Assembly (NCBI GenBank): GCA_024695065.1
Contig: JAILIX010000024.1
Location: 1 to 37,616, forward strand
Source of the DNA: Fretibacterium sp.
GTDB lineage: Bacteria; Synergistota; Synergistia; Synergistales; Aminobacteriaceae
Length of the DNA: 37,616 nucleotides
Direction: 5' to 3'
The notes under the pieces were generated by a model that had not been told where the DNA came from, made no database searches, and saw only the letters and a list, made by a program, of their open reading frames with translations. The translations under genes and the position numbers were made by a program. Position 1 is the first letter of the stretch. The number at the start of each line of letters is the position of its first letter. Of this stretch, positions 1 to 37,616 are shown piece by piece.

Positions 1-496
1 CAACGAGGCGACGGCCCGGGCCATTGGAGCGCAGGCCGGCGTGGACGAGGTGATTGCCGGCGTGCTGCCCGACGGGAAGGAAAGCGTTATCCGTTCCCTT
101 CAGGAGAGAGGACGGGTGGCGATGGTGGGAGACGGCATCAATGACGCCCCGGCCCTGACACGGGCGGACACAGGAATCGCTATTGGCGCGGGGACGGACA
201 TCGCCATCGACGCGGCGGACGTCGTGCTGATGAAGAGCCGCCTGAGCGATGTGCCGGCGGCAATCCGCCTGAGCCGGGCAACGCTGCGGAATATCCACCA
301 GAACCTGTTCTGGGCGTTTATCTATAATGTGATTGGCATTCCTCTGGCCGCAGGGCTGTGGGGATGGTCGCTGGACCCGATGTTCGCGGCAGCGGCCATG
401 AGCCTGTCGAGCTTCTGCGTCGTCTCCAACGCTCTGCGGCTCAATCTGGTGAACATCCGGGGACACAGGGCGGCTGACCATGGCGGCAATCAATGA
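1..496 (+). CDS. copA: Copper-type P1B ATPase, C-terminal part (5' end outside window)
   Basis: The reading frame is already open at base 2 and the first residues ([20 protein letters not shown]) belong to the protein, so the gene begins before the window. The visible part is the end of the cytoplasmic P domain and the last membrane segments of a heavy-metal P-type ATPase. It contains the hinge motif [12 protein letters not shown] and the following [20 protein letters not shown], then the [18 protein letters not shown] membrane helix and a last helix ending about residue 145. This pattern is typical of CopA-type Cu(I) exporters. The metal-binding CPC motif and N-terminal domains are not in view, so the metal is inferred from the family. 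The last 17 bases overlap the next gene, implying co-transcription. Confidence 0.88.
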
Positions 497-1292
497 TAAA
501 TATCAGAAACTGCTGGAATACCTCGCCGGGCTGGGCAGCGCGGCGGTGGCGTTTTCGGGCGGCGTGGACTCGACCTTCCTGCTGAGAGCCGCCCGGGATG
601 CGCTGGGAGAAAACGTCCTCGCGGTGACAGCCTCCTCCTGCTTTATCCCTGAGCGGGAGACAGATGAGGCCAAGTCTTTTTGTGAACAGAACGGTATTGA
701 GCAGGTCGAATGCCGTTTTGACGTGCTGGCGGTGGAGGGTGTCCGCAGGAACCCTGCGGACCGATGTTACCTCTGCAAGCGCGCGCTTTTTAAAAAAATT
801 GGGGACATCGCCCGGGAGCGGAACCTCGCCGCCGTCACGGAGGGGTCCAACAAGGACGACGAGGGGGACTACCGCCCCGGGCTCAGGGCCCTTGGGGAGC
901 TGGGGGTAAAGAGCCCCCTGAGGGCTGTTGGCTTCAGAAAAAATGAAATACGACAGCTCTCGCGGGAGCTGGGGCTTCCCACGTGGGACAAGCCGTCCTT
1001 CGCCTGCCTGGCTTCACGCTTTGTCTACGGCGAGACCATCACGGAGGAGAGGCTGAGCAGGGTGGACAGGGCTGAGCAGCTCCTCCTGAGCCTGGGCTTT
1101 CGTCAGATGCGGGTCCGGATTCATGGCAGTCTGGCCCGCGTTGAGCTCCTGCCGGAGGATTTCCCCAGGATTATGGAGTCCGGCACACGCCGGAAAATCC
1201 ATCAGGAGCTCAGGGAACTGGGCTTTTCCTATGTGACACTGGACCTCGCCGGCTACCGGACGGGCAGCATGAACGAAACGCTGGCGAGATAG
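480..1292 (+). CDS. larE: LarE-like ATP-dependent sacrificial sulfur transferase
   Basis: The 270-residue product matches LarE, which adenylates pyridinium-3,5-bis-carboxylate mononucleotide and donates sulfur to it during synthesis of the nickel-pincer cofactor of lactate racemase. The PP-loop SGGVDS is at residues 26-31, a RCYLCK motif is near 95-100, and [14 protein letters not shown] follows at about 121-134. Cys176 in PSFACLASR is at the same number as the sacrificial cysteine described for the Lactobacillus plantarum enzyme. Length is normal. The ATG start overlaps the preceding ATPase gene by 17 bases, so the two are likely co-transcribed. No larA, larB or larC is visible, so the acceptor enzyme is unknown; a more general sulfur-transfer role is possible. 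Confidence 0.9.
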
Positions 1293-1315
1293 GGCAGCCC
1301 GGGGAGATTCTTCTG

Positions 1316-1346
1316 TTGGGCCCTTTTCTGTCTGTCATGGTATAAT
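1316..1346 (+). promoter_or_regulatory. Candidate sigma-70 promoter with extended -10
   Basis: A perfect -10 TATAAT lies at 1341-1346, preceded by TGG that makes an extended -10 element. A weaker -35-like TTGGGC is at 1316-1321, with 19 bases between. It follows the larE stop and faces the terminator-like hairpin at 1392-1423 and the small gene at 1518. Confidence 0.55.
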
Positions 1347-1352
1347 CAATTA

Positions 1353-1423
1353 ACTTTTTTGGTTTTGTGCCATTGGGGATATTCCCCGCAGCCTCATCTG
1401 TGCAGAGATGGGGATGTTTTTTT
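1353..1423 (+). ncRNA. Candidate short RNA or leader attenuator
   Basis: Starting about seven bases after the -10 box, this stretch can fold into two hairpins. The first is GGGGA-TAT-TCCCC (1375-1387). The second has the 8-bp stem CCTCATCT/AGATGGGG (1392-1399 with 1406-1413, one G-U pair). Seven T residues follow at 1417-1423, as in a Rho-independent terminator. The terminator therefore sits between a good promoter and the small gene at 1518. The transcript could be a free RNA of about 70 bases or an attenuated leader. It does not match a riboswitch class I recognise. Confidence 0.4.
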
Positions 1424-1517
1424 ACTCAGTTCCACGGATGAAAGAGGGCAAAGCACTTCGGCCTCACGCCCCCCGCCGGGGCCTGTGATAAAATCCTCCA
1501 GAAGGAAGGTGTTCCAA

Positions 1518-1697
1518 GTGCCGAATTCTGAGATATCTGACCGGGAAATCGCACGGCGCATCACCGCCGCGGGCCTCTCCAGTGCGGCAGGCTCCATTAC
1601 AGCCGCCGCCATTCAGGCCGGCAAGGTTGACGCCAGCGATCCCTCTGCGGTCGCCGTGTACTTCAACTCAATTCTTCACCGGATAACACCTGTTTGA
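1518..1697 (+). CDS. Small hypothetical protein, 59 residues
   Basis: I do not recognise this protein. The frame is open further upstream, but the GTG at 1518 is the best start because AGAAGGAAGG lies at a suitable distance before it. The product begins MPNSEISDREIARRITAAGL and ends in a hydrophobic SILHRITPV. It is alanine-rich, with no transmembrane segment or cysteine. It is followed by a terminator-like hairpin and preceded by a promoter and attenuator-like hairpin, so it appears to be a one-gene unit. The Shine-Dalgarno sequence and flanking signals support it; no homology is claimed. Confidence 0.5.
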   Translation: MPNSEISDREIARRITAAGLSSAAGSITAAAIQAGKVDASDPSAVAVYFNSILHRITPV

Positions 1698-1719
1698 GGG
1701 CCTCACAAACCTTTTCCCG

Positions 1720-1752
1720 CCTCCGGGGTGCCTGGGAATTCCCCGGAGGTTT
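1720..1752 (+). terminator. Probable terminator after the small ORF
   Basis: A perfect 9-bp stem, CCTCCGGGG (1720-1728) and CCCCGGAGG (1741-1749), closes a 12-base loop and is followed by TTTCC. The short T run makes it a moderate terminator. Confidence 0.5.
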
Positions 1753-1811
1753 CCTGTATTCTCCATCAGGACGGGCAGAAAGGCAGTCAGCTTTCCGGAA
1801 GGGGATAAGCA

Positions 1812-1837
1812 AAAACCCCGCTCTGAGGCGGGGTTTT
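1812..1837. terminator. Bidirectional Rho-independent terminator
   Basis: AAAACCCCGC (1812-1821) pairs with GCGGGGTTTT (1828-1837) around a six-base loop. The A and T tracts make it work on both strands. On the minus strand it lies about 30 bases after the tRNA; on the plus strand it backs up the hairpin at 1720-1752. Confidence 0.85.
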
Positions 1838-1867
1838 ATTATTACCGGGTTTACCTGGATTATTGTC

Positions 1868-1944
1868 TGGTGGGCCCACCTGGACTCGAACCAGGAACCT
1901 TCCGGTTATGAGCCGGTGGCTCTAACCACTTGAGCTATGGGCCC
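1868..1944 (-). tRNA. tRNA with CAU anticodon (probable tRNA-Ile2, or elongator tRNA-Met)
   Basis: The reverse complement begins GGGCCCATAGCTCAAGTGG and ends TGGGCCCACCA. It folds as a 77-base cloverleaf with an encoded CCA. The acceptor stem is seven pairs, the D arm is normal, and the anticodon stem CCGG/CCGG holds the loop CTCATAA with anticodon CAU. The T arm carries GGTTCGAGTCC. CAU can mean initiator Met, elongator Met or the Ile tRNA whose C34 becomes lysidine. The G-C first pair argues against the usual initiator. C4-G69 and C5-G68 pairs, as in Escherichia coli tRNA-Ile2, favour the Ile2 type, but this is tentative. It lies 19 bases downstream of the ferredoxin gene on the same strand. 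Confidence 0.93.
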
Positions 1945-1963
1945 GTATCTTTTATTTTAACCT

Positions 1964-2146
1964 TTATTCAAGATGAATGCAACTGACGGGGCAACTTGCC
2001 TGCGCCTCCCGGACGGAATCATCCTCCACCTCGGTTCGCTGAACCTGAGCCGTCCCCGCCTCCTCATTGAGGGAGAAATACTCCGGACTGATCTGCACAC
2101 ACAGGCCGCAGCCAATACACGCCGTCTGATCCAAGGATACCTTCAC
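1964..2146 (-). CDS. Single-cluster [4Fe-4S] ferredoxin
   Basis: The 60-residue protein carries Cys10, Cys13 and Cys16 in ACIGCGLC and Cys52 in SCPVSC. These are the four ligands of a single [4Fe-4S] cluster in ferredoxins of the Thermotoga/Clostridium thermoaceticum type. A fifth cysteine (Cys56) is present. It is a soluble, acidic low-potential electron carrier; the partner enzyme is not encoded nearby. The start is GTG, preceded by a GGAGGGG-rich Shine-Dalgarno region. A well-formed promoter lies at 2182-2210, and the tRNA follows 19 bases after the stop with a terminator beyond. The ferredoxin and tRNA may therefore share a transcript. Confidence 0.92.
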   Translation of the reverse strand: MKVSLDQTACIGCGLCVQISPEYFSLNEEAGTAQVQRTEVEDDSVREAQASCPVSCIHLE

Positions 2147-2181
2147 AACCCTGCCCCTCCCGCCTCACATTAATGTACAAT

Positions 2182-2210
2182 ATTTTAGAGGACTTTTCCC
2201 ACAGCGTCAA
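2182..2210 (-). promoter_or_regulatory. Sigma-70-type promoter for the ferredoxin gene
   Basis: On the minus strand TTGACG (2205-2210) and TAAAAT (2182-2187) are separated by 17 bases, close to consensus. They lie about 36 bases upstream of the ferredoxin GTG. Confidence 0.7.
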
Positions 2211-2387
2211 ATAACAGGCCCCCGGCCGCCTCCCCAGGCCGCAGAAACAGGACCAGCGGCCGTTGAACCCGGCAGCAATGTGAGATGACCGGACAGCTTC
2301 ATGGGGCTGACCGTTTTTATTCCTCCGCTATCGTTTATAATTCTTTCACAGGCTCCGGGGGAACACGGGGCATCAGGAGGCAGAGAA

Positions 2388-3371
2388 ATGAACAGGGTAA
2401 AGCTAATGCTTGCTGTGGGATATCTGGCAGCGGCTTTTCAGGCTGCGGCCTGGGGCCTGACTCCGGAAGGGGAACCATGGACACCGGACGCGCAGGACCA
2501 GCGCCGGGCTCTGCCCAATGTGTCCGCCCCGCCTGAACGCCGGGAACCCAACCTTCAGCTTCCCCCCCGGAAGGATGAGGGAATCGTCCGCCGGGTGGAT
2601 CTGCCGAAGGGGGAGAAAGCTGTGGCCCTGACCTTCGACCTCTGCGAGCTGGACATCGCCACCACCGGCTGCGATATGGAAGTGCTGAATTTTCTGCGTG
2701 AGCGCCGCATCCCCGCCACCCTCTTTATGGGGGGTAAGTGGATGCGGACCCACGCCCGGCGGGTCCGTCAGATCATGAGGGAGCCGCTGTTCGAAATCGG
2801 CAACCATGCCTGGAGCCACGGGAACTGCGCCCTGCTCTCCAGAGAGGGATTGAAGGCTCAGGTGATGTGGACTCAGGCTCAATATGAGCTGCTGCGGGAG
2901 GACGTGCTGCAGAACGCCCGTGAGGCCGGGGAACCGGAGCCGGATATTCCCCCTGTGCCCCGGCTCTTCCGTCTGCCCTACGGCCGCAGTTCAGAGCGCG
3001 CTCTGAACGACCTGGCGGCCATGGGGCTTCGGATTATCCAGTGGGACGTGGCAGCAGAAGCGGGCGACACCAGCAATCTCAAACGTGCCCGGCGGGCAGG
3101 CCGCCGGGTGGCGTCAATGGTCCGGCCAGGCTCGATTCTCCTGTTCCATGCCAACCGGGTTCCCAAAGGGACAGCCCTGCTGCTGCGGGAGGTTGTGGAC
3201 ACCCTGCAGAAGACGGGCTTTCGCTTTGTTTCGGCGGGAGAACTGCTGGGGATGGGCCAGCCCCGGACTGTGCGCGACGGTTACTTCACCAGCCCCGGCG
3301 ACAACCGGGCTCTGGACAAAAAGTTCGGCGCGGACGGCACCGGCCGCCGGACCCCCTTCACGGGACGATAG
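2388..3371 (+). CDS. Exported polysaccharide deacetylase (NodB-like)
   Basis: The ATG at 2388 has AGGAGG eight bases upstream and opens a signal peptide (MNRVKLMLAVGYLAAAFQAA), so it is preferred over the ATG at 2301. The 327-residue product has the five motifs of carbohydrate esterase family 4. Motif 1 is TFDLCELD at about 82-89 (a variant of TFDDG). The metal-binding motif 2 is NHAWSHGN at about 139-146, then come RLPYGR, IQWDV and LLFHAN. Such enzymes remove N-acetyl groups from cell-wall or capsular polysaccharides in the periplasm. The Cys in motif 1 is atypical, so the exact substrate is unclear. It converges on gspF, with only a weak hairpin (3388-3401) between them. Confidence 0.85.
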   Translation: MNRVKLMLAVGYLAAAFQAAAWGLTPEGEPWTPDAQDQRRALPNVSAPPERREPNLQLPPRKDEGIVRRVDLPKGEKAVALTFDLCELDIATTGCDMEVLNFLRERRIPATLFMGGKWMRTHARRVRQIMREPLFEIGNHAWSHGNCALLSREGLKAQVMWTQAQYELLREDVLQNAREAGEPEPDIPPVPRLFRLPYGRSSERALNDLAAMGLRIIQWDVAAEAGDTSNLKRARRAGRRVASMVRPGSILLFHANRVPKGTALLLREVVDTLQKTGFRFVSAGELLGMGQPRTVRDGYFTSPGDNRALDKKFGADGTGRRTPFTGR

Positions 3372-3422
3372 AAGGAACCGGGAAGCGCGGGCAGATGCCC
3401 GTCAGGATGGTCTCTGCTGTGT

Positions 3423-4574
3423 TTACTTCACAATCCCGGCCAGATCGAACACAGGGGTCAGGATCGCCAGCACGATAAAGCCCACGGAGAAGCCAAGGAT
3501 GAGTACCATCAGCGGCTCCATCAGCGTCGATACACGCTCCATCCGGCTCTGGGCAATTTCCCGGCACTGGTCGGAGACGTTTGCCAGCGCCTGAGCCAGG
3601 TCGCCGCCCATCTCCCCCACACGGATCACCGCCACGGTGTCCTCCGCAAACCCTACCTTCTCCAGAGCCTTGTCAAAGCGGTGCCCGGCCTTGACCATAT
3701 CCGCGCAGTCCATCCAACGCTGCTTCTTCACATCCATCGACGATGCCATGCGCAGCGCCTGGACCAGCGGGATGCCGGACCTTAAAAGCGTGCTGATGTG
3801 CGACATCACCAGGGCCAGATTGAGCTGATCGCGGATGCCGCGCATAAAGGGCAGATTGATCTTCCGGCCGCTCCGCTTCATCCAGAGGAAGAAAACCAGC
3901 AGCCCCAGCATGATCCAGAGCCCATAGTTCATCAGGAAGGAGGACAGCCCCAGCAGAAGGCGCGTCGGCAGGGGCAGGGTCTGGTGCATATCCTCAAACA
4001 GCTCGGCAATCTTCGGGACGACGTAGGTCAGCATGAAGGAAACGACTCCAACACCCACCACCGCCATGACGATGGGGTAGGTCATGGCCCCGCGTATTTT
4101 GCGGCGAAGGCCGTCCTCCAGCTTAAACTGATTCGCGGCCTCCTCCAGAACGGAAATAAGAGAGCCGCTCTGCTCGCCGGATTCCGCCACGCGCCACAGA
4201 CTTTCCCGGAAAGCGCCGCTCTCGGCCAGAGCCGTGTGGAACTTTCGTCCCCCCTCGACCTCGGCCAGCAGCTTCTCCAGGGCGGGACGCATGCGCCGGT
4301 CCCGGGCCTGCTTCGTCATGATACGCAGCGAGTCCGCCAGCGGCAGACCGGATTTCAGGTACGACGCCAGACTACGGCAAAAGAAGATGTGTCCCTCCAG
4401 CGGCAGAACTTTCTGTCTGGAGGGGCCGGTCTTCTTCTCCACGGCAGCGATGTCCACAACGACAATGCCCCGCTCCGTCAGACGCTCCACGGCCTGCATG
4501 GACGACGAGGCGTCAATGGTCCCCTTTGTGGACTTCCCCTTCGGGTCGTAGCCGGAGTAGCTGAAGTAGGGCAT
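3423..4574 (-). CDS. gspF: Type II secretion inner-membrane platform protein GspF
   Basis: The product has 383 residues, normal for GspF/PilC. Two homologous T2SSF cytoplasmic domains (about 64-187 and 258-378) surround three hydrophobic segments near 163-190, 205-235 and 352-378. The conserved GEQSG and GEMGGDL stretches lie before the membrane helices. It is the inner-membrane platform through which the GspE ATPase drives pseudopilus assembly. It is the last gene of the minus-strand operon, six bases after the gspE stop, with GAGGGA as ribosome site. The neighbouring GspC, GspN, GspL and GspM point to type II secretion rather than a type IV pilus. Confidence 0.93.
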   Translation of the reverse strand: MPYFSYSGYDPKGKSTKGTIDASSSMQAVERLTERGIVVVDIAAVEKKTGPSRQKVLPLEGHIFFCRSLASYLKSGLPLADSLRIMTKQARDRRMRPALEKLLAEVEGGRKFHTALAESGAFRESLWRVAESGEQSGSLISVLEEAANQFKLEDGLRRKIRGAMTYPIVMAVVGVGVVSFMLTYVVPKIAELFEDMHQTLPLPTRLLLGLSSFLMNYGLWIMLGLLVFFLWMKRSGRKINLPFMRGIRDQLNLALVMSHISTLLRSGIPLVQALRMASSMDVKKQRWMDCADMVKAGHRFDKALEKVGFAEDTVAVIRVGEMGGDLAQALANVSDQCREIAQSRMERVSTLMEPLMVLILGFSVGFIVLAILTPVFDLAGIVK

Positions 4575-4580
4575 GATAAA

Positions 4581-6137
4581 CTATCCCTCCCCCGCCACGC
4601 GGACCAGCTCGTCCGGGGACGTGAGCCCGGACTGGACGGCGGAAAGGCCGATCTCCCACAGGGTCTTAAAGCCGTTCTTTCTGGCAACTTCCCGCAGTTT
4701 CGACGCAGGCGCGCCGCTGACAAAAGCCTCCTGCACCGCCTCGTCCACCACAAACTGCTCGTAGAGACCGACACGGCCCCGGTAACCTGTGTTGTGGCAC
4801 TCAGGGCAGCCCACAGGCTCAAAGGCACGGACAACTCCCTGCTGGACCATCATAGATGGAGGACTGATTTCCCGGCGGCAGTGCGGGCAGAGGCGGCGGG
4901 CCAGCCGCTGAGCCACCGTGCCTATCATGCAGCTTGCGGCCAGATAGGGCTCAATGCCCATATCCACCAGACGAATGATGGCGCTGATGGAGTCGTTGGT
5001 GTGCAGCGTGGAGAGCACCAGGTGTCCCGTCAGGGATGCCTGAACGCCAATGTGTGCCGTCTCGAAGTCGCGCATCTCTCCAATCATCACGATATCCGGA
5101 TCCTGACGGAGAATGGAACGCAGCGCCGAGGCGAAGGTGACACCGGCCTTCTCGTTCACCTGAATCTGTGCCACGCCGGGCAGCGCGTACTCCACAGGAT
5201 CCTCGACGGTGATGATGTTCACCTCCGGACGCGCCAAAGCCTGAAGGATGGCGTAGAGGCTGGTGGACTTTCCGGAACCCGTGGGGCCGGTGAACAAAAT
5301 CATCCCGTGGGGCCGGTGAATGAGCTGGTCCATGATGTTCCGCTCTCTCTCCTCCATGCCCAGATCCTCCAGGGTCATCAGACCGTGCCCCTTGTCCAGC
5401 AGACGCATGGCAATCCGCTCACCGTACTGCGTGGGCACAAGGCCGACACGGACGTCCACAGCCCGGTCGCCCAGAGTGATTCCAATGCGGCCGTCCTGGG
5501 GGGTCATGTGCTCGGCGATGTCCATCTTCGCCATAACCTTGATCCGGCTCGTGAGAGGGGCCTGATGAGAACGGGGAAGGCGAAGGCGATCCTGAAGCAC
5601 ACCGTCAATCCGGAAACGGATCAGCACCTCGTCCTCATAGGGCTCCACGTGAATATCCGTCGCGCGCTGACGCAGGGCATCCACAAAGAGACCGTTCACC
5701 AGACGGATAACCGGCACATCCACAGAGTCGCTCAGGACGTCCTCACGGCTCAGATCGTCGATGTCCTCAATGCCCTCCATGTTCTTGGCGGCCTCGTCCG
5801 CCGCCACGCTGCGGAGGTCGTAAAGAGTGCGGAGCAGGTCGCTGATCTCCTTCTCGCCGCGGATTTCGATGTCCACAGGATAACCCAGTGCCACACCCAG
5901 CATCTGAGCCTTTGGCCATGCCTCCAGCGAGGGGGCCCCCACAATGAGAATGCCCTCCTCCACACGAAGGGGAACCACCCGGCCCTGACGCAGGACGTCC
6001 AGCCCCATCCCCTCCGGCAGAAGGGCTGAAATCTCCTTCGCATCCGGCAGAGGAGCGGTGTCCTCTGGCTGAGGTGCGGTATTGTCAGGGGCCTGCTCCC
6101 GCGTTTCTTCCTCCAGATTCTTCTCCAGCTCAGGCAT
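4581..6137 (-). CDS. gspE: Type II secretion ATPase GspE
   Basis: GspE is the cytoplasmic hexameric ATPase that powers pseudopilus extension. From the chosen ATG the protein has 518 residues. It shows Walker A GPTGSGKST at about 284-292, the Asp box ITVEDPVEY, Walker B DPDIVMIGEMRD at about 346-357 and the His box TGHLVLSTLHTND near 370-382. A four-cysteine zinc-binding module (CPHC and CPEC, about 415-445) is also present. The frame is open 25 codons further upstream, but that would overlap gspD. The ATG at 6137 lies ten bases past the gspD stop and gives a normal acidic N-terminus, MPELEKNLEEE. The ribosome site is weak, suggesting coupling to gspD translation. Confidence 0.93.
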   Translation of the reverse strand: MPELEKNLEEETREQAPDNTAPQPEDTAPLPDAKEISALLPEGMGLDVLRQGRVVPLRVEEGILIVGAPSLEAWPKAQMLGVALGYPVDIEIRGEKEISDLLRTLYDLRSVAADEAAKNMEGIEDIDDLSREDVLSDSVDVPVIRLVNGLFVDALRQRATDIHVEPYEDEVLIRFRIDGVLQDRLRLPRSHQAPLTSRIKVMAKMDIAEHMTPQDGRIGITLGDRAVDVRVGLVPTQYGERIAMRLLDKGHGLMTLEDLGMEERERNIMDQLIHRPHGMILFTGPTGSGKSTSLYAILQALARPEVNIITVEDPVEYALPGVAQIQVNEKAGVTFASALRSILRQDPDIVMIGEMRDFETAHIGVQASLTGHLVLSTLHTNDSISAIIRLVDMGIEPYLAASCMIGTVAQRLARRLCPHCRREISPPSMMVQQGVVRAFEPVGCPECHNTGYRGRVGLYEQFVVDEAVQEAFVSGAPASKLREVARKNGFKTLWEIGLSAVQSGLTSPDELVRVAGEG

Positions 6138-6147
6138 CTCGTCTGTC

Positions 6148-8190
6148 TCAGTGTTTCTTTCTGAGGCTCTGCTGATAGAGCTCACGGAACCGGCGGTCCG
6201 TCTCAGACTCAATGGGGCTGATGTCCAGACTTCTCAGGACACTGCGGACCCCGCCAGGGAACAGCTTGTCAATGTCGGAGGAGACCGCCGGGGTAAAGGC
6301 TTCAGTGAAGCCGGCCGCCCTCGCCGTCGCTCCGCGCATTTCCTCCGGCGTGTTGATGATCTGCGGCGTCAGGAAAATGACGAAGTCAACCTTCTCCTTG
6401 TCCTTCGAGACCTTCTTGAAGAGGCCGCCGATCAGGGGGATGGAGGAGAATCCGGGCACACCCCGTCTCAGCACCCGCTCCGTTTCCTTGATCATGCCGC
6501 CCAGAATGATGGTCTCGCCGTCAGCCACGACCACGGATGTGTTCACCTCTCGCTTGGCCGTGACCGGTGTGACGGATCCCGTGGCGGTCAGCACGTCCTC
6601 CGTCGTCTGCTTGATGTCAAGGGCCACCACATTGCCGCTGCGGATGTGGGGCGTCACGGTCAGGGTCAGGCCCGTGTCCTTGTAGTCGTAGTTGTTCTGA
6701 ATCGAGTTGGTGTTGGTCAAATCGGAAGCGGAGCCTTTCAGCACCGGGATGACCTGCCCCACCTGGAAGGAGCTCTCCTTATTGTCCGTGCACATCAGGC
6801 GCGGCACAGAGAGAACGTTCACAGCGTCATACTTCTTCAGCATCTCAACGGTGGCGTACATCAGAGCCAGCGGCTCCGTCTCCGTTATCTGGTAGGCGTT
6901 GCCGTGGATGTCGTACTCAATCCGCTGCTTCTTGGACAGATCGGTGTAAAGAGACATAAACTGCGAGGGGATGGAACTCTCGCCGATCTGGGCCATGCCG
7001 CCCAGCATGAACTGGTCCCAGATCTGGCCTCCGAGGAAGTTCCAGTCAATGCCGTTGCGGTCCAGGTTCGTGACGTTGATCTCCGCAATGAAGCCCCGGA
7101 GCAGCACCTGCCTGGCCTGGACGTCAATCTGATCCAGCACGTGCTTCAGAGCCTCGTACTGCAGGTCGGAGGCGGCGAAGATCAGGCTGTTGGTCGAGAG
7201 GTCCGGCACCACTGTCGCGGGGATCTTGCCCTCCTGGTTCGGCTGAAGCATGGCCGACGCCGCCAGAACCTTGCTCAGCTGCTCGGCCGCCTGAGTCGCG
7301 TCGATGTTTTTAAGCTTGTAGACGTGGAAGCCGCCGGCCCGGACGTTCACGTCCAGTTCCTTAATAATGCCCGCCGCCTTGCCGATAGCGGTGCGGTTTC
7401 CCACAACAATGACCTTGCGGCTCAGGGGCTCTGCCACGGCGGAGATCCCCTGAAGGGGCCCGCCGGTCTGGGCGATAGCGTTGAGCTGGTTGGCCACTGT
7501 AGTCGCATCGCCATGTTTAAGGGTAAAGGTCCGGCTGATCCTTGCACTCTGGGGAGTGTCCATCTTGCGCAGCAGATCCACAGCCTTGTTCACATCCGTG
7601 GCCCGCCCCTGGAGCAGAACGTCCCGGTTGTTCCCCACGGGGAGCACAATGAGGGTCTGGCCAAAGGCCTGCTGAATGCCCGGAATGACAGACTCCACTG
7701 TCACGTAGTCCAGCGGGACAATGTAGGTCACCGTCTCCTCGCCGTAGCCGGGGCCGGAACGTCCGCGCCCGACCGTCGCCGAGGGACTGACGCCCCCCTG
7801 CCTCACGATGGAGTACGACCCCATATTCTGAAGCGAGAAGCCGTACATCTGGAGGGTGGAAAGCATAATCTGGCGCGCCTCAGGAAGGGACGAGGGGCGC
7901 GGAGAGATAATCGTTATTTTTGCCGTAATATTCGGGGGAACAATGATGTTCTCCTGGAGCAGCTCCGACATGAAACGGACAAACTTAACCAGATCCATGT
8001 CCTTGAAGTTGAACTGAACCAGCCCGGAACGGCGCATGGCCTGAGCCGCATCCACGAGGGATTTCTCCTCCTCGGGCGACAGGGCAGCTGCCCCTCCGGG
8101 GGCCTCCGCCGCCCGCGCCTGAACTGGGAGCACTCCCGCAGCCACAGCTGCCAGAGCGCTCATAAGAAATATCCAGTATACTTTCCTCAA
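6148..8190 (-). CDS. gspD: Type II secretion secretin GspD
   Basis: The secretin forms the outer-membrane channel. The protein starts with a signal peptide (LRKVYWIFLMSALAAVAAG, cleaved near ARA-AEA), followed by N0 to N3 domains. The C-terminal secretin domain includes VPGFSSIPLIGGLFKK and VDFVIFLTPQIINTPEEM. I chose the TTG at 8190 because GGGGG lies about nine bases upstream and the signal peptide then has normal length. Another TTG at 8241 would add 17 residues. Product length is about 680 residues. No lipobox is seen and no pilotin gene is nearby. A terminator-like hairpin separates it from gspI, so gspD-E-F may have their own promoter or be reached by read-through. Confidence 0.92.
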   Translation of the reverse strand: MRKVYWIFLMSALAAVAAGVLPVQARAAEAPGGAAALSPEEEKSLVDAAQAMRRSGLVQFNFKDMDLVKFVRFMSELLQENIIVPPNITAKITIISPRPSSLPEARQIMLSTLQMYGFSLQNMGSYSIVRQGGVSPSATVGRGRSGPGYGEETVTYIVPLDYVTVESVIPGIQQAFGQTLIVLPVGNNRDVLLQGRATDVNKAVDLLRKMDTPQSARISRTFTLKHGDATTVANQLNAIAQTGGPLQGISAVAEPLSRKVIVVGNRTAIGKAAGIIKELDVNVRAGGFHVYKLKNIDATQAAEQLSKVLAASAMLQPNQEGKIPATVVPDLSTNSLIFAASDLQYEALKHVLDQIDVQARQVLLRGFIAEINVTNLDRNGIDWNFLGGQIWDQFMLGGMAQIGESSIPSQFMSLYTDLSKKQRIEYDIHGNAYQITETEPLALMYATVEMLKKYDAVNVLSVPRLMCTDNKESSFQVGQVIPVLKGSASDLTNTNSIQNNYDYKDTGLTLTVTPHIRSGNVVALDIKQTTEDVLTATGSVTPVTAKREVNTSVVVADGETIILGGMIKETERVLRRGVPGFSSIPLIGGLFKKVSKDKEKVDFVIFLTPQIINTPEEMRGATARAAGFTEAFTPAVSSDIDKLFPGGVRSVLRSLDISPIESETDRRFRELYQQSLRKKH

Positions 8191-8292
8191 AGCCTTTTCC
8201 CCCTTCACCGCGCTCAGAAAAAGAGCACGGCAGCTCTCCAACTCTCTTTTTATTCTAATCTCTGACCCATCGGGCAGAAAAAATCAACACAT

Positions 8293-8317
8293 ATAAAAGG
8301 CAGAATATTCCCCTGCC
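8293..8317 (-). terminator. Possible terminator or attenuator between gspI and gspD
   Basis: Read on the minus strand, GGCAG and CTGCC (8299-8317) form a stem that can be extended by two G-U pairs around an AT-rich loop. TTTTATAT follows. It lies inside the gsp cluster, so it may lower rather than stop transcription of gspD-E-F. Confidence 0.45.
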
Positions 8318-8332
8318 GGGTTTTATTTTACA

Positions 8333-8659
8333 CTATCGATGAAGATAAAGGACCATGGACCGGCCCCCCATCGTCACTGTCAGCCGCTTAAAGGACAGCT
8401 CAAAGCTCTCAACAGGCACGGAGTCCCGCTCCGTCCGCCATTCCACGCCGTCCTCGCTGCCGCTCTCCGGCATATTCTCTTCCGTCCGGAACCGCAGCCA
8501 CAGCTTCCGGGCCGCGGCCGTCAGCTCGCGCTCGCCCTGTATCTCCGCCAGGGAGCGCAGCGACATCGTAATCAGCCGGAAGCCCGCCGAGACCACCAGC
8601 CCGGCAATCGCCACCGCCACCAGGACCTCCATCAGGGTGAAGCCGCCGCGTCTGCGCAA
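8333..8659 (-). CDS. gspI: GspI-like minor pseudopilin
   Basis: The 108-residue protein begins with a prepilin leader, RRRGG-FTLMEVLVAVAIAGLV. This has the glycine before the cleavage site, a Phe at +1 and Glu at +5, followed by the N-terminal hydrophobic helix. The short size and the C-terminal beta region (SFELSFKRLTVTMGG) fit the GspI family. It would join the tip of the pseudopilus. The start is TTG at 8659 with GAGGAGA at a suitable distance. It lies 11 bases after gspC. The subfamily is less certain than the pseudopilin assignment; GspH is the alternative. Confidence 0.75.
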   Translation of the reverse strand: MRRRGGFTLMEVLVAVAIAGLVVSAGFRLITMSLRSLAEIQGERELTAAARKLWLRFRTEENMPESGSEDGVEWRTERDSVPVESFELSFKRLTVTMGGRSMVLYLHR

Positions 8660-8670
8660 GATGGGTCTCC

Positions 8671-9639
8671 TCAGCGCACCACGTAACGCAGAGACGAGGG
8701 TTTCCCGTTGCGGGTCACCTCCACGTCAAAGCGCTCGCTGTTCATCAGGGAGTTGATGGAGTTCGCAATGTCCGCCATGTTGGAGAAGGGAATCCCGTTG
8801 ACGCCCTTTATCACGTCACCCTTCCGCACCCCCAGCTGCCGGAGGATGCTGTCATTCTGTATCCACTGAATCTCAAGGCCCGGCTCGCCATCCTTGGGCC
8901 GCAGGCGGACCTTCTTGAGCTCGTCAAAGGGATTCTGCACGAGCTGGTTGACCAGCTCACTGGGGACCTGCCCGTCCTGATCCTCCGTGGCCGCCACAAC
9001 GCTGCCCTTCGGCACGTTCGCCGGCGCAGCTTTGGGGGTGGGGACAGGCTTCGACGCAACCTTCGGCGACGGCGCGCCGTACAGAAGCTCCAGCACGACC
9101 ACCTCATCGTCATGGACGAACACCGCCTCGCGGTACGTCACCTCATTCAGCCTGTAGACATCGAAACTCGTGTCCACCAGCACCAGATGGGTCTGCCCCT
9201 TCTCCTCCAGCCACACCCCGACGCCCGGCAGAGTGCCCCGCACCACAGCGTCCGCCAGAGAGCCCTTCACCTCGGGCTCCGCAGGCTTCTCCTCCCTGGG
9301 TTCCGGGACTGACGACGGCAGGGGCGAAATATGGAACGGGTTGGCCGCAAGGAAACCCTCCAGCCCCATCGAGTCCCTGTCCTCCTGACGCGTCATCTCC
9401 ACCCCCGGCGCGCCTCCCTGCAGAGCGGCCCCGCCGCCGGCAAACCGGTCAAGGGCAATGCCCAGGCAGACTGCCGCAAACCAGCCCAGGGTCGCCCCCA
9501 GCAGAAGCGGCAGAACCAGCTGCCACAGAGCGTAAAGCCCGCCCTCCTCGCTGCGGCGGGAACCCTTTTCCTCCGGCGCTTCAGCACCGGCCCCCCGGGG
9601 AGAACGCTCCCTCAGTCTGCGCAGAAAACTCACATCCAT
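8671..9639 (-). CDS. gspC: Type II secretion protein GspC with PDZ domain
   Basis: The 322-residue protein has a short cytoplasmic N-terminus and one transmembrane helix (about 36-65, LYALWQLVLPLLLGATLGWF). A periplasmic homology region at about 115-185 includes GTLPGVGVWLEEKGQTHLVL. A proline/alanine linker and a C-terminal PDZ domain (QLGVRKGDVIKGVNGIPFSNMADIANSIN) follow. GspC links the inner-membrane platform to the secretin and helps choose substrates. The PDZ domain strongly favours type II secretion over a type IV pilus. The ATG directly follows the gspN stop with no gap. Confidence 0.9.
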   Translation of the reverse strand: MDVSFLRRLRERSPRGAGAEAPEEKGSRRSEEGGLYALWQLVLPLLLGATLGWFAAVCLGIALDRFAGGGAALQGGAPGVEMTRQEDRDSMGLEGFLAANPFHISPLPSSVPEPREEKPAEPEVKGSLADAVVRGTLPGVGVWLEEKGQTHLVLVDTSFDVYRLNEVTYREAVFVHDDEVVVLELLYGAPSPKVASKPVPTPKAAPANVPKGSVVAATEDQDGQVPSELVNQLVQNPFDELKKVRLRPKDGEPGLEIQWIQNDSILRQLGVRKGDVIKGVNGIPFSNMADIANSINSLMNSERFDVEVTRNGKPSSLRYVVR

Positions 9640-10233
9640 CTAGTTCGCCCCCTCCTGGCGGCGCAGGAACCAGTTCCCGTTCCCCTCACGGACAAGGGGC
9701 AGGAAGTTCTTTAGTGTGTTCATGTTTTCTTCAAAGGACGGCGGCACTCTCACCGCGGTCTCCGCGCGCCCGATCTTCATGCGGGCCGGATCAATGGTCA
9801 AAAAGCCGTCCATAGCGAAATCCCCGTCCGCGTGCAGCCCTTCCAGCAGCACCTCGCCGGGCGAGACCGTCAGGAGAAACCCCCCATCCCCCAGATTCAT
9901 CTTCTGGCCCATCGTCATCGAGCCCCCCCGGAAGGCCACCTCGCAGACCGGAGCCAGGCTCATCAGGCTGGTCAGAAGCTGCGGACGCAGGGTAACGGAG
10001 GCAAAGGAGAAGTTCACAAAGCCCCCCACTGAGAGGCTGTTCATTGTGAAGCCCCCTTCCACGCCTTCAACGTCCGGACAGCTGAGCCGTATCCCCTGCT
10101 TCTCCAGTATGGAACTGCCCAGAGATACCGCCGCCGTCCCGACCTCGCGCCAGGGCAGAAAAATCCACAGCGCCGCGCAGAACCCCACGAGGAGAAGGAC
10201 CGTCCTCAAAAGAAACAGGAACATCCTTTTCAT
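9640..10233 (-). CDS. gspN: GspN-like type II secretion protein
   Basis: The 197-residue product has an N-terminal membrane anchor (MFLFLLRTVLLLVGFCAALW) and a periplasmic beta-rich domain. The latter contains repeated short strands such as GGFTMNSLSVGGFVNF and GGFLLTVSPGEVLLEGLHADGDF, as in GspN and related AsmA-like proteins. Its role in secretion is accessory and not well defined. It overlaps gspM by four bases (ATGA) and abuts gspC, so it is within the operon. The assignment rests on shape and position more than on strong motifs. Confidence 0.7.
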   Translation of the reverse strand: MKRMFLFLLRTVLLLVGFCAALWIFLPWREVGTAAVSLGSSILEKQGIRLSCPDVEGVEGGFTMNSLSVGGFVNFSFASVTLRPQLLTSLMSLAPVCEVAFRGGSMTMGQKMNLGDGGFLLTVSPGEVLLEGLHADGDFAMDGFLTIDPARMKIGRAETAVRVPPSFEENMNTLKNFLPLVREGNGNWFLRRQEGAN

Positions 10234-10802
10234 CGCCGGGCCTCTCCTCTCAGAGAACGTCCCGCAGGCCCGATGATGGCCGAGACCGTAAAGAGCCGCT
10301 CCCCTCCGGCGGGCAGAGCCCGTATCTCCGCTGAGAGGAAATGCACCCCCCGCGCGGCCAGCTGCTTCTGCAGTTCCGTCAGTTCCCCGGCGTAGAGCCG
10401 GTTTATCTCCACAGACTGGTTGCGGCCATCCGGGGAGATGCGGTTGACGCGGCTTCCCAGCCCCATCCGCTCCGAAACCTGAGCAAACACAGACGCCACG
10501 TCCACATCTCCGTCCGCTGTCCTTGCCCCGGCCGCGGGCGCCATGACCCGGTACTCCGCGGCCAGCATGGAAAGCGTGCGCCAGCGCCCTTCCTGAACTG
10601 CAAGCGCCGTCCCGGCCGCCCCGATCTGATCCGTCACCAGGGAAACCCCGGCCCAGACCCCCAGCGCCAGCAGCGCGGCGGCCAGAAAGCGCACCGATCC
10701 GGGTGCCTCCCCCTGAAGGACGGACCTCGCGTTGCCCAGATTCAGTCCCAGGGGCAAAAGGCCCCCGGCCCCCCCCGTCCTGCCAAGGTTTAAAGCCGCC
10801 AT
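10230..10802 (-). CDS. gspM: GspM-like type II secretion protein
   Basis: From the ATG at 10802 (MAALNLGRTGG) the protein has 190 residues. It has one transmembrane helix at about 40-58 (FLAAALLALGVWAGVSLV), then a helical stretch and a C-terminal ferredoxin-like fold region (SVEINRLYAGELTELQKQLAARGVHFLSAEIRAL), as in GspM. GspM pairs with GspL in the inner membrane to hold GspE. GAGGGG lies ten bases upstream of this ATG; a longer frame from 10892 would overlap gspL heavily and is rejected. The identification is supported by the gspL neighbour. Confidence 0.72.
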   Translation of the reverse strand: MAALNLGRTGGAGGLLPLGLNLGNARSVLQGEAPGSVRFLAAALLALGVWAGVSLVTDQIGAAGTALAVQEGRWRTLSMLAAEYRVMAPAAGARTADGDVDVASVFAQVSERMGLGSRVNRISPDGRNQSVEINRLYAGELTELQKQLAARGVHFLSAEIRALPAGGERLFTVSAIIGPAGRSLRGEARR

Positions 10803-10830
10803 AACTCCACTTCCCCTCTCATCACCGGAC

Positions 10831-12015
10831 TCACCACCGGACCCGAAGGTCGAACCGGTAGCCCACGCCGGAGACGCTCTGCGTGTTGTCAAGCTGGGAC
10901 AGGCCGGCCCGCCCCTCCCATGCCTTGCGGAAGGTGAGGACCGTGCTCATGTCCGGAGCTGAGCCCGTGAGGTCCAGCCCCTCCGAATTATAGCGCAGGA
11001 TGTCCATCACGATGTCCAGACTGGTGTTCTCCGCGTAAATCTCACCCAGGTCCGCCAGCGCGCCGTCCAGCCCGCGCCCCTCAGAGACGCCTCCCTGAAG
11101 CGCGGAAATTTTGTCCCGGGCCAGGGAAACAGGGTTCCCGATACGGCCCCTGTGGGCGGGGTCAAACACCTCCCGATAGAGGGCCTCAGACCGTCCCCGC
11201 ACCTCTTCCGTCTTATTCTGAAGCTGGTTCAGGCGCAGCAGGCTTCCCGCCAGCACCAGCCCCCCCATCAGGAGGACCCAGCACGCTGCGCGGGTCAGGA
11301 GCCGCACGCTGCGCTCAAGCCCCATTGCCCCCTCCAGAGCCCTCCGCGACAGGTTCACGGACCTCAGCCACGGGCAGTGTTCCAGACTCTCCCTGGCAAT
11401 GGCCCCCACAGAGGCAAAGGCCTCCGGGTCCGTCGCGTCGAGGACAAAGGAGCCTCCCCGTTCCAGTCCCTGACTCCTGCAACAGGCATCGAACCACGCC
11501 AGTTCGGACTCCGGCGCAGCACCTGTCTCCTTCCGGGACTGAGTCCTGGGACGCCAGCGGGTCAGCACAGGCTTATAGCCCTGCCACAGGATGGAGCAGA
11601 TATTTTCCTCGTCTTCCCACAGGGTGACGCCCGTCCCCTCCACGGAGGAGGCCAGAGGCAGAGGCGCAGGCCAGACCAGTCCGGCCTCCGCGGGAAGGGA
11701 GGTCAGTTCTTCCGGGGAGACGTACCAGACCACTCCGCTGGCTCCCCGTCCCGCCCGCTCAAGGATCACGGGGAATATCTCCACCGTGCCCGCCGCGGCA
11801 TAGGGCAGAACCTGCAGTCTCAGAGCCTCGCGCACCTTCGCCGCATTCGAGAAGGGGAAAGAGAAGGTGTCCAGAGAGAGCGAGCGCATGGGGACAAGGG
11901 TGACAGCACGCCGGCCGGACCCGGCAGACCGGATCTCCTCCCCAATCACCCGGCGGAAGGCCACGTTCTCAAAATCGGAGCCTCCCCTTTTAAGAAAACT
12001 GACATTCAACGGCAC
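10831..12015 (-). CDS. gspL: GspL-like type II secretion protein
   Basis: GspL recruits the GspE ATPase to the inner membrane. The 394-residue product has an actin-like cytoplasmic region (about 1-230) and a transmembrane helix near 245-265 (AACWVLLMGGLVLAGSLL). A coiled-coil follows (LLRLNQLQNKTEEVRGRSEALYREVF), then a periplasmic ferredoxin-like domain ending in FDLRVRW. The start is GTG at 12015 with GGAGGAG upstream; it follows the gspK stop by two bases. Sequence conservation is low, as usual in this family, but size, topology and position agree. Confidence 0.82.
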   Translation of the reverse strand: MPLNVSFLKRGGSDFENVAFRRVIGEEIRSAGSGRRAVTLVPMRSLSLDTFSFPFSNAAKVREALRLQVLPYAAAGTVEIFPVILERAGRGASGVVWYVSPEELTSLPAEAGLVWPAPLPLASSVEGTGVTLWEDEENICSILWQGYKPVLTRWRPRTQSRKETGAAPESELAWFDACCRSQGLERGGSFVLDATDPEAFASVGAIARESLEHCPWLRSVNLSRRALEGAMGLERSVRLLTRAACWVLLMGGLVLAGSLLRLNQLQNKTEEVRGRSEALYREVFDPAHRGRIGNPVSLARDKISALQGGVSEGRGLDGALADLGEIYAENTSLDIVMDILRYNSEGLDLTGSAPDMSTVLTFRKAWEGRAGLSQLDNTQSVSGVGYRFDLRVRW

Positions 12016-12017
12016 CC

Positions 12018-12941
12018 TCAGGACTCCTCCCAGCGGACGACCTTTTTCGACGTCCGGTCAAAGATAATGTTAAACTCTGTTCCCCCCGCAGACTCGTCCA
12101 GGAATTCGATGCGGAAGGAGAAATAGCGGCTCTTGAAGGCCGCCAGGTTCGTGAGCTTCGTCGATGTCGCCGCCGACAGGCCGGGAACCTCCCGGAGGCT
12201 CTCAAAGCTGTCCAGCGTCCTGTCTTCCCGGTAGGCAATGATGCGGCTCACCTGAACATCGTCAAGTCCCGGCAGGAGCCTCAGCACCTCCGGGGGAGCC
12301 ACGTTGAGGTTGATCTTTCCGTCGCTCCACAGCGTGCACAGGTCCGCCAGCCCCGGACGCCCTTCACCCCCATAGAGGATCTCCGGCGTAATCTCCTCCA
12401 TCACCAGCAGCTCCGACAAATCCAGGACGGGACGGTTGAGAAAATCCTCGCGCTCCAGTCCGCCGACGCGGGCCTTTTCGTCCTTGTCCATAAAGTCCAG
12501 CACCGGCACGGCCAGCTCCCTGTGACCCAGCACGTCCCACATATCCTCCCAGGGGGCGCGCAGTTCCATCCTCAGCGTGTTCCCGTCCGGCAGAAAGAGG
12601 TTCCGGACAGGAATCCTGTCGTCCAGCGGCAGAACCTGCACCGCCCACAGCCCCAGATCGTCCGCGGGGAACAGAAACGGTTTGAACCACTCCTGAAGAG
12701 GACTGTCGCCCTTCGAATGGCCGGAGACCTCATCAATAATGCCGATGGCTGCGTCCACCAGAAGCTGAGCCATGCTCCGGTTGGTGAGGGCCACCCGCTC
12801 CCGGAGGACACCCCGGACCTGAGTGCGGACAAACCAGGTGAAGGCCATGGCGCAGGAGATGAGGAGCACCCCCAGCATCAGCACCGACACCAGCACGAAA
12901 CCCCGCCGTCCCCGGCTACGGGGAGACGATAATCTCCTCAA
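12018..12941 (-). CDS. gspK: GspK-like minor pseudopilin
   Basis: The 307-residue protein has a prepilin-like N-terminus (RGRRGFVLVSVLMLGVLLISCAM). The first position after the cleavage glycine is Phe but Glu5 is missing, which is the normal exception for GspK. The large globular domain includes an INLNVAPPEVLRLLPGLDD helix-hairpin-helix-like segment and ESLREVPGLSAATSTKL, both characteristic of the family. GspK caps the pseudopilus tip with GspI and GspJ. The start is TTG at 12941, inside the end of gspJ, giving a 26-base overlap; GCGGAG lies upstream. Confidence 0.9.
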   Translation of the reverse strand: MRRLSSPRSRGRRGFVLVSVLMLGVLLISCAMAFTWFVRTQVRGVLRERVALTNRSMAQLLVDAAIGIIDEVSGHSKGDSPLQEWFKPFLFPADDLGLWAVQVLPLDDRIPVRNLFLPDGNTLRMELRAPWEDMWDVLGHRELAVPVLDFMDKDEKARVGGLEREDFLNRPVLDLSELLVMEEITPEILYGGEGRPGLADLCTLWSDGKINLNVAPPEVLRLLPGLDDVQVSRIIAYREDRTLDSFESLREVPGLSAATSTKLTNLAAFKSRYFSFRIEFLDESAGGTEFNIIFDRTSKKVVRWEES

Positions 12942-13530
12942 GTGTCTCCGCCTCCTTATCCTTCCCGCGCGTCAGGGCCACAGCCAGCCCCGCCGGAAGG
13001 GCTCCCTGGTATTCCTTCTCCCTGTCCCTGCCCTTTTTTCCGTTGGGGACCTCCACGCTGAAAGCCGTCACGCCAGGCAAAACCAGCTGTCCGTCCTCGC
13101 CCCTCAGCTTCTCAGGCTCAACCTCCTCCGGCTGCTTCCCCGGAAAAACCCACCGGTAAAGGCCCGGAAGCACGTCCCCCCGCAGGCTGCCTCCCTGCTC
13201 GATCCTGTAAACGACAGTCGCCGCGGGCATCTGCTGGCGCGTTGTGGCGGTGGTCATGACAATCAGGGTGTCGTCCTCCCGGCTGCCGAAGACCTGATGA
13301 TCCACCACCCGCACCGCCTGCTTCGTCAGGCGGACCGCTGAGACCACGTCCCGGCCGATAAAGGCCAGGGCACGGGACAGGGCCAGCGTTCCGGAGGCAC
13401 TGGTTTGAAGCTCCACCACCCGCCGCACCGTCACCACCACGGGCGCCAGTGCCAGAGATGTGACCATCCCCGTCAGCATCACCGCGATGAGGATCTCGAT
13501 GAGGGTAAAGCCGGCCCGGCGACGCATCAC
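12916..13530 (-). CDS. gspJ: GspJ-like minor pseudopilin
   Basis: The 204-residue product carries a type IV prepilin signal, MMRRRAG-FTLIEILIAVMLTGM, with Phe+1 and Glu+5. Next come a long N-terminal helix and a beta-rich domain (DDTLIVMTTATTRQQMPAATVVYRIEQGG) typical of GspJ. It is the first gsp gene of the minus-strand operon, directly after the ligase-like gene. The start may be the GTG at 13530 or the adjoining ATG at 13527. GGAGG overlaps the last codons of the upstream gene, so translation is probably coupled. Confidence 0.85.
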   Translation of the reverse strand: MMRRRAGFTLIEILIAVMLTGMVTSLALAPVVVTVRRVVELQTSASGTLALSRALAFIGRDVVSAVRLTKQAVRVVDHQVFGSREDDTLIVMTTATTRQQMPAATVVYRIEQGGSLRGDVLPGLYRWVFPGKQPEEVEPEKLRGEDGQLVLPGVTAFSVEVPNGKKGRDREKEYQGALPAGLAVALTRGKDKEAETLEEIIVSP

Positions 13531-13536
13531 GCCTGA

Positions 13537-15513
13537 CTAAGCCTCCGGGGGAAGAACCCCTTTGACCCCTCCGGACTCCGGTTCAGGCGCAGGCGCAGGT
13601 GCCGGTTCGGGGGCCGGTCCGTTGAGCAGCACAAGGGCGCTCACCACATTGCCCTGAGCGTCTGTCCCGGGACGGCGCGCAAGGTGATAACTCCCCGGCC
13701 TGAGGTAGCCCGCCAGCTCGCGGATAACATTCTCCACCTGGAAACGCTGAGCCCAGTGCAGGAGCTTGCTCATATCCTCGGAGTGCGGCTCACACAGAAA
13801 ATGCTGCCACAGGATGTTGAAGCCCTTGCTCATCGTATTCATGTCATGGGTCTGATCCCCCACCTGAAGGTAATGGTAACCCAGATTTTTCCGGGCGTCC
13901 TCCCTCACGATGGGGTGCCTGACCGCCTCCTCAAGATAATAGCGCTGAAGCTGGGCATTTCCCGTGTTGAGGGCTTTGCGCAGCAGAATGTTCCCCTCAA
14001 TGCCGCTCCCGAGGTAGACAAGCCCCGCCGCCCCTCCGCACACAAGGACAACGCCTGTCAGACGGGAAACAAGGTTCCCGGAGTTGATCCGCCAGTCCCG
14101 CCCCGACAGGAACTCCCGGTTCGTGAGGGCAAAGGCCAGAGCCAGCCACAGGATGTTTTCAATGCGGTGGAAGGGCCGCGTCCAGAAAGCGTCAAAGGAG
14201 ATGAGCATCACCAGCGCGCAGCCCCAGATAGCCGCGGGGGAGACCCCTCCCTCCTCGGAGCGGACAGACCGCCACAATCCCAGGATCACAGCCGCAAGCC
14301 AGAGGATGTGCATCAGCACCAGCAGAATCCCTCCGGCCCAGCCCGTCTCGCAGAACCACTGCAGATACTCGTTGTGGGCCCAGTGTGTGTACTGCCACTG
14401 GTACCAGGGCTCGTTGATGGTCTTAAACGCCTCCCGCTGGGCCTCCAGATAGTGCCACTTGTACTGTCCCACCCCCACACCCATGGGGTGTTCCCTGAAC
14501 ATCGCAGCGGAGGTGGTCCATATGCCCACCCGGTTGCCGAGTGTGGCGACGTTGTCGATCAGGTCGTCCTTGAGTTTAAAGAGAAGGGCGCCGGCCCTGC
14601 CGTAGAGCGATATCCCTGCCACCACAACGACAAAAATCAGCAGAACCGCGCCGAGCCGCCGGATATAGGCACGCCCGTAGCGCATTGCCGTCACCACAGC
14701 AAGGACAAAGAGCCCTGTGAAAAGGGAGAGAAGGGCGGACCGGCTGGTGCTGTTCCACAGCCCCCAGCTGTTGACCGTCATCAGGAACAGGTTCAGGACC
14801 GTCATCCACAGGGGGCGCTTTTTGCCGCCCTCAGCCAGGGCATAAGCGATGAACAGATAGATGGAGCTCATGACGCAGATAGCCATCCAGAGCCCGAACA
14901 TATTCTGCTGGGCGGTGTTGCCGATGTAGTTGCCCGGCGTCGGCAGAATGAGACTGCTCCAGGGGCACAGGAACTCAAAGGGCGTCCCCCTGAGGAAGGC
15001 CAGGTCGCTCATGTTGCGGATCTGGAGCTCGGCGAAGACAACATTGACTGCCCCGTTGATGTTTGCCAGCCACAGGATAATCCTCAGTCCCCGGTCAGAG
15101 AAGGAGTTGGTCGTGAGGACATAGAAAACCCATACTGCGGCGAAACAGACCATCTCATGAATCAGACCCGTCATGGAGGAGATGTCCACCCACAGGGGCT
15201 GAGCCGCGCAGTAGACCAGCAGCAGGCCCCAGAGGACCCCGAAAACGTCGATTTTAAGCTCAATCTCACGCCCGAACCGGATCAGCCGCAGCCCCGCCGC
15301 AATAACCGCAAGGGCCACAGGGGCCCCCGCCACCGTCCACTTGAGGATGTGCAGCGTGTCGGCAAAGCGCACGCCGGAATAGACCAGGTTGGGAAGCGCC
15401 AGAGCCACACACCACAGGGGGAGCAGGATAAACCAGGGGACCAGCGGCTCCTCTTTAAGCCCAATCCCCTTTACAGACCCGTTTTTCAGTTTTACGCTCT
15501 TCAGATTTTTCAA
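13537..15513 (-). CDS. O-antigen ligase/PglL-like membrane glycosyltransferase
   Basis: The protein has about 658 residues with around 12 transmembrane helices and a Wzy_C (O-antigen ligase) signature. The large periplasmic loop contains REHPMGVGVGQYKWHY and HWAHNEYLQWFCETGWAG. Such enzymes transfer undecaprenyl-linked glycans to lipid A core or, in the PglL branch, to pilin-like proteins. The C-terminal 150 residues are soluble and proline/alanine-rich (PAPEPAPAPAPEPE). The gene lies seven bases upstream of gspJ, which suggests a pseudopilin-related substrate, but that is inference. I chose the TTG at 15513 with GGGAG eight bases before it; GTG at 15522 has almost no spacing to that site. 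Confidence 0.75.
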   Translation of the reverse strand: MKNLKSVKLKNGSVKGIGLKEEPLVPWFILLPLWCVALALPNLVYSGVRFADTLHILKWTVAGAPVALAVIAAGLRLIRFGREIELKIDVFGVLWGLLLVYCAAQPLWVDISSMTGLIHEMVCFAAVWVFYVLTTNSFSDRGLRIILWLANINGAVNVVFAELQIRNMSDLAFLRGTPFEFLCPWSSLILPTPGNYIGNTAQQNMFGLWMAICVMSSIYLFIAYALAEGGKKRPLWMTVLNLFLMTVNSWGLWNSTSRSALLSLFTGLFVLAVVTAMRYGRAYIRRLGAVLLIFVVVVAGISLYGRAGALLFKLKDDLIDNVATLGNRVGIWTTSAAMFREHPMGVGVGQYKWHYLEAQREAFKTINEPWYQWQYTHWAHNEYLQWFCETGWAGGILLVLMHILWLAAVILGLWRSVRSEEGGVSPAAIWGCALVMLISFDAFWTRPFHRIENILWLALAFALTNREFLSGRDWRINSGNLVSRLTGVVLVCGGAAGLVYLGSGIEGNILLRKALNTGNAQLQRYYLEEAVRHPIVREDARKNLGYHYLQVGDQTHDMNTMSKGFNILWQHFLCEPHSEDMSKLLHWAQRFQVENVIRELAGYLRPGSYHLARRPGTDAQGNVVSALVLLNGPAPEPAPAPAPEPESGGVKGVLPPEA

Positions 15514-15535
15514 CCGGGACACTCCCTTTCACGGT

Positions 15536-17113
15536 TCACTGGGGCAACATGAGGGCGTAGCGCTCCACCGGAGCAAAATCGTCGGTAAAGGCCGGAATCA
15601 CGGGATTCGGGGTGAAGGGCTCCAGCCACTGATGGGCAAGGAGCCTCGCGACGTCCGGACCCGGGTCAGCCGGCGCCGGAGGCAGTTTCTCCGAGGGGAG
15701 AGCAACCAGCATGAGGTTCTGAAGGGCGTAGGCATAACGTGCGCCCGGAGCCGAAGCCGAAAAGATCATCATCTGCGGAAAAACATTGGAAAACGCGGAG
15801 TAAATTCCGTGGAAAACCCCGCTCCGCGGACCGTACAGCGACGCGATGACATTGGAGATCAGCACCCCATCCGGGGACATCAGTCCTCTCAGCCGCCGGG
15901 CTGTCTCCACCGTGGTGAGATGAAAGGGGATGGAATACCAGGAGCCGAATACATCCATGAATACTGCGTCATAGGGGCCAAAACCGTCACGGGCGGCGCG
16001 GTTGAGAAACGTCCGCGCGTCCTCATGGAAGACGCGCAGGTTCGGGCTGTCCTTCAGGTTAAAGTAGCGGCGGGCAGCCTCCGTGACGCCGGGGTCCAAT
16101 TCCACCACATCAAAGGAGACATCCCGTTCAGACAGAATGTGCCGCGGAACGCAGTACCCTCCTCCCCCCAGCATCAGAATCTTCTTCGCGCCAGGCCTGT
16201 AGTGAAAGGCCAGGTCGTAGAACTTCGTGTAGTCACTCACCAGCTCCGTGGGATTGTCCGTGTACATCAGAGACTGCGCGCCCCTGGGGTCCGTCATCAT
16301 AATGCGGACACGGCGGCCGTCCTCCATGTTGCTCTCCACGATGGAGATGTGATTATAGGCCGTGTCGATCTGCTCGCCGACGGGGGCCATGGGCAGGCCG
16401 CAGCTCCACGCCGTCCAGGCCGCCCAGCCCAGACAGACTGCCGCCATCAGGGAGCCCCGCCACGTCGCCGTGTAAACCAGGAAGGACAGCAGCGCCAGGA
16501 CACCCGCCACCATCATCAGAATCACTCCGGAGGGGAAGAGGGAGATGAGGACGAAGCCTCCAAGAAATGTGCCAAGGATGCTGCCCGCCGAGCCCAGAGC
16601 CGTGAAACGTCCCACCGTGACACCGGAGGAGCCCACGTCCTTCAGGGCAAGACGGACGATAAAGGGGGAGACCATCCCCAGCAGAACGCTCGCCGGAGTA
16701 AAGATGATCAGCGCGGCCAGAACCGACGTCACATAAAGATTCAGCGGCAGATCGGACAGCATCGTGAGGATGGCGTTGCCGCCAAAGGCCGTGAGCCCCG
16801 TGATGAGGGCCGCAAGGATGAGAATGCGTCCCAGAATGCGGCCATCCGGCCGCCGGTCCGCCATGTTTCCCCCCAGCCAGTTGCCCAGACACAGGCTGGT
16901 CATCATCACACCGATAAGAGCCGTCCAGACAATCAGGGATGTGCCGAAGAACGGCGCCACCAGCCGTGAGCCGGTGAGCTCCATCACCATGACCGCCGCT
17001 CCGGCGAAAAAGGCGGTGATCTGAAGACGGAGCGAAACCCGGTGGGGCTTTTTCTCCGGGGCCGGAATCTCAACCGGTTCTTTCAACTCAAGGGGCTGAG
17101 TCTCAAAATCCAT
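15536..17113 (-). CDS. Fused membrane transporter-like / spermidine synthase-like protein
   Basis: The 525-residue protein combines eight or so transmembrane helices (about 25-255) with a C-terminal Rossmann-fold methyltransferase-like domain of the spermidine synthase family (about 270-500). Visible motifs are LMLGGGGYCVPRH (binding-loop type), FDVVELDPGVTEAARRYF, VFHEDARTFL and YDAVFMDVFGSW. The architecture is common and its function is mostly unknown; polyamine aminopropyl transfer is not proved. The ATG at 17113 (MDFETQ) follows GGAGGCCGGAG, so it is preferred to the ATG at 17137. It precedes the ligase by 22 bases, heading the operon that leads into gsp genes. Confidence 0.82.
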   Translation of the reverse strand: MDFETQPLELKEPVEIPAPEKKPHRVSLRLQITAFFAGAAVMVMELTGSRLVAPFFGTSLIVWTALIGVMMTSLCLGNWLGGNMADRRPDGRILGRILILAALITGLTAFGGNAILTMLSDLPLNLYVTSVLAALIIFTPASVLLGMVSPFIVRLALKDVGSSGVTVGRFTALGSAGSILGTFLGGFVLISLFPSGVILMMVAGVLALLSFLVYTATWRGSLMAAVCLGWAAWTAWSCGLPMAPVGEQIDTAYNHISIVESNMEDGRRVRIMMTDPRGAQSLMYTDNPTELVSDYTKFYDLAFHYRPGAKKILMLGGGGYCVPRHILSERDVSFDVVELDPGVTEAARRYFNLKDSPNLRVFHEDARTFLNRAARDGFGPYDAVFMDVFGSWYSIPFHLTTVETARRLRGLMSPDGVLISNVIASLYGPRSGVFHGIYSAFSNVFPQMMIFSASAPGARYAYALQNLMLVALPSEKLPPAPADPGPDVARLLAHQWLEPFTPNPVIPAFTDDFAPVERYALMLPQ

Positions 17114-17154
17114 AAAACTCCGGCCTCCCCCATGCACGCGCTGCTGCGCCCTTT

Positions 17155-17184
17155 ATCACATCTGCCTTATTCACCTTGCGTCAA
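17155..17184 (-). promoter_or_regulatory. Candidate promoter for the spermidine synthase-like operon (proximal)
   Basis: On the minus strand TTGACG (17179-17184) and TGTGAT (17155-17160) are 18 bases apart, about 40 bases upstream of the start codon. The -10 is only a moderate match. Confidence 0.4.
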
Positions 17185-17191
17185 CCTCCAG

Positions 17192-17214
17192 AAGCCGGAC
17201 GTCATGTCCGGCTT
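17192..17214. repeat. Perfect inverted repeat in the upstream region
   Basis: AAGCCGGAC (17192-17200) and GTCCGGCTT (17206-17214) form a 9-bp stem around five bases. No T tract follows on either strand. It sits between two candidate promoters, so it could be an operator or a structured leader. Confidence 0.5.
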
Positions 17215-17241
17215 GAATGTTCCACGTACAACTGTTCATCT

Positions 17242-17269
17242 ATTGTATCAGACTTGCCGGCTTCCCCAA
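17242..17269 (-). promoter_or_regulatory. Candidate promoter for the spermidine synthase-like operon (distal)
   Basis: On the minus strand an extended -10, TGATACAAT, has TACAAT at 17242-17247. TTGGGG (17264-17269) lies 16 bases upstream as a weak -35. A transcript from here would include the inverted repeat at 17192-17214. Confidence 0.45.
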
Positions 17270-17283
17270 TGAGGGAGCCGGCA
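17255..17283. terminator. Hairpin after trkH, weak terminator candidate
   Basis: TGCCGGCT (17255-17262) pairs with AGCCGGCA (17276-17283), extendable by three pairs. It lies 12 bases after the trkH stop. It has no T tract, so it may stop or only slow transcription; it also overlaps a -35 candidate. Confidence 0.4.
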
Positions 17284-17294
17284 GATTCCGTCGT

Positions 17295-18761
17295 TCAGCG
17301 GGCCCATGTCCCCGGCAAAAACAGCAGAACCACGGCGAAGAGCTCCAGCCTTCCCGCCAGCATCAGGAAGGAGAACAGCCACTTCACCCCCGCCGGGAGC
17401 CAGGCGAAGTTCTCCACGGCCCCAAGGGTGTTCAGGCCGGGCCCCACGTTGCTGAGACAGGTGATGGCTCCGGAGAAAGCGCTCAGAAGGTCCAGATTCG
17501 GGTGAGAGAACGCGGTGGCAATCAGGGTTCCCGCCATCACGAGCAGGGCGTAGAGCACAAGAAAGGCCGCGGTGGAGTCCATGATGCCCCGGGGAACGGG
17601 ACGGCCGTTGAGCCGCACGTTGATGACAGCCCTGGGGTGCAGCAGGCGGAGCGTCTCCACCTTGAGCTGGCGGCCCATGAGCAGGAAGCGCACCACCTTG
17701 CAGCCCCCGCCTGTCGAACCCCCGGATGCCCCCAGAATCATCAGGAGCAGGAACAGGAACCGGGCGAACTCCGGCCACATGTCAAAGTCGTCCGTGGTGA
17801 AGCCTGTGGTGGTCATGACGCTCACGACGTGGAAAGCGCTGCGGCGCAGAGACGGTTCGAAGCTGACAGCGCTCTTTCCGCTCAGGACGAGGGAAATCGT
17901 CATGGCCGCCACGGCGGTCATGGCTATTCCGGCATACCAGCGGAGTTCCTCGTCACCGAAGAATCCCCGGAAATTCCGCGCGGCCAGAAGAAAATACAGA
18001 GAGAAGTTTATCCCGGAGGCAAACATGAAGAACGTGATGACCCACTCGATGTACGCACTGTGGAACCAGGCGATGGAGGTATTCTTCGTGGAGAATCCCC
18101 CTGTGGCGATGGTCGAGCAGGAGTGGGCAAAGGCGTCAAAGAGGCTCATGCCCCCCAGCATCAGCAGCAGCGTCTCCGCAAAGGTCAGCAGAACGTAGAC
18201 GCCCCAGAGAAGCATCGCCGTCTGCTGGAGGCGGGGCGTGAGCTTCTCCTGAGTGACGCCCGGGACCTCTGTCTTGAAGAGCTCCATGCCGCCTATCCCG
18301 AGGAAGGGCAGCACCGCGAGGCTGAGGACGATGATCCCCATGCCTCCCATCCAGTGCGTCAGCGACCGCCAGAGCAGGATTCCCCGGGGGGAGGCCTCGA
18401 TGTCATTCAGAATCGTCGCTCCCGTGGTGGTGAAGCCGGACATGGTCTCGAAGAAGGCGTCGGTGTAGCTGGGCGTCACGCCGCAGCTCCAGTAGGGCAG
18501 GGCCCCGACACCCGAGGCGATCGCCCAGGAAAGAGCCACAATCCCAAGGGCTTCGCGGATGCCCAGATCACTCCGGGTCCGGCTTCCTTTCCCCCCCAGG
18601 GACAACAGAAGACTCACCAGCAGTCCGCAGATCAGCGAGATGGCAAAGGCCCGGGCATCCGGCGTCCCGTCCCAGAGCGCCAGAGCCAGCGGCACCAGCA
18701 TGAAGAGAGAGACAATCAGGCTGATGAGGGAGAGAACCCGGAGGACAATCCCGATCTTCAT
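17295..18761 (-). CDS. trkH: TrkH-type potassium uptake channel subunit
   Basis: The 488-residue membrane protein has four repeated membrane-pore-membrane units with filter-like sequences. These are SGFTTTGAT (first), ATGGFST (second), TTTGFTTDD (third) and SNVGPG (fourth). This is the TrkH/KtrB pore subunit that lets potassium across the inner membrane and is gated by the cytoplasmic TrkA ring. Its ATG overlaps the trkA stop by four bases (ATGA), so translation is coupled. It is the last gene of a four-gene minus-strand chain. Confidence 0.95.
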   Translation of the reverse strand: MKIGIVLRVLSLISLIVSLFMLVPLALALWDGTPDARAFAISLICGLLVSLLLSLGGKGSRTRSDLGIREALGIVALSWAIASGVGALPYWSCGVTPSYTDAFFETMSGFTTTGATILNDIEASPRGILLWRSLTHWMGGMGIIVLSLAVLPFLGIGGMELFKTEVPGVTQEKLTPRLQQTAMLLWGVYVLLTFAETLLLMLGGMSLFDAFAHSCSTIATGGFSTKNTSIAWFHSAYIEWVITFFMFASGINFSLYFLLAARNFRGFFGDEELRWYAGIAMTAVAAMTISLVLSGKSAVSFEPSLRRSAFHVVSVMTTTGFTTDDFDMWPEFARFLFLLLMILGASGGSTGGGCKVVRFLLMGRQLKVETLRLLHPRAVINVRLNGRPVPRGIMDSTAAFLVLYALLVMAGTLIATAFSHPNLDLLSAFSGAITCLSNVGPGLNTLGAVENFAWLPAGVKWLFSFLMLAGRLELFAVVLLFLPGTWAR

Positions 18762-20152
18762 TGTTCTTCCTTCTCCCCGTCCACGTTATTCTCGCTGAAG
18801 AGATCCGCCGTCTCACGCATGAGGGCTGTGGAGGCAAAGAGGATGAGGTGGTCTCCCGCCTGAAGCTGGTCGGCCCCCGTCGGGATCAGAACCCGGTTCC
18901 CGCGCCCCATGAGGGCCACCAGCACCCCTTTGGGGAGCCCCAGCTCCGCCAGGGGGCGCCCAAGGAGCCTGTTCTTCTCCGGCAGGACCACCTCCAGCAT
19001 CTCCGCGCCGGTCTTCTCAATAACCGACAGGACCCGGGCGTGCCCGGGATAGCGGATCATGCCCAGTATCACAGAGGCCAGAGCCTTGTTGGGGTTCACC
19101 ACGGCGTCCACTGACATGATCTCCGGCAGAGCCTCGTACTGTTTGCGGCGCACTACCGCAATGCTCTTCTGCACTCCCATGGACTTGGCCAAAGCGGCGT
19201 AGATGAGGTTCACCTCGTCGGACTCCGTGGCGCAGACATATCCGTCCGCCTCGTCGATGCCCTCCTCCCGGAGCAGGTCCGGGTCCGCCCCGTCTCCCCT
19301 CAGCACCAGAGCCCCGCCCAGCTCCTCGGACAGCCTGGCGCAGCGTCCCTCATCGTGGTCGATGAGCCGGATCTGGACATGCCCGTACTCCCGCTGAATC
19401 CGCTGCGTCACCTGAAAGCCCAGCTTTCCGCCCCCCACGACGAACACACGGCGCAGCGGGCGGGATTTCCTGAGCTGGAAGAGCTCCTCCAGCAGCCACG
19501 CCATCTCCTTGTACGTCACGACGTAGCAGAGGTCCCCTGTCCGGAGCACCGTGTCGCCGTCCGGAAGGCCGGTCCCTTCGCTGCCCTCCCGGTCCACGTA
19601 GACGAAGACGGCTACAAGCTCCCTGTGCAGAGTGCGGATATCCCTGAGGGCCATCCCGGCCAGAGGCGAGCCCTCTGCCACCCGCATGGCATAGAGAGCG
19701 GCCCGGCCGTCCAGAAACTCCGCCGTCCGCGAGGCGGAGCTGACAGCCAGAAGCTCCAGAATCTCCCGCGCCACAGACCTCTCCGGCGAGACCATCATGC
19801 TGATGCCCAGCCTTTGACCCCAGGTCGGAGAGTCCGTGAACTCCAGGCTCCGAACCCGGGAGATGACGTTTTCCACCCCGGCGCTGCGTGCGAACCAGCA
19901 GGAGAGCAGATTGACCTCATCCCTGTCCGTACAGGCCAGCAGAAAATCCACATCTCCATTGTCCACCACTCCGGCCTCGTGGAGAACCTGGGGCCGCGCG
20001 CCGTTGCCGCGAATGACGCGCACATCCAGTTCTTCCGCGTTCTTCGCCTTTTCCTCGTTCTGCTCGATGACGTAGACGTTATGTCCTTCTTCGGAGAGCG
20101 TTGAAGCGATGTCGCATCCCACTTCTCCGGCACCCACAATAACAACGTTCAT
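18758..20152 (-). CDS. trkA: TrkA potassium channel regulatory subunit
   Basis: The 464-residue cytoplasmic protein contains two tandem RCK modules. Each has a Rossmann nucleotide-binding motif, VIVGAGEVGCDIA near the start and VFVVGGGKLGFQVT at about 235, each followed by a TrkA_C domain. This two-module layout is that of TrkA, which binds NAD(H)/ATP and gates TrkH. The start MNVVIVGAG at 20152 has AGGCGAG just before it; an upstream GTG-type start at 20173 would overlap the thioesterase gene further. It overlaps the thioesterase stop by four bases. Confidence 0.95.
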   Translation of the reverse strand: MNVVIVGAGEVGCDIASTLSEEGHNVYVIEQNEEKAKNAEELDVRVIRGNGARPQVLHEAGVVDNGDVDFLLACTDRDEVNLLSCWFARSAGVENVISRVRSLEFTDSPTWGQRLGISMMVSPERSVAREILELLAVSSASRTAEFLDGRAALYAMRVAEGSPLAGMALRDIRTLHRELVAVFVYVDREGSEGTGLPDGDTVLRTGDLCYVVTYKEMAWLLEELFQLRKSRPLRRVFVVGGGKLGFQVTQRIQREYGHVQIRLIDHDEGRCARLSEELGGALVLRGDGADPDLLREEGIDEADGYVCATESDEVNLIYAALAKSMGVQKSIAVVRRKQYEALPEIMSVDAVVNPNKALASVILGMIRYPGHARVLSVIEKTGAEMLEVVLPEKNRLLGRPLAELGLPKGVLVALMGRGNRVLIPTGADQLQAGDHLILFASTALMRETADLFSENNVDGEKEEQ

Positions 20153-20901
20153 GATCTCGCCTCCCAGCTGCACGCAAACAGCGTCCTGGGTTTTCCCGTC
20201 CCGCCCTCGTTTTCAATGCGGTAGATGAAGTTCCGGCTTCCCGGGGAGGACGGCAGCTCCGCCACCTTCATCTCCAGCTTTTCCCCCCACCGCACGCCGG
20301 AGCGGAAGGTTGCCGATACACTCCGGATCTCGTATTTCATCAGGTCCAGCGGCGTCGCCTCGAAGACCCACTCGAAGTAGACCGCGTTATTGACGTGGCG
20401 GTTGGTGTCCAGGTCATGGAAACGGATGCGGCAGGGAACCGTCATGATTTCTCCCTCCCGCGGAAAGTCCGGTATGTCCTGAAAGTCCGGATCAATAGGA
20501 CTGGTGTCGCGCTTCGTGATTTCCGGCAGATGGACCACCGGCCGGACAGGACGGCCCGCAGCCAGGTCCAGCAGCAGCCATGAGGTCTTGGCCCAGACCA
20601 GCATTGTGCCGTCAGGCCGGACCACCTCAAAGACCCTCAGTGTGCCGTAACCGTGGCTGGGATCGTGGAATGTCCGGATGATGAAACTCTCATCCAGCAG
20701 GGGCAAAGGCCCTGTTATCTCCACCTCATAGCGTGTCAGAATCCAGGCATAGCCCCGGGACATGAGCTCCGTTGCCGTGCCTTCCAGGTCCTCCACGGCA
20801 AGGCTTGCCGTATCCTGAAAATAATTGAGAAGATTGTGCAGTTTGATCTGCCCAAAACAGGAAGCTTCGGATGGCAGGACCGTCAGATTCCTCGTATACA
20901 C
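20149..20901 (-). CDS. FatA-like acyl-ACP thioesterase
   Basis: The 250-residue protein is a double-hotdog enzyme of the acyl-ACP thioesterase family, which hydrolyses acyl-ACP to end fatty-acid elongation. The N-terminal hotdog begins with LHNLLNYFQDTASLAVEDLE. The C-terminal hotdog carries the catalytic pattern HDLDTNRHVNNAVYFEW at about 167-183, with conserved Asp, Asn and His and a downstream Glu (FEATP). The GTG start has AAGGAGGG upstream, within the end of the preceding gene. Its place between a cysteine desulfurase-like gene and trkA has no obvious functional logic, but the overlaps show co-transcription. Confidence 0.88.
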   Translation of the reverse strand: MYTRNLTVLPSEASCFGQIKLHNLLNYFQDTASLAVEDLEGTATELMSRGYAWILTRYEVEITGPLPLLDESFIIRTFHDPSHGYGTLRVFEVVRPDGTMLVWAKTSWLLLDLAAGRPVRPVVHLPEITKRDTSPIDPDFQDIPDFPREGEIMTVPCRIRFHDLDTNRHVNNAVYFEWVFEATPLDLMKYEIRSVSATFRSGVRWGEKLEMKVAELPSSPGSRNFIYRIENEGGTGKPRTLFACSWEARS

Positions 20902-20903
20902 GC

Positions 20904-22154
20904 TTAACCCTCCTTCTTCAGCTCCCGGGCCGCCTCAGACAGCGCGTTGAGGAAATCGTCGATATCCTGAAGCGTGTTGAAGTACCCCGGGGAGACCCGC
21001 AGCGCCCCCTGAGGGAAGGTGCCGAGACTCCGGTGGGCAGAGGGCGCGCAGTGCAGACCGGGACGTGTCTCAAACCCCATCAGGGAGAGCCGGTTCGCCA
21101 GAATGGCATTGTCCAGTCCCCTGATGTTCACGGGAAAAACGGGGAGACGGCCGTCGATCTCATGCATTCCGGCAAGCTCCATGCCTTCTGTTGCCAGCAG
21201 TCCCTCCAGCAGATGACTGCCCAGCGCGCGCTCCCGGAGCAGAATCTTCTCCATGCCCTCCTCCTCCAGCCAGGTCAGGGCAGCGTTGAGCCCTGTAATG
21301 CCCGGCAGGTTGGGCGTCCCGGACTCAAAACGGTCCGGCAGGTCATCCGGCTGGAACTCCAGGTGCGAGTAACTGCCCGTTCCGCCGGTGATGAGGGGAG
21401 TCACCTGCGCGGCAAACTCCGGGTTCCAGACAATCCCGCCTGTCCCCTGAGGCCCCAGCAGGGACTTGTGCCCCGTGAAACAGAGGGCCGCCAGACCAAG
21501 GGATTTGGCGCTCAGCGGCAGAACTCCGGCCGTCTGGGCCGTGTCCAGAACCAGAGGCACCCCGGCCTTTCCGCACATCCCGGCAATCTCCTCCACCGGC
21601 TGTATGGTGCCGCAGACGTTGCTGGCGTGGGCCATCACCATCAGGTCAAAGCGCTCCGAGGCCAGCGTGTCCTGAAGACTCTTCAGGTCCATGAGTCCGT
21701 CGGTCCCGGAGGGGATGAGGGTGAGCCGGATAACTCCGTCCCGCTCCAGCGTCCTCAGCGGGCGCATGACGGCATTGTGTTCCATGGAAGAGGTCAGCAC
21801 ACTCATTCCCTGGCGCAGATAGCCTTTCAGGACAATGTTCAGAGCCTCCGTGATGTTGGAGCAGAAGGTGACGTTCAGGGGATTTCCGCATTCGCTGCTT
21901 CCGGATTGAAGCTCAGGGGCCCGCAAAGCGGGTTTCCCAGCGGGAAAACACCCCCTGAAACCCCCATACCCGCCCAGCAGGGTGGATAAACGCACGCGGC
22001 AGTCCAGAACCGCGTTCAGCGTCTTCAGATCCCGGTTTGAGGATGTCCCCCGGGCAAGGTTTGCCCCGCCGGAGGTGAGAAAAGCCGTCATGGCCACCGG
22101 AACCGTTTCAGGCTTGGGCCAGCTTGTTGCAGCATTGTTCAGATAGACAGGCAT
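20904..22154 (-). CDS. Class V aminotransferase, cysteine desulfurase-like, with in-frame repeat insertion
   Basis: The 416-residue PLP enzyme starts with YLNNAATSWPKPE and has DTAQTAG and the PLP-lysine motif FTGHKSLLGPQG. The late GLHCAPSAHRSLGTFPQGALR holds the likely catalytic Cys. These features fit the class V cysteine desulfurase family (sulfur mobilisation from cysteine). Residues about 63-88 (YGGFRGCFPAGKPALRAPEL and following) are out of character for the family. They are encoded by a palindromic repeat inserted in frame, just before the conserved NPLNVTFCSNITEALN. Without them the length would be about 390, the usual size. It begins the chain with the thioesterase and trkAH genes. 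Confidence 0.85.
   Translation of the reverse strand: MPVYLNNAATSWPKPETVPVAMTAFLTSGGANLARGTSSNRDLKTLNAVLDCRVRLSTLLGGYGGFRGCFPAGKPALRAPELQSGSSECGNPLNVTFCSNITEALNIVLKGYLRQGMSVLTSSMEHNAVMRPLRTLERDGVIRLTLIPSGTDGLMDLKSLQDTLASERFDLMVMAHASNVCGTIQPVEEIAGMCGKAGVPLVLDTAQTAGVLPLSAKSLGLAALCFTGHKSLLGPQGTGGIVWNPEFAAQVTPLITGGTGSYSHLEFQPDDLPDRFESGTPNLPGITGLNAALTWLEEEGMEKILLRERALGSHLLEGLLATEGMELAGMHEIDGRLPVFPVNIRGLDNAILANRLSLMGFETRPGLHCAPSAHRSLGTFPQGALRVSPGYFNTLQDIDDFLNALSEAARELKKEG
21891..21968. repeat. Composite palindromic repeat inside the cysteine desulfurase-like gene
   Basis: The + strand shows the head GGATTGAAGCTCAGGGG (21903-21919), one hairpin unit CCCGCAAAGCGGG, a linker TTTCCCAGCGGGAAAAC, and the tail ACCCCCTGAAACCCCC. 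About 78 bases (26 codons) are in frame with the gene, which lies on the opposite strand. It is the simplest complete copy in the window. Confidence 0.85.
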
Positions 22155-22172
22155 TCCAAAAAACTCCTTCCA

Positions 22173-22378
22173 TCGGATTAAAGCCGGATTGAAGCCGGGC
22201 CGGATTAAAGCTCAGGGGGAGAAAGACCCCCTGAAACCCCCGGCGGCGGATTGAAGCTCAGGGGGAGAAACCCCCCGAACCCCCTGCCGGCCCGCAGAGC
22301 GGGCTTCCGGATTGAAGCTCAGGGGGAAACCCCCCGAACCCCCCGGTCGGCCCACAAAGTGGGTTTCCTGCCGGATCA
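22173..22378. repeat. Intergenic palindromic repeat cluster upstream of dnaA
   Basis: The 459-base gap between the cysteine desulfurase-like gene and dnaA holds three full heads (22202-22219, 22248-22265, 22309-22326) and two partial heads near 22175 and 22186. Each full head runs into a C-rich arm (CCCCCTGAAACCCCC or CCCCCCGAACCCCC), giving a G-rich/C-rich hairpin. Two 13-base hairpin units, CCCGCAGAGCGGG and CCCACAAAGTGGG, follow. I see no gene here; a 93-codon minus-strand frame is only repeat translation. Beyond 22378 the region changes sharply to AT-rich origin DNA. Confidence 0.85.
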
Positions 22379-22485
22379 GGGACCCCGTCCCGCGTACCCA
22401 TTCTTCTTTTTCCCATGATATCATTAAACTGTCTCCTGTGTCGCCGGGGGGCTGTGGAAAAAGCTCTTTCTGACAAAAAAATAAA

Positions 22486-22582
22486 TTATCCACAAAGTGA
22501 GAACAAAAAAATTGTGGATAAGTGTATAATTAGGGTGAATTGTCCTGTGTGTTATGGACAGAAGAAATTTTGATGTGGATAA
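22486..22582 (+). promoter_or_regulatory. DnaA boxes and promoter region upstream of dnaA
   Basis: Three perfect 9-base DnaA boxes are present: TTATCCACA at 22486-22494 and TGTGGATAA at 22513-22521 and 22574-22582. Between them lies a perfect -10 TATAAT (22525-22530), four bases from a box, with no clear -35. DnaA bound here would probably control its own gene. The AT-rich tracts (22474-22490 and 22504-22512) suggest the upstream half of a two-part origin. Confidence 0.75.
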
Positions 22583-22613
22583 CTGACAGGACAAAAAGCT
22601 GGGAGTGAACAAG

Positions 22614-23957
22614 TTGCGCCAAAAGGCAGAGGACCTGAAGAAAACCTGGCAGGACATCATCAACAGGGCGGACCTGCCCCAGGAAACGTTTTCCCTGTGG
22701 CTTGAAAGCTGTATGCCGGTGGGGATTGAGGACGATGAGCTTGTGGTGGAGATCCCCAACCCCTTTGTGCAGGAGTATGTCACCAATCACTTTCTTGCGG
22801 AGCTGAACCGGTCAGCAGAGGCGGGCGGCACAGTCCGCAAAATACGCCTGAAGGCCGGCGAATCCCAGGGGGGAGCAGCAAAGAAACAGGAGTGGGAGGC
22901 CCGGGCGAAGGAAGCGTCCAGAGCCGCTGCGGAGCCGGAGAAAAAAAACCCCTACTCCAGCTACACCTTTGAGAGCTTTGTGGTGGGCAAATCCAACCGG
23001 ATGGCCCACGCGGCCAGTCTGGCCGTGGCTGAAACGCCGGGCAAGGCTTATAATCCGCTTTTCATCTGGGGCGGCGTCGGACTGGGGAAAACCCACCTTA
23101 TGCACGCAATCTGCAACTACGCCCTCAGGCAGAACAAGAACCTGCGGACCCTTTATCTCAGTGCGGAGCAGTTTCTGAATGAGTTCATCAAGGCCATCGC
23201 CTCCTCGCGGACGGCTCAGTTCAAGGAGCGCTACCGGAATCTGGACATTCTTCTCATCGACGACATCCAGTTTCTCGGCAGCAAGGAGCAGAGCCAGGAG
23301 GAATTTTTTCACACCTTCAACTCCCTGCATGACGAAGGCCGGCAGGTGGTCATCTGCTCAGACCGTCAGCCTTCAGAACTGAAGGGCATTGAGGAGCGCC
23401 TCACCAGCCGGTTCAGCTGGGGCCTGGTGGCGGACATCCAGCCGCCGGACCTTGAGACGCGGATTGCTATTCTGCAGAAGAAGGCGGCCCTGAGGCAGTA
23501 TGCCATCCCGGATGAGGTTATTCACTTTCTGGCCCAGCACATCCCCAGCAACATCCGGGAGCTGGAGGGAGCCCTGAACCGTGTTATCGCGTCCGCTGAG
23601 CTGATGAGCGAAGAGATCACCATTGAGCGGGTATCCGTCTGGCTTAAGGATATCCTCCGTATGGACATGAAGGGCCCTGTCACCATTGAGGCCATTAAAA
23701 ACGCAGTGGCGGAGTGTTATGGCGTCAGCATGGAGGACCTCGCCAGCTCAAAGCGCACGGCAGAACTGGCTCTGGCCCGTCAGGTGGCCATGTTCCTGTG
23801 CAGCGAGATGGTGGAGACAAGCCTTCAGCAGATTGCCAACGCCTTCCGGAAGAAGGATCACACCACCGTCATCCACGCCAAGAGAAAGATTGGGGATCTT
23901 GTTAAAACGGATGCGGAGGTCAGACGGATTGTGGATAACCTGAAGAATAAGTTATGA
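22614..23957 (+). CDS. dnaA: Chromosomal replication initiator DnaA
   Basis: DnaA binds origin boxes and opens the duplex. The 447-residue protein has domain I (about 1-75) and a short variable linker with SRAAAEPEKK. The AAA+ domain starts at YTFESFVVGKSNRMAHAAS. Walker A is GGVGLGKTH (about 153-161), Walker B LLIDDIQFL (about 213-221), and sensor 1 is near ICSDRQPSEL. Domain IV holds the DNA-binding signature KKDHTTVIHA. GGGAG lies eight bases before the TTG at 22614; the GTG at 22605 would add three residues but its spacing is poor. DnaA boxes lie on both sides of the gene. Confidence 0.97.
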   Translation: MRQKAEDLKKTWQDIINRADLPQETFSLWLESCMPVGIEDDELVVEIPNPFVQEYVTNHFLAELNRSAEAGGTVRKIRLKAGESQGGAAKKQEWEARAKEASRAAAEPEKKNPYSSYTFESFVVGKSNRMAHAASLAVAETPGKAYNPLFIWGGVGLGKTHLMHAICNYALRQNKNLRTLYLSAEQFLNEFIKAIASSRTAQFKERYRNLDILLIDDIQFLGSKEQSQEEFFHTFNSLHDEGRQVVICSDRQPSELKGIEERLTSRFSWGLVADIQPPDLETRIAILQKKAALRQYAIPDEVIHFLAQHIPSNIRELEGALNRVIASAELMSEEITIERVSVWLKDILRMDMKGPVTIEAIKNAVAECYGVSMEDLASSKRTAELALARQVAMFLCSEMVETSLQQIANAFRKKDHTTVIHAKRKIGDLVKTDAEVRRIVDNLKNKL

Positions 23958-24229
23958 AAAACGCGGGGGACAGTCTGTGGATAACTCTGAACTCCTCACA
24001 GCGAAGGACCGTCTCCCGCAATGTTGTTCCCTGATATCCACGCCGTTTCCACAGGAGACCCACCGGCTTTCCACAGCAGCCGGTTTAAGTGTTTCTGAGG
24101 GGTTTCCCGGGTTATCCACAGAGTTATCCGGCTCTACAGTTACTATTGCTTTTTATAAAAAAAAGATAACAGAAAAAGCTGTCCACAGTGCACAGGTCCG
24201 TGGGCAGGATCACAGGGAGGACTGACCAC
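23958..24229. other. Probable replication origin (oriC) between dnaA and dnaN
   Basis: This 272-base gap has perfect DnaA boxes TGTGGATAA at 23976-23984 and TTATCCACA at 24112-24120. Another box, at 23930-23938, overlaps the end of dnaA. Several near-matches occur (TTTCCACAG around 24049 and 24069, TTATCCGGC at 24124). An AT-rich stretch at 24139-24178, TATTGCTTTTTATAAAAAAA and the bases after it, is a likely duplex-unwinding element. Together with boxes upstream of dnaA this looks like a bipartite origin. No palindromic repeat is present inside this gap. Confidence 0.75.
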
Positions 24230-25462
24230 ATGAAACTTGAGCTTGACCGCTCGGAATTTCTGAAAGCATGGCAGATGGCCGAACGTTCCAGCGGAACAAA
24301 GAGCACTCTCAGCGCCGTGAATGGCATTCTGGTCACCGTGGGGGACGAAACGCTCCTTGAGGCGACGGACTTTAAGACAGCCCTGCGCTGCACCGCCTCC
24401 GGCGTCAGAACCCTCGTCCCGGGGCAGGCGATTCTTCCGGTTCGTCTTCTGGGGGAGTTTCTGAAGAGAATTCCAACAGAGACCGCAACCCTGGAGGTCG
24501 ATGGGGAAAAAGGCGTCCTCTTTGCAGGCAGAAACCGCACACGCTTCACCACAGCTCCCGTGTCGGAGTTCCCGAAAATTCCCCGAAGCGACAGCGCCGC
24601 GGAGCTCTGTACCCTTATCGCGGCCGATCTGGCGCGGGTTGTTACGGAAGGCTCCATCGCCAGCTCAACGCCGGCGGAATTCCCCAAGTATCTTGGAGCC
24701 TGCCTTTTCAGTGTGAAGGACAATCTCCTGAAGGTGGTTTCCACGGACGGCAAGCGTCTTTCCCTTTCTCAGTGCCCCTGCGGGACAAAGGCGGACGAGG
24801 AGGTCCTGCTGCCGGTTCCCGCCCTGAAGGAACTGAACCGCCTTCTGACGGCAGGGGACCCGGAGTCCCGGGTTCAGGTCCTGAACGATGGGTCAACAGT
24901 CTGGTTCCGGCTGGATGTCGGGGAGAAGGATTCCCCCTCCATGCTGGAGTTCTCCATCCGGCGCATTGAGTCCTCCTTCCCGAACTATGAAAAGATCCTC
25001 ACCTCCGACGTCCTCACAACGCTGAGGATCCCCCGGGAGGAACTGCTGCCCGCGCTGGAAAGGGTGGACATCATCTCTCACAACACCGTCTCTCACCTTG
25101 TGGTGATGCGGCTCTCGCCAGGCGGGGACCTGAAGATGACCACCCGGGCGCCGGATCTCGGAACGGCCCTTGAAGTGCTGGACGCCGTCATTGAAGGCAA
25201 TCCGCTTCGCGTGGGCTTCAACGTCGGCTACCTTCAGGATGGCCTCCGGGCTCTGGGGAGCGGTGAGGTTCTGATTGAGTTCAACGGCGAGGAAGGCCAG
25301 ACCCGCATTGTCCAGGAGGGCGCCGGGAATTTTCTCTATATGCTCATGCCCGCCCGCCTGAGCCCCCAGGACGTCATGGAGGATGACTCTGACTCACAAA
25401 GTGAGCTTCCTGCCGGCCCACAGAGTGAGCTTCCTGACGAAGAGCCGGCCCCCGGCGAGTAG
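24230..25462 (+). CDS. dnaN: DNA polymerase III sliding clamp (beta) with a repeat-derived tail
   Basis: The 410-residue product has three beta-clamp domains. Recognisable parts include ILPVRLLGEFLKRIP, SVKDNLLKVVSTDGKRLS and FSIRRIESSFPNYEKIL. The clamp encircles DNA and tethers polymerase. The ATG at 24230 has AGGGAGG at good spacing. Normal clamps end near the MPxRL motif; here YMLMPARL is followed by about 30 more acidic residues (SPQDVMEDDSDSQSELPAGP and onward). Part of that tail is encoded by two hairpin repeats. The tail begins near the peptide-binding face, so it could affect partner binding; that is inference. Confidence 0.96.
   Translation: MKLELDRSEFLKAWQMAERSSGTKSTLSAVNGILVTVGDETLLEATDFKTALRCTASGVRTLVPGQAILPVRLLGEFLKRIPTETATLEVDGEKGVLFAGRNRTRFTTAPVSEFPKIPRSDSAAELCTLIAADLARVVTEGSIASSTPAEFPKYLGACLFSVKDNLLKVVSTDGKRLSLSQCPCGTKADEEVLLPVPALKELNRLLTAGDPESRVQVLNDGSTVWFRLDVGEKDSPSMLEFSIRRIESSFPNYEKILTSDVLTTLRIPREELLPALERVDIISHNTVSHLVVMRLSPGGDLKMTTRAPDLGTALEVLDAVIEGNPLRVGFNVGYLQDGLRALGSGEVLIEFNGEEGQTRIVQEGAGNFLYMLMPARLSPQDVMEDDSDSQSELPAGPQSELPDEEPAPGE
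25393..25430. repeat. Two hairpin units in the 3' end of dnaN
   Basis: CTCACAAAGTGAG (25393-25405) is a perfect palindrome in which both arms differ from the common CCCAC/GTGGG. CCCACAGAGTGAG (25418-25430) has one arm altered. They start 25 bases apart and encode SQSELPAGPQSELP in frame. Confidence 0.75.
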
Positions 25463-25508
25463 CGTTCCCGGGCCGCCGGACAGACAGCCGAAACCACAGG
25501 GCACAGGC

Positions 25509-26762
25509 GTGAGGTTTGAGTTCAGCGTCCTCAGGGATTTTCGCAGCCTGAGGGAAGCACGGCCCGAGTGGGCCCCCGGGCTGAACCTTATTCTGGGGCC
25601 CAACGGCTCCGGCAAGACGAACCTGCTGGAGTCCCTGAATATTCTTGCCGGATGGGGGACCTTTCAGGGCCGCACCTCCGGGGCGGTGTCCTGGGATTCC
25701 GAAAAGGGCCGGGCCCTGCTGGGAGCACGGGTGAACGGTGAAGAGGAACATGAGCTTCAGGTTCAGATCTCCGGGCGCATGACGCCCCGGCTGGACGGAA
25801 AACACGCCACCTTCACGGACCTGCGGCTTGCCGTGCCGTCCATTACCTTTCTGCCTGCCGACATCAACCTGGTGGAAGGCTCTCCTGCTGTCCGCCGCCT
25901 CTTTCTGGACCGGCTCTGTGCCCTCTGTTCCGTTCCCTATGCCCGCCGCCTGGCGGAGTTTCGCCAGATATCCCGTCACCGTACCGCTCTTTTGAGACAG
26001 GGCAGGCCCGTTCACGGGACCACACTGCCCTTTGCCCGCCTTGGAGGATGGATTATGGAGACCCGGCGGCGCGCGGTGTCCCTCCTGATGACGCTCCCAC
26101 AGAGTGGGGTTCCCAGCGGCCCACACAGTGGGGTTCCTGCCGGCCCACAGAGCGGGCCTTCCGGATTGAAGCTCAGGGGGCCCGCAGAGCGGGTTTCCCA
26201 GCGACCCACAGAGTGGGCTTCCCAGCGACCCGCAGAGCGGGTTTCCCAGCGAGAACCCCCCCCCCTGAAATCCCCGGCGGCCCACGAAGTGGGCTTCCCG
26301 GCGGCCCACACAGCGGGCTCCCTGCCGGCCCACACAGTGGGCTCCCTGCCGGCCTTTTCCTTCACCATGACGCCGGAGCTGGAGGGGAGCGGCGCCGAAA
26401 GCCTCCTCCGGGGCCTTGAGGAGACGGCTGAAAAGGAGCGGTATGCCCTTCGCCCCCTTGTGGGCCCCAACCGCGATGACCTTGTCCTCATCTCCATGGG
26501 ACGCCCGGCAGCGGAATCCCTGAGCCGGGGTCAGAAGCGGCGTCTGGTGCTGTCCCTCATCCTGAGGGCGGGGCGGCTGATTGAGCTTCAGCTGCGGAGA
26601 AAGCCCGTTCTGTTCTTTGACGATCTGGCCGCAGAACTGGATGCCGACGCCAGACATGAGTCAGGCGCCGCGCTCCTTGCCACGGGCTGGCAGATTTTCG
26701 TCACAGGTACAGAGGATCCCTTTGGAGGTCTGGATTCCTCGACGCTCTGTCTCCCGCTTTAA
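25509..26762 (+). CDS. recF: RecF recombination protein with about 88 inserted residues
   Basis: RecF is an SMC-like ATPase that helps load RecA at gaps. The 417-residue product has Walker A GPNGSGKTN at about 34-42, the signature LSRGQKRR, and Walker B VLFFDDLAAELD. The GTG start at 25509 gives the usual N-terminus (VRFEFSVLRDFRSL); upstream in-frame residues are repeat translation. Residues about 195-282 are encoded by nine hairpin repeats. They sit between WIMETRRRAVSLLM and FTMTPELEG, in the arm (domain II). Without them the length is about 330, short but near normal. The ATPase motifs are intact, so the protein may still work. Confidence 0.93.
   Translation: MRFEFSVLRDFRSLREARPEWAPGLNLILGPNGSGKTNLLESLNILAGWGTFQGRTSGAVSWDSEKGRALLGARVNGEEEHELQVQISGRMTPRLDGKHATFTDLRLAVPSITFLPADINLVEGSPAVRRLFLDRLCALCSVPYARRLAEFRQISRHRTALLRQGRPVHGTTLPFARLGGWIMETRRRAVSLLMTLPQSGVPSGPHSGVPAGPQSGPSGLKLRGPAERVSQRPTEWASQRPAERVSQREPPPLKSPAAHEVGFPAAHTAGSLPAHTVGSLPAFSFTMTPELEGSGAESLLRGLEETAEKERYALRPLVGPNRDDLVLISMGRPAAESLSRGQKRRLVLSLILRAGRLIELQLRRKPVLFFDDLAAELDADARHESGAALLATGWQIFVTGTEDPFGGLDSSTLCLPL
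26096..26352. repeat. Nine-unit palindromic array inside recF
   Basis: Nine 13-base hairpins run through 257 bases. The third is followed by the head GGATTGAAGCTCAGGGGG (26163-26180). Units 4 to 6 repeat exactly every 24 bases (hairpin plus about 11 bases such as TTTCCCAGCGA). A C-rich tail, ACCCCCCCCCCTGAAATCCCC, lies near 26250-26275 before units 7 to 9. The encoded eight-residue periods (for example PTEWASQR, PAERVSQR) never meet a stop. Confidence 0.9.
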
Positions 26763-28648
26763 ATTCCTTTTTTCGTACGAAAGCTGCTGCGGGGGGACGG
26801 CCCGGACTCAGGGTACAGCTTTGCCGCCGCGTCCATGCGCCCGGCTTTTTTCAGTGTCTCCAGCACCAAACGGCGGTTCCGGGGCATACGGTGCTGGAGA
26901 AGAGCCCGCTGTGCCCGGCGTTCAGCCTCCGTGCGGGGTGAGTACACCGGCTCCCCTGTGAAGGGGTCCTGTCCTGTGTAATACATACAGCTTGAAAGAC
27001 TGCCCGGCGTGGGAATGAAATCCTGAGCCTGCTCCGGGCAGAAGGCCAGCTCCGCCGCGAACAGCGCCAGATCAATGGCCTCCTCTGTGCCGCAGCCGGG
27101 GTGCGACGTCATGAAGTACGGAACGAGATACTGCCGCTTTCCCAGCTTTCGGTTGCACTTTTCGTACAGGGTCATGAAACGCCGGTACTGTCCGATATCT
27201 CCCTTCCTCATCCGGCGCAGAACGGCGGGTGAGGCGTGCTCAGGGGCGACCTTGAGCTGGCCGCTGATGTGATGCTCGCACAGTTCCTCCAGAAAAGCCC
27301 GGCCCCGTGCCCCGTCCAGCAGCAGGTAGTCGTACCTCAGCCCGGAACGGACAAACACCTTCTTCACCCCGGGCACCGCCCGGCACTCCCGCAGCAGATT
27401 CAGATAATCTTCGTGGCTGGTGTCCAGGTTCCGGCAGGGCTCCGGGAACAGGCATTCCCGCCCCCGGCAGACCCCATGTTCCAGTTGTTTTTTGCAGGAA
27501 GGATGGCGGAAGTTCGCCGTGGGCCCCCCCACGTCGTGAATGTAGCCCTTGAAATCCGGAAGCTGCGTCAGTTCCCGGACCTCCCGCAGGATGGACCTGT
27601 GGCTCCTGGCCTGGATGACCCGGCCCTGATGGGCGTGAATGGCGCAGAAGGAGCAACTTCCAAAGCACCCCCGATGGCTGGTGACGCTGAACTTCACCTC
27701 ATCCAGCGCCGGAACGCCCCCCGCCGGATCATACATGGGGTGCCAGCGGCGTGTGAAGGGCTGATCATAAATTTCGTCCATCTCCGCCTCTGAAAGGGGC
27801 CAGGCCGGGGGAAGCTGCACGGCCATCCGGCCCTTCTCATAGCGCTGAAGGAGTGTCCGGCCCCTCACAGCGTCCTGCTCAAGGGACATCAGGCGGAAGG
27901 CCTCGGCAAACTGCCTTTTGTCCCGTGCAACGGCCTCCCAGGAAGGGAGCTCCACAAAGGGGCTCTCAGGCTCCTCTCCCGGACGGGCCGCGTAGCATGT
28001 CCCCCGCACGTCCCGAATATCCCCCACGGGGCGTCCCTCTGCAAGGGCGGCCGCAACCTCCAGGAGGGCCCGCTCGCCCATGCCGTACACCAGCAGGTCA
28101 GCCTGGCTGTCCAGCAGGATTGAACGCCGCAGCGAATCCGACCAGTAGTCGTAGTGCGCAAAGCGCCGGAGGCTCGCCTCAATACCCCCGATGATAATGG
28201 GAACGTCCCCCATGACCTGCCTCACCCGCTGGGCGTAGACAATGGTGGCCCGGTCAGGCCTCAGGCCCCTCCGTCCTCCGGGAGAGTAGGCATCCCTGCC
28301 CCGTGTTTTCTTCCCTGCTGTGAGCTTGCCCAGCATGGAATCCAGGTTTCCGGCCCCCACCAGAACCCCCAGCCGGGGGCGGCCCATGCTCAGAAAGGGT
28401 TCGGACGTTAAATCGCTCCCACCGCGTGGCTGGCGCCAGTCGGGCTGGGCCAGGATGCCCACCCGATAGCCCTTTGCTTCCAGCAGGCGGCAGAGCAGCG
28501 CCGCGGCAAAGGAGGGATGATCTACGTAGGCATCGCCGCTCACGAAGAGAAAATCCAGCTCCTTCCAGCCTCGGGCGTTCATATCCGCCCGTGACACGGG
28601 CAGAAAGCCGCGCGGACTCTGTCTGTCTGCGCTGTTGTTTTCCCTCAT
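26759..28648 (-). CDS. YgiQ family radical SAM protein
   Basis: The 629-residue protein matches the YgiQ family of unknown function. The N-terminus has the family's DFLFVSGDAYVDHPSFAAALL. The radical SAM cluster motif CFGSCSFC is at about 320, inside SHRGCFGSCSFCAIHAHQGR, and C-terminal YFMTSHPGCGTEEAIDLALF follows. An extra PSCKKQ and CRGRECLFPEPC cysteine group, seen in relatives, may bind a second cluster. The ATG has GGAGGTGAAAGG upstream. It converges on recF with a four-base overlap of stop regions. What it modifies is not known. Confidence 0.92.
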   Translation of the reverse strand: MRENNSADRQSPRGFLPVSRADMNARGWKELDFLFVSGDAYVDHPSFAAALLCRLLEAKGYRVGILAQPDWRQPRGGSDLTSEPFLSMGRPRLGVLVGAGNLDSMLGKLTAGKKTRGRDAYSPGGRRGLRPDRATIVYAQRVRQVMGDVPIIIGGIEASLRRFAHYDYWSDSLRRSILLDSQADLLVYGMGERALLEVAAALAEGRPVGDIRDVRGTCYAARPGEEPESPFVELPSWEAVARDKRQFAEAFRLMSLEQDAVRGRTLLQRYEKGRMAVQLPPAWPLSEAEMDEIYDQPFTRRWHPMYDPAGGVPALDEVKFSVTSHRGCFGSCSFCAIHAHQGRVIQARSHRSILREVRELTQLPDFKGYIHDVGGPTANFRHPSCKKQLEHGVCRGRECLFPEPCRNLDTSHEDYLNLLRECRAVPGVKKVFVRSGLRYDYLLLDGARGRAFLEELCEHHISGQLKVAPEHASPAVLRRMRKGDIGQYRRFMTLYEKCNRKLGKRQYLVPYFMTSHPGCGTEEAIDLALFAAELAFCPEQAQDFIPTPGSLSSCMYYTGQDPFTGEPVYSPRTEAERRAQRALLQHRMPRNRRLVLETLKKAGRMDAAAKLYPESGPSPRSSFRTKKGI

Positions 28649-28845
28649 CCTTTCACCTCCCCGTCCGGGGATTCAGCGGCAATCCCCGGGAAAACCCTGA
28701 TTCAGTTAAAATTTTAGCATTGAAGCCGGAATCCGGAGCGGATCTCCCAAAAAGGGCTCCTGCAGACATGCGATATAATAGGCAGACAAGGCAGACAGGG
28801 TCAGGAGACCCTGTCGGGTATCCTGTTTCCACACACGGGTCGCAG

Positions 28846-29247
28846 GGAAACCAGCCGCCGGGGGTTTCAGGGGGGTTTTTCCACGCTGGGAAGCCCGCCG
28901 CTGGGGGGTTTCAGGGGGTCCTTTCCCCCTGAGCTTCAATCCGGCGGGCCCCCTGAGCTTCAATCCGAAACCGAGTTTCAATCCGAAATTTTCAGGAAGC
29001 AGGTTGGGGTTGACTCACCCCTGCCCAGCCGGCCGGGAAGCCCGCTCCGCGGGCCGCCGGGAGTTTTCAGGGGGGCTCTCGCTGGGAAACCCGCTCTGCG
29101 GGTCGCCGGGAAGCCCACTATGTGGGCCGCTGGGAAGCCCGCTTTGCGGGTCGCCGGGAAACCCACTTTGTGGGCCCCCTGAGCTTTAATCCGAAACCCC
29201 GCTTTGTGGGGCGGCAGGAACCCCACTTTGTGGGAGGAGGGCTTGAT
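28846..29247. repeat. Large intergenic palindromic repeat cluster upstream of the sbcC-like gene
   Basis: The 602 bases between the YgiQ gene and the sbcC-like start are mostly repeats in reverse orientation to those at dnaA. Heads read CCCCCTGAGCTTCAATCC at 28925-28942 and 28949-28966, with a T variant at 29175-29192. Seven hairpins follow between about 29040 and 29240, four of them spaced 24 bases apart. Bases 28649-28845 hold no gene I can see; a lone TATAAT at 28774-28779 has no -35. The last unit lies just before the ribosome site GGAGGAGGG of the next gene. Confidence 0.85.
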
Positions 29248-29250
29248 TTA

Positions 29251-32200
29251 ATGCGTATTCTTCAGGTGAAGTTCACACGGTCTCAGGAGAGCACGGAGGC
29301 ATTTCATTCCGCTTCCGGCAGGAACCCCGCTTTGCGGGCCGCCGGGAAGCCCACTATGTGGGTGGGAAATGCGCGGACTCTTATTCCTGCGGAATGGTCT
29401 CTGGAGTTTGACTCACAGCAGGATGAACGGGGCCGGCCGCTTGGGGTTGACCAGCCCCCTGCGGCAGGAACCCCACTCTGTGGGGCGGCGCTTCCGTCCT
29501 GGCTGCCGGATCTCCTTGGGGCGGCGCTTTACGGCTCCGCATGGCCGGGGAAGTGGAACGAACCTGGGACAGCGGAACTCCTCATTGAGGTCCCTGCTGA
29601 AAATGCCGGCCAGTCCCCTGTGCGGCTCTGTGTCCGGCGTGAGCTCTGTCAGAAAGTAAAGGACCAGAAGCCTGATCCGGGAAAGGTCCCCCCCCATGGT
29701 CCGGCTGTGATTCTTTCCGGCGGGGAGCCTGTTGATGTGAATACCCTCCCCGGGGCGGCAGGAACCCCGCTCTGTGGGATTTCAGCTGAGGCGTTTCTGC
29801 GCGGCACGGTCCTGATGCAGCGGGACTTTGCGGCGTTTCTGCGTCTGCCGACGGAGGCCGGCAGGAAGCCCACTTTGTGGGCCGCCGGGAAGCCCGCTTT
29901 GCGGGAACGACGGGCCACCCCACATAGTGGGTTTCCTGCCGCTCTGGAGCGCCTGACAGGACAGGGACTGTGGGGGGATACCTCTGCACTGTTCTGCCGG
30001 CACTATCTCGCACGGGCCGCCGGAAAGCCGACTTCATGGGCCGCCGGGAAGCCCACTGTGTGGGGCGGTTTCAATCCGGAGGCCGCCCACATGGAAGCGG
30101 AAGGAGACCCACTGTGTGGGCTGGCCCGCACTCTGGACGAGCTGGGGGCGATGGAGATTCTTCTGGAGCGGCGGACCGAAGAAGAGCGCCGTCAGGAGGC
30201 CCTGGGGCGCAGTGAGGCAGAACTCCGGGAGCTGGACCGTCGCCGTGGAGACTGGGAGAGGGACAAGGCCCTGTTTGCTCCGCTTCAGCAGCGGCTGGAA
30301 AAGGGCCGCGCCGTGCTGGAACTGGGGGATGATTACGCAAACCTGCGGGGGCTGCGCCAGAGGCAGGAGCAGAACCGTCTGAACCAGATCAGCGTGAGGG
30401 AGGGTATCACCTCCGCCCGGGCCGGGCTGCAGAACGCTGAGGACACCGTCACCCTGCTGGAGAGCGAGTTCCGGGATAAACTGGCTGCTCAGAAGCGTCT
30501 GTCGGAGACGGCCCGGACGGTGCAGGACCTGGACCGTCAGATTGAGGAGGTTCAGGATGAAACAGAATCCGTTCGCGGGGATTTTGTGAGGACGGAGGGA
30601 CAGCTGCGGGAGAAATCGGACCGGATTGACAGCGATCAGGTGCATCTGGAGAAGGTGAGCCTGTCGCTGCGGGAGGCCCGGAAGTTCCTTCAGGCGCACG
30701 CCATTGACGAGAAGCTCACCACAGGTCTTCCGGCGATACAGCGGGGTTTTGATCTGTTCACGCAGGCGGAGAAGCGGCGGACCTCCCTGAAAAATGAGTA
30801 TTCCGCCGCGCTGCAGGCCAGACAGCAGGCTCAGGAGGGCCTTGACGACCGTCAGGCGATGTTTTCCGGCGTCAGCTACCGCCTCACCGCTGCTGAGAAG
30901 GATCGGGACCGGGCGAAAGAGATTCTTGACTCCACGCTGAAGGGCAGGAATCTGTCCGCATGGCGCGAGGACTGTATCCGGCACCGCCGGAATATTGAGG
31001 CCATGGACACTCTGGCACACCAGTTTTTGGAGGAGCAGGAGCTTCAGAAGCGGCTGAAGCTTCTCCGGGAATCGCGCCTGAAGATGCAGCAGGAAAGCCG
31101 GTCGCTGAACATCCGGGACGTGGAGCAGGTCAGCAGGATAAGCGAGCTTGAAGCCAAAATGCAGAAACTGGAGAAGCGGGTGACGCTGCTCCATCGCATC
31201 GAGGATCTGGATGCCCTCCGGGAACTGCTTCAGGACGGTGTCCCCTGCCCGCTCTGCGGGGCTGCCACCCACCCCTACGTCTCCGAAGGGGCGGGGCTTG
31301 TGCCCGATCCGGAGGAGGTGTCCCTTCAGCTCAGCGAGACGCAGAGGGCCCTGGATAAGCTGCGGAACGAGCTGAACACCCGCCAGACCCGGGCGGGACT
31401 GCTGACCGACGAGATATCCACGGCCGGTCAGGGCGAGGAGGAACTGCTGCGGGAGCTTCACATTCTGGGAGACAAAATTGCGTGTACATCGTCAGAACTG
31501 GGGCTGAAGTTCGGTGTGGGAGTGCCTCCGCTGGAGGAGCTGAACGGGGTGCGCCAGAGGGAACGGGACAGGCTTAAACGGGCTGAAGGCGTGGTGGAGG
31601 CTGTCGAATCCGCGGAATCCGCCCTGCGCGCGGCGGAGGACGAGCTGGAGCGTCTGCGGGAGAGCCGTGAGGAACTGGCCCGTTACCACCAGGAGGCAAT
31701 GTTCCGGCTGCAGTCTCAGAGGGCTGAGGAGGAGCGTCTGGAGGGAGAAACCCGGAGTCAGGAGGAATCCCTCAACAGCCTGCGGCGGGAGCTGGTGTCG
31801 CAGCTCTCTCTGTATGGATACAAGAGCCTGCCCGACGAGAACCCTGGCTCAGTCATTCAGGCCCTGGCGGAACGCGAATCCGTCTGGCGGGAGCAGGAGC
31901 GCCGCAAAGGGGAGCTGGAACGGGAACTGGCCGTTGCCCAGGCTGCCATGACGGCGCTGAAGAAGGAACAGAATGCGCTGCGTCTGGAGCGGGAGGGGCT
32001 GAGCAGCCGCCTCCGCACCGTTGAGGCGGAGAGGGACAGCCTCAGGCAGCAGCGGATTGCCCTCTTTGGGAGCCGGGATCCCCTTGTGGAAATAAACCGT
32101 ATGAAGCGGGATGTGGAGGAACTCAGAACCCAGCTTGAAACCCGGCGTCAGGAGAAGTCCGACAACGCGGACCGGCTTCAGAGGCTGATGGAAAACCTGC

Positions 32201-32958
32201 ATGATCTGGAGACGGCGATGGCGACGGGGCGTGACCAGCTCCAGAAGGATGAGATTGCCTTCAGCAAAAAACTTCTGAACGCCGGCTTCAAAAACGAGGA
32301 CGACTATCTCTCCGCCTCGCTGTCGGAGGATGAGCGGACGTCGCTTCAGGAACGGCTGAAGAAGCTGACTCAGGCGGATCTTGACCTGACCGCGGCCCGG
32401 GAGAACGCCCGGGCGCTTCAGCTGGATCTTCAGGCGGGGCAGGAAGGGCGGGTGTCTCTGGGGGACCGGACAATCTTTCTGAGACGTCTTCTGGAGCTGA
32501 ACCGGCGGGCGGGTGAGCTTTTCCTCTCCCTCCGGGGCGACACGGAGGCGGAACGGCTGTACCATGATTTTGCGGAGCGGCTTTTCTCCCGCCCCCGTCT
32601 GCGGGATCTGGGCCTTGGGACAGGGGACGAGGACACAAGGGCGCAGCTTCTGGAGCTTGTCTTTGGCGCCATTCTCGACAACGCCAATGCCCGTCTCAGC
32701 GCCGGCGGGGAGACCCTGCGCCTGAAGCGGGGCGAGGGTTCTCTGGAACTTGTGTCCGGAGACGGTTCCCCTCTCGCTGCCGGGGCAGCGGACCTTTCCC
32801 TGGCGGCCCTGGCCCTGGCCTGGGGACTGGCGGAACTCTTCCTGCCGGAGGGCAGCCCCCGCCTGGCGGAACCGGAGGAGGGGGCGGAGGAACACGTCCG
32901 GGCCTGCGCGCAGGCTCTGCGTCATGAGGGTGAGGAGGTCCTGATCCTTGAACACTGA
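29251..32958 (+). CDS. SbcC-like coiled-coil protein lacking ATPase motifs, with repeat insertions
   Basis: The 1235-residue protein resembles SbcC/Rad50. It starts MRILQVKFTR, has long heptad coiled coils (about 300-640 and 740-1120) and a central zinc-hook motif CPLCG. It also has SbcC-like pieces such as ALYG and VLMQRDFAAFLRLP. The ATPase head is degraded. No Walker A is found where GPTGAGKT is expected; instead repeat-encoded AGTPLCGAALPSW occurs. The C-terminal head has DLSLAALALAWGLAELF but neither the LSGGE signature nor the FIDEG Walker B. Five repeat groups lie in residues about 22-291. The ATG has GGAGGAGGG. No sbcD is adjacent. It may be a pseudogene still open, or a structural protein. 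Confidence 0.7.
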   Translation: MRILQVKFTRSQESTEAFHSASGRNPALRAAGKPTMWVGNARTLIPAEWSLEFDSQQDERGRPLGVDQPPAAGTPLCGAALPSWLPDLLGAALYGSAWPGKWNEPGTAELLIEVPAENAGQSPVRLCVRRELCQKVKDQKPDPGKVPPHGPAVILSGGEPVDVNTLPGAAGTPLCGISAEAFLRGTVLMQRDFAAFLRLPTEAGRKPTLWAAGKPALRERRATPHSGFPAALERLTGQGLWGDTSALFCRHYLARAAGKPTSWAAGKPTVWGGFNPEAAHMEAEGDPLCGLARTLDELGAMEILLERRTEEERRQEALGRSEAELRELDRRRGDWERDKALFAPLQQRLEKGRAVLELGDDYANLRGLRQRQEQNRLNQISVREGITSARAGLQNAEDTVTLLESEFRDKLAAQKRLSETARTVQDLDRQIEEVQDETESVRGDFVRTEGQLREKSDRIDSDQVHLEKVSLSLREARKFLQAHAIDEKLTTGLPAIQRGFDLFTQAEKRRTSLKNEYSAALQARQQAQEGLDDRQAMFSGVSYRLTAAEKDRDRAKEILDSTLKGRNLSAWREDCIRHRRNIEAMDTLAHQFLEEQELQKRLKLLRESRLKMQQESRSLNIRDVEQVSRISELEAKMQKLEKRVTLLHRIEDLDALRELLQDGVPCPLCGAATHPYVSEGAGLVPDPEEVSLQLSETQRALDKLRNELNTRQTRAGLLTDEISTAGQGEEELLRELHILGDKIACTSSELGLKFGVGVPPLEELNGVRQRERDRLKRAEGVVEAVESAESALRAAEDELERLRESREELARYHQEAMFRLQSQRAEEERLEGETRSQEESLNSLRRELVSQLSLYGYKSLPDENPGSVIQALAERESVWREQERRKGELERELAVAQAAMTALKKEQNALRLEREGLSSRLRTVEAERDSLRQQRIALFGSRDPLVEINRMKRDVEELRTQLETRRQEKSDNADRLQRLMENLHDLETAMATGRDQLQKDEIAFSKKLLNAGFKNEDDYLSASLSEDERTSLQERLKKLTQADLDLTAARENARALQLDLQAGQEGRVSLGDRTIFLRRLLELNRRAGELFLSLRGDTEAERLYHDFAERLFSRPRLRDLGLGTGDEDTRAQLLELVFGAILDNANARLSAGGETLRLKRGEGSLELVSGDGSPLAAGAADLSLAALALAWGLAELFLPEGSPRLAEPEEGAEEHVRACAQALRHEGEEVLILEH
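29316..30123. repeat. Scattered palindromic units inside the 5' part of the sbcC-like gene
   Basis: Five groups are seen: 29316-29362 (two hairpins), 29463-29490 (one), 29754-29780 (one), 29857-29940 (three, the last in opposite orientation) and 30016-30123 (two clear, others decayed). They are in at least two frames of the gene. One frame gives KPTLWAAGKPAL, the other gives AGTPLCGA or GDPLCGLA. A head remnant, TTTCAATCC, lies near 30069. Different decay levels suggest insertions of different ages. Confidence 0.85.
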
Positions 32959-33703
32959 GCTGTGGGATAATCTGAGCTTTTTTCTGACGCGGCTGAGGGC
33001 TCTGCCCTGCTGTGAATCTCAGGCGTTCCCCGGCGGCTTCTGCCTCTCGACGGGCTCGGAATCCGCCTCGGAGAACTGGGCCTTTTTTCCCGGCCTTTCG
33101 CCGGAGGCGGAGCTGACAGGGGCGGTTCTGCATTTTTTTGAGAAGCGGCGTCTCCCCTTTGTCTGGCCGGCGGAGACCGGAGAAGCTTCCGGGGCCCTGA
33201 CGGACGCAGGGCTGAGGGAGAGGGGCCGTCTTGTGGTGATGGACCGGGACGCCGCCTGTCTGCCGGATGGCAGCGGGGCCGTGACCGTTCACCCCGTTTC
33301 CTCCCGGGAGGAGGCCGTGGGCTGGGCGGAAACGTCCTGGCGGGGTTTTGACGGGGAATCCCCGGCGCCTGAAACTTTTCAGAAGCTGGCAGAGGCCATG
33401 TCGGAGGATTCTCCGGTTCTGCGTCTGGTGACGGCCCGGTTTGAAGGGGAAGACGCAGGGACGTTTCTGCTGGCGCTGTCCCGGAACGCTGCCGGCATTT
33501 ACTACTTCGCAACGGTGCCGGAGTTCCGGCGCCGGGGCGTCGCGTCAGCGATGATGGCGGAGGCGGGCCGTATGGCCCTTGCGGCGGGATGTCCCAGGCT
33601 TGTGCTTCAGTCCACGCCCACGGGACTCCCCTTCTACCGGCGCGCCGGGTTCGCGCCTCTGGGGGAGCTGGCGCTGTTCTCCTTCTCGGAGGATGTATTC
33701 TGA
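32948..33703 (+). CDS. GNAT family N-acetyltransferase
   Basis: The 251-residue protein has a GNAT domain in its second half. ATVPEFRRRGVASAMMAEAG (about 183-202) holds the RRxGxA/G acetyl-CoA loop, and PTGLPFYRRAGFAPLGE (about 221-237) is the usual C-terminal strand. The first 130 residues are of unknown fold. The start is TTG at 32948, overlapping the end of the sbcC-like gene, with AGGAGG ten bases before. Coupling with the upstream gene suggests that upstream gene is still translated. The acetyl acceptor is unknown. Confidence 0.85.
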   Translation: MNTELWDNLSFFLTRLRALPCCESQAFPGGFCLSTGSESASENWAFFPGLSPEAELTGAVLHFFEKRRLPFVWPAETGEASGALTDAGLRERGRLVVMDRDAACLPDGSGAVTVHPVSSREEAVGWAETSWRGFDGESPAPETFQKLAEAMSEDSPVLRLVTARFEGEDAGTFLLALSRNAAGIYYFATVPEFRRRGVASAMMAEAGRMALAAGCPRLVLQSTPTGLPFYRRAGFAPLGELALFSFSEDVF

Positions 33704-33707
33704 GAGG

Positions 33708-33737
33708 TTTAAATTCTGAGGGAAGATAAGTTATAAT
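33708..33737 (+). promoter_or_regulatory. Candidate promoter for the mreB-flagellar operon
   Basis: A perfect TATAAT (33732-33737) is 18 bases after TTTAAA (33708-33713), a 4/6 match to the -35 consensus. It lies about 40 bases upstream of the mreB start. Confidence 0.55.
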
Positions 33738-33775
33738 AGAGAGATAGAAATACCCGCGCTCCCGGGGGGGGTCGA

Positions 33776-34828
33776 GTGATGTTTGGGACAGATATAGGAA
33801 TAGATTTAGGGACGGCAACCGTTCTTATCTTCGAAAAAGGACATGACGTTGTGCTGCGCGAGCCGTCGGTGGTGGCTGTGGACCAGGACACGGGCGAGGT
33901 CCTGGCGGTGGGGTACGCGGCGAAGAATATGGTGGGGCGCACGCCGGGGAGCATCACCTCTGTGCGGCCGCTCCGGGATGGCGTGATTGCCAATTATTCC
34001 ATGACAGAAGCCATGCTTCAGCATTTCATGCGCAAGGTCACGCGGGGATGGAAGCGTTTCTTCCGCAACCGCGTGATGATTTGTGTTCCCTCCGGGGCGA
34101 CGGACGTTGAGCGCCGCGCTGTGCTGGAGGCCGCGCTGGAGGTGGGGGCCAGAGAAGCCTACCTCATAGAAGAGCCCATGGCTGCGGCCATCGGTGCTGA
34201 CCTCAACGTGGAGGAGGCCCGCGGCAAGATGGTGGTCGATATCGGCGGAGGCACCACGGATATCGCGGTCATCTCGCTGGGCGGGGTGGTGACGTCGAAG
34301 TCTCTGCGTCTGGGAGGGGACAAGTTCGACGAGGCCATCATGCGCTATCTCCGGCGGCAGTACAACCTGGCCATCGGCGAGCAGACGGCCGAGAACCTGA
34401 AGATCATAATCGGCACCTGCACTCCCCTTGAGGAGGACAAGAGCATGGTCATTAAGGGCCGGGACCTGGTTCAGGGCCTTCCCCGTCAGGTTGAAGTGAC
34501 GAGTTCCGCCGTGAATATGGCCATCGGCGAGATGATACAGACGCTGGTGGACGGGGTGAAGGACGTTCTGGAGCAGACGCCGCCGGAGCTTTCCTCCGAT
34601 ATCATAGACAGGGGCATTGTCCTGACAGGGGGAGGCGCTCTTCTGAGGGGCCTGACGGACCTCATTGCCCAGCAGACGGGCATTAACTGTTTTACGGCGG
34701 ACAACCCCATGGAGTCGGTGGCCAGGGGGACGGGACGGGCGCTGGCGGAGATTGACCGTCTGCGCGGCACCGGCCGCAGCAACATTCTGGTGAATATTAA
34801 GAAAAACAGCAGCCGCCGCCGATACTAA
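33776..34828 (+). CDS. MreB/Mbl-family rod-shape actin homologue
   Basis: The 350-residue product is an actin-like cell-shape protein. FGTDIGIDLGTATVLIF (phosphate 1) is at the N-terminus, MVVDIGGGTTDIAVISLGG (phosphate 2) at about 150, and the adenosine motif IVLTGGGALLRGL at about 280. It forms membrane filaments that organise wall synthesis. Start is GTG at 33776 or the adjacent ATG at 33779. It is followed directly by flgF and flgG, the same order as mbl-flhO-flhP in Bacillus subtilis. This supports an Mbl-like identity more than classic mreB, which usually has mreC next to it. Confidence 0.93.
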   Translation: MMFGTDIGIDLGTATVLIFEKGHDVVLREPSVVAVDQDTGEVLAVGYAAKNMVGRTPGSITSVRPLRDGVIANYSMTEAMLQHFMRKVTRGWKRFFRNRVMICVPSGATDVERRAVLEAALEVGAREAYLIEEPMAAAIGADLNVEEARGKMVVDIGGGTTDIAVISLGGVVTSKSLRLGGDKFDEAIMRYLRRQYNLAIGEQTAENLKIIIGTCTPLEEDKSMVIKGRDLVQGLPRQVEVTSSAVNMAIGEMIQTLVDGVKDVLEQTPPELSSDIIDRGIVLTGGGALLRGLTDLIAQQTGINCFTADNPMESVARGTGRALAEIDRLRGTGRSNILVNIKKNSSRRRY

Positions 34829-34857
34829 CAGTGGAATTGTTTTGAGGGGGTGATGGG

Positions 34858-35664
34858 GTGCACAGAGGACTTTACGCGGCCGCTTCCGCGATGCTGGTTC
34901 AGGAGACAAATCTGGACGTGGTGACGAACAACCTCGCCAACGTGGACACGCCGGGTTATCGCCGCCGTGTTTCGGCGTTTGCGGATTTCAGCGCTTACAT
35001 GGACCGTATTGAGAAGGTCTCCGAGGATGCGGAGACAAAGCTGATGACGACACCGCCCTTCACGATGAACTGGAAGGGCAGGCAGACCATCGGGACGATG
35101 GCACTGGCCAACATTTTTTCTGAGGACGTGATGGATGATCACCCAGGCGTCGTCAAGACGACGGAGAACCCCTTTGACATCGCCATTGACGGCCCCGGTT
35201 TTCTGGCTGTGCAGGACGGCGGCGGCAACAGGTTCTACACCCGGGCCGGGAACTTCACCCTCAACAGTGAGGGGATTATGACCACGCCCGACGGCCTGAC
35301 GCTTCAGGGCGAGGGCGGCGGCATTGAGATCGGCACGGCCTCAAAGGTGGTCATCACCCGGACAGGGCAGGTTATTGCGGACGGCGCCGCCGTGGCCAAT
35401 ATCCCGCTTTACACCTTTGAGAACCCCACGTACCTCCGCCACGCGTCAAAGAACCTTTTCACCCCCACGGAGCAGTCCGGCCAGCCTCAGGATGTGGAGG
35501 GCCCGCGCTTCTTCTCGGCGTCGCTGGAAATGTCCAACGTCAGCGTTGTGGAGGAGATGGTGCGCATGATCGAGGCCCAGCGTGCCTATGAGGGCGCGTC
35601 GAAGGCGCTGATGACCCACGATGACATGACCACCCGCCTCATCACATCCTACAGCAGAGGATAA
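34858..35664 (+). CDS. flgF: Flagellar basal-body rod protein FlgF
   Basis: The 268-residue protein has an N-terminal rod motif (ETNLDVVTNNLANVDTPGY) and a C-terminal FLG_BBR_C domain (EMSNVSVVEEMVRMIEAQRAY). It also has the middle segment NPFDIAIDGPGFLAVQDGGG. FlgF is part of the rod that crosses the periplasm. It is shorter and less typical than FlgG, fitting FlgF/FlhO. The GTG start has GAGGGGGTGATG before it. It is 16 bases upstream of flgG and 29 after mreB, so the genes are likely one operon. Confidence 0.9.
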   Translation: MHRGLYAAASAMLVQETNLDVVTNNLANVDTPGYRRRVSAFADFSAYMDRIEKVSEDAETKLMTTPPFTMNWKGRQTIGTMALANIFSEDVMDDHPGVVKTTENPFDIAIDGPGFLAVQDGGGNRFYTRAGNFTLNSEGIMTTPDGLTLQGEGGGIEIGTASKVVITRTGQVIADGAAVANIPLYTFENPTYLRHASKNLFTPTEQSGQPQDVEGPRFFSASLEMSNVSVVEEMVRMIEAQRAYEGASKALMTHDDMTTRLITSYSRG

Positions 35665-35680
35665 GCAGGAGGAATCACAG

Positions 35681-36472
35681 ATGTTAAGATCACTTTGGAC
35701 CAGCGCATCCGGCATGATCGCCCAGCAGACCCATCTGGACGTGGTTTCCCACAACCTTGCAAACGTCAACACCCAGGGATACAAGAAGCGGCGCGCGGAC
35801 TTTGAGGACCTGATGTATCAGGTGTGGCGGGAGCCGGGCACGCCTGTGGAGCCAAACTCGGTGGTCCCGACGGGTGTCCAGATTGGACTGGGCACCCGCG
35901 TTACGGCTACGCCCAGCTTTGGCGTGCAGGGGAACTTCCAGATCACGGACAACCCTCTGGACTGGGTCATTGCAGGTGAGAACGCCTACTTTCAGGTAAC
36001 GATGCAGGACGGCACCATCGCCTACACGAGGGCGGGGGCATGGCAGCTCGACAACGACGGCCAGATTGTCAACGAGGACGGCCTTCTGCTGGAGCCTGCC
36101 GTGGTTGTTCCTGAGGATGCGGAGGAGATTCAGCTCTCCAACACGGGGCTGGTGACCGTCCGTATGCCGGGCCAGACAGATCTTCAGGAGATCGGCCAGC
36201 TTGAGCTGGTCCGCTTCATCAATCCGGCGGGCCTTCGTGCCCTTGGGGACCGGCTTTTTGTGGAGACGCCCGCCAGCGGGGCTCCCATCGCGGGCCAGCC
36301 CGGGGACGAGGGAATGCCCGAGGTGCGGCAGAAGGTCATTGAGATGTCCAACGTTCAGGTCGTGGAGGAGATGGTCGAGATGATTGTCGCCCAGCGTGCC
36401 TACGAGGCTAACTCCAAGGGCATCCAGACGGCGGACGATCTTCTGCGCATTGCCAACGGCCTGAAGCGTTGA
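35681..36472 (+). CDS. flgG: Flagellar distal rod protein FlgG
   Basis: The 263-residue product matches FlgG, the distal rod subunit joined to the hook. It begins MLRSLWTSASGMIAQQTHLD, with the rod signature VVSHNLANVNTQGYKKRR. The middle has PLDWVIAGENAYFQVTMQDG and the C-terminus EMSNVQVVEEMVEMIVAQRAYEANSK. The ATG has AGGAGG eight bases upstream. FlgG is normally 260 residues, as here. Confidence 0.96.
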   Translation: MLRSLWTSASGMIAQQTHLDVVSHNLANVNTQGYKKRRADFEDLMYQVWREPGTPVEPNSVVPTGVQIGLGTRVTATPSFGVQGNFQITDNPLDWVIAGENAYFQVTMQDGTIAYTRAGAWQLDNDGQIVNEDGLLLEPAVVVPEDAEEIQLSNTGLVTVRMPGQTDLQEIGQLELVRFINPAGLRALGDRLFVETPASGAPIAGQPGDEGMPEVRQKVIEMSNVQVVEEMVEMIVAQRAYEANSKGIQTADDLLRIANGLKR

Positions 36473-36488
36473 CGGCGCTTTTCCGGCC

Positions 36489-37460
36489 ATGAAAATGATG
36501 TATGCTCTGAGGCGGGGCGGGCTCCGCCTCTTTTGTATACTGGCGGCGCTGCTGGCGGTCATCCCCGGAGCTTTTGCCGCTCAGCGGGCGGCGGAAGTCC
36601 ATATCACCGTTCCGTCCGTCATCTATATGCAGGACGCGGCCTTCACGCTGGGGGAGGCGGCCCGCATTGAGGGACCCGTTCAGGCGCGGGCGGCGCTGTC
36701 GTCGCTCATCCTCTCCACTTCCGGCGGTGTCCTGACCCGGGATGAGGTCCTTCAGGCCCTCAGAGCCAGCGGGCTGAACGATTTCAGAGTGGAGCTCCGG
36801 ATGCCTGTCCGCGTCCGTGTGGAGACGCCCGGCCCGGAGGGGAACGGGACGGAGACGCCGGATTACAGGCCGCAGCCCTCGGATACCTCCCTGTCCGCTA
36901 TGGTAAAATCAATTTCAGCATGGAATGGCGATGTGGAGGTAACGGCTGTGGGCTCCATCCCGCAGGGAAGACTGGTGGAGCCGGCGTCCATTGTGCCTGG
37001 AACACCGGCGGCGACGCTGCGCTTTCAGGATGACCGGGGTCGCGTGCGGTCCCTGTCCGTGCGGATGACATGGACTCAGAACGTTCTTGTTGCGGCAAGA
37101 ACTATCCAGCGGGACGTTCCCATCAGGAGGCGGGACCTCATGACCCGCTCCATGAAAATCACCCGGCCCGGCGTCTACGCCGTTGACCCGGCGGAGGCAG
37201 TCGGGCACGTCTCCCGCAAGGCTGTGAAGCAGGGGGAGCCCATTCCGCTGGAATTTCTGACGGGCCCGTCCCAGGTCAAAAAGGGCCGGAAGGTGACCAT
37301 CGTCGCACGTTACGGCGGGCTGACGGCGACGGCGGATGGAGTTCTTCTGGAGAGCGGTTCGCCGGGGGACCTGGTGAGGGTCCGCCGTTCGGATAACAGA
37401 AAAGCGGTTGTGAAAGGCTATATTGTGGACGAGAACACGGTGGAGGTGAGGGTCCAGTGA
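36489..37460 (+). CDS. flgA: Flagellar P-ring chaperone FlgA
   Basis: The 323-residue protein has a signal peptide (LRLFCILAALLAVIPGAFA, cleaved after AFA-AQR) and a C-terminal SAF/FlgA domain. That domain includes RTIQRDVPIRRRDLMTRSMK, PAEAVGHVSRKAVKQGEPI and VTIVARYGGLTATADG. FlgA helps assemble the FlgI P-ring in the periplasm. A longer N-terminal half (about 30-175) precedes the SAF domain, as in other long FlgA proteins. No clear Shine-Dalgarno is seen before the ATG at 36489; it lies 16 bases after flgG, so coupling is likely. Confidence 0.9.
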   Translation: MKMMYALRRGGLRLFCILAALLAVIPGAFAAQRAAEVHITVPSVIYMQDAAFTLGEAARIEGPVQARAALSSLILSTSGGVLTRDEVLQALRASGLNDFRVELRMPVRVRVETPGPEGNGTETPDYRPQPSDTSLSAMVKSISAWNGDVEVTAVGSIPQGRLVEPASIVPGTPAATLRFQDDRGRVRSLSVRMTWTQNVLVAARTIQRDVPIRRRDLMTRSMKITRPGVYAVDPAEAVGHVSRKAVKQGEPIPLEFLTGPSQVKKGRKVTIVARYGGLTATADGVLLESGSPGDLVRVRRSDNRKAVVKGYIVDENTVEVRVQ

Positions 37461-37616
37461 AAAAATGCTTAAAGGAAATTTTAACGTGTGTTTTGCTGGC
37501 TGTGTGGCTTGCGGCCCCGGCCGGCGCTCAGTCGCTGTGGGATGACCGCACGAACTGGCTGGCGGACGCCCGGCCCAGCCGGGTGGGAGACATCGTGACG
37601 GTCCTCATCAATGAAA
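37457..37616 (+). CDS. flgH: Flagellar L-ring protein FlgH, N-terminal part
   Basis: A GTG at 37457 overlaps the flgA stop (GTGA) and opens a frame that runs off the window. The first 53 residues contain a signal peptide (KEILTCVLLAVWLAAPAGA) and then QSLWDDRTNWLADARP, followed by VGDIVTVLINE, the FlgH signature. FlgH forms the L-ring in the outer membrane, confirming a diderm cell. Most FlgH proteins are lipoproteins; here cleavage appears to be AGA-QS with no lipobox cysteine. Confidence 0.88.
   Translation, partial: MKKCLKEILTCVLLAVWLAAPAGAQSLWDDRTNWLADARPSRVGDIVTVLINE

Follow-up and report, generated by a model that had tools for sequence, protein, structure and literature searches.

Genes and repeats of the window

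The window, that is, the whole stretch of 37,616 nucleotides of Fretibacterium sp. contig JAILIX010000024.1 analysed here, belongs to a MAG of 133 contigs with 91.49% completeness, and holds around oriC a group of genes interspersed with short palindromic repeats (Table 1). Hairpins of the form CCCRC-N3-5-GYGGG occur 30 times in the window, 28 of them inside positions 21891-30123, one 5' and one 3' of this stretch, against a chance level for the stretch of 0.49 on average and 3 at most (200 dinucleotide shuffles), which bears out what the first-pass annotation had reported on their form and position. The composite structure that it had recognized, a head followed by hairpins and a C-rich tail, also recurs. 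A DnaA scan of contigs gave 80 loci, with one Synergistaceae record (L009).

Table 1. Genes and repeat copies in the window (positions are those of the window)
Feature	Positions	Strand	Remarks
Cysteine desulfurase family gene	20904-22154	-	Best NCBIfam match TIGR01977, slightly below its cut-off
Element A, its loop holding a B-type hairpin, within the desulfurase-like gene	21903-21966	+	21 extra codons vs G065
Intergenic array, desulfurase to dnaA	22202-22374	+	A 22202-22241; A variant 22248-22285; B 22291-22308; A variant 22309-22344; B 22351-22374
Two degenerate B units, 3' tail of dnaN	25393-25440	+	First stem changed on both arms (CTCAC/GTGAG)
recF	25509-26762	+	TIGR00611 above cut-off
In-frame recF array	26096-26352	+	75 extra codons vs sisters; B, B, partial B, A (26163-26275) containing three B, then three B
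A elements and heads upstream of SbcC-like gene	28860-28966	-	Intact A 28904-28942
B array and A composite	29030-29234	-	Head 29175-29192; upstream of the conserved SbcC-like protein start
SbcC-like gene	29251-32958	+	Weak NCBIfam SbcC match (E 1.1e-7, 30.2 bits vs cut-off 750)
B units within the SbcC-like reading frame	29315-29362, 29461-29484, 29755-29778, 29858-29905, 29919-29942, 30041-30064		

Two repeat units

Treated as one type of element in the first-pass annotation, the repeats resolve into two units, A and B, which are arranged in tandem and nested within one another. Unit A has the form GGATTGAAGCTCAGGGGG-loop-CCCCCTGAAACCCCC and measures about 40 nt in the own genus and mostly 60-70 nt in related genera. 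Unit B, of 24 nt, is made of CCCRCNNAGYGGGNTTCC and a six-base linker, laid out as a 13-nt hairpin (5-bp stem, 3-nt loop) and an 11-nt tail, and stacks head to tail every 24 nt. The B stem shows 14 two-sided covariation cells (0 of 500 shuffles), which indicates that its complementarity is maintained. No covariation was found in the A stem, and a candidate inner helix of long A is weakly supported, since its covariation score hardly changes when the partners are shifted by one column (0.128 vs 0.131); the helix is also absent from the RNAalifold prediction. Folding z-scores were -2.09 for a 39-nt A, -2.92 for A with B, -1.98 for B and -1.10 for a 109-nt recF array, and two 68-nt A copies folded no better than shuffles (-0.32 and -0.02). 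A is commonly intergenic and B commonly lies in open frames, as far as the partly annotated genes reveal. Among the variants of the B consensus, 120 of 144 are free of stops in all six frames, a property that is not rare in itself, being expected in some tens of per cent on a rough estimate from base composition.

Distribution in the genome and in related genomes

The hairpin family is genome-wide and not restricted to oriC. The own genome contains 91 exact copies of the hairpin followed by TTCC, 23 on the contig of the window and 68 across 16 other contigs, so that the initial claim of hairpins found only in this 8-kb stretch stands within the window and fails for the genome as a whole. Merging at 500 bp gave 31 clusters, three of them in the oriC region, and each of two other contigs also has at least three. 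As random placement of clusters yielded some 8.3-kb stretch with at least three in 948 of 5000 throws, a role of oriC as the focus of the family is not established, and the units are not tied to the origin.

The family is common to the own genome and three others of the genus. Exact hairpin+TTCC copies number 91 (own genome), 7, 15 and 5 in these four genomes, and the reversed control pattern gave none; in the remaining 77 genomes of the taxonomic family, 13 single matches were obtained vs nine for the control. Heads, with up to two mismatches allowed, are found 52 times in the own genome and 25, 14 and 18 times in the three others (control, 0). An element-A model matched 12 of 185 genomes of the phylum, every one in the own family. 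With exact patterns, viral contigs gave no match to A or B, and blastn against plasmids none to the repeats.

Empty and filled sites

Alignment of the affected genes with their orthologues, as the first-pass annotation had proposed, made the inserted segments visible. Its view of four genes entered in frame is upheld for RecF, the cysteine desulfurase and the SbcC-like gene, and is not proven for DnaN, since the tails of the sister proteins are variable and those of G063 and G065 of similar length. The RecF insertion spans 75 codons in the alignment with sisters, and no segment of such length is present in 16 RecFs from outside the phylum, where a shared placement would have spoken against mobility, nor in RecFs of family relatives among the matches listed. 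In a model of the own RecF (417 residues), positions 200-278 fall below pLDDT 50, the insert being predicted to be disordered, and the best PDB matches are RecF. In the SbcC-like gene, the block at 29858-29942 corresponds to 24 codons gapped vs G065, and the B unit at 29755-29778 has no alignment gap.

One loop of an oxidoreductase gene is empty in G063 and G064, carries 24 bp more in G065 and 75 bp more, an A composite, in the own genome. The 24-bp insert is a diverged B that departs from the consensus at four of 24 positions, and no target-site duplication is evident there. The own gamma-glutamyltranspeptidase gene has gained 42 bp of A in frame vs G065, together with a second block of net 66 bp that is not clean (the G010 row, which stood in a wrong frame, was left out). 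In HisF and an aminotransferase, B appears as eight extra residues, gapped vs a solved structure; LpxC, with net four additional residues at the repeat, is not a clean case, L173 gave no structure match, and the alignment of an ABC transporter ends short of the insert. In the comparison of A sites between species, from which the poorly placed RecF and L119 pairs were left out, a site in G063:C47 is filled by A and its G065 counterpart is empty. In these alignments, A and B are both shown to be present in some species and absent at orthologous sites of others, and one step is shown to measure exactly 24 bp. In-gene copies occur in both orientations and several frames, the in-frame pattern being partly a matter of ascertainment because most in-gene cases were reached via open frames.

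Borders were compared at 25 isolated B copies, where the junction identity was slightly higher than at random places (1.36 vs 0.80; 4 of 500), no consistent target duplication was found and C-runs frequently follow the copies. Long direct repeats (68, 61-65, 26, 18 and 17 bp) flank a few of 76 A copies; most of these repeats look like tandem copies of flanking DNA or like adjacent repeats, and they were rejected as target duplications. In this regard, A lies within tandem units of ~105 bp in G065:C27 and adjoins the 68-bp direct repeat in G000:C100. Since some A copies are part of such larger duplications and some are common to more than one species, duplication and inheritance of the ordinary kind account for part of the spread.

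Origin and spread of the repeats

The reading that we favour, and consider likely, is that these are very short palindromic interspersed elements multiplying within the chromosome, A being a REP-like hairpin element and B a separate 24-bp element. Movement is suggested by the pattern of presence and absence between species, and the copies and inserted segments agree with the mobile or self-spreading element, in concept like those of Rickettsia, that was put forward at the outset. Each copy would spread as a DNA segment whose ends are fixed. The probable agent is a trans-acting recombinase, other than a Y1 (RAYT/IS200) transposase, that would recognize the folded single strand, and slippage would enlarge the arrays. 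Insertion of B into a gene would add eight residues and be survivable where a protein loop is tolerant; such insertions may be tolerated because B has 24 bp, or eight codons, and most of its variants are free of stops in every frame. A benefit to the host would not be required. A bolder proposal, which we put forward as doubtful, is that B is a 24-bp mobile unit, precisely moved by an enzyme class outside those of known REPs and selected to be coding-safe (divisible by three, six-frame stop-free). To our knowledge, B would then be among the shortest mobile units, and it could settle in coding DNA, which makes up most of a compact bacterial genome.

The elements might instead be REPs or REPINs whose RAYT (Y1) transposase has been lost from the species or is missing in the assemblies. 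A does match REPs in its size, its hairpin form and the mosaic way in which it is arranged, the own MAG is incomplete, and two of the 12 A-bearing genomes (G066 and G072) have Y1 genes. However, Y1_Tnp had no match in any of the four genus genomes, which are incomplete assemblies with one listed as 100% and one as 98% complete, and Y1 genes are missing in 10 of the 12 A-bearing genomes vs present in 22 of the 69 family genomes without A; GTAG is also absent from 48 A rows and 44 B rows. Y1 as the mover is therefore unsupported, this rival is unlikely, and the search, limited to the Y1 family, found no mobilising enzyme. An artefact of assembly or binning, which the fragmentation of the MAG and the location of several clusters close to contig ends could evoke, is hardly credible for elements that lie within genes syntenic with the sisters, recur in separate genomes and preserve the frame.

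Local birth and expansion of immobile repeats, via slippage during replication, a switch of template at G/C runs and tandem duplication of the ordinary kind, would account for the 24-nt arrays, for the A copies in tandem units or next to a direct repeat, and for the C-runs after isolated B copies; we hold it to be quite improbable as a whole, given that unrelated genes contain isolated single copies of defined length, in both orientations, with other A/B motifs more than 40 nt away. Equally improbable is that the hairpins are retained for an RNA function, in leaders or as regulators, and merely drifted into genes. The covariation of the B stem and the copies common to several species would fit, as would the neighbourhood of A: a Shine-Dalgarno motif on the opposite strand (within 45 nt), a start and a frame of at least 50 codons are found on the head side in 21 of 112 cases and on the tail side in eight of 112, and in other genera in 7 of 24 vs 1 of 24. 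On the other hand, copies vary between close species and occupy several reading frames, the 68-nt A does not fold unusually well, and Rfam 15 gave nothing above gathering score in five sources (the window, L125, L155, L159 and L160) except a tRNA at window positions 1871-1944.

Comparison with known repeat families

Small dispersed repeats such as SDR5 are 21-27 nt long. SDR5 of Nostoc is described in the relevant section of PMC4390886 as inserting between bases 3 and 4 of HIP1; B resembles it as a tiny, precisely inserted module, but its flanks have no split HIP1 site (0 of 25 isolated copies). MITEs have terminal inverted repeats and a target-site duplication. In A and B, the stems do not occupy the two ends of the aligned units, junction identity is weak overall, and the oxidoreductase site of G065 has no evident duplication. 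REPs, in the portion of PMC3116915 that deals with them, are scattered palindromes regarded as mobile DNA in miniature, primarily extragenic and RAYT-associated, whereas the four genus genomes have no Y1 gene.

Closer relatives are the intragenic GTAG/CGTC REPs, which the corresponding passages of PMC3733652 describe as short palindromes, single, paired or clustered, in ORFs of several species, many in replication and repair genes, with clusters encoding 43 to 82 residues and some genes struck twice. Those passages record CGTC-type REPs without a dedicated transposase and leave their mover open; 'Synergist' occurs 0 times in that article. Both groups have short palindromes inside genes, but A and B have neither end tag as a rule: anywhere in the aligned units, on either strand, GTAG and CGTC occur in 0 and 2 of 48 A rows (A1), in none of 44 B rows (A2) and in 1 and 2 of 19 rows of A4. 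Moreover, B differs from the REPs so described in its tailed hairpin, which recurs every 24 nt in head-to-tail order. The RPE, according to the parts of PMC10969869 and PMC3733652 devoted to them, are palindromic, enter unrelated genes in frame, add peptide segments and measure ~150 bp. Entry in frame into unrelated genes is shared by A and B (RecF, desulfurase, transpeptidase, oxidoreductase, SbcC-like, HisF, aminotransferase), whereas B has 24 bp and occurs in both orientations and several frames, a distinction drawn from published descriptions.

Gene-invading repeats are thus already known in bacteria through the published REP and RPE, and it is the A/B family and the exact 24-letter step that look new. 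The family also bears on annotation, since core genes, recF and hisF among them, carry extra peptide segments that derive from repeats. Which agent moves REP-like elements without RAYT, and whether such elements evolve harmlessness in coding DNA, are both testable questions, because a single loop in four sister species offers the empty, +24-bp and +75-bp states and B is short enough for synthesis and testing.

Insertion of the palindromic units into genes

The repeats are built from a REP-like hairpin element (unit A, about 40 nt in the genus, whose ends are its head and tail) and a separate 24-nt element (unit B) formed by a hairpin of the CCCRC-N3-GYGGG type and a tail. The clearest case of insertion is an FAD oxidoreductase, which in two sister genomes of the genus (G063 and G064) reads LSRYRLK-x-GVLEKN without insert. 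In the third sister (G065) the loop reads LSRHRLK[TGKKPALR]VGVLEKN and is exactly 24 bp longer, the addition being a diverged B with its stem intact and 4 of 24 positions off consensus by our count, which is why it was missed by the exact B pattern. In the own genome, source of the window, the change lies two codons upstream of the G065 site, where a single residue has given way to 26 residues with an A element, a net gain of 75 bp. One loop was thus entered by B in one species and by an A composite in another.

The first-pass annotation had placed hairpins in frame inside genes around oriC, and alignment of the affected genes with orthologues revealed inserted segments in RecF, cysteine desulfurase, gamma-glutamyltranspeptidase and the SbcC-like gene. 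RecF has matches in 75 of the 81 family genomes; its insert spans 75 alignment columns against the sisters, and among the matches listed the pieces from relatives stop no later than query residue 209 and start again no earlier than 277. In a model of this protein (417 residues; mean pLDDT 70.9, pTM 0.71), whose best PDB matches are RecF, residues 200-278 have pLDDT below 50. The same segments in unrelated genera would speak against a mobile element, and a segment of the insert's length was present in 0 of 16 RecFs from outside the phylum (18 matches, two incomplete or of odd length being dropped). Compared with G065, the desulfurase has 21 codons more, and the transpeptidase carries a 42-bp A element (14 codons); close to the C-terminus of the transpeptidase, B units make up another block, with a net difference of 66 bp. 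Aligned to G065, the SbcC-like gene has four gap blocks that fall on B units, and one of these blocks comprises 24 codons with three B; at another B of this gene (see table) there is no gap.

Single B copies were also found in other genes. Gaps of 8 residues lie at B in the G063 aminotransferase (references 2gb3 and 1b5o; a 1-residue gap nearby is separate) and in the G064 HisF (references 4evz and 1ka9), the two copies having opposite orientations and different frames. The case of LpxC in the own genome is less clear-cut, the net difference being +4 residues; one further gene had no structure match, and the alignment for an ABC ATPase ended short of the insert. Because genes were chosen by an open frame spanning the element, these cases show tolerance, and not the frame-keeping share of all insertions.

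Anatomy of the units

Of 74 flank-anchored rows, 44 were aligned once duplicates and those dissimilar to B had been set aside; in this alignment 94.6% of the cells in the stem are paired and 14 cells carry two-sided changes. The covariation score (0.183) was matched by 0/500 shuffles, slid versions reaching at most 0.021, and the two pairs with two-sided change were matched by 33/500, figures that are support rather than probability since the copies share kinship. B occurs alone, in tandem, before the A head, after the A tail and inside the A loop; when 144 consensus variants were written as tandem repeats, 120 had no stop in any of the six frames, and the 24 with stops all have an ATA loop.

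The composite order claimed for the window, head GGATTGAAGCTCAGGGGG, hairpins, tail CCCCCTGAAACCCCC and further hairpins, was recovered. Among 48 A copies of four species, picked from pattern matches (70 listed), 96.9% of the cells of the stem TCAGGGGG/CCCCCTGA are paired, and no covariation was found. A variant head starts with GGATTGAAAC, which is reminiscent of how many CRISPR repeats end at the 3′ side. In related genera, where A mostly measures 60-70 nt, the loop has 30-40 nt in 19 of 25 copies among those listed and is shorter in 6, and long copies often adjoin one another head to tail. A candidate inner hairpin in this long loop has 18 two-sided cells (matched by 0/500 shuffles); a one-column slide scores almost equally, RNAalifold does not predict it, and single long copies fold no better than shuffles.

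An opposite-strand Shine-Dalgarno (within 45 nt), start and frame of at least 50 codons accompany the head side of 21/112 A copies and the tail side of 8/112 (7/24 versus 1/24 in other genera), counts that take in internal copies of arrays. This head-side excess may reflect target preference or a leader function. In G063 (contig C47) one A lies directly behind a Shine-Dalgarno, and the corresponding G065 site is empty.

Distribution

The window holds 30 CCCRC-N3-5-GYGGG sites, 28 of them within the 8-kb stretch around oriC, for which 200 dinucleotide-preserving shuffles gave a mean of 0.49 and a maximum of 3. The clustering noticed at first thus stands within the window, but not the idea that the hairpins are found only there: the own genome (1.98 Mb, 133 contigs) has 91 exact copies of hairpin+NTTCC over 17 contigs, 23 on the window's contig C63, and 52 heads (up to 2 mismatches). 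They form 31 clusters (merged at 500 bp), three in the 8-kb stretch, against 0.13 expected for a given 8.2 kb (P(≥3) = 0.0003). A focus on oriC was not adopted, as 948 of 5000 random throws placed at least three clusters in some 8.3-kb stretch, and contigs C11 and C26 likewise hold at least three each. The clusters are mildly clumped; several lie near contig ends, so the true number may be higher.

Across 81 family genomes, hairpin+TTCC occurs 91, 7, 15 and 5 times in the four of the genus (reversed control 0); among the other 77, 13 genomes have a single match apiece (control 9 in all). The search of the genome and its relatives proposed at the outset also gave 52, 25, 14 and 18 heads in the genus (control 0). 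A covariance model built on the 48 A elements (E ≤ 0.001) matched 12 of 185 phylum genomes, four of this genus (at least 35, 31, 33 and 28 matches) and eight of genera g12-g15 of the family (at least 2-14), all lower bounds with up to 35 candidates scored per genome. Exact patterns were not found in viral contigs, nor the recF array sequence in plasmids. By DnaA, the nearest named relative among 80 matches is the one Synergistaceae record (57% identity), on which ground the family is presumed to be Synergistaceae.

Possible routes of spread

Slippage alone is insufficient, because units are found singly at unrelated sites. The REPIN-associated Y1 transposase had no match in the four genus genomes or in 10 of the 12 A-bearing ones; no consistent target duplication was found at insertion sites. 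C runs tend to follow isolated B copies, whose junction identity is 1.36 versus 0.80 at random places (4/500). We infer a trans-acting recombinase, of a class other than Y1, that would recognise the folded strand, after which arrays would grow in tandem. Part of the spread is due to larger duplications carrying A, plus inheritance; the flank shared by two A copies in L125 suggests local duplication.

Coordinates of features in the window and in other stretches (L) of family genomes
Location	Feature	Observation
Window 1871-1944 (-)	tRNA gene	Rfam RF00005
Window 21891-30123	Hairpin stretch	
Window 29251-32958	SbcC-like gene	Weak SbcC match, E 1.1e-7
Window 29755-29778	Unit B	
L124:47	Variant A head	
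L125:2373, L125:2790 (G000:C36)	Two A, 417 bp apart	Preceded by identical 25-base flank
L131:3668-3990 (G000:C100)	A, intergenic	68-bp direct repeat on either side
L155:1298-1653 (G065:C27)	Four A, ~105 bp apart	Each followed by copy of same 61-65-bp flank
L160:1200-1300 (G063:C77), L159:1300-1360 (G063:C35)	A	Between imperfect short duplicates (17-, 26-bp matches)
L241, L242, L244, L246, L249, L250, L251 (genera g13-g15)	Long-A head ends	Few bases from opposite-strand Shine-Dalgarno and start codon

Comparison with known repeats

Among the open-licence papers listed on palindromic repeats of Synergistetes/Synergistota or on in-frame palindromes, none was recognised by title and abstract as describing the A/B family. 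Intragenic GTAG and CGTC REPs are described in PMC3733652: their clusters encode 43 to 82 residues, some genes are hit twice, genes for replication and repair are favoured, and the CGTC type has no transposase of its own; in-frame RPEs are treated in a review (PMC10969869). SDR5, as presented in PMC4390886, is a tiny module inserted precisely in HIP1, whereas none of the isolated B copies lies in HIP1. Palindromes that enter genes are hence already known, and, set against these sources, A and B appear to represent a variant apart from them, as a rule without the tags that GTAG and CGTC REPs carry.
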